DNA from: Synechococcus sp. AG-683-C23
Lineage (GTDB): Bacteria > Cyanobacteriota > Cyanobacteriia > PCC-6307 > Cyanobiaceae
DNA length: 50,883 bases
Reading direction: 5' to 3'
Assembly (NCBI GenBank): GCA_003208835.1
Contig: QCVD01000016.1
Location: 1 to 50,883 of the forward strand
The notes below the pieces were generated by a model. That model was not told where the DNA came from. It made no database searches and was given only the letters and a program-made list of their open reading frames with translations. Position numbers and translations under genes: made by a program. Within the stretch, counting starts at the first letter, position 1. The number at the start of each line of letters is the position of its first letter. Below are positions 1 to 50,883 of this stretch, one piece after another.

Positions 1-129
1 CTAGGTGCAGAAATGCGAAATGGGGACTGCTATTTCCGCTGATTCGAAGGGATAAGTGAAAATGCTTACGTATGAACAGCCGAAGCTGCACTCCCTTCGC
101 GAAGATGCATACACACCGAACGAATTGAT

Positions 130-393
130 GTGTACGTCATCGAGCTAACTCTCCGGATGAGCCCCATTCCAGTTTCTGTTCAGCGCAAAGAACCAGGTGA
201 TGCAGAGGCGCTCTATCAAGAGATTCGCCAAGCGATCGATCACGGGCAGCCCCGCCTGCTCGAACTCACCTGCGAGAAAGTAGAGGGGAAAAAAGCATCG
301 CTCCTCATTGGTGAAGTTCTCGCTGTTCAGCTTTATGAGAAAGCTGCAGCAGCAGGTGGCAGCAAACGGCCTGGCTTCTCCCTTGATTCCTGA
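130..393 (+). CDS. UPF0367 family protein
   Basis: An 87-residue protein that matches the UPF0367 family, a small cyanobacterial family of unknown function, in length and in its pattern: a short beta-type N-terminus ([11 protein letters not shown]), the segment PVSVQRKE, then LLELTCEK and a C-terminal VQLYEK followed by a GSKRPGF tail. I chose the GTG at 130 because the family normally begins about nine residues before the Met at 157. No signal peptide or membrane segment is visible, so it is probably cytosolic. It overlaps the start of the downstream ABC ATPase gene. The first 129 bases of the window hold no gene I can support. Family assignment is fairly sure; function is unknown. Confidence 0.85.
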
Positions 394-1072
394 TCAAGGG
401 AGCGCTGAACTTCACGTCGATTCAGTCAGCCATTGCTGGCCCAATGGCGAACAAGTTCTGAATCGCTGCAACCTGACGATCCAAAGGCCTGGCCTTTGGA
501 TGTTGGTGGGCAGCAATGGCAGTGGGAAAAGCACGTTATTTCGCTTAATCGCTGGCTTGCTTCAACCACAGTCGGGATCCATCGCATGCAAAAAACCTGC
601 TGCGCTTGTTTTTCAAAATCCTGACCACCAATTGCTCTTACCCAGTTGCGGTAGCGACCTCTTACTTGGCATCCGCTCAAGTCAATCGATTGATCAACGA
701 CGGGACAAAGTTGCAGCCTGCCTCGATCAACTGGGGTTGCATGGCCTAGCAACCCGACCCATCCATACCCTCAGTGGTGGCCAGAAACAACGGCTAGCCA
801 TCGCCGGTGCTCTAGCCAGCAATGCTGGACTTCTATTACTGGACGAACCCACCGCTCTGCTCGACCCGAAAAGCCAGCGAACCGTTCTTTCGGCCGTTCA
901 CAACCTTTGCCGTGACCCAACAAGGCCCATAACCGCCCTTTGGGTTACCCATCGCCTGGACGAACTCAATGAGGCCGATGGCGCCGCTCAAATGAGCCAA
1001 GGTCGTATCGGTTCTTGGACGACTGGGCGAGAACTTCGCCAACGCTTGCAGTCTGGGAGGTCAGACAGGTAA
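335..1072 (+). CDS. ABC transporter ATP-binding protein, ECF/CbiO-like
   Basis: A 245-residue ATPase subunit of an ABC transporter, acting on the cytoplasmic face of the membrane. With ATG 335 as start, Walker A (GSNGSGKST) is at about 59-67, a Q-loop reading FQNPDHQ at about 93-99, the signature LSGGQ at 146-150, Walker B LLLLDE at 166-171, and the switch histidine in WVTHR near 206. The QNPDxQ form of the Q-loop is typical of energy-coupling-factor (CbiO/EcfA-like) ATPases that import cobalt, nickel or vitamins, but no transmembrane or substrate-binding partner is nearby, so the substrate is unknown. The start is uncertain: GTG 311 and TTG 308 lie upstream in frame, and all three overlap the UPF0367 gene. 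Confidence 0.85.
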
Positions 1073-1088
1073 GTTCTTCAAGTCTCAT

Positions 1089-1160
<72 letters not shown>

Positions 1161-1169
1161 TTCTCTTCA

Positions 1170-1199
1170 AGCCGCAGCTCACGCTGTGGCTTTTTTATT
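1170..1199 (+). terminator. Rho-independent terminator after tRNA-Asn
   Basis: Stem AGCCGCAGC (1170-1178), loop TCAC, stem GCTGTGGCT (1183-1191) with one G-T wobble, running into TTTTTT (1191-1196). It sits 10 bases after the tRNA and most likely ends the tRNA transcript. Confidence 0.85.
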
Positions 1200-1215
1200 G
1201 ACGGGAAAAGAAATT

Positions 1216-1317
1216 TCATGACAGCTGGTTGCTGGAAGCGGAAGACTTCCTGAACAGATCCGGAATTGGGAGCAACACCAGAAACGCCAACATCACCTGC
1301 TGTGCGATGGTTTTCAT
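1216..1317 (-). CDS. Possible small hydrophobic protein (33 aa)
   Basis: A tentative 33-residue reading frame on the minus strand in the 247-base gap between the tRNA terminator and rpaA. It starts MKTIAQQ and has one hydrophobic stretch (about residues 8-20, VMLAFLVLLPIPD) followed by a basic and polar tail, so it would be a single-span membrane peptide. AGGAG directly abuts the ATG, which is too close for an ideal ribosome-binding site. An upstream in-frame start at 1398 would add a cysteine-rich segment that looks non-coding. I recognise no family; it may be spurious. Confidence 0.25.
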   Translation of the reverse strand: MKTIAQQVMLAFLVLLPIPDLFRKSSASSNQLS

Positions 1318-1446
1318 CTCCTGACAGGAACAAACCACACAAGACTGAAATCTGCAGAAACCAGAAAAGCTTGAGAGAATCCGCGCAGCGTTGCTCAATT
1401 CATAGAACCGCGCTCATAACCCTCAAATTGTTCCGCTGCTGAACCG

Positions 1447-2226
1447 ATGAAGCCCTGCATCCTGTTGATCGAAGACGACCAGGACATGCGCGACCTGGTG
1501 AGCGGTCATCTAGAGCACAGCGGCTTCGATGTTCAGCGGGCAGATGACGGCATCAAAGGTCAGGCTCTTGCACTGCAATACACGCCAGATTTAATCCTTC
1601 TCGATTTGATGCTTCCCAAGGTGGATGGTCTCACCCTCTGCCAACGCTTGCGAAGAGACGAGCGCACTGCAGGCATTCCGATCTTGATGCTTACCGCTCT
1701 TGGCGGCACTAAAGACAAAGTGAGCGGCTTCAACTCCGGTGCCGACGACTACCTCACCAAACCTTTCGATCTTGAGGAACTGCAAGTTCGTATTAAGGCC
1801 TTGCTTCGCCGCAGTGATCGCGCACCTCTAGGGGCCAGCAATCAGAACGAAATCCTCAACTACGGCCCCCTTACTCTTGTGCCGGAGCGGTTTGAAGCCA
1901 TCTGGTTCGACAGTCCAGTTCGTTTGACTCATCTGGAATTCGAATTGCTGCATTGCCTCTTGCAACGCCATGGGCAAACAGTCGCCCCGTCGTTGATTTT
2001 GAAGGAAGTCTGGGGCTACGAACCCGATGACGACATCGAAACCATCCGAGTACACGTGCGGCATTTACGCACCAAACTCGAGCCCGACCCCCGGAAACCT
2101 CGATTTATCAAAACTGTGTATGGGGCGGGTTATTGCCTGGAGCTTCCCACTGGTGGGCAGCTCGATGATGTGGTGTCCCTAGCCCGGGAAGAACGCAAAC
2201 AACAAGGCGACCGCGCCACTGCTTAA
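1447..2226 (+). CDS. rpaA: Response regulator RpaA
   Basis: An OmpR/PhoB-class response regulator, 259 residues. The receiver domain spans about 1-120, with acidic residues D10/D11 (LIEDD), phospho-acceptor D53 (LLDLMLP) and K105 (TKPF). The winged-helix DNA-binding domain (about 140-236) contains [17 protein letters not shown] and the closing [11 protein letters not shown]. The linker [16 protein letters not shown] is characteristic of RpaA. In cyanobacteria RpaA is the output regulator of the circadian clock, phosphorylated by SasA, and affects energy transfer from phycobilisomes. It stands alone behind a 247-base leader after the tRNA terminator and ends 5 bases before the convergent holB stop. 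Family assignment is firm; the circadian role is inferred from orthologues. Confidence 0.95.
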
Positions 2227-2231
2227 TACCC

Positions 2232-3188
2232 TTAAGCCAAGGCATCTCTTGCCTCTTTGGTTAAATCCAACAACGCCACCTCCCAGGACAGCCGCGGTTG
2301 GACAAACGACAACAAGTGACGCCGCAGCGTCTCCAAGCGTTTCAGAGATTCAACATCCCTAGACGATGTCCAAAGCGCTTGTTGCCACCAATTGATAAGC
2401 CAGAGCTGCTGTTCGCCATCCAATGCTTCGCACACATCCCGTGCCAAAGCGAGAGCCTGCATGGGTTCATTAGGTAAATGCCGTAACCGAGGCATCAATT
2501 CCATTGGGAGAGCAGCCCAGCGATTCCGATGCTCAAGTACGGCCCCGGGAGATCCAGCAGCCATTGCTAAAAGCTCCGGCGGATCCTGCTCAACAGCATC
2601 CAGACGACGCAACACCTCAGCAACCGAGGGAAGATCGAGCCGGACAAACCGAATCAACTGACAACGCGAACGGATCGTGCTGAGCAGGCGTTCAGGCGCA
2701 GCCGTCAGCAGGATCAAAAGGCCATGGCCAGGCTCCTCTAACGTTTTGAGCAAAGCATTCGCCGCGGCTTCTGCCATGGCTTCGGTGGACTCAATCACTA
2801 CCATTCCACGGGTGGATTCCACCGGCTGACGTCCAAGTGCACGTCTCACACCACGGATCTGCTCGAGCCGCAGCTGTGGTGGTGTTCGCCGGTTCACTCC
2901 AGCATCCACCGCCTCAGCGCGCGTGAGCAGACGCCCTTGATGCTGAAAAGTAGGCTCGATCCAAACCAAGTCAGGATGATTACGGTCCTCTAAGCGACGC
3001 CTCGCTCGCTCGCAGCCCACCCCCTCACTCAACACTCCCTCCAAAAAACGCAAGGCCGCTAAGCGTCGACCAACCCCTTCGGGTCCGGCAAACAAGTAAG
3101 CGGGAGCAAGGCGCTTCTGCTGAAGGGCCGCCTCGAGGAAATCAACGGCTAGCGGCTGCCCGACCAACCCATCAAACAGTGCACTCAC
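2232..3188 (-). CDS. holB: DNA polymerase III delta-prime subunit
   Basis: A 318-residue clamp-loader subunit of the AAA+ family (DnaX/HolB). It opens with LFDGLVGQPLAVDFL and has a degenerate P-loop, GPEGVGRR at about 35-42, lacking the catalytic lysine, as expected for the non-hydrolysing delta-prime subunit. The sensor segment LLTAAPERLLSTIRSRC includes the SRC arginine-finger motif at about 174-176. The cysteine cluster of many relatives is reduced to one Cys before NHPDL. I chose GTG 3188 because it overlaps the tmk stop as GTGA; a frame reaching 3266 would add an unconserved N-terminus. It is the last gene of a copA-tmk-holB unit, convergent with rpaA. Confidence 0.9.
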   Translation of the reverse strand: MSALFDGLVGQPLAVDFLEAALQQKRLAPAYLFAGPEGVGRRLAALRFLEGVLSEGVGCERARRRLEDRNHPDLVWIEPTFQHQGRLLTRAEAVDAGVNRRTPPQLRLEQIRGVRRALGRQPVESTRGMVVIESTEAMAEAAANALLKTLEEPGHGLLILLTAAPERLLSTIRSRCQLIRFVRLDLPSVAEVLRRLDAVEQDPPELLAMAAGSPGAVLEHRNRWAALPMELMPRLRHLPNEPMQALALARDVCEALDGEQQLWLINWWQQALWTSSRDVESLKRLETLRRHLLSFVQPRLSWEVALLDLTKEARDALA

Positions 3189-3814
3189 TGCAGGGTCTCC
3201 CGCAGAGTTTGTTCCAACGCCTGACTGAGTTGCGACACCGACTGCTGTGCATCCAATTGGCACCAATGGCGTTGCTCGGCGAGGACTGCAAAACCATCAG
3301 CGACGCGATGCAAAAAAGCACGCCCCTCGGCCTCGATGCGATCCTCTTTCTCCCCATGACGACGCTGCAGGCTCACCTCCACAGGCACCATTAAGCAAGC
3401 GGTGAGGTCTGGCACCAAACCAGTGGTCGCAATGGATTCAAGGCGCAAAATCAACTGGTGATCCAAGCCACGGCCATAGCCCTGATAAGCAAGGGTGGAT
3501 CCAGCGAAGCGATCGCTTAACACCCAATCGCCCCGCAGAAGAGCTGGTCGAATCACCGTATCCACATGCTGAGCACGATCCGCGGCATAGAGGAGAAGCT
3601 CAGCGGTCACAGATGGCACCTGATCGGCCTCGGTATGCAGCAACAAATCACGAATCGACTGGCCCAATGGAGTTCCACCAGGCTCACGGGTACAGATGAG
3701 CCCTGCAGTGGAAGGCATAAGGCCACTCACCGGCAACCACTGGGCGAGGTGACGAATCTGAGTGGATTTGCCGCAACCGTCGATCCCGTCGAGAACGATG
3801 AAGCGGCCAGTCAT
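3185..3814 (-). CDS. tmk: Thymidylate kinase
   Basis: A 209-residue dTMP kinase, forming dTDP for DNA synthesis in the cytosol. The start at ATG 3814 puts the P-loop DGIDGCGKST at residues 9-18, the family's normal position. The DR motif appears as LSDRFAGSTLAYQG and the TREPGGTPLGQ segment is typical of Tmk. Upstream in-frame sequence only reads through the copper-ATPase gene. Its ATG overlaps that gene's TGA as ATGA, and its own TGA overlaps the holB GTG. The three genes are very probably co-transcribed and translationally coupled; pairing tmk with holB is common in bacteria. Confidence 0.93.
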   Translation of the reverse strand: MTGRFIVLDGIDGCGKSTQIRHLAQWLPVSGLMPSTAGLICTREPGGTPLGQSIRDLLLHTEADQVPSVTAELLLYAADRAQHVDTVIRPALLRGDWVLSDRFAGSTLAYQGYGRGLDHQLILRLESIATTGLVPDLTACLMVPVEVSLQRRHGEKEDRIEAEGRAFLHRVADGFAVLAEQRHWCQLDAQQSVSQLSQALEQTLRETLQ

Positions 3815-6126
3815 ATCCGTAAAGCCAAGGCATTCACAACCACGGTGATCGAGCTCAGAGCCATCAACAGGGCCGCAAACGGCGGTGAGAGCAACACGCC
3901 TTGGCTTGGCAGCAAGACACCGGCCGCAACCGGAAGAGCAATCAGGTTGTACCCAAAAGCCCAAATGAGGTTTTGGCGGACTTTATTCAGAGTGCGCCGA
4001 GCCAAAGAGAGCGCTTCGGGGAGGTTGTCCAAACGATCGCCAAGCAAAACCATGTCGGCAGTGTCTTGTGCAATCTGGGTTCCTGTACCGATGGCGATGC
4101 CTAAATCAGCCGCGGCCAAAGCAGGTGCGTCATTGATGCCGTCGCCCACCATGGCCACGCGACCTTGTTTGCGGAGCTGCTCCAAACGCTCGAGTTTCTG
4201 TTGAGGAAGCATCTGCCAACCAAGGTCAGCTTCGACAAAGCCCAGTTGCTCTCCGAGGCGACGTACGGCCACTTCACGGTCACCACTGAGGATGGCGAGC
4301 TTGAGGCCGGAGCTACGGAGCCGCTCCAATGAAGGGGCAACATCAGGCCGTTGCTGGTCTTCAACGTGCAGTAATCCGACCAAACCTTGTCCAGCCGAAA
4401 CCGCGACCACCGATCCCTTAGCCGCGGCCAACCAGGCCGTTGCGGCAGCGGAGAACTCAACACCAAAACTTTGCAACCAAGCGGGCTTACCAACCCGAAG
4501 TTCACCCGCCACCCCATCCAACTCACCCCAAAGGCCTTCCCCAGACACCGTGGAGACACGGGTCACATCGATCAACGCCAAGTTGCGCCGTTGCGCCTCT
4601 TGCAGCAGGGCATAAGCAAGCGGATGGCGACTACTTTGCTCCAGGCTCGCGGCCCACTGCAATAGCCGATCGGGATCATCACCAAAAACGTCGGTCACCA
4701 ACGGCCGTCCCAACGTGAGCGTACCGGTCTTATCGAAGACCACCTGATCCAATGCAGCTGCGGTTTCGATCACATCTCCACCCCGAAATAACCAACCGCG
4801 TCTCGCCGCTAAGCCTGTGGACACGGTGATCACCGTGGGTGTTGCTAATCCCAACGCACAGGGGCATGCCACCACAAGCACAGCAATGGTGAGCTGGAGC
4901 GCCAAGCCGATTGGCGTGGTCGCACCACTGCCCAATCCACTGTGATGGGACGGAGCCCCGTGAACCATGCCGTGGGCATGGGGAAGACCCGGAGCATGGG
5001 CCTGCAACACCTGGGGCCAATGCGACGCCCCAAAGAGCCACCAAAACAAAAAGGTGGCGAGAGCCAAAGCCATCACGCCGTAGCAGAACCGCCCTGCCAC
5101 CTGATCCGCCAACCCTTGAATGGGTGCGCGGCGCGCCTGGGCCTGCTCCACCAACCGGATGATGCGAGCGAGGGCTGTATCGGAACCCACTCGGCTCACT
5201 TCAAGAACAAGCGGCGCTTCCAAATTCAAACTGCCAGATGACAGCTCAGTACCAGGCTCCACTTGGAGCGGCATCGGTTCTCCGGTGAGGCTGGAAACAT
5301 CCACCGCTGACAGCCCCTCACGCACAACTCCGTCAACAGGAATGCGGTCCCCGGCCAGGAGTTGGACACGTTCACCGGGCCGAAGAGCACCAACTCTGAC
5401 CTCGCGAATCTCGCCATCCGTCAAAACCAAACGAGCCGTTTCAGGCTGCAACTGCGCTAGCTGCTGCAAAGCCTGCCCCGTTCGGAAACGCGCCCGTTCT
5501 TCGAGGAAGCGCCCCAAAAGAACGAAACCCAGCAACATCACTGGCTCGTTGAAAAAACATGGCCAACCCACCGTGGGCCAAACCAAGGCCACCAAGCTGG
5601 CCGTGTAGGCGCTGCTAACACCCAGCCCCACCAAGGTATCCATGCTCGGTGCACCGACACGGGCTGCTTTAAAGCCGCCGACAAGGATCTGACGACCTGG
5701 TCCAAACAACGCAACAGTCGCCAACCCAGCGTGAAAAGGGAGGCTGCCAATCACCGGCACCGACAATTGCCCGGCTTCGCTGAGGTGACCCATCACCGAC
5801 AACAGCAAAAGCACGAGCGCCACCATCAACTGGCGCCACTGACGCCACCAACTCAAGCCAGTGGATCCATTTGGACCCTTAACACCCGGATGAAACTCCA
5901 AGGAACGCTCATGGGCTGGAAATCCCCGCGCTGCCAAAGCCTCCAGCACCGCGTCGACATTGCCCTCTGACTCAGAGAAATCAAGCCAAGCAGCACGGCT
6001 GACCAAATTCACATCAGCCCGCTGCACACCAGGCTGCTCGAGCAACGTACGTTCCACCGCGGACACGCAACCACCACACTTCATCCCCTCCACATCCAGG
6101 ACGACGGTCTGAATCGCAGTATTCAC
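3811..6126 (-). CDS. Copper-transporting P1B-type ATPase (CtaA/PacS-like)
   Basis: A 771-residue heavy-metal P-type ATPase in the membrane. An N-terminal metal-binding domain has the CxxC motif MKCGGC (15-20). Then come the TGEP actuator motif (281-284), the CPC metal site in the membrane (421-423), the phosphorylation motif DKTGT (465-469), the P1B-specific HP (501-502) and GDGIND (661-666). CPC plus MxCxxC indicates Cu(I) transport. A histidine-rich luminal loop at about 377-395 (HAHGMVH, SHH) precedes the CPC helix. Cyanobacteria use CtaA for import and PacS for delivery to thylakoid plastocyanin; sequence alone does not say which this is. The start is GTG 6126, facing ycf3 across 75 bases. 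It overlaps tmk by 4 bp. Confidence 0.93.
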
Positions 6127-6201
6127 AAGCGATCAATCGTTAAGACCACGCTAGGTCGGATGACTGGCCCGTCAGGATGGAGTTACATCAACCGGCGCGC
6201 C

Positions 6202-6723
6202 GTGCCCCGCAGCAACCGCAACGACAACTTCATCGACAAAAGCTTCACGGTGATGGCGGACTTGATCGTCAAGCTGCTGCCGATCAATGCCCGCTCCAAA
6301 GAGGCCTACGTTTACTACCGAGACGGACTATCCGCGCAAAATGATGGCGATTATGCCGAAGCACTTGAAAACTACGACGAAGCACTGAAGCTTGAGAACG
6401 ATCCCACCGACCGGGGTGAAACCCTCAAGAACATGGCCATCATCTACATGTCGAACGGCGAGGAGGAACGGGCGATCGAGACGTACCAGAAAGCTCTGGA
6501 CGAGAACCCAAAACAACCCTCATGCCTAAAAAACATGGGACTGATATTTGAGAAATGGGGACGAATCGCTGAAGAAAGTGGTCAACAAGATGATGCCGAT
6601 CGCTGGTTTGACCAGGCTGCAGACGTATGGACTCAAGCAGTGCGCCTGAATCCCGGCGGTTATCTCGATATCGAAAACTGGTTGAAATCAACCGGTCGAA
6701 GCAACGTCGACGTGTACTTCTAA
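6202..6723 (+). CDS. ycf3: Photosystem I assembly protein Ycf3
   Basis: A 173-residue tetratricopeptide-repeat protein needed for assembly of photosystem I on the thylakoid membrane. Three TPR units are visible, around [50 protein letters not shown] and [13 protein letters not shown], and the C-terminus ends NVDVYF as in orthologues. I chose GTG 6202 ([14 protein letters not shown]) because known Ycf3 proteins begin just there; the in-frame ATG at 6160 would add an unrelated extension. It ends 4 bases before the convergent radA stop. Confidence 0.95.
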
Positions 6724-6727
6724 TCCG

Positions 6728-8125
6728 CTAATTCTGATCCGTACGAACCTCATCACCGAGCGCTAAAACAAGCGCCTCTGTGACGTTGGCGGCTTCAAGC
6801 AAGGCGAGGTCCAACCCAGAGGCCAGTGCCCCTAAACCACTGCCAGAAGGGACCACAGCACGACGGAAGCCCAGCCGGGCCGCTTCCTGCAAACGCAGTT
6901 CAAGTTGACCGACTGGCCTGAGTTGTCCTCCTAACCCGAGTTCTCCGATCAACACGGTTCCCGGTGGGAGGGTGAGGTCTCGAAAACTCGCCACAACCGC
7001 TGCTGCTACTCCAAGATCAGCAGCTGGCTCCTCCACATCTAAGCCTCCAGCCACAGCGAGATAGCAATCGAAACGGGACAGGGGAATGCCCATGTGCTTC
7101 TCCAACACGGCCAAGATCTGGTGCAAGCGATTGGTGCCGATGCCGGTGGCCGTTCGGCGTGGACTGGCATAGCTGGTGACATTCACCAACGCCTGAAGAT
7201 CCACCACTAGGGAACGGGTGCCCTCACAAGCCACGATGGTGGCGACCCCAGATGCACGGGCATCACTGAGAAACAGCTCACTGGGATTGCTCACTTCTGC
7301 CAAGCCGCCCGCCTGCATTTCAAACAAACCCAATTCGTGGGTGGCACCAAAACGATTTTTCACCGCACGCAGCAGTCGATGGCTGGCAAAGCGATCACCT
7401 TCAAAAGTGAGCACCGCATCAACCAAATGCTCAAGCACCTTGGGGCCCGCCAACATCCCCTCCTTGGTGACATGGCCAACCAACAGCAGGGCCGTGTTCT
7501 GGCGCTTGGCTAAGCGTTGAAGTGATGCGGCACATTCCCGCACCTGCCCCACGGATCCAGGGGCACTGGTGAGGTTGGGGTCGTGCAACGCCTGGATGCT
7601 GTCGATGATCGCAACCGCCGGTCGTAAGGCCTCAAGTTCTTCCAAGACCAAGTCGAGATCTGTTTCGGCCAGCAATTGCAGATCGGACGTCTCCCCTGCC
7701 AAGCGCTGCCAACGCAGTTTTACTTGCTGCGCGGATTCCTCAGCACTCACGTAAAGCACAGAGCTATGGGCCGCCATGGCCGACGCGCTTTGCAGCAGAA
7801 GGGTGCTTTTGCCAATCCCAGGATCACCCCCAACCAGCACGAGAGAACCGGGCACCAATCCGCTCCCCAACACGCGATCAAACTCAGCAGATCCTGTCTG
7901 CAAACGCTGCAGGGGTTGATCGTCCAAAGAGGCCATCGCCGTGGAGCGGCGGGGCGAGGGAGCGTCCTTCTGATCTGGAGCAGCGCGGCGGCGACGGCCA
8001 TCCATCGAAGGCTGAGATTGCTCAACAAGGGAGTTCCAACTCGCGCACTCAGGACAACGCCCAAAGAACTGCCGAGCCTTGGCCCCACAGGCCTGGCAAA
8101 CGAAAATGGCGGTGGGCTTAGGCAA
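6728..8125 (-). CDS. radA: DNA repair protein RadA
   Basis: A 465-residue RecA-like branch-migration and repair ATPase. The N-terminal zinc finger has C10, C13, C24 and C27 (CQAC, CPEC). Walker A GGDPGIGKST is at 99-108, and the RadA-specific KNRFG motif is at 256-260. The C-terminal part (about 300-450) resembles the Lon protease domain fold that RadA carries. Start TTG 8125 keeps the zinc finger at its usual distance from the N-terminus. It is convergent with ycf3 and divergent from rpaB across 89 bases. Confidence 0.95.
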   Translation of the reverse strand: MPKPTAIFVCQACGAKARQFFGRCPECASWNSLVEQSQPSMDGRRRRAAPDQKDAPSPRRSTAMASLDDQPLQRLQTGSAEFDRVLGSGLVPGSLVLVGGDPGIGKSTLLLQSASAMAAHSSVLYVSAEESAQQVKLRWQRLAGETSDLQLLAETDLDLVLEELEALRPAVAIIDSIQALHDPNLTSAPGSVGQVRECAASLQRLAKRQNTALLLVGHVTKEGMLAGPKVLEHLVDAVLTFEGDRFASHRLLRAVKNRFGATHELGLFEMQAGGLAEVSNPSELFLSDARASGVATIVACEGTRSLVVDLQALVNVTSYASPRRTATGIGTNRLHQILAVLEKHMGIPLSRFDCYLAVAGGLDVEEPAADLGVAAAVVASFRDLTLPPGTVLIGELGLGGQLRPVGQLELRLQEAARLGFRRAVVPSGSGLGALASGLDLALLEAANVTEALVLALGDEVRTDQN

Positions 8126-8214
8126 TGCGAACTGTGAAGAAAGTTGCTGTTACGTGAATTAAAGGGCGGCTTCTCTTTTAAGTGTGACGAGATCCACGCT
8201 GCGCCAAAGGCTTC

Positions 8215-8961
8215 ATGACGGCCACGGCTCCCTCCAAGGAAACAATTCTCGTGGTCGATGACGAGGCCTCAATCAGAAGGATTCTGGAAACCAGACTCTC
8301 GATGATCGGGTACAACGTCGTGACCGCTTGCGACGGCACTGAGGCTCTGGAGTTGTTCCCCAACTGCATGCCCGATCTCGTGGTACTCGACGTGATGATG
8401 CCAAAGCTTGATGGCTATGGCGTCTGCCAAGAACTCCGCAAGGAATCGGATGTTCCAATCGTGATGCTGACGGCCCTCGGCGATGTCGCCGATCGCATCA
8501 CGGGACTCGAGCTAGGGGCTGACGATTATGTGGTGAAACCATTCAGCCCGAAAGAGCTTGAGGCGCGGATTCGCTGCGTTCTTCGCAGGGTGGAGAAGGA
8601 AGCCATTGCTGGAATTCCCAACTCCGGTGTGATCCAGGTCTCGGACCTACGCATCGACACCAACAAACGCCAGGTGTTCCGCAACGATGAGCGCATCCGT
8701 CTCACAGGCATGGAATTCAGCCTGCTGGAATTACTGGTGTCTCGCTCAGGAGAACCGTTTAATCGTGGCGAAATCCTCAAGGAAGTGTGGGGCTACACCC
8801 CAGAGCGCCACGTTGATACTCGTGTGGTTGATGTTCATATCTCCCGCCTTCGTTCCAAACTGGAAGATGATCCTGCTAACCCTGAGTTGATCCTCACGGC
8901 TCGCGGTACCGGCTACTTGTTCCAGCGCATCATCGACTCCGTTGCTTCCGAAGGACCCTGA
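8215..8961 (+). CDS. rpaB: Response regulator RpaB (Ycf27)
   Basis: A 248-residue OmpR-class regulator. The receiver has D15/D16 (VVDDE), phospho-acceptor D59 (VVLDVMMP) and K108 (VVKPF). The winged helix contains LTGMEFSLLELLVSRSGEPF and ends GTGYLFQRI. These blocks are diagnostic of RpaB/Ycf27. In cyanobacteria RpaB is controlled by the kinase NblS (Hik33) and represses or activates high-light genes through HLR1 sites. I see no good HLR1 motif in its own leader. The downstream plsX start lies inside its last 20 bases, so the lipid genes that follow are likely co-transcribed. Confidence 0.95.
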   Translation: MTATAPSKETILVVDDEASIRRILETRLSMIGYNVVTACDGTEALELFPNCMPDLVVLDVMMPKLDGYGVCQELRKESDVPIVMLTALGDVADRITGLELGADDYVVKPFSPKELEARIRCVLRRVEKEAIAGIPNSGVIQVSDLRIDTNKRQVFRNDERIRLTGMEFSLLELLVSRSGEPFNRGEILKEVWGYTPERHVDTRVVDVHISRLRSKLEDDPANPELILTARGTGYLFQRIIDSVASEGP

Positions 8962-10249
8962 TTCCTCCCAGGCCCCCGAGCCTCGGAGTAAAAGCACAAG
9001 GCCGCGGGCGATCCGCCGTCTTGTGATTTGGTACCGGCGGAACACCGCCGTGACCACAATTGTTGATAGTGCGGCAAGCTCAGCCTCGGCAGCAGGAACC
9101 GTTGCAGGCAATGTTGTGTCTGGGGCAGGCACCGTTGCCAGCAGTGTTCTTCAGCCCCTCGTCTTTGATCCTCTTCGCCGCCTGCAGGGTGGGAATGATG
9201 AAGACGAGATCAACGACGAAGATCGCCTATGGGTTGCTGTCGATGGGATGGGTGGCGACGATGCCCCCGGACCCATTCTTGAGGGGTGTCTCCAAGCGAT
9301 TGAGCGCCTTCCCTTAAAAATTCGATTGGTTGGCGAGCAGGATCGGATGCGAGCTGCTGCTGCAGACCTAGAACTCGAAGTCATTCTGGAGCGAGCTCAA
9401 GCATCAGGTCACTTGGAGTTAGTGCCGAGCGGCCCCTCCATCGGCATGGATGACGAAGCGACGGCCGTTCGCCGAAAACGCGATGCAAGCATCAATGTGG
9501 CGATGGACCTGGTGAAAAAAGGTCGTGCCACTGCCGTTTACTCGGCGGGCAATTCCGGAGCTGTGATGGCCTCTGCGATCTTCCGTCTTGGACGACTCAA
9601 AGGAATCGACCGGCCTGCTATTGGTGCCTTGTTTCCCACCAAGGACCCAGGACAGCCGGTGCTTGTGCTCGATGTGGGGGCCAACATGGATTGCAAACCC
9701 ACATATCTTCATCAGTTCGCCCTGCTCGGAAACATTTACAGCCGAGATGTCCTTCAGGTGGAACAGCCAAGGGTTGGTCTGCTCAACATCGGAGAAGAAG
9801 AATGCAAGGGGAACGAGCTCTCCTTAAAAACCTACGAACTACTTAAAGGGGAATCCAGGCTCCACTTCGCTGGCAATTGTGAAGGCCGCGATGTGTTGTC
9901 GGGCGACTTTGACGTGGTGGTTTGCGATGGATTCACCGGCAATGTTCTCTTGAAATTCCTGGAGTCGGTAGGCAGCGTTTTGCTCGGAGTGCTGCGGGCA
10001 GAACTTCCTCGAGGACGGCGGGGCAAGGTGGGCTCAGCATTTCTAATCAGCAACCTCAAACGCATCAAAAAACGCCTTGATCACGCCGAGCATGGCGGCG
10101 CCCTTCTGCTGGGAGTGAACGGGATCGCCGTGATCGGACACGGCAGCAGCAAAGCTCTTTCCGTAGTGAGTGCCCTACGCATCGCGCATTCCGCCGCAAG
10201 CCATGGCGTAATGGACGATCTCAATGCATTGCAGAGCGGCTGTGATTGA
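8942..10249 (+). CDS. plsX: Phosphate acyltransferase PlsX, N-terminally extended
   Basis: PlsX makes acyl-phosphate from acyl-ACP, the first step of phosphatidic acid synthesis, on the inner face of the membrane. The catalytic core starts at about residue 97 (VAVDGMGGDDAPGPI) and includes SGNSGAVMASA and FDVVVCDGFTGNVLLK. At 435 residues it is about 95 longer than usual: residues 1-95 hold a basic stretch (RPRAIRRLVIWYRR), an Ala/Gly/Val/Ser-rich stretch (about 36-70), then VFDPLRRLQGG and an acidic linker. Start TTG 8942 overlaps rpaB by 20 bases; a later GTG near 9023 is possible. It overlaps fabH by 4 bp. Confidence 0.92.
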   Translation: MLPKDPDSSQAPEPRSKSTRPRAIRRLVIWYRRNTAVTTIVDSAASSASAAGTVAGNVVSGAGTVASSVLQPLVFDPLRRLQGGNDEDEINDEDRLWVAVDGMGGDDAPGPILEGCLQAIERLPLKIRLVGEQDRMRAAAADLELEVILERAQASGHLELVPSGPSIGMDDEATAVRRKRDASINVAMDLVKKGRATAVYSAGNSGAVMASAIFRLGRLKGIDRPAIGALFPTKDPGQPVLVLDVGANMDCKPTYLHQFALLGNIYSRDVLQVEQPRVGLLNIGEEECKGNELSLKTYELLKGESRLHFAGNCEGRDVLSGDFDVVVCDGFTGNVLLKFLESVGSVLLGVLRAELPRGRRGKVGSAFLISNLKRIKKRLDHAEHGGALLLGVNGIAVIGHGSSKALSVVSALRIAHSAASHGVMDDLNALQSGCD

Positions 10250-11295
10250 CTGACGCCACCTTGGATTCCACCGCTTTGGTCGAGCCGCTCCACAACACCA
10301 GAGGTGTGTTGCTCCGGGGATGCGGGAGTGCCACGCCAACCCGATCGATCAGCAATGACGAATTGGGCAAACGCGTGGACACCAATGATGCGTGGATCCG
10401 CAGCCGAACTGGCATTGCCGCCCGTCGGGTGGTGGGCGCCGATGAGTCCTTGGCAGAGCTGAGTGGTTTAGCGGCAGAGCGAGCCCTGGAGATGGCGGGC
10501 TGGCAAGCGGACAGCCTCGACTTGATCGTGCTGGCCACCTCGACACCGGACGATCTTTTCGGTTCCGCACCGCGTCTTCAAGCCCGCATTGGAGCCGTTA
10601 ATGCCGTGGCTTTTGATCTCACCGCTGCCTGCAGTGGATTTCTCTTTGGCCTCGTTACCGCTGCTCAGTACATCCGCAGCGGTGCCATGCGCCGCATCTT
10701 GGTGGTCGGTGCCGATCAACTCAGCCGCTGGGTGGACTGGGATGACCGTCGTTCCTGTGTGCTCTTCGGGGATGCTGCCGGAGCCGTCGTGATAGAGGCA
10801 TCTGACGACGGCAACGATGACCTTGAAGGATTTCTATTGCGATCAGACGGAAGTCGTGGAGGAGTCTTACAACTCCCACAGGTGACTGAACGATGCGAAC
10901 TAATCGGAGATGCGAGTCATCAACGCGGAGGGTTTGAACCGATCCAAATGAACGGCCAAGAGGTCTACAAATTCGCTGTTCGAGAAGTCCCTGCAATCCT
11001 GGCGTCCCTGCTCAACAGCACTGGGACAAGCCCAGACAGTCTCGACTGGTTGTTGTTGCATCAAGCCAACCAACGCATCCTTGATGCCGTCGCAGAGCGG
11101 TTCAAAATTCCAACCGAACGCGTACTCAGCAACCTCGCCTTCTACGGCAACACTTCTGCTGCAACGATTCCACTGATGCTGGATGAGGCTGTACGCGATG
11201 GCCGCATCCAACCGGGGCACCGAATCGCCAGCAGTGGCTTCGGTGCAGGGCTGAGTTGGGGAGCAGCGCTTCTGCGATGGAGAGGGCCCGCTTAA
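10246..11295 (+). CDS. fabH: 3-oxoacyl-ACP synthase III
   Basis: A 349-residue beta-ketoacyl-ACP synthase III, which condenses acetyl-CoA with malonyl-ACP to start fatty acid synthesis. The catalytic triad is visible: C129 (TAACSGFLFG), H272 (LLHQANQR) and N302 (YGNTSAATIP). TTG 10246 overlaps the plsX stop as TTGA, and no better start lies in frame near the conserved region. A short N-terminal extension of about 17 residues precedes the core. It is the second gene of plsX-fabH-fabD-plsC. Confidence 0.95.
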   Translation: MTDATLDSTALVEPLHNTRGVLLRGCGSATPTRSISNDELGKRVDTNDAWIRSRTGIAARRVVGADESLAELSGLAAERALEMAGWQADSLDLIVLATSTPDDLFGSAPRLQARIGAVNAVAFDLTAACSGFLFGLVTAAQYIRSGAMRRILVVGADQLSRWVDWDDRRSCVLFGDAAGAVVIEASDDGNDDLEGFLLRSDGSRGGVLQLPQVTERCELIGDASHQRGGFEPIQMNGQEVYKFAVREVPAILASLLNSTGTSPDSLDWLLLHQANQRILDAVAERFKIPTERVLSNLAFYGNTSAATIPLMLDEAVRDGRIQPGHRIASSGFGAGLSWGAALLRWRGPA

Positions 11296-11323
11296 TCTCC
11301 CTCTCTATCTGCGTTGATCAACG

Positions 11324-12220
11324 ATGGCAATCGCCTGGGTGTTCCCTGGTCAGGGCTCGCAGAAAGTGGGCATGGCGGATCCCCTTCTCAATCTGAGCGG
11401 AGCCCATGAACGGTTCAGCCAGGCTTCAGAGGTGCTCGGGCGCGATCTACTCGCCATCTGTCAGGGAGAAAGTGGCCGCGGGGATGGTCCAGATGACCTC
11501 AACGACACCAGGAATACCCAACCGGCACTGTTTGTCATCGAGTCCCTTTTGGTCGATAACTTGATCCAGCAGGGCAGAGACGCCTCTTTAGTGGCCGGTC
11601 ACAGCCTGGGAGAACTCGTCGCCCTCTATGCAGCAGGGGCCTTCAACTTGGACACAGGCCTGCAGCTCATGAAAGTGCGTTCCGAGCTCATGGCTGGAGC
11701 AGGCGGAGGCGCCATGACCGCGGTGATTGGTTTTGACCGCAGCCAGCTCGAGGAGCTTGTTGGGGCGACGGACGGTGTGAGCATCGCGAATGACAACAGC
11801 GATTCCCAGGTGGTGATTTCTGGTCTTCCAAATGCGGTTGCCGCGGTAAGCGATCAACTCACCTGCAAACGCGCCATCCCCCTCGCCGTGTCGGGAGCCT
11901 TCCACTCGCCATTCATGGCAGAGGCAGCCCATCAATTCTCAGACACCCTCGATGCCATGGCCTTCCATGACACCCGCATCCCGGTGTTGAGCAACTGCGA
12001 CCCCAGTGCCAACAGCACAGGAGAACATCTGAAAGAACGGCTCAAACAACAGATGACCCAAGGTGTGCGCTGGCGAGAAACAATGGCAGCCATGACCGCC
12101 CAGGGCGTCGACACCCTGGTGGAAATTGGCCCTGGCAACGTGCTCAGCGGACTCGCGAAACGCAGCATGAAAGGCATCACCACAACACAAATCAGTTCAT
12201 CGGGTGATCTCGGCCAATGA
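11324..12220 (+). CDS. fabD: Malonyl-CoA:ACP transacylase
   Basis: A 298-residue malonyltransferase that loads malonate onto acyl carrier protein. Family motifs are FPGQGSQKVGM at the N-terminus, the nucleophile S94 in GHSLGE, R119 (VRSELM), H194 in GAFHSPFM, and the C-terminal EIGPGNVLSGL. It begins 28 bases after fabH and its TGA overlaps the plsC ATG as ATGA, so translational coupling is likely. Confidence 0.96.
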   Translation: MAIAWVFPGQGSQKVGMADPLLNLSGAHERFSQASEVLGRDLLAICQGESGRGDGPDDLNDTRNTQPALFVIESLLVDNLIQQGRDASLVAGHSLGELVALYAAGAFNLDTGLQLMKVRSELMAGAGGGAMTAVIGFDRSQLEELVGATDGVSIANDNSDSQVVISGLPNAVAAVSDQLTCKRAIPLAVSGAFHSPFMAEAAHQFSDTLDAMAFHDTRIPVLSNCDPSANSTGEHLKERLKQQMTQGVRWRETMAAMTAQGVDTLVEIGPGNVLSGLAKRSMKGITTTQISSSGDLGQ

Positions 12221-12876
12221 GCAACAGATCCCAGATCATTTCCATCTCACCGACGCCAAGCCTCACCTATCGGCTGGTAAGCAGCTTCTTGGTCTTCCCC
12301 ATTTTTCGGGGCCTCTTCCGGGGGTCAACCCAAGGCAATGCAAACGTTCCCAAACAGGGTGCGCTCGTGGTGGCAGCCAACCATGGCTCCCATCTTGATC
12401 CGCCAATCCTTGGGCATGCCCTAGGGCGCCCCGTGGCATTTATGGCCAAAGCTGAATTGTTCGATGTGCCGTTGCTGGGACGGCTGATTCGAGCTCTCGG
12501 GGCTTACCCCGTCCGCAGGGGTGCCAGCGACAGGGATGCCATTCGCACCGCGACGGCCACGCTCGAGGCCGGCTGGGCGACGGGGGTGTTTCTTGACGGC
12601 ACTCGACAGGCCGATGGACGGGTGAACGCCCCGTTACCCGGGGCCGCATTACTCGCTGCACGCAGCGGAGCACCACTCCTGCCGGTCGCAATCCTCAATA
12701 GCCATCGTGCCCTTGGCAGCCGTCAGTTTTGGCCGCGCCTCGTCCCGATTCAGTTGCGGATCGGCATTCCAATTCCACCTCCAGCCAGCCGACGTCGTGC
12801 TGATCTCGACGCAACGACCGCTCTTCTGCAAAACAGCATCAACGCACTTCTGGACCAAGGTTTGCAGCATCCCTGA
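12217..12876 (+). CDS. plsC: 1-acyl-glycerol-3-phosphate acyltransferase
   Basis: A 219-residue PlsC-family acyltransferase, adding the second acyl chain to make phosphatidic acid. The catalytic NHx4D motif is N55-H56 to D61 (NHGSHLD), followed by FMAKAELFDVPLLGRLIRALGAYPVRRG, typical of the family, and a VFLDGTR block in the position of the FPEGTR substrate motif. A hydrophobic N-terminal segment (about 18-30) may bind membrane. Its last 38 bases overlap the convergent DUF218 gene. Confidence 0.92.
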   Translation: MSNRSQIISISPTPSLTYRLVSSFLVFPIFRGLFRGSTQGNANVPKQGALVVAANHGSHLDPPILGHALGRPVAFMAKAELFDVPLLGRLIRALGAYPVRRGASDRDAIRTATATLEAGWATGVFLDGTRQADGRVNAPLPGAALLAARSGAPLLPVAILNSHRALGSRQFWPRLVPIQLRIGIPIPPPASRRRADLDATTALLQNSINALLDQGLQHP

Positions 12877-13414
12877 GATCACGTCCAGTGATCACCCAAG
12901 CCATCGCTCGGAGCCAATCACTGATCTGTTTCAAACGACCCTCCTGCTCGCACTCGGGGAAACAAGCCACCGGGACTCCAGTGAGATGAATCCCCCGACT
13001 ACCGGCGACCACCTGACCCACCGCCATCGAACGGGCCAGATGGTCTTCGCTCGTGACGAGCAGCACATGTTGAATGCCATCGCTCTGAAGCTCATCGACC
13101 AGAGACGTGAAATTGCTGAGGGTGTCGTGAGCGCGGTAATCGAGGGTGACCCGCTCGGGATTCAAGCGCTCCTCCTGCAACAGCCAGGTGGCATATTCCC
13201 GATTGCTGCCTCCACTCACCAACAAGGGCAAATTCAACTGGCGCGCCAATCGCGCACCAATCCGCTCTCGATCCACATCACCGCCCAACACCAACACCAA
13301 CTGAGGTGCGCTTCGACTTAGCAAAGCTCGGCGGTATGGGGCCATCGGCCCAGGACCAAACAACCAGACCGTTAAGGCAACGCCCAGGAGCATGCCTGTC
13401 TTTAGGCCAGCCAT
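12839..13414 (-). CDS. DUF218 / YdcF-like membrane-anchored protein
   Basis: A 191-residue protein with one N-terminal membrane segment (about 5-20, TGMLLGVALTVWLFG) and a DUF218 (YdcF/SanA/ElyC-like) domain: LVLVLGGDVDRERIGARLA, LLVSGGSNREYATWLL, the acidic DYRAHDTLSNF block and LLVTSEDHLARS. The domain faces the periplasm or lumen in related proteins, some of which affect envelope integrity; the biochemical role is unknown. I chose ATG 13414 because it puts the membrane segment at the N-terminus. It lies 5 bases after tsaB and overlaps plsC convergently. Confidence 0.85.
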   Translation of the reverse strand: MAGLKTGMLLGVALTVWLFGPGPMAPYRRALLSRSAPQLVLVLGGDVDRERIGARLARQLNLPLLVSGGSNREYATWLLQEERLNPERVTLDYRAHDTLSNFTSLVDELQSDGIQHVLLVTSEDHLARSMAVGQVVAGSRGIHLTGVPVACFPECEQEGRLKQISDWLRAMAWVITGRDLRDAANLGPEVR

Positions 13415-13419
13415 CACAC

Positions 13420-14037
13420 TTAGCCTACGGGTGACGTGGGATAAATCGGCAAGACCTCCGACCATGGCATCGCCTGACCGGCCAAATAGCCACGACGCAA
13501 GAGTTCCAATAAGCGCCAAACATCCGCCCTCACGTCCTCCGCCGCCTCAACGGTGGGGCTCACCGAACGTCCCTTTGCCAGCAGATGGGGCTCCTCCAAT
13601 TCGTTGACGTCATCGCCGTCTAAGCAATAACAACCGGCAACCAAGCCTCGACGCGGCAACTCCCGAGCGATCCAGAACGGCTGACCCTGCTGCTCTTCGG
13701 GCAAATGGTTGTGAAGGCGTGACGCCATCAACGCAAAGCTACTGATACCCAAGAGTGGACAGTCCAACTGTTCCGCCAGGGTTCTGGCCATCACCACCGA
13801 CAAACGCGTTCCCGTAAACCCACCAGGTCCGATCGCAACAGCAAGACCATTGAGGTTCTTCCAACGCTCCCGCGGCAACATCGCCGACACACGGGTGATC
13901 AAGGTGTTGGACAAACCACGGCCGTCATCGAACACCTCAACATTTGAGATATCAGAGGAAGATTCAGGATCATGCACCGCTACACCAAAGCGCTCCGTGG
14001 AGCTATGCAACGCCATCAAAAGGGGTGTAGCACTCAT
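13420..14037 (-). CDS. tsaB: tRNA threonylcarbamoyladenosine biosynthesis protein TsaB
   Basis: A 205-residue TsaB (YeaZ) protein, the scaffold partner of TsaD in forming t6A37 on ANN-decoding tRNAs. It starts with LLMALHSSTERFGVAV, the ASKHA-fold N-terminus, and has the family block AVAIGPGGFTGTRLSVVMARTLAEQL. Its ATG overlaps the ycf34 TGA as ATGA, making ycf34-tsaB-DUF218 a probable operon. Confidence 0.92.
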   Translation of the reverse strand: MSATPLLMALHSSTERFGVAVHDPESSSDISNVEVFDDGRGLSNTLITRVSAMLPRERWKNLNGLAVAIGPGGFTGTRLSVVMARTLAEQLDCPLLGISSFALMASRLHNHLPEEQQGQPFWIARELPRRGLVAGCYCLDGDDVNELEEPHLLAKGRSVSPTVEAAEDVRADVWRLLELLRRGYLAGQAMPWSEVLPIYPTSPVG

Positions 14038-14285
14038 GTAGGAACTGCCTCACCGGGGCGTAGGCGCTGCCAACGACCGACTTCAGCCTCAAAGCTGTCG
14101 CAAGCCCTGACATCCCATTCCACCCCCACCTGACCATCGGGTAAATCCATCACAGAAATATGAATTTTGGGAGCTTTCGGTTCCAGGTCTGGCTCAGCCG
14201 AAAGATGGACAACGCCATGCTGACGCTCGACTGCGTGATAGGCCTGACAACGGTCGACCCAGCGGCAATCCACGCAGATGCACAT
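14034..14285 (-). CDS. ycf34: Ycf34 iron-sulfur protein
   Basis: An 83-residue protein matching Ycf34, found in cyanobacteria and red-lineage plastids. The N-terminus MCICVDCRWVDRC gives four cysteines (C2, C4, C7, C13); the Synechocystis homologue was reported to bind an Fe-S cluster and influence electron-transport gene expression. The C-terminal part (HISVMDLPDGQVGVEWDVRACDSF) is conserved. ATG 14285 is the only start consistent with the family. It is divergent from the CCA-adding enzyme, only 31 bases between start codons. Confidence 0.92.
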   Translation of the reverse strand: MCICVDCRWVDRCQAYHAVERQHGVVHLSAEPDLEPKAPKIHISVMDLPDGQVGVEWDVRACDSFEAEVGRWQRLRPGEAVPT

Positions 14286-14316
14286 GCCTCCCGATGTCGG
14301 CAGAGCTTCCATTCTG

Positions 14317-15513
14317 ATGGCTAACGCTGCTCCCCACGAGCAGGCACAGCTCCTGCTGAAACAGATCAATCCAGAAAGCTGGCCGATCTGCATCGACCAG
14401 CTCCCGGAAGGCACAGCTCTTGTGGGAGGTGCTGTGCGTGATGCATTCCTGGGCCGACACAGCCAACACCCCGATCTTGATCTTGTGGTGCCCAGCGATG
14501 CTCTACGCCACACCGCTCGCCTCGCAAAGACTTTCGGGGGCAAGCGAGTGGTGCTGGATGAGCAGAGGGACATCGCCCGTCTCGTTCTCAAAGGATGGAC
14601 CATCGATTTGGCCCGACAGGAGGGGCACTGCCTTGAAGAAGACCTCTGGAGACGTGATTACAGCCTCAATGCCATAGCCCTTCCACTCCGCCCATTGGCC
14701 CCCCTATGCGATCCGACGGGGGGCATAGACGATCTCAAGCGGGGACGATTACGCGCTGTGCGCGAACAGAACCTCATCGACGACCCACTACGCCTGCTGC
14801 GTGGCCTGCGTTTACTCGCGGAGATCCCGCTAGTGCTCGATACCGAAACAGGGGAGTGGATCCAGCGACATCGCCAAGCCCTAGTGGAGTCAGCCCCGGA
14901 ACGCATCCTGGCTGAACTCCAACGGTTGGTGAAAGGCACCCATGCAGATCACTCCCTTGATCTCCTGAAGCGTTGGCAATTGCTCCAACCATGGGGCACA
15001 ACACCACAAACCCTTTCCAAACACGACACAACCCTTCTGCGCGCCGCAGAGGTCGCTGTCGCGCTCCCCTTGGCACGGCTTACAAACCTGATCAGTGACG
15101 ACGGACTCAAGCGGCTCAAGGCCAGCAAAGTGCTGCAACAGCGCTGTGCACGACTGCGCCATTGGATCCTCCAAGCCAAACAACAACCTGAGGCACTACC
15201 AGAACAGGAACGACTCCAACTGCATCTGGAGCTCGAAGCCGATCTTGCAGCCTTGATCCTTGGTTTGCCGATGGAGCTTCAGCCGCAGTGGCTGAAACGC
15301 TGGCGGGATCCCAACGATCGCTTGTTTCACCCGACCATGCCCCTCGATGGAGGCAGCCTTCAAAGGGAACTGGGGCTTTCAGCGGGACCAACCATGGGCA
15401 AAGTGCTCGCCCAACTTCGCCTGGAGCAAGCCTTTGGACGGATCCAGAATCGCGATGAAGCAGTTCAAACTGCCCGCCGCCTGTGTGCCGAAGTTGAACC
15501 GGTCTGTGATTAA
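14317..15513 (+). CDS. tRNA nucleotidyltransferase (CCA-adding or A-adding, class II)
   Basis: A 398-residue class II nucleotidyltransferase. The head domain carries LVGGAVRDAFLG and the metal-binding D53-L-D55, followed by the RRDYSLNA motif at 112-119. The region DPLRLLRGLRLLAEI is motif C/E-like RNA-binding helix. It adds CCA, or only A in organisms that split the activity, to tRNA 3' ends; which one cannot be decided here. tRNA-Asn in this window lacks an encoded CCA. I chose ATG 14317 over upstream starts because those overlap ycf34. Confidence 0.92.
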   Translation: MANAAPHEQAQLLLKQINPESWPICIDQLPEGTALVGGAVRDAFLGRHSQHPDLDLVVPSDALRHTARLAKTFGGKRVVLDEQRDIARLVLKGWTIDLARQEGHCLEEDLWRRDYSLNAIALPLRPLAPLCDPTGGIDDLKRGRLRAVREQNLIDDPLRLLRGLRLLAEIPLVLDTETGEWIQRHRQALVESAPERILAELQRLVKGTHADHSLDLLKRWQLLQPWGTTPQTLSKHDTTLLRAAEVAVALPLARLTNLISDDGLKRLKASKVLQQRCARLRHWILQAKQQPEALPEQERLQLHLELEADLAALILGLPMELQPQWLKRWRDPNDRLFHPTMPLDGGSLQRELGLSAGPTMGKVLAQLRLEQAFGRIQNRDEAVQTARRLCAEVEPVCD

Positions 15514-15568
15514 CTTTGGAAGTGTCAATGATGACTATCAGACACCGACAGATCGCCTCTCCTCCTCC

Positions 15569-16006
15569 ATGAGCATTCGCCTGTACATCGGCAATTTGCC
15601 GCAAACCTTCGAAGAAAAGGAGCTTGCGGCTCTGCTGAAAGGAATTGGGGATGGGATCCGGTTTAAGTCGGTGCTCGATCGAGATACAGGAAGCTGCCGT
15701 GGTTTTGGCTTCGCCAACGTTGACGACCCCAAGGTTGCCGATGCGGTGATCGAACAACTGAATGGCAAAGATTTCGGCGGCAGCACCCTTCGTGTTGAGC
15801 GATCCGAACGGCGCGAATCTGGTGGCAACAATCGCCGTGGAGGAGCCCCGGCACCCATGGGCGCGGGCCAACCTCAAGTTGCACGAAAAACGGTGAACAA
15901 GGTGGTGCACAGCGATGCACCTGGTGAAGGCGCACCCGACCCACGCTGGGCTGGAGAGCTCTCCAAATTGAAAGATTTGCTCGGCAACCAAAAGACCGCC
16001 GTCTAA
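15569..16006 (+). CDS. RRM-type RNA-binding protein
   Basis: A 145-residue protein with one RNA recognition motif: RNP2 LYIGNL (5-10) and RNP1 RGFGFANV (44-51), followed by a low-complexity Gly/Arg/Asn-rich tail (SGGNNRRGG) and a C-terminal segment DPRWAGELSKLKDLL. This is the small cyanobacterial Rbp layout, associated with mRNA binding and often cold response. ATG 15569 puts RNP2 at residue 5, as in relatives. It begins 55 bases after the CCA gene and ends just before a strong terminator. Confidence 0.93.
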   Translation: MSIRLYIGNLPQTFEEKELAALLKGIGDGIRFKSVLDRDTGSCRGFGFANVDDPKVADAVIEQLNGKDFGGSTLRVERSERRESGGNNRRGGAPAPMGAGQPQVARKTVNKVVHSDAPGEGAPDPRWAGELSKLKDLLGNQKTAV

Positions 16007-16042
16007 ACCAGCCGGCTAAATCACGCGAATTCGCATTTATTT

Positions 16043-16078
16043 ATCCTGTCAGGGGCCATCCCTGTCAGGATTTTTTAT
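16043..16078. terminator. Terminator between RRM gene and crtB
   Basis: Stem ATCCTGTCAGGG (16043-16054), 5-nt loop, stem CCCTGTCAGGAT (16060-16071), pairing at 11 of 12 positions with one T-T mismatch, then TTTTTT (16071-16076). It follows the plus-strand RRM gene by 36 bases. On the minus strand no comparable U-run is clear, so it serves mainly the RRM transcript. Confidence 0.9.
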
Positions 16079-16098
16079 TGGCAAGTTTGCCGCTCGAC

Positions 16099-17013
16099 TT
16101 AGCGGAATTGCGCCAAAGCAAATGAACGGGGCAAATCAAGCAATTTATTCACCTTGCCGACATAGGCACGTCGATTAAAAACGTCATAGTCGATGCGTTC
16201 GATGGCATCCAAAATGCCGCGATACAACCGCAAAGATGTCCACACAGGCCAGCGAGCATCTCCCGAGAGCCAACGCACCCCTGACTCTGAACGCGTGAAC
16301 CATTCTCTTGCCCGTTCCAACTGAAAAGCCATTAATTCACGCCAAGCCTCGTTCAATCGGCCAGCCATCAAATCAGATTCTGAATACCCAAATCGATCCA
16401 AATCTTCTTGAGGAAGATAAATACGACCCCGACCACGATCTTCGCCGACATCACGAAGAATGTTCGTGAGCTGATTAGCAATCCCCAAAGCAACTGCGGC
16501 TTCAGAGGTATCTGGACTGTCACTCCAAGGAGCAGATGTATAAGCCTGGTCCACACCCATCACACCTTGGGTCATCAAGCCCACCGTTCCTGCAACCCGA
16601 TAGCAGTACAACTTCAGATCTTCAAATGTGGGATACCGAGTCCAAGTGAGATCCATGCGTTGGCCCTCAATCATGTCCAGATAGGGCTGAATATCTTGAG
16701 GAAAACGGTCCAGGGTGTCGGCCATTACGGCATCAAGATCATTCGACACATGACCTTTAAAAAGGTTGCGCGTCTGATGCTCCCAATGATCCAAGCGCTC
16801 CGCCAGCTCCTCAACAGAACGAGATTGAGCCTCGGCGCTGTCCATCAATTCATCGGTTCGGCGACACCAGACGTAGATGGCCCATATCGCTCGACGTTTT
16901 TCGAGCGGCAACAACAACGTCCCTAGATAAAACGTTTTTGCCCATTCAGCCGTCTCGCGACGACACGCTTCGAAAGCTCCGTCAAGGTCTGTCGACATGG
17001 ATGCGATTGGCAT
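16099..17013 (-). CDS. crtB: Phytoene synthase
   Basis: A 304-residue phytoene synthase joining two geranylgeranyl diphosphates, the entry step to carotenoids. The two Asp-rich motifs are present: RRTDELMD at 51-58 and the second, DVGED, at 188-192 (NILRDVGEDRGRGRIYLP). ATG 17013 is used; an in-frame ATG at 16998 is an alternative. It follows crtP by 4 bases, the usual cyanobacterial crtP-crtB pair. Base composition is somewhat more AT-rich than its neighbours. Confidence 0.96.
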   Translation of the reverse strand: MPIASMSTDLDGAFEACRRETAEWAKTFYLGTLLLPLEKRRAIWAIYVWCRRTDELMDSAEAQSRSVEELAERLDHWEHQTRNLFKGHVSNDLDAVMADTLDRFPQDIQPYLDMIEGQRMDLTWTRYPTFEDLKLYCYRVAGTVGLMTQGVMGVDQAYTSAPWSDSPDTSEAAVALGIANQLTNILRDVGEDRGRGRIYLPQEDLDRFGYSESDLMAGRLNEAWRELMAFQLERAREWFTRSESGVRWLSGDARWPVWTSLRLYRGILDAIERIDYDVFNRRAYVGKVNKLLDLPRSFALAQFR

Positions 17014-17017
17014 CGCT

Positions 17018-18463
<1,446 letters not shown>

Positions 18464-18520
18464 TTAAGAGGGCTACCTCCCCGACCGCTTCTTAAGCTTG
18501 GCAAACGTCTCCAGTGCGAC

Positions 18521-18868
18521 ATGGCCGACACCCTGCTGAAGTGCACGACACGGCATGTACGCCTGTTCACCGCCCGGGTGGAAAAGGAGGACCTTGTCCT
18601 TAGCGAGAATGAGCTCACCTTGGACCTCGATCCGGACAACGAATTCATCTGGAGTGAACACTGCATTTCTCAGGTGCAGGAACGCTTTAAGCAGCTGGTC
18701 GACGCTGCCGCTGGCGGCGAGCTCAGCGATTACACCCTGCGTCGAATTGGAACTGATTTAGAAGGTTTAATCCGGCAACTCCTTCAACGAGGCGAGCTCA
18801 GCTACAACCCTGATGCTCGCGTTCAAAACTTTTCGATGGGCCTTCCGCGCACACCCGAACTGCTGTGA
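18521..18868 (+). CDS. ndhM: NDH-1 subunit M
   Basis: A 115-residue NdhM, a cyanobacterium/plastid-specific hydrophilic subunit of the NDH-1 complex. The opening [17 protein letters not shown] and the segment [11 protein letters not shown] match the family. Its TGA overlaps the GTG of the DUF3172 gene as GTGA. Confidence 0.94.
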
Positions 18869-19488
18869 ATCGTTCTCCCTACGACAGCTATGACCGCCCC
18901 CCAAGCGGAGGGCGGTATCAGCGCGATCGCTCCGACGAACGGCGTGGCGCTGGTCGTGGGAATCGTCCCCCAGGCCCACCACCAGAAGGCGGCGGACCTG
19001 ATTTCAATTTCAGCTCACGCACCATTGCGGTATTGGCGGGCGTACTTGTAGTGGGCATCGGTATTGGTAGTGCCGTCACGAGCACCACACAGGGAGATCA
19101 GGGCAATATCGCCAGTTCCCAACAACTCGATATGGCCGTGCCAGACCCGGAGTTCTGTCGGCAATGGGGTGCGAGCGCTTTTGTGATGGATATCGAGATG
19201 TACACAACGCTAAATCCCTCCAGCAGCTTCGTCACGCAACCAACCCTTCAGCCTGGCTGCGTGATTCGTCGAGAAAACTGGTCTGTTTTACGCAAAGAGG
19301 GGGCCATCACAGGAGATCAAGAACGGGAATGCAAGCAACGCATGAACACATTCGCCTACATCGGCTCAGTGCGTGACAAGCCAATAGTTCGCTGCGTTTA
19401 TCAAACAGACATCTCAGAAAATCGCTTCCTGACGAAAGGAATCGCCGACGACACCGTTGGCCTTACACCGGAAGCGGATCAATTCTGA
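18865..19488 (+). CDS. DUF3172 family membrane protein
   Basis: A 207-residue protein of the cyanobacterial DUF3172 family. Residues 1-50 are Arg/Gly/Pro-rich and disordered, one membrane segment lies at about 53-70 ([19 protein letters not shown]), and the soluble C-terminal domain contains [16 protein letters not shown] and several Cys ([24 protein letters not shown]). Function is unknown. Start GTG 18865 couples it to ndhM. Its 3' end overlaps the convergent rbcR by 10 bases. Confidence 0.85.
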
Positions 19489-20474
19489 GATAGCTGATCG
19501 GCTGATTGAAGCGGCACTACTGGTGTCGCTCCTTTTTGTCGAATGGGACTGTCGGGGCTAGCAAATACCGGAAGCACGTCTTGGCGGAATGCCGCCGAGG
19601 CCCTCGAGCAATACCGCGCTGGATGGGTGATCAATTTCAACTGCCTTTTCACCTGCAAGTCAGCCACCTGGGGGCGATGAATTGTGCCTGCAGCAAGCTC
19701 ACGATCAATCGAAACCACGGGCACAAACGCTGCCCCTAATCCGGCTTGAACGGCATTTTTAATAGCCTCGAGGGAGTTGAGCTCCATCTCGATCCTCAGT
19801 CGCTGCACATCAAGGCCTGAGCGAGCGAGCAATTGATCAACCATTTTTCGCGTGGTGGATTGGGCATCGAGGCACACAAACCCGAGGCGATAAAGATCCT
19901 CCTTCGTCAGTTCGGTCAGACGGGCCAAGGGGTGCTTCACCGGAAGCACCAGGGCAAGTTCATCACTGGCATACGGCACCACCTGCAAGAGCTCGTTCAG
20001 CTCTGGCGGCAATTCACCGCCAATGATCGCCAGGTCAATCTGGCCATTGGCCACACTCCAACCGGTTCGCCGAGTGCTGTGCACTTGAAGCTGAACGGCT
20101 ACCTCTGGATATTTCTGCCGAAATAATCCGATCATCCGTGGCATCAAATAAGTGCCAGTGGTTTGACTCGCCCCAACAATTAACGACCCGCCCTTGAGGT
20201 TGTGTAGATCATCAAGAGCACGGCACGCTTCGGCGCACTGGCTAAGGATGCGATCGCAATAACTCAGTAAGAGATGACCCGCTTCGGTGAGTTGCGCTTT
20301 CCGCCCACCGCGATCGAAGAGGGACACCTCTAGTTGTTTCTCGAGATTTTGAATCTGGAGACTGACCGCAGGCTGCGTGACATAGAGGCTGTCGGCAGCC
20401 TTTTTAAAGCTTCCCTCGCTCACGATCGCGCGCAAGATGCGGAGCTGATCAAGGGTGAACGGCAGATCAGCCAC
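19479..20474 (-). CDS. rbcR: LysR-type regulator RbcR (Ycf30)
   Basis: A 331-residue LysR-family regulator. The winged helix-turn-helix at about 21-42 ([20 protein letters not shown]) and the start [14 protein letters not shown] match RbcR/Ycf30, the regulator of Rubisco and CO2-response genes in cyanobacteria and algae plastids. The effector domain follows ([19 protein letters not shown]). Start is GTG 20474. NdhR/CmpR are close relatives, so the target set is inferred. Confidence 0.88.
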
Positions 20475-20554
20475 CGCGATGCACCCTTCGGAAAAACTGA
20501 AATCTAAGCCCGGGATGACAGCCCGCCAGAATCACGGCCTAACGAGGCCCCTCC

Positions 20555-21286
20555 ATGGCAACCGACCACCACAGCAGCTTGATCATGCTGGTGTTGCTGG
20601 TGCTCTTCGCGGTGGTTCACAGCGGCGGTGCTGCTCTACGCGTACGAGCCGAAGCAGTCATCGGAGCACGGGCTTGGCGTTTGATCTTTGCCGCCGTGAG
20701 CATCCCGTCAGCGGTGGTGGTGATTGGCTGGTTTCTGGCGCACCGCTATGACGGTCTGCGGCTTTGGAACCTTCAAGGCGTGCCGGGGATGGTGCCCATG
20801 ATGTGGATTGGCACCGCGATCAGTTTTCTCTTTCTCTATCCAGCCACCTACAACCTGCTGGAGATTCCGGCAGTGTTGAAGCCCCAGGTTCGCCTTTACG
20901 CCACCGGGATCATCAGAGTGAGCCGCCATCCACAGGCCGTAGGTCAAATCCTGTGGTGCTTCACCCATGCACTTTGGATTGGCAGCAGTTTCATGCTGGT
21001 GACCTGCATGGGACTCATTGCCCACCACCTTTTTGCCGTATGGCATGGGGATCGTCGGCTGAAGGCGCGCTTTGGAGACGCCTTCGATGAACTCAAAAAC
21101 TCCACCTCATCGGTGCCTTTTGTCGCCGTAATCGATGGTCGTCAAACACTGGATTGGCGAGAGTTTGTCCGTCCGGCACAACTCGGAATTGCCATCGCAG
21201 TAGGCGTGTTTTGGTGGGCCCATCGCTTTATTCCTCAAGCCGGCGCATTGGTGCGCAACTCAGCACTCGAGTCCCTGTTCAGCTGA
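20555..21286 (+). CDS. NnrU-domain protein, likely 15-cis-zeta-carotene isomerase (Z-ISO)
   Basis: A 243-residue multi-span membrane protein of the NnrU family. Beyond the family fold, it carries blocks I recognise from plant Z-ISO: VVHSGGAALR (20-29), HRYDG then LQGVPG (63-78), SRHPQAVGQ (123-131), GLIAHHLFAVWHGDRRL (153-169), TSSVPF (184-189) and DGRQ. Z-ISO uses heme coordinated by histidines to isomerise the 15-cis bond of 9,15,9'-tri-cis-zeta-carotene between phytoene desaturase and zeta-carotene desaturase. H22, H125, H157/H158 and H164 are candidate ligands. crtP and crtB lie 2-4 kb upstream. A general NnrU role in denitrification is unlikely in this context. Confidence 0.8.
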   Translation: MATDHHSSLIMLVLLVLFAVVHSGGAALRVRAEAVIGARAWRLIFAAVSIPSAVVVIGWFLAHRYDGLRLWNLQGVPGMVPMMWIGTAISFLFLYPATYNLLEIPAVLKPQVRLYATGIIRVSRHPQAVGQILWCFTHALWIGSSFMLVTCMGLIAHHLFAVWHGDRRLKARFGDAFDELKNSTSSVPFVAVIDGRQTLDWREFVRPAQLGIAIAVGVFWWAHRFIPQAGALVRNSALESLFS

Positions 21287-21320
21287 GCTGCCTACACTCG
21301 ACTCAATTGGCTTGAAGTGG

Positions 21321-23330
21321 ATGCCCTCGGCAGCGGAACTCGCCTGGCTAATCCCCGTGCTGCCCCTCTTTGGGGCTGTCGTGACTGGACTTGGGCTGAT
21401 CAGCTTTAACCGGACGGTGAATCGACTGCGCAAACCAGTTGCGCTGCTGTTGATCACCTGCGTTGGCGCATCAGCTGTTCTGAGTTACGCAATCTTGGCA
21501 GGTCAGTTAGCGGGGGCCCCACCGGTTGAACATTTATTCGTCTGGGCGAGTGCTGGTGACTTCACCTTGCCCATGGGTTACATCGTCGATCCATTGGGTG
21601 CGGTGATGTTGGCGCTGGTGACCACCATTGCCCTCCTGGTCATGGTGTACTCCCACGGATATATGGCCCACGACAAGGGCTACGTCCGTTTTTTCACCTA
21701 TCTCGCCCTCTTCAGCAGTTCGATGCTTGGGCTGATCATCAGCCCCAACCTGCTCGAGATTTATGTGTTCTGGGAGCTGGTGGGGATGTGTTCCTATCTG
21801 CTTGTGGGCTTTTGGTACGACAGGGAAGGAGCTGCCCATGCCGCACAAAAGGCATTTGTGGTGAACCGCGTTGGCGACTTTGGACTCTTACTGGGAATTC
21901 TTGGTCTGTTTTGGGCGACAGGAAGCTTTGATTTCCAAGGCATTGCCGATGGTCTGCAACAAGGACTAGCCAATGGCAGCGTTGCTCCATGGGCGGCACT
22001 GCTGCTCTGCCTCCTGGTGTTTATGGGGCCGATGGCAAAGTCGGCCCAATTTCCCCTCCACGTTTGGCTACCTGATGCCATGGAGGGACCCACACCTATC
22101 TCGGCTCTTATTCACGCCGCAACCATGGTGGCGGCAGGGGTATTCCTGGTGGCGCGATTGGATCCGCTCTACTCCCAATTTCCAGTTGTTCAAACTGTGA
22201 TTGCGGTTGTTGGCACGATCACCTGCTTCCTTGGGGCCTCCATCGCCCTCACCCAGATGGATCTGAAAAAGGGTCTGGCCTACAGCACCGTTTCTCAACT
22301 CGGTTACATGATGCTGGCCATGGGGTGCGGTGCTCCAGTTGCCGGAATGTTCCATCTGGTGACGCACGCATTCTTTAAAGCCATGCTCTTTTTGGGCTCT
22401 GGCTCCGTCATCCATGCCATGGAAGAGGTGGTGGGCCACGAACCCGTCCTGGCTCAGGACATGCGGCTCATGGGCGGCTTGCGTCAAAAAATGCCCATTA
22501 CCGCCGTCACCTTTTTTATCGGCTGCATCGCGATCAGCGGGATTCCTCCCTTGGCTGGTTTTTGGAGCAAAGACGAAATCCTGGGCCAAGCCTTCAATTC
22601 CTTTCCAGTGCTCTGGCTTGTGGGGTTCCTCACCGCTGGGATGACCGCCTTTTACATGTTCCGGCTTTATTTCCTCACCTTTGAAGGAGAGTTCCGTGGC
22701 AACGACAAAGCGATGCAAGCGTCGCTGCTTGCCGTGGTGGGCAAGGAGCACAAAGAGCATGACGATCACGCCAGCAGCGTGCACGAGTCGGCCTGGCCCA
22801 TGACGGTCCCCCTTGCTATTTTGGCTGTCCCGTCCGTGCTGATTGGTTTGCTGGGGACTCCCTGGAACAGTAGCTTTGCGGGTTTGTTGAACCCTGAAGA
22901 AGCAGCAGAAATGGCCGAACATTTCAGCTGGGGTGAGTTCCTACCTCTGGCAGGAGCCTCAGTCGCTATCTCTCTGGTTGGCATCACCCTGGCAGTTCTC
23001 GCTTACGCCCTACGCCGGATTGATTTGGGTCAGTTGGTCGCTGGTCGGTTCCCCACGATTAATGCCTTCTTTGCGAACAAGTGGTATCTGGATTCGATCA
23101 ATGAAAAATTATTTGTTCGCGGTAGCCGGAAGCTCGCCAGAGAGGTGCTTGAGGTAGATGCCAAGGTTGTAGATGGGGTGGTGAACCTCACCGGTTTGCT
23201 CACCCTCGGTAGCGGAGAAGGATTGAAATACCTGGAAACTGGCCGTGCTCAGTTCTATGCCTTGATCGTGTTTGGCGGCGTGATTGCGATGGTTGTTTTA
23301 TTCGGTGTGATCGGCGGACCGATCAGCTGA
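21321..23330 (+). CDS. ndhF: NDH-1 subunit 5 (NdhF1)
   Basis: A 669-residue proton-pumping subunit of NDH-1L, with about 15 membrane segments, opening LAWLIPVLPLFGAVVTG and containing the Proton-antiporter core (WLPDAMEGPTPISALIHAATMVAAGVFL). The sequence is of the respiratory/cyclic NdhF1 type rather than the CO2-uptake NdhF3/F4 as judged by overall pattern. I chose ATG 21321; TTG 21312 lies just upstream. An intercistronic hairpin separates it from ndhD, 90 bases away. Confidence 0.95.
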   Translation: MPSAAELAWLIPVLPLFGAVVTGLGLISFNRTVNRLRKPVALLLITCVGASAVLSYAILAGQLAGAPPVEHLFVWASAGDFTLPMGYIVDPLGAVMLALVTTIALLVMVYSHGYMAHDKGYVRFFTYLALFSSSMLGLIISPNLLEIYVFWELVGMCSYLLVGFWYDREGAAHAAQKAFVVNRVGDFGLLLGILGLFWATGSFDFQGIADGLQQGLANGSVAPWAALLLCLLVFMGPMAKSAQFPLHVWLPDAMEGPTPISALIHAATMVAAGVFLVARLDPLYSQFPVVQTVIAVVGTITCFLGASIALTQMDLKKGLAYSTVSQLGYMMLAMGCGAPVAGMFHLVTHAFFKAMLFLGSGSVIHAMEEVVGHEPVLAQDMRLMGGLRQKMPITAVTFFIGCIAISGIPPLAGFWSKDEILGQAFNSFPVLWLVGFLTAGMTAFYMFRLYFLTFEGEFRGNDKAMQASLLAVVGKEHKEHDDHASSVHESAWPMTVPLAILAVPSVLIGLLGTPWNSSFAGLLNPEEAAEMAEHFSWGEFLPLAGASVAISLVGITLAVLAYALRRIDLGQLVAGRFPTINAFFANKWYLDSINEKLFVRGSRKLAREVLEVDAKVVDGVVNLTGLLTLGSGEGLKYLETGRAQFYALIVFGGVIAMVVLFGVIGGPIS

Positions 23331-23344
23331 TCGAGATCGGCATG

Positions 23345-23374
23345 TGTGTCATCGCCTATCGAGGTGATGACACA
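23345..23374 (+). promoter_or_regulatory. Intercistronic hairpin between ndhF and ndhD
   Basis: Inverted repeat TGTGTCATCGCC (23345-23356), loop TATCGA, GGTGATGACACA (23363-23374): 12 paired positions including one G-T wobble. No T-run follows, so it is not an ordinary terminator. It lies 46 bases before the ndhD start and may protect mRNA ends or tune ndhD expression. Confidence 0.6.
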
Positions 23375-23420
23375 GGCCCAGTGATTTCTACGATCCAACC
23401 AGTGGAGATCTGGATAGTCC

Positions 23421-25067
23421 GTGATCGAGTTTGCAGTCGCAGGACTGAGCGACCCCGTGCAAGCGACAGTTCCTTGGTTGAGTCTGTCGATTTTGGTGCC
23501 CATTGGCGGAGCGCTGCTTATCCCTTTCATCCCCGACCAGGGGGAAGGCAAGCAGATTCGCTGGTATGCCCTGATCGTCACCCTGATCACGTTTCTGATC
23601 ACGGTTGCCGCATATCTGACGGGTTATGACCCCAGCCTGAGCGGTCTGCAGCTGTTTGAACGCGTCAGTTGGCTGCCAGAGATCGGCCTGACCTGGACCG
23701 TCGGAGCAGACGGGCTATCAATGCCCCTCATCCTGCTCACGAGCTTCATCACCAGCCTTGCCTGCTTAGCCGCATGGCCAGTGACGTTCAAACCACGATT
23801 GTTCTTCTTCCTGCTTCTTGCGATGGATGGCGGCCAAATCGCCGTCTTTGCGGTGCAAGACATGCTGCTGTTCTTCTTGGCATGGGAACTCGAGCTTCTC
23901 CCCGTTTACCTGCTACTTGCCATCTGGGGCGGCAAAAAACGCCAATACGCGGCCACCAAGTTCATCCTCTACACCGCAGGAAGCTCCCTGTTCATCCTCT
24001 TGGCTGCTCTTGCCATGGGGTTTTTCGGAGGAGGAACGCCAAGCTTCGAATACACGGCACTGGCCGCAAAGGACTTTGGGAGTGGCTTCCAGTTGCTTTG
24101 TTACGCGGGACTGCTGATTGCCTTCGGAGTCAAGCTGCCGATCGTGCCGCTGCATACCTGGCTGCCAGATGCCCACGGAGAAGCAACGGCACCCGTGCAC
24201 ATGCTGCTCGCTGGCATTCTCCTCAAGATGGGTGGTTATGCCCTGCTGCGATTCAACTGTGAGCTACTGCCGGCGGCCCATGCCCAGTTCGCACCTCTGC
24301 TAATCGTTTTAGGGGTGGTCAATATTATTTACGCCGCTCTCACATCCTTCGCCCAACGCAATCTCAAACGGAAGATCGCCTACAGCTCCATCAGCCACAT
24401 GGGATTTGTGCTGATTGGCATCGGCAGCTTCAGTGTTCTGGGGAGCAGCGGCGCGATGTTGCAGATGATCAGCCATGGGTTGATCGGCGCCAGCCTGTTC
24501 TTCCTTGTAGGAGCGACCTACGACCGCACCCACACACTGCTGCTTGATGAGATGGGAGGCATCGGCCAAAAAATGCGGACCATGTTCGCCCTTTGGACCG
24601 TTTGCGCTCTTGCTTCCCTAGCCCTGCCAGGGATGAGCGGTTTCGTTAGCGAACTGATGATTTTTGCCGGGTTTGCCACCGACGAGGCCTACACCCTTCC
24701 ATTCCGAGTGGTGATTTGCGGCCTAGCCGCCGTGGGCGTCGTGCTCACACCGGTTTACCTGCTCTCGATGTTGCGCGAAATCTTCTTTGGCAAAGAAAAT
24801 GCTGAGCTGGTATCCCACACCAATCTGGTGGATGCCGAGCCTCGTGAGGTGTACATCATTGGTTGCTTGCTGGTGCCAATCATCGGCATTGGTTTGTATC
24901 CGCGCCTGATGACCGATAGCTTCAGCAGCTCAATCGAGGCTTTAGTGCTCCGTGATGTGACTGCCATGGAGCAACTCACGAAACCCACCGCCCCATTAAT
25001 TCGAGGGCAAGCGACGGTTCCAGCAATCCTGCGCGCTCCGAACCTCAGCACGCCAACTCCTAAGTGA
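23421..25067 (+). CDS. ndhD: NDH-1 subunit 4 (NdhD1)
   Basis: A 548-residue antiporter-like subunit of NDH-1, with about 14 membrane segments. Key blocks are [17 protein letters not shown] near the start, [46 protein letters not shown] and [14 protein letters not shown]. Start GTG 23421 gives the N-terminus IEFAV seen in orthologues. Together with NdhF it forms the distal membrane arm. Confidence 0.95.
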
Positions 25068-25131
25068 CGTATCGATGCGGTGGTCTTGGCGCTGGAACTC
25101 CTTAAGTTCTTGCTGCACAGACGCCACATCT

Positions 25132-25515
25132 ATGCGCCAAATCAATTTCGGACTGATCTTCGGCTTCGGGCTGATCACCGTGTTTTTCACGCTTGAAAAC
25201 ACGGCAGCCGCCACAGTCCATGTCCTACCCGGGATGCAATACACCTTGCCCTTGGCAGGTCTTCTGCTGCTTGTCGCCGGGATCGGTGCAGCATCCGCCT
25301 GGTTTTTCGCCACATGGACTGGGATGTTGAACAACGTTGATCAACTGAGCAAAGCCACTGAATTTGAAGCCCAACAGGTTCGTATTCAAGAGCTGGAAAC
25401 CGATCTCAATCGATACCGTTCCACGGTCGAAACGCAGCTCGGCCTCCTCCCAGCCGCCACCGTGAGCACCAGCGTGAGCACCAGCGAAGACGACTCGAAA
25501 CCAATGTCCAGCTGA
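25132..25515 (+). CDS. LapA-domain membrane protein
   Basis: A 127-residue protein with two membrane segments (about 4-22 and 40-62) and a coiled-coil tail (about 75-105, LSKATEFEAQQVRIQELETDLNRY), the layout of the lipopolysaccharide assembly protein A (DUF1049) family. ATG 25132 puts the first membrane segment at the N-terminus; upstream in-frame starts reach into the ndhD end. The tail ends in a Ser/Thr/Val repeat. In cyanobacteria its role is not established. Confidence 0.75.
   Translation: MRQINFGLIFGFGLITVFFTLENTAAATVHVLPGMQYTLPLAGLLLLVAGIGAASAWFFATWTGMLNNVDQLSKATEFEAQQVRIQELETDLNRYRSTVETQLGLLPAATVSTSVSTSEDDSKPMSS
25462..25485 (+). repeat. Two tandem copies of a 12-bp unit
   Basis: GTGAGCACCAGC occurs twice in tandem (25462-25473, 25474-25485) inside the LapA-like gene, encoding V-S-T-S twice. 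It is a site where copy number could vary without a frameshift. Confidence 0.7.
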
Positions 25516-25585
25516 AGGAGATCGTGATGCGGGGCTAGCCGAGCAGCGATGGGATCGATACCTTTCACCTAGTGAAGGGGTTCCA

Positions 25586-26488
25586 TTGCATCAGGCGGTC
25601 CCCAACGAAGGCGCTGATGCCGGTGCACGTCTTGCCATCCGTCTTCTGCAAGATGCGGCCGAGCGGGGCGATCTGGATCCATGGGACGTTGATGTGATTG
25701 CCGTTGTGGACGGCTTCCTTGATCAGCTCAGACAGCGCATCGAAGTTCCACGTCAGATCGCGGCGGCTTTGGCCGGACGTGGTGGCAGCTATGAACGTGA
25801 TCTCGCAGAAAGCAGCGAAGCCTTTTTGGCGGCCTCAGTGCTCGTTGGCCTGAAAGCGGAAGTTCTCGAAGCCAGCATGCTTCCACCTCCCCCCGAAGTG
25901 GAGGAGTATTTCGACGCCGACTTCGAAGATCAGGGATGGCTGGATCCCAGCTTCGAGTTACCTCGACGGCCTGAACGCCATCTACTGCGGCGTCCTGTGG
26001 CACCTCCACCGCTCCGCCGTCCGGTAACCCTCGGAGAACTCATTGAACAGCTCGAGAGCATTGCCGAGCAACTCGAATCCGACGAACTGGACATGCGTCG
26101 CCGTCATCGACGCAAGCGGTTCAGCACCCGTGACGCCATCAACCAAGTTGCCAATTTGGCGCACCGCGAAAAGTTACCGGAAACCACTGCTGCTCTCGGC
26201 GTGTTTCTCAATGGCTGGGAAGACGCCTTGGATTGGGTGGATTTTGAAGGACTCGTACAGCGCTGGGTTCAAGTGGCTGCAGCGGATCTGGATCAAGACA
26301 GGGTAGGAGTGTTCTGGGCGCTGCTATTTCTGTCCTCTCAAGGCAGTGTGCAGCTTGAACAGTCGCAATGGCTGCACGGACCACTACGAGTCAAACGGAT
26401 CCCAGCAGCTGGAATCCCGACGCAATTACCGATCAGCAGCCTTCAGGTTGCGACTCCAATCCAAGCTCCAACAGCCGTCGCCGCCTAA
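25586..26488 (+). CDS. scpA: Segregation and condensation protein A
   Basis: A 300-residue kleisin of the SMC-ScpAB condensin complex. The N-terminal part (ARLAIRLLQDAAERGDLDPWDVDVIAVVDGFLDQL) matches the ScpA helix that binds the SMC neck; a linker with acidic residues follows, and the C-terminal winged helix (about 190-260, FLSSQGSVQLEQ) binds the SMC cap. Only TTG 25586 fits the conserved N-terminus. The following sugar-nucleotide gene begins 42 bases downstream. ScpB and Smc are not in the window. Confidence 0.85.
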   Translation: MHQAVPNEGADAGARLAIRLLQDAAERGDLDPWDVDVIAVVDGFLDQLRQRIEVPRQIAAALAGRGGSYERDLAESSEAFLAASVLVGLKAEVLEASMLPPPPEVEEYFDADFEDQGWLDPSFELPRRPERHLLRRPVAPPPLRRPVTLGELIEQLESIAEQLESDELDMRRRHRRKRFSTRDAINQVANLAHREKLPETTAALGVFLNGWEDALDWVDFEGLVQRWVQVAAADLDQDRVGVFWALLFLSSQGSVQLEQSQWLHGPLRVKRIPAAGIPTQLPISSLQVATPIQAPTAVAA

Positions 26489-26530
26489 AATTGGTCTAGT
26501 GTGCCAAAACTTCAGGAGCCCGAAACGCCA

Positions 26531-27709
26531 ATGAAGGCGATGATTCTGGCGGCTGGCAAGGGAACAAGGGTGCAGCCGATCACACATGTGATCCCCAAGC
26601 CGATGATCCCCATCCTGCAAAAGCCAGTGATGGAATTCCTGCTTGAACTGCTCAAGGAGCACGGTTTCACCGAAGTCATGGTGAACGTTTCGCACTTAGC
26701 AGAAGAAATTGAGAACTACTTTCGTGATGGGCAACGGTTTGGCGTTGAACTTGCGTACAGCTTCGAGGGACGAATTGAAGACGGAGAACTGATTGGTAGT
26801 GCCATGGGTTCTGCTGGTGGCCTGAAAAAAATTCAGGATTTTCAGCACTTTTTTGACGACACATTTGTAGTGCTCTGCGGTGATGCACTCATCGATCTCG
26901 ATCTCACAGAAGCCCTCAAGCGCCACCGAGAAAAAGGGGCTATCGCAAGCCTGGTCACCAAACGAGTTCCTAAGGATCAGGTGAGCAGCTACGGCGTTGT
27001 CGTGACTGACGACGAAGGTCGTATTTCCTCGTTCCAAGAAAAGCCAAGCATCGATGAGGCACTAAGCGACACGATTAATACTGGTATCTACATTTTTGAG
27101 CCTGAAATCTTTGATCACATCCCATCAGGGGTTTCTTTTGATATCGGATCAGATTTATTTCCAAAATTAGCTGCATCTGGAGCTCCCTTTTATGCCATCC
27201 CAATGGATTTTGAGTGGGTAGATATTGGCAAAGTACCCGATTATTGGCAAGCAATCCGTAGTGTCCTTTCCGGTGATGTTCGCCAAGTTGGTATCCCTGG
27301 CAAAGAGATTCGTCCAGGGGTCTACACAGGCCTGAATGTGGCCGCTAATTGGGAAAAAATAAATGTTAGTGGGCCAGTTTATGTTGGAGGAATGACCAAA
27401 ATCGAAGACGGCGCCACAATTATTGGCCCCACAATGATTGGCCCGAGTTGTCACATTTGCGAAGGCGCCACCATCGACAACTCAATCATTTTTGATTATT
27501 CACGCATCGGAGCTGGCGTTCAACTCGTTGAGAAACTTGTTTTTGGTCGCTACTGCGTTGGGAAAGATGGAGACCACTTCGACCTTCAAGAGGCCTCCCT
27601 GGATTGGTTGATCACCGATGCAAGACGCCAAGATCTTGTTGAGCCATCACCTCAACAAAAAGCGATGGCCGAGCTGCTCGGTACGGATCTCACATCGTCA
27701 GTGAACTGA
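26531..27709 (+). CDS. Sugar-nucleotide pyrophosphorylase (mannose-1-P guanylyltransferase-like)
   Basis: A 392-residue nucleotidyltransferase. The N-terminal Rossmann-like domain has MILAAGKGTRVQPIT...PKPMIPI and a GDALIDLDL metal-binding block; the C-terminal part is a left-handed beta helix (about 260-350, repeated hexapeptides such as GPVYVGG, ATIIGP, ATIDNS). The family includes mannose-1-phosphate guanylyltransferases and glucose-1-phosphate transferases for cell-surface sugars; substrate is undecided. ATG 26531 starts right at the conserved loop. Codon use from about 26800 to 27550 is visibly more AT-rich than its neighbours. Its end overlaps metF convergently by 20 bases. Confidence 0.88.
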   Translation: MKAMILAAGKGTRVQPITHVIPKPMIPILQKPVMEFLLELLKEHGFTEVMVNVSHLAEEIENYFRDGQRFGVELAYSFEGRIEDGELIGSAMGSAGGLKKIQDFQHFFDDTFVVLCGDALIDLDLTEALKRHREKGAIASLVTKRVPKDQVSSYGVVVTDDEGRISSFQEKPSIDEALSDTINTGIYIFEPEIFDHIPSGVSFDIGSDLFPKLAASGAPFYAIPMDFEWVDIGKVPDYWQAIRSVLSGDVRQVGIPGKEIRPGVYTGLNVAANWEKINVSGPVYVGGMTKIEDGATIIGPTMIGPSCHICEGATIDNSIIFDYSRIGAGVQLVEKLVFGRYCVGKDGDHFDLQEASLDWLITDARRQDLVEPSPQQKAMAELLGTDLTSSVN

Positions 27710-28583
27710 TCTCGGCTTGATCCAGGATCAAGGGGATGCGTTCCTCTGCCTTAATGGCCATGAGGTGAACACCCTGAACAATTCCCAGGTATTGCCGCAC
27801 CTGCTCAGCAGCAATGGCGACTCCTTCCATCGCAGGATCGGATGCATCCTCTAAACGCTCAATCAGGTGATCAGGGATACAAGCTCCTGGCACCACACGG
27901 TTAATAAAGCGTGCATTTTTGGCCGATTTCAATAAAAACACCCCCGCCAAAACTGGAAGCTGAAGCGGCCCAGCCAGCTCCTGCTGAAACCGTTCCAACA
28001 CCTGGGGGTCCATCACCATCTGGGTTTGGACAAATCGAGCACCAGCTGCTGCCTTCCGCTGCAAGCGACGCTGTAAGCCACTCCAACTTCGCGAATGAGG
28101 GTCGGCCGCACACCCTGCAAAAAGAGCAGTGGCCCCATCGGGAAGGCTTCCTTTAACGGGATCTTCTCCCTGGTTCAAAGCCTCGACTTGCTGCAGCAAT
28201 TTCACCGACTCCAACTCATTTACGGGTCGGACCTCAGGCTGATCACCCGTGCGGACGGGATCGCCAGTGAGACAAAGGAGGTTGCGAATGCCCAAAGCAT
28301 GGGCGCCGAGCAAATCCGCCTGCAGAGCAATCCGGTTGCGATCACGGCAGGCCAACTGCAACACAGGTTCAGCGCCAGCCTCGAGCAGAAGCCTGCAGGC
28401 CGCCACACTGCTCATTCGCATGACAGCACGGCTGCCATCTGTGACGTTCAAAGCATGCACCCGCCCTTGCAAATGAGCCGCCATGGCCAGCATGTGGGAA
28501 GGATCAGCTCCTCGTGGGGGCATGACTTCTGCCGTGAGTGCCTGGTCTCCGGCCTCAATCGCGCACTGGAGCGCCGTGGTCAA
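27690..28583 (-). CDS. metF: Methylenetetrahydrofolate reductase
   Basis: A 297-residue FAD-dependent TIM-barrel enzyme reducing 5,10-methylene-THF to 5-methyl-THF for methionine synthesis. Motifs are AEVMPPRG (catalytic Glu), ALNVTDG, CRDRNR, LCLTGDPVRTGD and ARFVQTQMVMD. Start TTG 28583 gives a normal N-terminus. It is divergent from the pedR-like gene. Confidence 0.93.
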   Translation of the reverse strand: MTTALQCAIEAGDQALTAEVMPPRGADPSHMLAMAAHLQGRVHALNVTDGSRAVMRMSSVAACRLLLEAGAEPVLQLACRDRNRIALQADLLGAHALGIRNLLCLTGDPVRTGDQPEVRPVNELESVKLLQQVEALNQGEDPVKGSLPDGATALFAGCAADPHSRSWSGLQRRLQRKAAAGARFVQTQMVMDPQVLERFQQELAGPLQLPVLAGVFLLKSAKNARFINRVVPGACIPDHLIERLEDASDPAMEGVAIAAEQVRQYLGIVQGVHLMAIKAEERIPLILDQAEISSLTM

Positions 28584-28661
28584 AGCCTTTTATCGCTTCA
28601 GCACACCACTATGAAGGATTGGACTTGCGTCGGGATTAACATGCAACCAAAGGGGTTGACT

Positions 28662-28940
28662 ATGTCATCCGGCGATACAACTGATCCCTTGGACATTTCT
28701 CTGTCTGCCAGGGAGATCGAGATCATTCAGTTGGTGGCAGAGGGTCTCACCAATCAAGAAATCGCGGATCGTTTGACCATCAGTAAACGCACCGTCGACA
28801 ACCATGTGAGCAACGTTTTTACCAAAACAGGTTCGAAAAACCGGGTGGCATTACTGAATTGGTCTATGGACAACGGAAAGATTTGTCGCGATGGCTTTAA
28901 TTGCTGCGCTCTTCCAGATGCCGATCCCCACGAACCTTGA
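28662..28940 (+). CDS. pedR: PedR-type small LuxR-family regulator
   Basis: A 92-residue protein consisting almost only of a LuxR/GerE helix-turn-helix (about 12-70, LSAREIEIIQLVAEGLTNQEIADRL, ISKRTVDNHVSNVFTKTG) plus a C-terminal NGKICRDGFNCCALP with C75, C81 and C82. This is the layout of PedR, a regulator whose activity depends on photosynthetic electron transport through thioredoxin-sensitive cysteine. I chose ATG 28662 because AAAGGGG lies 7 bases upstream; ATGs at 28641 and 28611 are also in frame. Its 3' end overlaps a small gene on the other strand by 44 bases. Confidence 0.82.
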   Translation: MSSGDTTDPLDISLSAREIEIIQLVAEGLTNQEIADRLTISKRTVDNHVSNVFTKTGSKNRVALLNWSMDNGKICRDGFNCCALPDADPHEP

Positions 28941-29100
28941 TCGAGGCCACGACAGGTTCCGGCAAGGTTTGAAGCGAGGAAGGGAGCAAAGAAAGATCGA
29001 ACAAATTGGCGTATTCCATACAGGCCTCGATGCTGCTGCCAACGAAGCGAAGCATTCCTGTTGCGTCGTAGAGACCCACCATCGCTAGAGCATCGCTCAC
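28897..29100 (-). CDS. Small conserved-looking protein (67 aa)
   Basis: A 67-residue reading frame on the minus strand with protein-like composition: LAMVGLYDATGMLRFVG, EACMEYANLFDL and a C-terminal RGDRHLEERSN. I do not recognise a named family, but the pattern of a beta hairpin followed by helix resembles small cyanobacterial conserved proteins. Start is GTG 29100 or ATG 29082. It lies last in the nadK-CYTH direction, 39 bases after nothing but the CYTH stop, and its 3' end overlaps the pedR-like gene by 44 bases, so one of the two ends could be over-called. Confidence 0.55.
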   Translation of the reverse strand: MSDALAMVGLYDATGMLRFVGSSIEACMEYANLFDLSLLPSSLQTLPEPVVASIKVRGDRHLEERSN

Positions 29101-29139
29101 TGAGCCAAATCTAAAGGAAATCTATAAATCAGTCCATCG

Positions 29140-29646
29140 TTAGAGCAACCCATGCCGGACGCGTTCCTTCAGCGGCCACGACTGCAATGGGTGTTGGGCT
29201 AACACCGCATTCGACCAAAGAGATTCGCCGGTGATCTCAAGACCACACCACGCTGGTATTTCCACGGCTTGATCAACGTGAGGCAGCTCCACTTCCGCCA
29301 ACACCAAAGGAGCATTCGCCCCAGCGAAACAGTCCACAACCCATTCCCCCCCAGGAAGATCAAGGACCCAGCGGGTCTTCTCCAAACGATGCGGCGCAAG
29401 TTGCCACATGGCCTCGGCGTCATCCACAGGGATGACGTACTCGAATTCATGCCGCACCAAACCGCTCACACCAGCAGGAGCTTTCAGGGTGAGCCAGGCC
29501 TGGTCGTCCCCCTTAATGCGCAAACGCACCGTGACCCCTTCAGCGCTAGCTGCCAAATAACCCTGCCGCAAAGGCTGGGCACACCCCGAATGGGCTCGCC
29601 AAGTCTCCCCACACACCAGAAAGCGTCGCTCAATCTCGAGAGCCAT
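29140..29646 (-). CDS. CYTH-domain protein
   Basis: A 168-residue CYTH (CyaB/thiamine triphosphatase) domain protein. The signature E-x-E-x-[RK] is E4-I-E-R-R (EIERRF), followed by the tunnel-fold strands GYLAASAEGVTVRLRIKGDDQAWLTLK and VLAEVEL. Such enzymes hydrolyse inorganic tripolyphosphate or similar substrates with divalent metals. It lies 7 bases after nadK and is probably co-transcribed. Substrate is unknown. Confidence 0.85.
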   Translation of the reverse strand: MALEIERRFLVCGETWRAHSGCAQPLRQGYLAASAEGVTVRLRIKGDDQAWLTLKAPAGVSGLVRHEFEYVIPVDDAEAMWQLAPHRLEKTRWVLDLPGGEWVVDCFAGANAPLVLAEVELPHVDQAVEIPAWCGLEITGESLWSNAVLAQHPLQSWPLKERVRHGLL

Positions 29647-29653
29647 AGATCCG

Positions 29654-30604
29654 TCAGTTTGGTGAAGGCTGACTGGCCGTAAGGCTTCCAGCCCAATGGA
29701 GCTTGTGGGTCAAAGTTCTGTAATAAGAGGGGCTTTGGTTCAGCAACACCATCTGTGCGTGATGGCGTGCCTGTTGAACCACGCAGCACTCTCCCGGTTG
29801 CAAGACCGTGCATCCCACACCATCCTTCCAGAGCTTGATCTGATGGCCTGCATCCCCTAAGGGCCACAGCACAAGCCTCGACCGGGGGGGCACCACCACC
29901 GTGCGGCTTGAGAGGCTCATCGGACAAATCGGGGTGACAATGATGGCATCAATGCCTGGGTGCAAGATCGGTCCTCCAGCCGCCATCACGTAACCCGTCG
30001 ACCCCGTTGGGGTCGCCAAAATCAGCCCATCACCCCGCACCTGATCCACCACTTCCCCATCAATCTCGAGCTCGAGCGTGCACGTCGGAGAAATTTCATC
30101 GCGGTAAGCCCGCAAATAGAAATCATTCAAGGCCCAATGATGTTCCTCATCGTCTTCAACATCAGGCTGCTGTAACACCGCCGGCCCGTCAGCACGCTCC
30201 GCAGCACAACGACGATCCACCATCGCCTGCAACATCATCCGCCGCTCAATCGCAAATTGATCGTCGAGCAAACGCTGCCAAACTTCATCACCCCGCAACA
30301 CGCGTCGGTCGTGGGTGAGGAAGCCGAGATGACCACCCACATTGATGCTGAGGAGTGGAATGTCGTGAACGGCCAGGTGACGAGCAGCACCGAGAACAGT
30401 GCCATCTCCTCCTAAGACAACCGCCAAATTCGGCAGTTCCCCCTCCATCGCAAGAAGGCCTGGGAAAGGGTTGGCGCGCGGGCCAGACATGGCCGAAACA
30501 ACCTTGGCTCCCAATGCCTCTAACTGTTTTGCACAGTGACGAGCTTCACGTTGGGCCGGTGGACTATCAGCCCGATAGATCACCCAGACCTGATCGAGAC
30601 GCAT
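29654..30604 (-). CDS. nadK: NAD kinase
   Basis: A 316-residue NAD+ kinase producing NADP+. The GGDGT motif is at 65-69, followed by [18 protein letters not shown] (NE/D motif) and the glycine-rich [15 protein letters not shown]. Cyanobacteria usually have two NAD kinases; this is of the longer type with an insertion around 135-150 rich in Asp/Glu/His. ATG 30604. It follows ndhE by 18 bases. Confidence 0.94.
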
Positions 30605-30622
30605 AACCCTTCAGAAGAGCAA

Positions 30623-30952
30623 CTACCAGCGCAGCAGGTTGAACTGCTCCATATCGACGGTAACTCGGTTGCGGTAAAGCGACAGCAAGATGGCCAAGCC
30701 AACGGCAGCCTCGGCAGCTGCAACGGTGATCACAAACACGGCAAACACCTGGCCACGAATGAGATCGCCATCGATGTAGGAAGAAAACGCCATCAAATTG
30801 ATATTCACACCATTGAGCATGAGCTCAATGCTCATCAAAACCCGGACAGCGTTTCGACTATTAATCAACCCCCAAACACCGATGCAAAACAGCATCGCCG
30901 CCACCAAGAGGTAGGCCTGAAGAGAAGGAATTGTGGAAAGAAGATCGATCAT
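30623..30952 (-). CDS. ndhE: NDH-1 subunit 4L
   Basis: A 109-residue NdhE with three membrane helices and the conserved [23 protein letters not shown] and [14 protein letters not shown] 30952 ([13 protein letters not shown]) is used; TTG 30967 would overlap the ndhG stop as TTGA and is also possible. Last of ndhA-I-G-E. Confidence 0.95.
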
Positions 30953-30963
30953 TTGTACAGCAA

Positions 30964-31566
30964 TCAAGAAGAGCGCCGCTCTAGAAGAAGTGGGGTTCGT
31001 GCTTTTTCGATCAAGCCCTGATCGGCAGCTTCCCCGGTGACAACATCGGCCGCCAACACATCGCGACGGGCCAAAACGATGGCGCCAATCATGGCCATCA
31101 GCAACAGGACGGACGCCAACTCAAAGGGAAGCAAATAATCGGTGAATAGATGTTCACCAATGCGGGCCGTTGCTTCTTCACCCACCGCGGCTGGGCCAGG
31201 CAGGGACCATGGTGTCGTCACCACAACGCGCACCAACAGAGCGAGGAGACCGAGGCAAACACCTCCCGACACAATCCGACGGGTGGTGAGGTTGGCAATG
31301 GCTTTGAGATCTTCCCGCTTGTTCACGAGCATGATCGCGAACAAGATCAAAACGTTGATGGCGCCGACATAGATCATCACTTGAGCCGCCGCCACGAAGC
31401 TGGCGTTCAAGAGCAAATAAAGGCCTGCCACAGCCATAAACACTCCACCAAGGAGGAAGGCCGAATAAACAATGTTGCTCAGCAGGACCACACCAAGTGC
31501 CCCGGCCACAACGACAACGGACAGCACCAGAAAGCAAATCAGTTCAGTGCTTGTCGCGATAGTCAT
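30964..31566 (-). CDS. ndhG: NDH-1 subunit 6
   Basis: A 200-residue NdhG with five membrane segments; conserved blocks are [16 protein letters not shown] and [19 protein letters not shown]. Its ATG overlaps the ndhI stop as ATGA. Confidence 0.95.
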
Positions 31567-32195
31567 GCGTCCTCCTTCAAAGCAGCCTTGGAGGATTGTC
31601 CCTCATCCTTGACTGGAGCAAGGGTTTCCAACACTTCAGCAGGAAGCTTTCCAGCGCGGGGGCGATCAGCTGGAACGGTGTGGGGATCCATTTCCCCAGC
31701 AGGGAGATACACGAGCTCTCGCAAAGGCTGCACGGATGGGTCGGTCGTCACGCTCGTGGGCAAACGACCAAGAGCAACGTTGTCGTAATTGAGGCTATGG
31801 CGATCAAATGCTGCTAGTTCATATTCTTCGGTCATCGACAAGCAATTGGTCGGGCAGTACTCGACACAATTTCCACAAAAAATGCAAACACCAAAATCAA
31901 TGGAGTAATTGCGCAACTCCTTCTTCTTGGTGGCCTTATTCATGACCCAATCGACCACCGGGAGGTTGATCGGGCAAACCCTGACACACACCTCACAGGC
32001 AATGCACTTATCGAACTCGTAGTGAATCCTGCCCCTGTAACGCTCGGAAGGGATGAGCTTTTCGTAGGGATATTGAACCGTGACGGGGCGGCGCTGCATG
32101 TGGTCAAAGGTGACCGCAAAACCCTGCGCCAAATTACGGGCGGCATCTACGGCGTCCCGGGTGTAATCACCAACCTGTTTAAGGAATCCGAACAT
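31563..32195 (-). CDS. ndhI: NDH-1 subunit I (2 x 4Fe-4S ferredoxin-type)
   Basis: A 210-residue iron-sulfur subunit that links electron input to the quinone site. Two 4Fe-4S motifs are complete: C64, C67, C70, C74 ([12 protein letters not shown]) and C104, C107, C110, C114 ([12 protein letters not shown]). It is separated from ndhA by 73 bases and overlaps ndhG by 4. Confidence 0.96.
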
Positions 32196-32268
32196 CGACA
32201 GGAACCAGGGGAAGGGTGAAAACAGTCCTCAACGACATGATGACGGAGTCGAGGCGGGGAAGGCGGAT

Positions 32269-33390
32269 TCAGCCGCCGAATGCCACAGGGAATGCCAACT
32301 TGAGAGCTGCTGTAACCAGCAGGTTCACAAGAGCCAGGGGAAGCAGGAACTTCCAGCCCAGATCAAGCAGCTGGTCAATCCGAACCCGAGGCGTCGTCCA
32401 ACGCAACAGGATCGCAACGAAGACCAGTAAGTAGGCCTTCAGGATGGTCATCATGATGCCCACAGAGCCTGTGATCACTTGGACCACAGGGGCATCAATG
32501 GGTTGATGTAACCAGCCAGCCAGCCACTCCACAGGAATTGGGAAACCCCAACCCCCCAGATAGAGCACCGAAACCAACACGGCCGACAAGACCAAGTTGA
32601 TGTAGCCCGCCAGGTAAAAAAGGGCAAATTTCATCCCGGCGTATTCGGTTTGATAGCCCGCGACGAGTTCTTCCTCAGCCTCCGGGAGATCGAAAGGAAG
32701 ACGCTCGCATTCGGCTAGAGCACAAATCCAAAAAATGAGAAAACCAACGGGTTGACGCCAAATATTCCAGCTAAGAATGCCAGCCCCGGTTTGCTGGTTA
32801 ACGATGTCGACCGTGCTGAGTGAATTGCTCATCATCACAATGGCCAGCACTGCTAAGGCCAAGGGAATTTCGTAGCTAATCGACTGCGCTGCAGCGCGAA
32901 GCCCCCCTAAGAGGGAATACTTGTTATTTGAGGCATATCCACTCATCAGCAGACCGATCGGCTGAACACTGCTGAAGGAGATCCAAAGAAAGATCCCAAC
33001 ACCAACATTGCTGATTAAGAGGTTCTGACCGAAGGGAATAATCAGCCAAGACACGATCACCGGCACAACCACCAGGATCGGACCAAGGGTGAACAAAATG
33101 CTGTCGGCTCTTGCAGGAATGATGTCTTCCTTGACGAGCAATTTCAGACCATCGGCCAAGGGCTGAAGAACGCCTAGAGCACCGGCATATTCAGGGCCAA
33201 CGCGCTGCTGTACGGCAGCAGAGATCTTCCGTTCCAGCCATACCGACACCAACACGCCAACGACCGCCGCCACGAGGACAAGCAGCATCGGCAGCGGCAA
33301 CCAGAGCAACCGAGCAACCTCTTGGGAGAGGCCAAAACCCTGCATCGCTTGGCTAAAACTCAGTTCCAGGTCCAGTCCTGGGCTCACCAT
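32269..33390 (-). CDS. ndhA: NDH-1 subunit 1
   Basis: A 373-residue NdhA, the quinone-site membrane subunit. It has eight membrane segments and the conserved [20 protein letters not shown] and [36 protein letters not shown]-type block (here ending LAGYINLV). It starts the ndhA-I-G-E run, 24 bases after gltA. Confidence 0.96.
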
Positions 33391-33414
33391 GGTGTCAACT
33401 GAAGTCTTATCAAC

Positions 33415-34605
33415 TTAATCGGCCGGAGACTCAGCTCGCTTCTCCATCGGGGTCCAACGACGCGGTGGAGCTCCCGAATAAATCTGAGATGGGCGAAAAA
33501 TACGGTTCGCACCTAGCTGTTCTCGCCAATGGGCAAGCCAACCGGCCACGCGAGCGATCGCAAAAACGGGGGTAAATAGGTCGCGTGGAATACCGAGTTT
33601 CCGGTAGACCAAACCTGAATAGAAATCCACATTGGGGTAGATGCCCTTGGGGCCCAGTCGCGTCATCGCCTCTTCCTCAATCGCGCGCGCCACGTCGTAC
33701 AAGTCGTCGTGGCCGAAGTCGTTAAACATCTCCTCCACCAGCGATTGAAGGATCACCGCCCGAGGATCTTTCACCTTGTATTCACGGTGACCAAAACCCA
33801 TGATCTTGCGCTTGGCAGCAATCGCCTCATCAAGGAAAGAGCCAGCCTGAGCGGGGGAGCCCACCGCCTCGAGCATGGCCAACACATCCTCATTCGCTCC
33901 ACCGTGCAACGGGCCAGCCAAGGTGCCAACGGCAGATGCAATCACCGCATAGGGGTCGGTAAGGGTACTTGCCGTAACCCGGGCACTGAATGTGCTGGCA
34001 TTCAAGCTGTGCTCGGCATGAAGCATCAAGCAGCGATCAAAAATTCGTGCCGCTCGGGGATCAGGCTCACGCTCGGTGAGCATGTACAGAAAATTGGCCG
34101 AGTAGGCCAAATCATCTCTGGGCTGAATCGGATCCTGGCCCTTCCGAATCAACTGAAACGCCGCCACCATGGTTGGGATTTTGGCGATTAACCGAACCAC
34201 AGCTTTGTAGATGTAGCCGGGGTCATCAATGGCCCGCCTGGAATAAAACAACCCAAGTGATGCAGCACTGGACTGCAAGGCATCCATGGGATGACCACTG
34301 GCCGGGAAGCACTTCATCATGTCCCTTACCCGGAAGCTCACCCTGCGATGCATTTGAACTTCATGCTCAAAGGCCTGAAGCTGCGCATCGGTGGGCAACT
34401 CGCCCCAAATGAGCAAATACGCCGTCTCTAAAAAGCTGCTGTTGACGGCCAAATCCTCCATCGGATAGCCCCGATAGGTGAGAAGCCCCTGCTCGCCGTC
34501 GATATCGCAAATCGCAGACTTGGTGGCGGGCACACCGTCCAAACCAGGTCTCAGTTCAATTCCAGTCCGCGCATGGCGCAGGTTGTCACCTTGCTGCTGA
34601 GCCAA
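33415..34605 (-). CDS. gltA: Citrate synthase
   Basis: A 396-residue citrate synthase of the short bacterial type, entering acetyl-CoA into the branched cyanobacterial TCA cycle. Catalytic histidines are H234 (GPLHGGANE) and H273 (MGFGHREY), with another conserved H199 (LHAEHSLNAS) and a C-terminal YPNVDFYSGLVY carrying the catalytic Asp. No ATG is available; the start is taken as TTG 34605 (AQQQGDN). It is followed by the ndh genes at 24 bases, so they may share a transcript. A hairpin lies in its leader. Confidence 0.94.
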   Translation of the reverse strand: MAQQQGDNLRHARTGIELRPGLDGVPATKSAICDIDGEQGLLTYRGYPMEDLAVNSSFLETAYLLIWGELPTDAQLQAFEHEVQMHRRVSFRVRDMMKCFPASGHPMDALQSSAASLGLFYSRRAIDDPGYIYKAVVRLIAKIPTMVAAFQLIRKGQDPIQPRDDLAYSANFLYMLTEREPDPRAARIFDRCLMLHAEHSLNASTFSARVTASTLTDPYAVIASAVGTLAGPLHGGANEDVLAMLEAVGSPAQAGSFLDEAIAAKRKIMGFGHREYKVKDPRAVILQSLVEEMFNDFGHDDLYDVARAIEEEAMTRLGPKGIYPNVDFYSGLVYRKLGIPRDLFTPVFAIARVAGWLAHWREQLGANRIFRPSQIYSGAPPRRWTPMEKRAESPAD

Positions 34606-34624
34606 CGCCTCGATGCCACTACAG

Positions 34625-34659
34625 GCAACCTAAGCGTCAGGATCGAGCCTTGAGGTTGC
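34625..34659 (-). promoter_or_regulatory. Leader hairpin upstream of gltA
   Basis: Read on the minus strand, GCAACCT-C-AAG pairs with CTT-AGGTTGC: ten pairs with one bulged C and a 14-base loop. It sits 20-54 bases before the gltA start, in the 124-base gap after murJ. No U-run follows, so a leader element is more likely than a terminator. Confidence 0.45.
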
Positions 34660-34729
34660 AGCTATCTGCCCTGCTTCTGCACCAATCCAACCAAGGGACA
34701 AACGCACAGGCCTGATCCCAGCAGAAGTG

Positions 34730-36337
34730 TCAACGCAATCGCAAGCGTCGGAGCAACATCGTTCCGATTTCCTGCACCTCCGCAACCCCCAACGCCGATC
34801 CCACCAGGCCAAAGAAGGCCAAACCCAACAAGCTTGGTATCCCCACGCGCGCCAGCAAACCCAACCAACCCAAGGGCCAGTCGACCCCGAGGGACAGACC
34901 CCAAACCATGCAGCCGGTCAAAACCCCCGCAAATAACAGACGAGTCGTATCCATCCCCCAGGGGATCAGCGTCATGGCAGGCATGCGGCGCTTGAGAACA
35001 AGCAACAAGGCCAAGCAGGTGAGAACGTTGATGGCAACGGTGGCCAACACCAGACCTGAAGCGCCGAAATTGAAGGGCGACTGATTCCCCCAGGGGGTGG
35101 GTCCTCCCACCAACAGCCAATCAAAGATCACATTGAGGCCGATACCCGCCATAGACAAGCGGAATGGTGTTGTGCCATCGCCAAGTGCATAGAACACTCG
35201 CACCAAGACATCGCGCCCGAGATAGGCGGGCATCCCAAGGCCGTAGGCCACCAACAATGCTGCAACCAATTGTGCGGCAGAGGCATCAAACGCGCCGCGT
35301 TCGTACACCAGGGCCACGATTGGAGTAGCTAAAGCGATGAACAACGCTCCAATTGGAACCATCGAGGCGGTCGAAAGCATCAACCCCTGTCGAATTCGGG
35401 CCAACAACTGGGGCTGATCGTCTGGAGCGGTCAAGCGCGCAAATGTGGGCAGCAAGGGAACCAACAACGCGTTGGAAATCAAGCCAAGCGGTGTCTGCAC
35501 CAACAGATTGGCGTAACCAAGACCCGCTGCCGCACCAACAATGCCCGACGCGAAAAAAAGGTCGGTGAACACATTGATTTGCAACATCCCAGACGACAAC
35601 GTTGCAGGCCCCATCACCCGCCAAACCTCACGAACGCCGGGATGCTTCCAGTCCCAGACCAACTTGAACCGAGCCAAGCCCTGCCGCATCAACGCCGGCA
35701 GCTGGATGAGCCACTGGGCAAAGGCTCCCACCAGCGTTGCAGCCGCCAAGACAAGGCCGCCGAGCATGGCAAAAGACGGTGACCCGATTTGTCCTCCGAG
35801 CTGCCACCAAAGGAGGCCAACACCAACCATCAGGGCAAGGCTCGACATCAGCGGTGAAATCGCTGGGATCCAAAACTCATCGGCGGCATTGAGCGAACCA
35901 AAACCCAGGCCAATCAGTCCGGCCAACAGAGCCATCGGTGCCATGACTTGCAGTTGCACAACTGCAATCGCATGCAATTCCGGACTCAGGCCTGGGCCCA
36001 CCAAGCTGATCAACGGGTCCGCTGCGAGCACCAACAGCACAGTGACCGCCAAAAGAAGGGCGCTGACGGTGGTATTCAGCGCAGCCAGAATGTGCGCCCC
36101 CTCCTCGCGGGGACGCCGACTAAGGACACTGACCATGGCGCTATGAAACGGCCCGTTAATGCCCCCCAGCAAGATCAATAAAAAGCCCGGCAAAACGTAG
36201 GCGTAGTTGTAGGCGTCATAGGCAGCACCGACGCCAAAAGCGGCTGCAATCACAAGCTGTCGGACCAACCCGCCGACCTTGCTAAGCAGGGTGCCAAGGG
36301 TCACCACCACTGCGATGGCCTTCAGTGAACGCGCCAT
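34730..36337 (-). CDS. murJ: Lipid II flippase MurJ
   Basis: A 535-residue polytopic membrane protein of the MurJ/MviN family, moving lipid II across the membrane for peptidoglycan synthesis. The N-terminus TLLSKVGGLVRQLVIAAAFGVGAAYDAYNYAYVLPGF and the block LGYANLLVQTPLGLISNALLVPLLP are typical; about 14 membrane segments are expected. ATG 36337 is used, as upstream starts add a non-conserved leader. It is divergent from sfsA. Confidence 0.93.
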   Translation of the reverse strand: MARSLKAIAVVVTLGTLLSKVGGLVRQLVIAAAFGVGAAYDAYNYAYVLPGFLLILLGGINGPFHSAMVSVLSRRPREEGAHILAALNTTVSALLLAVTVLLVLAADPLISLVGPGLSPELHAIAVVQLQVMAPMALLAGLIGLGFGSLNAADEFWIPAISPLMSSLALMVGVGLLWWQLGGQIGSPSFAMLGGLVLAAATLVGAFAQWLIQLPALMRQGLARFKLVWDWKHPGVREVWRVMGPATLSSGMLQINVFTDLFFASGIVGAAAGLGYANLLVQTPLGLISNALLVPLLPTFARLTAPDDQPQLLARIRQGLMLSTASMVPIGALFIALATPIVALVYERGAFDASAAQLVAALLVAYGLGMPAYLGRDVLVRVFYALGDGTTPFRLSMAGIGLNVIFDWLLVGGPTPWGNQSPFNFGASGLVLATVAINVLTCLALLLVLKRRMPAMTLIPWGMDTTRLLFAGVLTGCMVWGLSLGVDWPLGWLGLLARVGIPSLLGLAFFGLVGSALGVAEVQEIGTMLLRRLRLR

Positions 36338-36405
36338 GGAGGCTCTAGCGATGGCCGCATTGTGGAGGCGCATCGGGGCAGCATGGGGTGCCATCGGCTA
36401 GCGCC

Positions 36406-37209
36406 ATGACCGGCCTGCTTCCACTGGACATGCCCTTGCTGGAGTTTGAAACGCTGCACGAGGGAGTCCTCATCAAGCGATACAAACGTTTTCTGGCAGA
36501 CATTGAGCTCAGCAATGGAGAGCTCGTCACTGCCCACTGTGCCAACACAGGCCCAATGACGGGTGTCCTGATCCCAGGTCAACGGGTACGCCTGCGCCAT
36601 GCGTCATCACCCAAGCGAAAGCTGGCCTGGACCTGGGAACAAGCGGAAGTCCCTGGTGCTGATGGTCAGCCGTGCTGGGCTGGCATCAATACAGCTCTTC
36701 CAAATCGACTCATTCGAGCCACCATCGAAGCTGGATGCCTGTCTGAACAGCTGGGAGCCATCGGCAGCATTCGTGCCGAGGTGGCCTATGGAACCAACAA
36801 TCGAAGCCGAATTGATCTGTTGCTGACACCAGCGACGAGCAATCCCGATCAGCGCTTGATTTACCTCGAAGTGAAAAACACAACCTGGACCAAGGGAACC
36901 ACTGCCCTGTTCCCAGACACCGTGACGGAGCGAGGTCAGAAGCATTTAGTGGAACTGATGGGCGTGCTTCCAGACGCACGAGCCGTTTTGGTTCCTTGCC
37001 TGAGTCGTCCTGATGTGATGGATTTCGCACCGGGCGACACAGCAGACCCGCGCTACGGCTCGCTATTTCGTGACGCCCAACAAGCCGGCGTTGAGATTCT
37101 TCCCTGCTGTTTTCGGTACGAAAAGAACAAAATCAGCTGGCAAGGCCTACGTCCAGTGAAAGAAATCTCAAATTCTGTATCGACAGGAACAGATGAGGGA
37201 AAGACTTAA
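36406..37209 (+). CDS. sfsA: Sugar fermentation stimulation protein homologue SfsA
   Basis: A 267-residue SfsA-family protein with the conserved CANTGPMTG (N-terminal OB-fold part) and a PD-(D/E)XK nuclease-like core with YGTNNRSRIDLLL and YLEVKNTTW. The molecular function is unsettled; DNA binding was reported for the E. coli protein. ATG 36406 (TGLLPLDMPLLEF) is preferred over GTG 36388. A hairpin with a short T-run follows. Confidence 0.9.
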   Translation: MTGLLPLDMPLLEFETLHEGVLIKRYKRFLADIELSNGELVTAHCANTGPMTGVLIPGQRVRLRHASSPKRKLAWTWEQAEVPGADGQPCWAGINTALPNRLIRATIEAGCLSEQLGAIGSIRAEVAYGTNNRSRIDLLLTPATSNPDQRLIYLEVKNTTWTKGTTALFPDTVTERGQKHLVELMGVLPDARAVLVPCLSRPDVMDFAPGDTADPRYGSLFRDAQQAGVEILPCCFRYEKNKISWQGLRPVKEISNSVSTGTDEGKT

Positions 37210-37227
37210 CGAGAACGTAGAAAGGTT

Positions 37228-37253
37228 CGCGGGGATACATCTCCGCGCGTTTT
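37228..37253 (+). terminator. Possible terminator of sfsA
   Basis: Stem CGCGGGGA (37228-37235), loop TACA, TCTCCGCG (37240-37247) with one G-T wobble, followed after CG by TTTT. The U-run is short, so efficiency is doubtful; it may instead lie in the 5' leader of amt1, which starts 21 bases further on. Confidence 0.5.
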
Positions 37254-37273
37254 GCAGTTCTGCTCTCCCTTTC

Positions 37274-38746
37274 ATGACAACTGCCTATCAATCACCACCC
37301 TCACGAAGACGTAAGTCGCTTCAAGAAGCCAGTCTTCTGAACGGCCCCATGATGCTGCTGAAAAGCATCAGAGGATTCAGCTCAAACCGCGCCATCATTT
37401 GGCTCGCCTGCGCACCGCTGGCGTTACTTGGCCTTGGAATTTTTACACTGTCAGCCAAGGCGGAAGAACTTCCCGAGCTTTCGGCCGCTTTCCTCGCTAA
37501 CAACCTTTGGCTGTTGGTCGCCACGATCCTGGTGATCTTTATGAATGCAGGCTTCGCCATGGTCGAAGCAGGCATGTGCCGTCAGAAAAATGCCGTCAAT
37601 ATTCTTGCCAAAAACCTGTTCGTGTTTGCCCTGGCGGTAACTGCTTACTGGTTCATCGGTTACTCGTTGATGTACGGATCCAACGAGATCATTCCGGGAA
37701 TTCTCTCTATTAATAGTTTGTTTTTCGATCCTGCCGTTAGCGCTGAAACCATCAGTGAAGCTGGCCTTGTGCCAACGGTTGATTTCCTCTTCCAAGCCGC
37801 GTTTGCTGGCACAGCTGCCACCATCGTTTCCGGCCTGGTAGCTGAGCGAATCAAGTTTGGCGAGTTCGTGATCTTCGCCCTAGTTCTCACCGCCTTCATT
37901 TATCCAGTTGCCGGCAGCTGGGAATGGAATGGTGGTTGGCTCAACAGCGTTGGCAATAAAGAGTTCATTGATTTTGCTGGCTCCTCAATCGTGCACTCCG
38001 TTGGTGCCTGGGCTGGTCTCGTCGGCGCCATGCTGCTAGGCCCCCGAATTGGTAAATACGTTGGTGGCAAGGCCCAGGCCATCCCTGGCCACAACATGTC
38101 GATTGCCACCCTGGGCTGCTTGATCCTTTGGATTGGCTGGTACGGCTTCAACCCAGGCTCCCAACTCGCGATGGATCAGTGGGTGCCTTACGTCGCCGTA
38201 ACCACCACCCTTGGCGCAGCTGGCGGTGCCATTGGCGCCACGGTGATCTCCACAATCACCTCCAAAAAGCCTGATCTAACCATGATCATCAATGGCATTT
38301 TGGCCGGCTTGGTGAGCGTGACCGCCGGTTGCGGCAACCTCACCCTTGTGGGTTCTTGGGTGGCTGGACTGGTGGGCGGCATCATCGTGGTGTTTGCCGT
38401 CTCAGCTCTCGACAATGCAGGAATCGACGATCCCGTCGGTGCCTTCTCCGTCCACGGAGTGTGTGGCGTGTGGGGCACTGTGGTGATCGGCCTTTGGGGT
38501 TTCGATATCCAAGGCGATGGCTCCCCGCTAGGCCTGCTTGTTGGTGGAGGCATTGAGCAGCTCGGCATTCAGGCTTTAGGCGCTGGTGCTTATGCCATTT
38601 GGACTGTGGTGACCTGCTTCATTGCTTGGAAGATCATTGGCGCCCTCTTCGGCGGCATTCGTGTCACCGAACAGGAAGAAGTCGACGGTCTCGACATCGG
38701 CGAACACGGAATGGAGGCCTACGCCGGTTTCTCCACAACGAACTAA
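37274..38746 (+). CDS. amt1: Ammonium transporter Amt1
   Basis: A 490-residue Amt/MEP/Rh-family ammonium channel of the plasma membrane. A hydrophobic signal-like segment (about 40-62) is followed by 11 membrane helices; conserved blocks include NNLWLLVATILVIFMNAGFAMVEAG, SIVHSVGAWAGLVGAMLLGPR (first conserved His) and FSVHGVCGVWGT (second His). ATG 37274 is used. Amt1 is usually under NtcA control; only an imperfect site is visible. A strong terminator follows. Confidence 0.95.
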   Translation: MTTAYQSPPSRRRKSLQEASLLNGPMMLLKSIRGFSSNRAIIWLACAPLALLGLGIFTLSAKAEELPELSAAFLANNLWLLVATILVIFMNAGFAMVEAGMCRQKNAVNILAKNLFVFALAVTAYWFIGYSLMYGSNEIIPGILSINSLFFDPAVSAETISEAGLVPTVDFLFQAAFAGTAATIVSGLVAERIKFGEFVIFALVLTAFIYPVAGSWEWNGGWLNSVGNKEFIDFAGSSIVHSVGAWAGLVGAMLLGPRIGKYVGGKAQAIPGHNMSIATLGCLILWIGWYGFNPGSQLAMDQWVPYVAVTTTLGAAGGAIGATVISTITSKKPDLTMIINGILAGLVSVTAGCGNLTLVGSWVAGLVGGIIVVFAVSALDNAGIDDPVGAFSVHGVCGVWGTVVIGLWGFDIQGDGSPLGLLVGGGIEQLGIQALGAGAYAIWTVVTCFIAWKIIGALFGGIRVTEQEEVDGLDIGEHGMEAYAGFSTTN

Positions 38747-38768
38747 ATCCTCAAGGACTACATATTTC

Positions 38769-38795
38769 AGCCCGGCATACCGGCCGGGCTTTTTT
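38769..38795 (+). terminator. Rho-independent terminator after amt1
   Basis: Stem AGCCCGG (38769-38775), 8-base loop, CCGGGCT (38784-38790), then TTTTTT (38790-38795). It ends the amt1 transcript before ispH. Confidence 0.9.
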
Positions 38796-38848
38796 ATGCC
38801 CTGCTTCTCCCGCAGGCCTCATAGAGTTAGATAATCACAGCGCCCTCC

Positions 38849-40048
38849 ATGGATACCCACGCCTTCAAGCGCTCCCTCCACCACTCAGAGCGATACAACC
38901 GGCGCGGGTTCGGGCGAGCCGAAGAAGTTGCTGAAAACCTTGAGCAGGCCTATCAAAGCGGGCTCATTGGCACCATTCGCGACAACGGCTACAAGCTGAC
39001 CCATGGACGCCTCAACGTTCGCTTGGCCGAAGCGTTTGGTTTCTGCTGGGGCGTCGAACGCGCGGTGGCTATGGCCTATGAGACACGTCGTCATTACCCA
39101 AGCGAGCGGCTGTGGATCACCAACGAAATCATCCATAACCCCTCAGTCAACGATCATCTGCGCGAGATGGATGTTCTGTTTATCCCGGTCGACGAGGGGG
39201 TGAAGGATTTTTCAGGGGTCACCTCAGGTGACGTTGTGATTCTTCCCGCCTTCGGGGCCACTGTTCAGGAAATGCAACTGCTTAATGAGCGGGGTTGCCA
39301 CATCGTGGACACCACATGTCCCTGGGTCTCCAAGGTTTGGAACACCGTGGAGAAACACAAGAAGCACACCTTCACCTCCGTCATCCACGGCAAGGTGAAG
39401 CACGAAGAAACCCTTGCGACGAGCTCATTTGCCGGAACTTACCTGGTGGTTCTGGATCTAGAGGAAGCCCAAATCGTTGTCGATTACATCCTCGGCAAAG
39501 GGAATCGCGAGGCATTCATGCAGCGTTTCGCCAAGGCATGTTCTGAAGGCTTTGATCCAGATCGTGACCTGGAGCGACTCGGTGTCGCCAATCAGACCAC
39601 CATGTTGAAGAGTGAAACGGAAGAGATCGGCCGTATGTTCGAGCGCACCATGCTCAGCAAGTACGGCCCTACTGACTTAAACGAGCATTTCTTGGCGTAC
39701 AACACCATCTGTGATGCGACACAAGAACGTCAGGACGCCATGTTCTCCCTCGTGGACGAGCCCTTAGACCTAGTGGTGGTGATCGGAGGATTTAATTCAT
39801 CCAATACAACCCACTTGCAGGAAATTGCCATCAGTCGTGGCATCCGCTCATTCCATATCGATACACCCGACAGGATCGACGAAACCACCAACTCCATCGA
39901 ACACAAACTTCTGTCAGAAGATTTGAAACGCGATCAAATCTTTCTGCCACCTGGACCTGTCACCGTTGGTATTACCTCCGGAGCATCCACTCCAGACCGA
40001 GCGGTTGAAGCCGTTATCGAAAAGTTGATGCGCCTTAGCGAAAACTGA
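38849..40048 (+). CDS. ispH: 4-hydroxy-3-methylbut-2-enyl diphosphate reductase
   Basis: A 399-residue IspH (LytB), the last enzyme of the MEP pathway, giving IPP and DMAPP. The three Fe-S cysteines are C66 ([10 protein letters not shown]), C157 ([11 protein letters not shown]) and C288 ([13 protein letters not shown]). It is of the long cyanobacterial/plastid type, with an N-terminal extension of about 50 residues and an insertion near 200-240. It feeds the carotenoid genes elsewhere in the window. Confidence 0.96.
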
Positions 40049-40108
40049 GACTACTCGGCTTAACATAAATTAATCTTCCCCTGGTCTCGCACCAGCCAAC
40101 TTTCGATT

Positions 40109-40744
40109 TTGTTGCTCTTGTCGCGCACCGACACCGCCAATTTGCGTCATGAAAATGACCCCCAGGTGCGCTGCTACCGGAGCCAGTTCTCCGACCAGAT
40201 GGAGATGATGTCGGCGAGCAGCCAAGTCGAAGAGTATTTAGACCGTCACCAGGGCTGGTTTAAGCGCTGTGCGGCACCGATGCGAGTGCATCCGGTCGAC
40301 GCTCAGTCCTATGACCTCACCCTCGGAAAATTCGGCAACTTCGGCTTTGAAGTAGAACCCACGATTGCCTTACGACTCCTTCCACAACACAAGGGCATTT
40401 ATCGAATCGAAACCATCCCATCAACCCCTAAAGCGCAAGATCTGAGCGAGCACTACGACGTCGACTTCCAAGCCAGCATGCACCTAATTCCCATGCAAGA
40501 GAGTAGTGATCGAGCCAATGAGCCCCTCGGTACATCGGTTCAATGGGATCTCGATCTATCCGTTTGGATTCGTCTGCCGAAAGTGGTCACTATCCTTCCG
40601 GATCAGCTTGTGCAGTCCAGCGGCGACCACTTGCTCAAGCAGATCGTGCGTCAAATCTCGCGACGGCTGACCTGGAAAGTGCAAGAAGACTTTCACGCGT
40701 CCCATGATTTGATCTGCCCGCCTCAACGACGAGCAGCCTTTTAA
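40109..40744 (+). CDS. DUF1997 family protein
   Basis: A 211-residue protein matching the cyanobacterial/plant DUF1997 family, a probable START-like lipid/ligand-binding fold by predicted pattern: VEEYLDRHQGWFKRCAAPMRVHPVDAQ, YDLTLGKFGNFGFEVEPTIALRLLP and a C-terminal amphipathic helix HLLKQIVRQISRRLTWKVQEDFHA. Function is unknown. TTG 40109 is the most upstream start; the real one may be later, as the first 40 residues show no conserved pattern. It lies 60 bases after ispH. Confidence 0.78.
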   Translation: MLLLSRTDTANLRHENDPQVRCYRSQFSDQMEMMSASSQVEEYLDRHQGWFKRCAAPMRVHPVDAQSYDLTLGKFGNFGFEVEPTIALRLLPQHKGIYRIETIPSTPKAQDLSEHYDVDFQASMHLIPMQESSDRANEPLGTSVQWDLDLSVWIRLPKVVTILPDQLVQSSGDHLLKQIVRQISRRLTWKVQEDFHASHDLICPPQRRAAF

Positions 40745-40778
40745 CGACAAACGCGAATGAGCCAACACAAAGGTTGTT

Positions 40779-41237
40779 TTAACGGCTCGTCCAAATCTTG
40801 TTCACGATCTCCATGCCGCTGAAGGCCTGCCAAAGGAACAGGGTGAGCATTCCCATATTGAGGCCAACATGGAGCTTGCGAGCGATCACATTGCCCCGCT
40901 GCATCAGTGGTGAAAGCGAAGCCGCTACCGCCAGCATTCCTGTCATCCCCAAGCCGACCAAGAGATGAGGGCCGACAAATAATTTGGCGTTGTTGAGGTA
41001 GGTGACCGCCATTCCACCCAGAGTTCCGAGCGTCATTAACGCCAACAAAATGCTGCCCCAGAGGTAATGGCGCTGAGCAAACTTCTTAGGCACCAGAAGC
41101 TTGCGTTGCTCAGGAGTTCCAGTCCGAGTTCTCTTGACCTTGATGCCGAGATAAAGCGCCCAACCACCGGTTGCCAACAAACTCCACTCCATCAACGGGT
41201 GGGCAAAATTCAGCGTGAAAGGAAGGGTGGCCAGCAT
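40779..41237 (-). CDS. DUF4079 family membrane protein
   Basis: A 152-residue four-helix membrane protein (NFAHPLMEWSLLATGGWALYLGIKV; RHYLWGSILLALMTLGTLGGMAVTYL; PHLLVGLGMTGMLAVAASLSPLM; KLHVGLNMGMLTLFLWQAFSG) of the cyanobacterial/plant DUF4079 family. The spaced histidines in helices resemble b-type heme ligands, but function is unestablished. Convergent with DUF1997, separated by 34 bases. Confidence 0.83.
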   Translation of the reverse strand: MLATLPFTLNFAHPLMEWSLLATGGWALYLGIKVKRTRTGTPEQRKLLVPKKFAQRHYLWGSILLALMTLGTLGGMAVTYLNNAKLFVGPHLLVGLGMTGMLAVAASLSPLMQRGNVIARKLHVGLNMGMLTLFLWQAFSGMEIVNKIWTSR

Positions 41238-41267
41238 TGAAGGTGTAACGGCTCTGCCGCGAGGCTA

Positions 41268-41284
41268 GGGGTCCATGGGACCCC
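41268..41284. repeat. Hairpin next to the purH stop
   Basis: Perfect inverted repeat GGGGTCC-ATG-GGACCCC, five bases beyond the purH stop. No T-run follows on either strand, so it is at most a weak terminator or mRNA-end stabiliser. Confidence 0.6.
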
Positions 41285-41289
41285 AGATC

Positions 41290-42852
41290 TCAATGAAGGA
41301 AGTGTCGACGGCCTGTTAACAGCATTGCGAGCCCTAGTTCGTCACAGGCCTTGATCGAATCCGCATCGCGCAAGCTGCCACCTGGATGAATCACAGCCGT
41401 GATTCCATGGCTCGCTGCTAAGCGAACGGTGTCGTCAAACGGGAAGAATCCATCACTGGCCAACACAGCCCCAGTGGCTTGATCCCCAGCCGCATCAAGA
41501 GCGAGTCGAGCCGAACCAACCCGATTCATCTGACCAGCCCCAATTCCCAAGCTCTGCCCCTTTGAGGCGACCACGATGGCGTTGGAGCGCACATGACGAA
41601 CCAATCTCCAAGCAAACTCCAAATCCTGCTGTTCTTGAGGAGAGGGAGGCCTTTGACTCGCCACAGTCCAGTCGTTTGGGGTAATCGCCTGGTCGTCCAG
41701 GTCCTGAACCAGCAATCCACCAAGAATGCTCCGGACGTGGTCTGGACCCGCCGCATCAATCGCTGCAGCCTGGAGCTCCAATAAACGCAGATTGGCTTTA
41801 GCCGACAGGATCTCTCTCGCTTCTGGAGAAAAGCTTGGCGCCACGACGCATTCCAAAAACAGGCTTTTCAATTCCGCCGCCGCTGCGGCAGTCACCTCAC
41901 CATTGATGGCGACGATTCCCCCAAAGGCACTGACGCGATCAGCGTCCAAGGCCCTTGTGAGGGCGGTCGATACATCCGAACAGATGGCAACACCACATGG
42001 GTTGGTGTGTTTCACAACCACCGCAGCAGGCTGGACAGCCGGCGCAGCGCCATCAGGGCCATAACCAAACTCCCGCACCATGGCAAGAGCGGCTTCGAGA
42101 TCCAACAGATTGTTTGTGCTCAGTTCCTTGCCTTGCAGCTGAATCGCACCGCCCCAACCCTGCTGGACATGGCTGAACCAGCGAGCTTGCTGATGTGGGT
42201 TCTCGCCATAACGCAGGGTTTGACGTAGAGGAACAGCCTCAAGCCAAGGTGATGCTTCCGCAGAAACCGCCTGGTCCATCCAGCGGCTAATGGCGGTGTC
42301 GTAAGCCGCTGTGTGCTGAAAGGCTTCAAGGGCAAGCTGACGACGTAATGCAGCCGGAACCTCACCACCGGCCTGGGCCATCGCTTCGAGCAAACGGTCG
42401 TACTGATCCGGGCTGGTGAGAACAGCAACATCTGCATGGTTTTTGGCAGCCGAACGCACCATCGTCGGCCCGCCAATATCAATATTCTCGATCGCTTGAT
42501 CCCAAGTGACATCAGGCTTAGCCACCGTTTCCCGAAAGGGATACAGATTCACGACCACGACATCAATCAAGTTGATCTTCTGTTGTTCAAGATCGTGCTG
42601 ATGGGCCGCATCACCACGCTTGGCCAAGATTCCACCGTGAACGCGAGGATGCAGCGTTTTGACGCGGCCACCCAGGATCTCAGGGGCTCCGGTGTATTCG
42701 GAGACGCGAGTCACCGGAAGACCAGCCTGCTCGAGCACTTTGGCGGTGCCTCCACTGGAGAGCAATTGATAGCCATGGATTCGATGGAGAGCTTCGGCCA
42801 AGGGCAAAAGCCCTGATTTGTCGGACACACTCAGCAGAGCGACAGGAGCCAT
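41290..42852 (-). CDS. purH: Bifunctional AICAR transformylase / IMP cyclohydrolase
   Basis: A 520-residue PurH for the last two steps of IMP synthesis. The N-terminal MGS-like cyclohydrolase domain (1-150) has [10 protein letters not shown] and [16 protein letters not shown]; the transformylase domain (200-520) has RYGENPHQ (214-221), VVKHTNPCG with the catalytic K-H, and a C-terminal [15 protein letters not shown]. It is divergent from the esterase gene by 56 bases. Confidence 0.97.
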
Positions 42853-42908
42853 CAGACGACATGACTAAGTCTTGAGCCAACCTACGCATGAGTTGATCAA
42901 ACATCCGG

Positions 42909-43478
42909 ATGCCTCAACGCCTTGTGCTGCTTCATGGATGGGGCGCAACAGCAGCTGACCTAAAACCCCTAGGTGAGCATTTGGCAGCCCAACACCCAGA
43001 ACCACTGGATATTGTTTGCCTCGAAGCACCAGAACCACACCCACAACCAGGCGGACGCCAGTGGTATGGACTCTTTCCGTCGGACTGGGAAGCCGTCCCC
43101 AACGCCGTTCAACGGCTCACGGCACGCTTACTCGAGCTCTCAAACGATGGAATCCCCCTTGAACGGACCGTTTTGTTTGGCTTTTCCCAAGGTGGAGCGA
43201 TGGCTCTCAGCTGCGGCTGCAGCCTTCCTCTCGCTGGTGTGATCAGTTGCAGCGGCTACCCGCATCCAGATTGGCAACCACCACTCGACCATCCCCCCGT
43301 TCTCGCCATGCACGGGAGTGAAGATGAGATCGTGCCGCCCGATGCACTCGACAGGATCAAGACCCTGCTTAATCCTGAGCACTATCAAGGCGTGCTATTC
43401 AAAAACGGCCACAACATCCCAATCGAGATGATGCAGCCGTTAAATGACACAATTCAAAAAATGTTGAAATCGCCTTAA
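42909..43478 (+). CDS. Alpha/beta-hydrolase, carboxylesterase/phospholipase type
   Basis: A 189-residue serine hydrolase of the small carboxylesterase/phospholipase (YpfH/EstB-like) family. Catalytic triad: S93 in GFSQGG, D139 in GSEDEIVP, H168 in KNGHNIP. The N-terminal LLHGWGA is the oxyanion region. No signal peptide, so probably cytosolic; substrate unknown. Its stop abuts the DUF3155 stop directly. Confidence 0.87.
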   Translation: MPQRLVLLHGWGATAADLKPLGEHLAAQHPEPLDIVCLEAPEPHPQPGGRQWYGLFPSDWEAVPNAVQRLTARLLELSNDGIPLERTVLFGFSQGGAMALSCGCSLPLAGVISCSGYPHPDWQPPLDHPPVLAMHGSEDEIVPPDALDRIKTLLNPEHYQGVLFKNGHNIPIEMMQPLNDTIQKMLKSP

Positions 43479-43847
43479 TTAAACGAAGGCGTATTCGTAC
43501 TCTTCCATTTCCTCCCAATCATCGGACGTGAGATCGAGACCCTCAAACAGCGTATCTTCGCCAATAGAATCCACAATGATACGGAGAGACGGGAAGAGAA
43601 AGTGATTTTCTTCTGCGTACTGAGCACTGAACAATCCCTTCTCGCCCCAGAAAAAACGATCAGTGGTGTGCTCATTGCGTCGCACATTCAGTAACGCGGG
43701 AGGAACAAGGCCACCCTCAGCGATATAACGACGTGCGGCCGTAACAGGTTTGTATTCGCCAGTCTCTAAGTGATGCGTCTGGACATGCGCAAGAACGCGT
43801 TGTCCAGCAAGCCTGCGACGGCTAATACGCTTTCTTTTTTTGGACAT
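43479..43847 (-). CDS. DUF3155 family protein
   Basis: A 122-residue cyanobacterial DUF3155 protein: a basic N-terminus (SKKRKRISRRRLAG), then YIAEGGLVPPALLNVRRNEHTTDRFFWGEKGLFSAQYAEENHFLFPSLR and an acidic C-terminus. Function unknown; the basic start suggests nucleic-acid binding (inference). ATG 43847 is the family start. It abuts the convergent esterase gene with no spacer. Confidence 0.85.
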   Translation of the reverse strand: MSKKRKRISRRRLAGQRVLAHVQTHHLETGEYKPVTAARRYIAEGGLVPPALLNVRRNEHTTDRFFWGEKGLFSAQYAEENHFLFPSLRIIVDSIGEDTLFEGLDLTSDDWEEMEEYEYAFV

Positions 43848-44239
43848 GGAGAAATCCCCTTGAGGAGAAAGAACTAGGGATGGACGCAAAGGCAGACGGA
43901 ATTCGAAAAAGTGGAATCACCGTTTCGGACTGTTCGCCGCAAGTTGGTCGACGGAAAACGTCAGACGCTGGGGGTAGACCGCATTCGGACAGAGAGGCAA
44001 TGCCCCAACCGTCAAAAAAGACACCGACACCTCGGGAATGCCAAAGTGGATATCCAGCGGAGAACTCATCTCTCTATGGTGTAGCCGCGGTTGCATCAAG
44101 AATGCAACATTTATGCGCGTTGGCGGGCATTCACTCTTGACGAGCGGCGCCTTGATCGTTAATCAGATCTTAAGACTTTTCTCATATTTAACAAGCCGGT
44201 CAGCGCGAAGGAGCTGGTCTACTTCACCGTCCGAGCCCC
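43848..44239. other. 392-base intergenic region, no gene supported
   Basis: Divergent leader region between DUF3155 (minus) and the histidine kinase (plus). It holds a perfect 7-bp hairpin GTTGCAT-CAAGA-ATGCAAC (44090-44108) and a weak sigma70-like pair TTGACG (44137-44142), 17 bases, TAATCA (44160-44165), 75 bases before the kinase. Short reading frames here have no protein-like composition. A small RNA cannot be excluded. Confidence 0.5.
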
Positions 44240-45364
44240 ATGCAGCTAACTGATCGGTTCCTCGACTTCGCAGACCAGCAGCTGAATCCTGTGGTGTCGC
44301 TGATGGGATTCACCCACCTCGGGCTGTACTTGAGCGCTCCACCGGAGCAGTCGGGTCCACCGCTGATCTTGATCAAGCAGTGGTCGTCATCGAGCCGCAC
44401 CTTGCCGGCAGTGGATGTGGATCCGGAACTCAGGCAAGCCAGTGAAGAGCGCCGCTGGTACCCGCTTCAGGATGCTGGATTGATTCTTGGTGCCCTTCGC
44501 GCCGAACTCGCGCCAGGCCTCAACTGGACTGCGGATCTCGAAGAAGAGATGCGCCGATGCGCTCTAGCGATCAGTCATGCCCTCGGACGCGATCTGGAGT
44601 GCCTGCAGCTGCAGGAAGAGATCCGCCAGCAACGCAATCAACTCAAAACCCTGGTGCACCAGCTCCGCAACCCCCTAGCGGCACTGCGCACCTACGCCCA
44701 GTTGATGATGCGCCGCTTGGAACCCGATAGCGCCCACATCTCTCTCATCGACGGAATCCTGACAGAGCAGGATCAACTGGGGCGTTACATCGATGCGATC
44801 GAAAACCTTGGGCAACAAAGCCTTCCGAATAGTCCTGACACTTCAACGGCCTATTTGCTTCCTCCTGGCGCCGCTCCAAACAGTGAAAGTCTTAAGGAAC
44901 TCCTGCTTCCCCTCGTCGAGCGCGCAAAGGCAACGGCCAGCCTTCAGGGCCGCCCCTGGCATGGACCTTCGCAGTGGCCGGCATGGAGCACCCGCCCCGC
45001 TGGCGATGGAAGCACAGCTGAGATCGTTGCCAATTTGCTCGAAAACGCCTTCCGCTACAGCCCTGCAGGACGTGCCATTGGCCTCGCGTTGCTTCCCGAT
45101 GGTCTCTGCGTTTGGGATAACGGTCCTCCGATTTCAAGCGAAGAACGAGAGCTGATTTTCCAACGCGGCGAACGGGGCACCACCAGCCGCGATCGCCCTG
45201 GCACCGGCCTTGGCTTGGCCCTGGCCCGAGCCTTGGCCGAGCGCAATGGTGGCCTTCTCACTTTGAGCGTTGAGCCATGGCGGATTCAGACCAACCTGCC
45301 GCCACAAGGCAATGCATTTCAACTCAGTTGGCCGCAGCCAGCCCTGCCAGCAGCAGCAGAGTGA
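44240..45364 (+). CDS. Sensor histidine kinase, Hik2/CSK-like
   Basis: A 374-residue soluble histidine kinase. The N-terminal 120 residues form a GAF-like sensor with no membrane segment. The dimerisation helix carries the phospho-histidine H140 in LVHQLRNPLAALRTYAQLMMRRL, a form I associate with Hik2, the cyanobacterial counterpart of chloroplast sensor kinase. The ATPase has the N box (NLLENAFRYSP), a G1 box varied to DNGPPIS, and G2 GTGLGLALA. Hik2 is linked to redox state of electron carriers in other strains; here that is inference. Its 3' end overlaps cobS by 41 bases. A general PhoR-like kinase is the alternative. Confidence 0.72.
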   Translation: MQLTDRFLDFADQQLNPVVSLMGFTHLGLYLSAPPEQSGPPLILIKQWSSSSRTLPAVDVDPELRQASEERRWYPLQDAGLILGALRAELAPGLNWTADLEEEMRRCALAISHALGRDLECLQLQEEIRQQRNQLKTLVHQLRNPLAALRTYAQLMMRRLEPDSAHISLIDGILTEQDQLGRYIDAIENLGQQSLPNSPDTSTAYLLPPGAAPNSESLKELLLPLVERAKATASLQGRPWHGPSQWPAWSTRPAGDGSTAEIVANLLENAFRYSPAGRAIGLALLPDGLCVWDNGPPISSEERELIFQRGERGTTSRDRPGTGLGLALARALAERNGGLLTLSVEPWRIQTNLPPQGNAFQLSWPQPALPAAAE

Positions 45365-46079
45365 TCGCCTCGGTTAGCACCACCACAGCGCCATAGCTAT
45401 CGCCGGTGTGGCCGCCAAGACGACGCCCCAAACGCTCTGCGACACCAACTGCCACCGGGGCACCGATCAGCAGGGGCAGGGGGTCAACGAACGGAACGAA
45501 TGCCAAACAAGCCAACAGCGTTGGCACCACATCCCACTGAGGTTGTCCATGACGGCGATGAAAACCCGCGGTGCCATCAGAACGGAGATAGTCGAATCGG
45601 GTCATCGCCCATAGAGGCGACACACGCCCCCAAAACCCGGCCAGGATCAAAGCCAAAGGGGCTTGCCCCTGGAGCTGGAGCAATGCAGCGACTTGAAGCA
45701 ACAGCACAACAGCCAAAGCCAACACACCACTCGCCCCGACCCGGCTGTCTTCCATCGCCTCAAGGCGTCTCGCAGCCCCAGCAGCCACACCATCAGCGGT
45801 ATCCATCAACCCGTCGTGATGCAGACCGCCACCAAGCCTGATACCGACTGCGATCACAAGTGGCGCTAAGGCGAGCCCCCCCCAACCAAGTTCGCGCAAG
45901 CCCCACCACAGCAAGGCCTGCAGCATTCCAATCCACAGTCCGATCCATGGAGCAAAACGGGCAATGCGTTGAAAACGGGGCTTAGGCCAAGGCCAGGCCG
46001 GCAACACCGAATAAAAAATCCATGCCCCCGCCAAGTCAGACAACCAAGGGAAAAGAAACCTGACGATCCCAGCCTTCAT
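45324..46079 (-). CDS. cobS: Adenosylcobinamide-GDP ribazoletransferase (cobalamin synthase)
   Basis: A 251-residue integral membrane CobS (CobV) that joins adenosylcobinamide-GDP and alpha-ribazole in (pseudo)cobalamin synthesis. The signature GGLHHDGLMDTADG is at 84-97, followed by MEDSRVGASGVLAL and a C-terminal LGGHTGDSYGAVVVLTEA. It is a single gene here, divergent from tgt; no cobalamin riboswitch is visible. Confidence 0.94.
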   Translation of the reverse strand: MKAGIVRFLFPWLSDLAGAWIFYSVLPAWPWPKPRFQRIARFAPWIGLWIGMLQALLWWGLRELGWGGLALAPLVIAVGIRLGGGLHHDGLMDTADGVAAGAARRLEAMEDSRVGASGVLALAVVLLLQVAALLQLQGQAPLALILAGFWGRVSPLWAMTRFDYLRSDGTAGFHRRHGQPQWDVVPTLLACLAFVPFVDPLPLLIGAPVAVGVAERLGRRLGGHTGDSYGAVVVLTEAITLLLLAGLAAAN

Positions 46080-46165
46080 GCGACTTCGAAAAATGTAATC
46101 AGCCGCTCCGTTGAGAACAGCAAACCCACCGTTCAGTCATGTCCTCGATCGGCAAGCTTGAATCG

Positions 46166-46184
46166 GCTGAACCCTAGGTTCAGC
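46166..46184. promoter_or_regulatory. Palindrome between cobS and tgt
   Basis: Perfect inverted repeat GCTGAACC-CTA-GGTTCAGC, 26 bases upstream of the tgt start and 87 bases upstream of cobS. No T-run follows on either strand. An operator for a dimeric regulator or a short leader hairpin of tgt is possible. Confidence 0.5.
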
Positions 46185-46209
46185 AAAAGGGGGATAACCG
46201 ATAACCGCC

Positions 46210-47328
46210 GTGTTCAACTTCGAGATCAGTGCCCAGTGCCCCCATACAAAGGCTCGCTGCGGATGCTTTCACACACCGCATGGGCCGGTGCAGACCCCGC
46301 GGTTCATGCCTGTCGGCACCTTGGCCACTGTGAAGGGGATCAGCACCGAGCAACTGGCCCACACGGGAGCCCAGATGGTGCTTTCCAACACGTATCACCT
46401 CCATCTTCAACCAGGCGAAGAGGTCGTCGCTGAGGCTGGAGGCCTGCACCGGTTTATGGGGTGGGATGGACCAATGCTCACCGACTCAGGCGGATTCCAA
46501 GTTTTTAGCCTCGGGAATCTGAACAAAATTGATGAGCGAGGGGTGGTGTTTCGCAACCCGCGGGATGGGCGCACCATCGACATGACGCCAGAGCACGCCA
46601 CCACCATCCAAATGGCACTTGGGGCTGATGTGGCCATGGCTTTTGACCAATGTCCGCCCTATCCGGCAACGGAAAACGATGTCAAAGATGCCTGTCGACG
46701 CACCCATGCCTGGCTTGAACGCTGTGTTGAAGCCCATACCCGATCCGACCAAGCCCTGTTCGGCATCGTTCAGGGAGGCTGCTTTCCGCACCTTCGTCGA
46801 GAAAGCGCGCGAGCCGTTGCCGCATTCGACCTCCCCGGCATCGCGATCGGTGGCGTCAGCGTGGGCGAACCGACGGACGATATGCATCGAATTGTGCGAG
46901 ATATAAGTCCGCTGCTCCCGCTGGATCGCCCCCGGTATCTCATGGGGATTGGCACCTTGCGTGAGATGGCCGTAGCCGTAGCCAACGGCATCGACTTATT
47001 CGATTGTGTGCTCCCCACACGCCTTGGCCGCCATGGCACGGCACTGGTGGGTGGAGAACGCTGGAACCTGCGCAATGCACGATTCAGGCATGACCACACA
47101 CCCCTTGATCCCAGCTGCTCTTGCTTGGCCTGCACGGGCCATAGCCGCGCTTACATCCACCACCTCATTCGCAGCGACGAGCTCTTGGGCCTCACACTGC
47201 TGAGCCTGCACAACATCACGCATTTGGTGCGTTTCACCAATGCCATGGCACAAGCCATCCAAGACGGCTGTTTTTCAGAGGATTTCGCTCCCTGGCAAGA
47301 GGACTCACCAGCCCATCACACGTGGTAG
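46210..47328 (+). CDS. tgt: Queuine/preQ1 tRNA-guanine transglycosylase
   Basis: A 372-residue bacterial TGT, exchanging G34 for preQ1 in GUN-anticodon tRNAs (including tRNA-Asn). Catalytic D92 ([10 protein letters not shown]) and nucleophile D265 ([11 protein letters not shown]) are present, with the zinc site C303, C305, C308 (CSCLAC) and a His after. Start GTG 46210. psbK begins 32 bases after its stop. Confidence 0.96.
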
Positions 47329-47360
47329 CGTCCAAACTCAATGCCTTTTTAACGCTAGGG

Positions 47361-47504
47361 ATGGCCGCCTTTACCCTCGATTTGATGGCTCAGCTGCCCG
47401 AGGCTTATCAAGCCTTTTCACCGCTGATCGACATCCTTCCCTTGATCCCGGTGTTTTTCCTCCTACTTGCCTTTGTCTGGCAAGCATCCGTCGGTTTCCG
47501 CTGA
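47361..47504 (+). CDS. psbK: Photosystem II subunit PsbK
   Basis: A 47-residue precursor of PsbK, a one-helix PSII core subunit. The mature N-terminus resembles KLPEAY (here [19 protein letters not shown]) and the single membrane helix reads [19 protein letters not shown] 47361 gives a short cleaved leader, as in orthologues; a GTG at 47322 in frame is less likely. It lies right after tgt, an arrangement common in cyanobacteria. Confidence 0.95.
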
Positions 47505-47508
47505 TTCT

Positions 47509-48249
47509 TCAGCCAGCTTTGACAACCTGCCAAACGAAGGCCGGTAAAGCCAACATGCGTCTCCAGCGGCTTGGTTCTTGAACCAGTCGATAAAGCCACT
47601 CGATTTGCATCCGACACATCCAGTTGGCTGCTCTTTTTTTGGCACCAGCCCATACATCAAAGCTTCCGCCGACTCCCATCCACAACCCGGATTGTCCTTG
47701 TTGGACACGTTGTGACCAGGTTTCTTGGCGAGGAATCCCCAGCGCAATTAAGACCAAATCGGGTTGAAGTGTTTTGAGTTCTGATTCCAAGCCAGGCCAA
47801 GCCTCATCCGATTGATAGCCATCGACTGTGAGAACCAGGTTGAGTCCGGGAAGCTGCTGAGGCAGGGTTGTCCTTAATGAATCCATCACGGTCGGGGATG
47901 CCCCGATCAAGGCAACGCTCCAGTCGTGGGAGGCCGCATAGGTCAACAGGGTCCACGCCAGTTCGATCCCTGCACTCTTGACCACACGCACCCCTTGTTT
48001 GGAGAGAGCCCAAACGACGCCTGCCCCATCAGGAATCACGAGTTGAGCGGTCTGGATTGCAGCACCAAGCTGGTCATCCTCCCGTGCTGCCATCGTCATC
48101 TCCGCATTGAGCGTGACAATGCGGCCACCTCCATTGGCATGGAGGCCCAACGCAGTAGCTAGTACATCGCGGCAAGCATCCACTGGCACACCAAGAACAT
48201 GGCAGCGCCGGTAGTCATAAGGACTTGTCGTGACTGAATCCATGGTCAT
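47509..48249 (-). CDS. WecB/TagA/CpsF-family glycosyltransferase
   Basis: A 246-residue GT26-type glycosyltransferase, likely adding N-acetylmannosaminuronic acid or a related sugar to a lipid-linked intermediate of surface polysaccharide. Signatures: LNAEMTMAARED, the IPDGAGVVW block (PDG 73-75), VALIGASPTVMD, LIALGIPRQE (171-176) and MGVGGSFDVWAG. No membrane segment; peripheral at the membrane. ATG 48249 is 9 bases from the start codon of the divergent broken gene. Confidence 0.88.
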   Translation of the reverse strand: MTMDSVTTSPYDYRRCHVLGVPVDACRDVLATALGLHANGGGRIVTLNAEMTMAAREDDQLGAAIQTAQLVIPDGAGVVWALSKQGVRVVKSAGIELAWTLLTYAASHDWSVALIGASPTVMDSLRTTLPQQLPGLNLVLTVDGYQSDEAWPGLESELKTLQPDLVLIALGIPRQETWSQRVQQGQSGLWMGVGGSFDVWAGAKKRAANWMCRMQIEWLYRLVQEPSRWRRMLALPAFVWQVVKAG

Positions 48250-48258
48250 CCGTCCGCG

Positions 48259-49714
48259 ATGGAGAATTTAAGGGTGGTGATCGAGCCAGACATGGTTGTG
48301 TCCAAGACGGAACTCCCACAAGACGACAAGTGTCGTGATGACGTTCTTGAACGACTTGATCGAGCCATCGAGAGGGTGGTCCTTGGACGTCAGGATCCCA
48401 TTAGTGGCTTACTACCTGCCAGCACAGCGCACACGATTCATGGCAACTACGGAGATGCCTGGGTTCGCGACTGTGTTTATTCCATCCAATGCGTCTGGGG
48501 GCTCACCCTGGCCCATCGTCGGCGTGATGGGAACAGCAGCCCCAGAGCCTGGGAATTGGAGCAACGCGTGGTTGCGCTCATGCGCGGCCTGTTGCGCTCC
48601 ATGCTGCGCCAAGCGAACAAAGTTGAACGCTTTAAAAACAGTCTTGATCCGCTGGATGCACTTCATGCGAAATACGACGGAAGCTCGGGGGACCCCGTCG
48701 TTGCAGACCACGCTTGGGGTCACCTTCAGCTTGATGCCACTTCATTATTTCTTCTCCAGATTGGTCAGCTAACTCGAGGCGGATGTGCCGTGATTCGGAG
48801 TCGGGACGAAGCGGACTTCATCCAAAATTTGATCCACTACATCGCTAGGGCTTACCGCATACCCGATTACGGAATCTGGGAACGGGGTGATAAAGGCAAC
48901 CATGGCTGTCCAGAGCGCAATGCCAGCTCGATTGGCATGGCCAACGCTGCTCGACGGCAGCCTCACCCTGCAGCTCGGGCAACTCCTGTTGCTGCTCACA
49001 TCCGAACTGGCAGGGGAACAAAGCCTGAGTCAGGACGAGGCTTTTGAGATCCTCTGCTGCGAACCTCCTCACAAGATTCGCAGCCGTCTTCGCGCTGTAC
49101 TCACCGATGTGGAGCACGCCAAAGCCGCTCTACAACGCACTGAGCAGCTGCATGTGAGCGGGCGTGTGCAATGGACCGTTCCCGATCCCCTGGAACGCAG
49201 TCCCGGCAACGGAGATTGGCTGCAACACAGAATTCGCCTTGGTTCACTCCAGAAAGTGCCGCGCGATTTCTATGCGGGGATCTGGTCCTTGTTGCAGCAC
49301 TGCCGCGGCCTCGTGATCGGAGACAAATTGGAACGCCGCAACCGACTGAATAGCCGTCTTGTCCTTGAAAAAACCCCAGGTGAACGTAATTTCGCAACCC
49401 TGGTCGACCATCTCTTGAGCCGAATCGAAGCCCCGGAATACCGGCAGTTGTGTTGTGAATGTTTGCTGTCGCTTATGGCCTTTGTTGAGACCAACACCGA
49501 TGTGCGCTTTGACGATGATCTTGCACTCGATGTGGTGATCGGCCATGCAGTGCGAGTTGGATGGCAACACACCCACCCATCGATGGAACTAAACGAGTAC
49601 CCGAAGCACAAAGCCCATGCGTGGGGGCAGTTCTACCTGGCATCTCCCGGAGATTGTCGGCGCTGGCAGGTGATTGCCCTCAGAGAGCTGGCCGAGCAAA
49701 ACCGCCTGGTGTGA
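48259..49714 (+). pseudogene. Phosphorylase-kinase-alpha/GH15-like gene, internally deleted and frameshifted
   Basis: Two parts of one protein family lie in different frames. Frame 1 from ATG 48259 gives about 230 residues homologous to the start of the GH15-like regulatory alpha/beta subunits of phosphorylase kinase: PISGLLPAS, GDAWVRDCVYSIQCVWGLTLAHRR, WGHLQLDATSLFLLQIGQL, PDYGIWERGDKGN and NASSIGM. Frame 2, ending 49714, gives the C-terminal part: LLDGSLTLQLGQLLLLLTSELAG, a KVPRDFYAGIWSLLQHCRGL block and EAPEYRQLCCECLLSLMAFVETNTD. The several hundred middle residues of the family are missing. The join falls at 48929-48944, a 16-nt stretch that fits both frames. Short free-standing products are possible but would lack the middle of the (alpha/alpha)6 fold. 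Confidence 0.85.
48929..48944 (+). repeat. Deletion-junction microhomology
   Basis: CGATTGGCATGGCCAA. In frame 1 it gives S-I-G-M-A-(K/N), the expected continuation of the N-terminal part; in frame 2 it gives R-L-A-W-P-T, the expected entry to the C-terminal part. This is what remains if recombination between two short direct copies removed the middle of the gene. Confidence 0.6.
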
Positions 49715-49736
49715 GTCAGGGCACCTCAAGCGCGCC

Positions 49737-50744
49737 TTAAATCGGTGCACTGAGCGGATGGCCAGAGTCGGGATGTTCAACAGCCTGCTCGATCAAATCA
49801 GCCAGTTTGAGAGCTCTTGAAGCCTGGAGACCATCCACCGCAGGCGTCTCCCGCCCTCGCACGCATTGAAGGAAATGTTCCAGCTCGGCATACAAGGGTT
49901 CGATTGAGGTGGTGCTGACCTCCTCAATGAATCCATCGTTTCGATAAAGCAGCTCTCCGTGATCGGCAGACACCCACTGATGGGCACGACGGTGAATATG
50001 CAGGGTGTGATTGAGGAAATCCGTTTCGACCAAGCTGGAACGGCAATGCGCACTCAGGCTGCGAATTTTGCGATGGCTCATCTTGCTTGCCGTCAGGCTT
50101 GCCACAACCCCGTTCTCAAAACCAAGCGTGGCATTCACGTAATCGATGGGGCCGTCTGCGCTACGCCCTCCAGCAGCCGCTAATCGCACCACCGGGGCTC
50201 GGGCCAGCTCCAAGACCAAATCGATGTCGTGGATCATTAAATCCAGCACCACCGACACATCGTTCGCCCGATCGGAGTGGGGGCTATGACGACGGCCTTC
50301 CAACACCACGACCTCTTCATTCGCGACCACCTTGATGAGTTCTCGAAAAGCAGGATTAAACCGTTCGATATGCCCCACCTGGAGGAGGCGATGGGCCTGA
50401 TGGGCCGCGTTGATTAGAGCTGTGGCTTCGTCTTGGCTGGCGGCGATCGGTTTTTCGATCAAAACGTGCACCCCAGCTTGAAGACAGGCCAAACCGACCG
50501 GGTGATGCAGCATCGTCGGAACTGCGATGCAGACCGCTTCAACCTCAGACAACATCTTGCGGTAGTCCGCAAACCATCGGCAATCGAATTGTTCGGTGGC
50601 CAGGTGGCCGCGCTCAGGGTCTGGATCGGCCACGCCAATGAGATCACCGTCGCGAAGAAGGCTTAAGACCCTGGCGTGATGCCAGCCCATGTTGCCAATG
50701 CCGATCACCCCGACCTTTACCGGAACGATGGGGTCGGCAGACAT
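49737..50744 (-). CDS. Gfo/Idh/MocA-family NAD(P)-dependent oxidoreductase
   Basis: A 335-residue sugar/polyol-type dehydrogenase. The N-terminal Rossmann fold has GIGNMG (15-20) and the EKP motif at 97-99 with the catalytic-lysine region; the C-terminal domain has VLDLMIHDIDLVLEL with the conserved His. Members act on sugars, inositols or nucleotide sugars; the substrate is not determined. It is convergent with the broken gene (22 bases apart). Confidence 0.9.
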   Translation of the reverse strand: MSADPIVPVKVGVIGIGNMGWHHARVLSLLRDGDLIGVADPDPERGHLATEQFDCRWFADYRKMLSEVEAVCIAVPTMLHHPVGLACLQAGVHVLIEKPIAASQDEATALINAAHQAHRLLQVGHIERFNPAFRELIKVVANEEVVVLEGRRHSPHSDRANDVSVVLDLMIHDIDLVLELARAPVVRLAAAGGRSADGPIDYVNATLGFENGVVASLTASKMSHRKIRSLSAHCRSSLVETDFLNHTLHIHRRAHQWVSADHGELLYRNDGFIEEVSTTSIEPLYAELEHFLQCVRGRETPAVDGLQASRALKLADLIEQAVEHPDSGHPLSAPI

Positions 50745-50781
50745 CGGCTAGCCAAAAGAGATGTGGGAAGACTATCGGCCC

Positions 50782-50883
50782 TCAGTCGGAAACCTCGTCC
50801 GAGGTCGGCAGAATCAGTCGAACCCGATCAATACGCGGTCCAGCCATCACGGTGATCTCAAACTGCAAACCATGGAAACTCAA
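50782..50883 (-). CDS. 3' end of a CorC/HlyC-type (CBS/CNNM) transporter gene, partial
   Basis: The last 33 codons of a minus-strand gene that continues past the window edge: the segment HGLQFEITVMAGPRIDRVRLILP resembles the C-terminal transporter-associated domain of hemolysin-C/CorC/CNNM proteins, membrane proteins linked to Mg/Co homeostasis. Only the C-terminus is seen, so the call is tentative. Confidence 0.55.
   Translation of the reverse strand: MSFHGLQFEITVMAGPRIDRVRLILPTSDEVSD

Follow-up and report, generated by a model that had tools for sequence, protein, structure and literature searches.

A gene broken near one end of a contig in the draft genome of Synechococcus sp. AG-683-C23 probably owes its break to a chimera formed by multiple displacement amplification (MDA) and not to a true loss. 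By its sequence, this gene is a cyanobacterial relative of animal phosphorylase kinase (PhK) alpha/beta. The weighting of the two readings is our own judgement, and the artefact is favoured over a genuine deletion, not proved. It should be noted that joints which break genes close to the ends of contigs can mimic gene loss in draft genomes of probable single-cell origin, and that companion inversions within one assembly expose such artefact joints. If the deletion were true, it would add to the losses of a gene that is absent from many picocyanobacteria.

Structure of the broken gene

The draft genome (G000) comprises 1,914,326 bases in 81 contigs and is 77.46% complete and 0.04% contaminated. 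The window, that is, the whole stretch of DNA analysed here, is its entire contig C16 (50,883 bp). Both ends of one PhK alpha/beta-like gene (GH15 plus KPBB_C) are located at 48259-49714 of the window, in different frames. The gene parts and their neighbours are as follows:

47509..48249, minus strand: left neighbour, WecG/TagA/CpsF-family glycosyltransferase (PF03808)
48259..48944, plus strand: N-terminal part of the PhK-like gene (GH15 start), frame 1 (PF00723; 98% identity to G004)
48940..48944, plus strand: junction, GCCAA, the sole exact match of both parent sites in the alignment to G004, G015 and G006
48945..49714, plus strand: C-terminal part (KPBB_C), frame 2 (PF19292; 98% identity to G004)
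49737..50744, minus strand: right neighbour, Gfo/Idh/MocA-type oxidoreductase (PF01408)

The initial annotation had recognized N-terminal blocks in frame 1 and C-terminal blocks in frame 2 of one family, which agreed with our profile searches: the frame-1 open reading frame (ORF; 48259-49047) matched PF00723 (GH15) with an E value of 7e-38, and the frame-2 ORF (48887-49714) matched PF19292 (KPBB_C) with an E value of 4.1e-87 over profile positions 2-234 of 238. The C-terminal half thus carries the KPBB_C domain of a PhK alpha/beta-like gene. The GH15 profile was covered at positions 9-190 of 427 in the broken copy, compared with 9-405 in the intact ortholog. Beyond the junction, frame 1 continues out of register to 49047, and the mechanical C-terminal ORF begins at 48887. 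No NCBIfam match above the cut-offs was obtained for the intact protein or for either half. Possible start codons are the ATG at 48259 and the next ATG at 48292; the latter would be the likelier start, because a relative (G002) has a stop codon between the place matching 48259 and the next ATG. We also considered G002 as another broken copy on account of its in-frame TGA and rejected it, as the TGA precedes the likely start and the remainder of the gene is in one frame.

The ortholog is a single ORF of 1060 aa, counted from the first ATG, in G004 (taken as the MAG Synechococcus sp. BS30m-G31, contig JADHRU010000022.1), G015 and G006. At the sequence level, the G004 protein matched both phosphorylase b kinase alpha (8jfk_M; E value 1.2e-163) and phosphorylase b kinase beta (8jfk_B; E value 1.6e-124). 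Alignment revealed that the window is collinear with all three genomes apart from a single jump, on either side of which its identity to G004 is 98.0% and 96.2%. The net loss against each of them is 1,760 bp, which bears out the internal loss proposed initially. This corresponds to 586 codons plus 2 nt, and therefore the frame shifts. In its ends, which are about 98% identical to those of G004, and in its collinear surroundings, the G000 copy resembles a gene for an intact cyanobacterial PhK alpha/beta-like protein (PF00723 plus PF19292); however, it is without more than half of its length, and no continuous frame runs across both domains. The missing middle was not found elsewhere in the G000 assembly by a search that was positive in the controls G004, G015 and G006, and the assembly is therefore without an intact copy. 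With its two frames and 1,760 bp missing, the G000 gene is a broken copy and not a working member of the family.

Sequence at the junction

Comparison with the two parent sites of G004 showed that the window follows the left site through GGCATGGCCAA and the right site from GCCAA onward, one substitution aside. The two sites agree exactly at GCCAA (48940-48944) alone, and the wider match is imperfect. A 16-nt microhomology (48929-48944) had been proposed at the boundary, but the exact common sequence is these 5 nt, and the 16-mer is merely the left parent sequence. It occurs once in the window, and the intact G004 gene contains no exact direct repeat of at least 11 nt at a spacing of at least 300 nt. 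Recombination between 16-nt repeats therefore found no support, the exact match of the parent sites being 5 nt. Under a simple independence model, the chance of a 5-nt match at a random joint is about 0.005; 5-nt repeats are frequent in the gene (5,535 pairs). The match fits short-match joining, which could have occurred in the cell or in the amplification reaction.

Joints elsewhere in the assembly

We examined 81 stretches of G000 (630,883 of 1,914,326 bases) against the first 2.0 of the 2.285 Mb of the complete genome G015. The sample, drawn from C1-C41, consisted of the whole of C16, 20 kb from the start and 3 kb from the end of each of the other contigs among C1-C21 (20 in number), and 3 kb from either end of C22-C41. 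In total, 430,497 bases were aligned, and an alignment was present no more than 2 kb from 69 of the 82 contig ends. As G015 is mostly about 80-90% identical to G000 at the DNA level, overlap lengths at inverted joints are approximate. A clean joint was defined by a query gap between -40 and 15. Strand switches in C5, C8 (twice) and C13 were left out of the count, since they lie in variable regions with 0.9-10.3 kb unaligned between the flanks. Nine clean joints were identified, four inverted and five direct:

Inverted, C10 start (L161 473-480): breaks argH; partners 1,190 bp apart
Inverted, C19 end (L289, last 3 kb, 1159-1167): sulfate permease start and trpA start; partners 3,653 bp apart; 9-nt alignment overlap
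Inverted, C38 start (L308 1657-1660): recG and the next ORF; partners 1,759 bp apart
Inverted, C39 start (L309 244-248): 1,142-aa ORF with a below-cut-off YhdP match, which we take to be of AsmA/TamB type; partners 818 bp apart
Direct, C16: PhK-like gene; 1,931 bp from the contig end; 1,760 bp missing
Direct, C24 end: 18.4 kb jump; 129 bp from the contig end
Direct, C13: 343 kb jump; variable region
Direct deletion, C14 (L165 about 14600): 378 bp relative to G015; interior; gene without a Pfam family
Direct deletion, C17 (L167 about 5790): 541 bp relative to G015; interior; M23-peptidase gene

The partners of the four inverted joints were 818-3,653 bp apart, with alignment overlaps of 4-9 nt, and the distance from joint to contig end was 248-1,833 bp. 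The outermost 2 kb at the contig ends make up about 26% of the sampled sequence (82 x 2 kb of 631 kb), the sample being end-rich by choice, and the chance that all four inverted joints would fall there is about 0.005. For comparison, a random position on C16 would be as close to an end as the PhK-like joint (1,931 bp) with a chance of about 8%. A free-living autotroph would be unlikely to lose argH and trpA. The argH of G000 is present as two opposite-facing pieces (95% identity) with residues about 112-347 missing, and no second close argH was found in this assembly, where the two other matches (24-26% identical) represent other lyases or chance. A second trpA start was also not found in G000, the first 70 TrpA residues occurring once, at the C19 joint. 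With regard to the two interior deletions, the C14 gene has a stop codon a few codons past its start, as read from the letters, and the C17 M23-peptidase gene has a frameshift and low similarity near the break; both are probably real, older pseudogenes.

Conservation in relatives and selection on the two halves

A search of 59 genomes (G000 and 58 others) identified the N-terminal part in 46 and the C-terminal part in 45, G000 being included in both counts and G008, which has a stub only, in the former. Both parts were present in 44 other genomes, among which G037 alone has them on different contigs. The remaining 43 relatives have the two ends on a single contig and, without exception, contain the middle, with a gap of 1755 to 1851 nt between the two matches. 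The gap is a multiple of three in 42 of these, the remaining one (G016) having a single frameshift. Neither the short two-frame form nor the G000 joint was observed in any of the 43 (0/43), and among these independent samples the joint did not recur. In G016, taken as Synechococcus sp. AG-679-D13, the frameshift of the orthologous gene, whether real or an error, lies at about 6932-6936 of L071.

The direction of nucleotide changes was assigned with G015 and G006, both halves being pooled. Seven synonymous and two nonsynonymous changes were placed on the G000 branch and five and two on the G004 branch, with 11 and 2 unresolved. The pairwise dN/dS between G000 and G004 was 0.077 for the PhK-like halves, compared with 0.088 and 0.053 for the neighbours WecG/TagA and Tgt, respectively. 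Comparisons of the Gfo/Idh gene other than G000 versus G006, and those of Tgt with G006, were left out (small gaps, out of register), as were polarised counts for the Gfo/Idh and Tgt genes. No further stop codon or frameshift was found in the two halves, and relaxed selection was not seen. Thus, either the break arose very recently or it is an artefact. These signs of a pseudogene would likewise be absent from a very young one.

Origin of the joint

The available text of Lasken and Stockwell (2007; PMC1855051) describes 475 MDA chimeras, of which 406 were inverted (337 of those <10 kb); most had a match of 2-21 nt at the joint, and direct chimeras <10 kb were rare (11/475). Portions of two further reports give an overlap peak of 6 nt, mostly 5-8, for inverted chimeras (PMC4595205) and a frequency of one chimera in 13-27 kb of product from single-cell MDA (PMC2668756). 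Because the inverted joints of G000 match the pattern of phi29 MDA, this genome appears to be a single amplified genome obtained by that method. Its completeness (77.5%), contamination (0.04%) and number of contigs (81) fit a single-cell genome, not uniquely.

Like the chimeras described in that text (PMC1855051), the PhK-like joint has a short exact match (GCCAA, 5 nt, within the range of 2-21 nt) and partners less than 10 kb apart (1,760 bp), and it is accompanied by inverted joints elsewhere in the assembly. Unlike most of them, it is direct, a class with 11 of 475 members under 10 kb, whereas the four other joints of G000 have the inverted orientation that is usual, not obligatory, for MDA. 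Given four inverted joints, the expected number of direct joints is 0.13 by the ratio in the available part of PMC1855051 and 0.34 by the newly detected chimeras of one sample in the available part of PMC6515389, and only some of these would be deletions. The PhK-like joint and the four inverted joints are alike in their short match, short distance, position near a contig end and lack of decay, from which we infer that they probably share the same origin. The DNA of one cell would have been amplified by phi29 MDA, and a displaced 3' end would have primed at the 5-nt match GCCAA, 1.76 kb off on the same strand. The resulting direct chimera would then have been taken into the contig sequence near the contig end, a place presumably covered by few correct reads, and the gene in the cell itself would have been the ordinary intact one, about 1,060-1,078 codons long.

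The main alternative, to which we give roughly half the weight of an MDA chimera, is a genuine, very recent microhomology-mediated deletion at GCCAA, by which 1,760 bp would have been lost and the frame shifted, so that a dispensable gene would have become a new pseudogene. Dispensability is suggested by G008 (98% complete), which has only a stop-riddled stub, and by the presence of KPBB_C in 166 of 300 family genomes, or 128 of the 196 of good quality. Real direct deletions also seem to be present in G000 (378 bp in C14 and 541 bp in C17), the missing middle occurs nowhere else in the assembly, and the direct orientation of the joint is that of the rare class in the available text of PMC1855051. 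In addition, a single internal deletion with a frameshift in a dispensable gene resembles an ordinary bacterial pseudogene produced by short-match deletion. However, the G000 copy differs from such pseudogenes in that it has no further decay, whereas the C14 and C17 cases have further lesions, and in that its joint is present in no relative (0/43); furthermore, like the four inverted joints, the joint is close to a contig end (1.93 kb). A real deletion would need to be of very recent date, confined to G000 and situated near the contig end by mere chance (about 8%), and an MDA chimera is favoured. The initial suggestion that this lineage lost the gene is thus possible, but only for a very recent event, considering the lack of decay and the 7:2 ratio of changes.

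An assembly error without amplification, either a short-overlap mis-join of contig ends or a mixture of strains, some having the middle and others not, appears very improbable. It would agree with the closeness of the joint to the contig end, but the intact G004 gene has no repeat of at least 11 nt at 300 nt or more, and MDA better explains the inverted joints elsewhere. Repeat collapse was rejected on the same ground, the absence of such a repeat. In this respect, the proposal that the assembly had collapsed a repeat was close in spirit, but an MDA chimera fits better because four inverted short-overlap joints occur near contig ends in the same assembly. Finally, although both frames are open and undecayed, it is scarcely credible that the gene truly lost its middle and that its halves would be translated and kept as two useful short proteins, a split PhK-like protein in wild Synechococcus as the initial annotation had allowed, since none of the 43 relatives has this form and the GH15 domain is interrupted at position 190 of the 427 in its profile.

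Loss and dispensability of the gene

The PhK-like gene is dispensable elsewhere, as indicated by the decayed stub in G008. A relative of the gene is present in the laboratory strain Synechococcus WH7803. Only gene fragments are left in the G008 genome (2 contigs), the best of which has stop codons (E value 2.8e-7), and this is an independent loss. The stub (L066 7789-8204) adjoins the same WecG/TagA-like gene as in G000. We also considered joint loss with glycogen phosphorylase; this was rejected, as the enzyme was found in 10 of the 11 searched genomes without KPBB_C, some of which are incomplete. Therefore, glycogen phosphorylase does not appear to depend on the PhK-like protein as an obligatory partner. 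A literature search for phosphorylase kinase with cyanobacteria, Synechococcus or GH15 found no study of the function of this protein; a 'glycogen phosphorylase kinase' is named in the abstract of a proteomics study of WH8102 (PMC6716455). In addition, the G004 MAG has a second N-terminal copy that is 71% identical to that of the window and is cut by a contig end (L065, end of contig C70, 12,015 bp; L082), possibly contamination from another Synechococcus.
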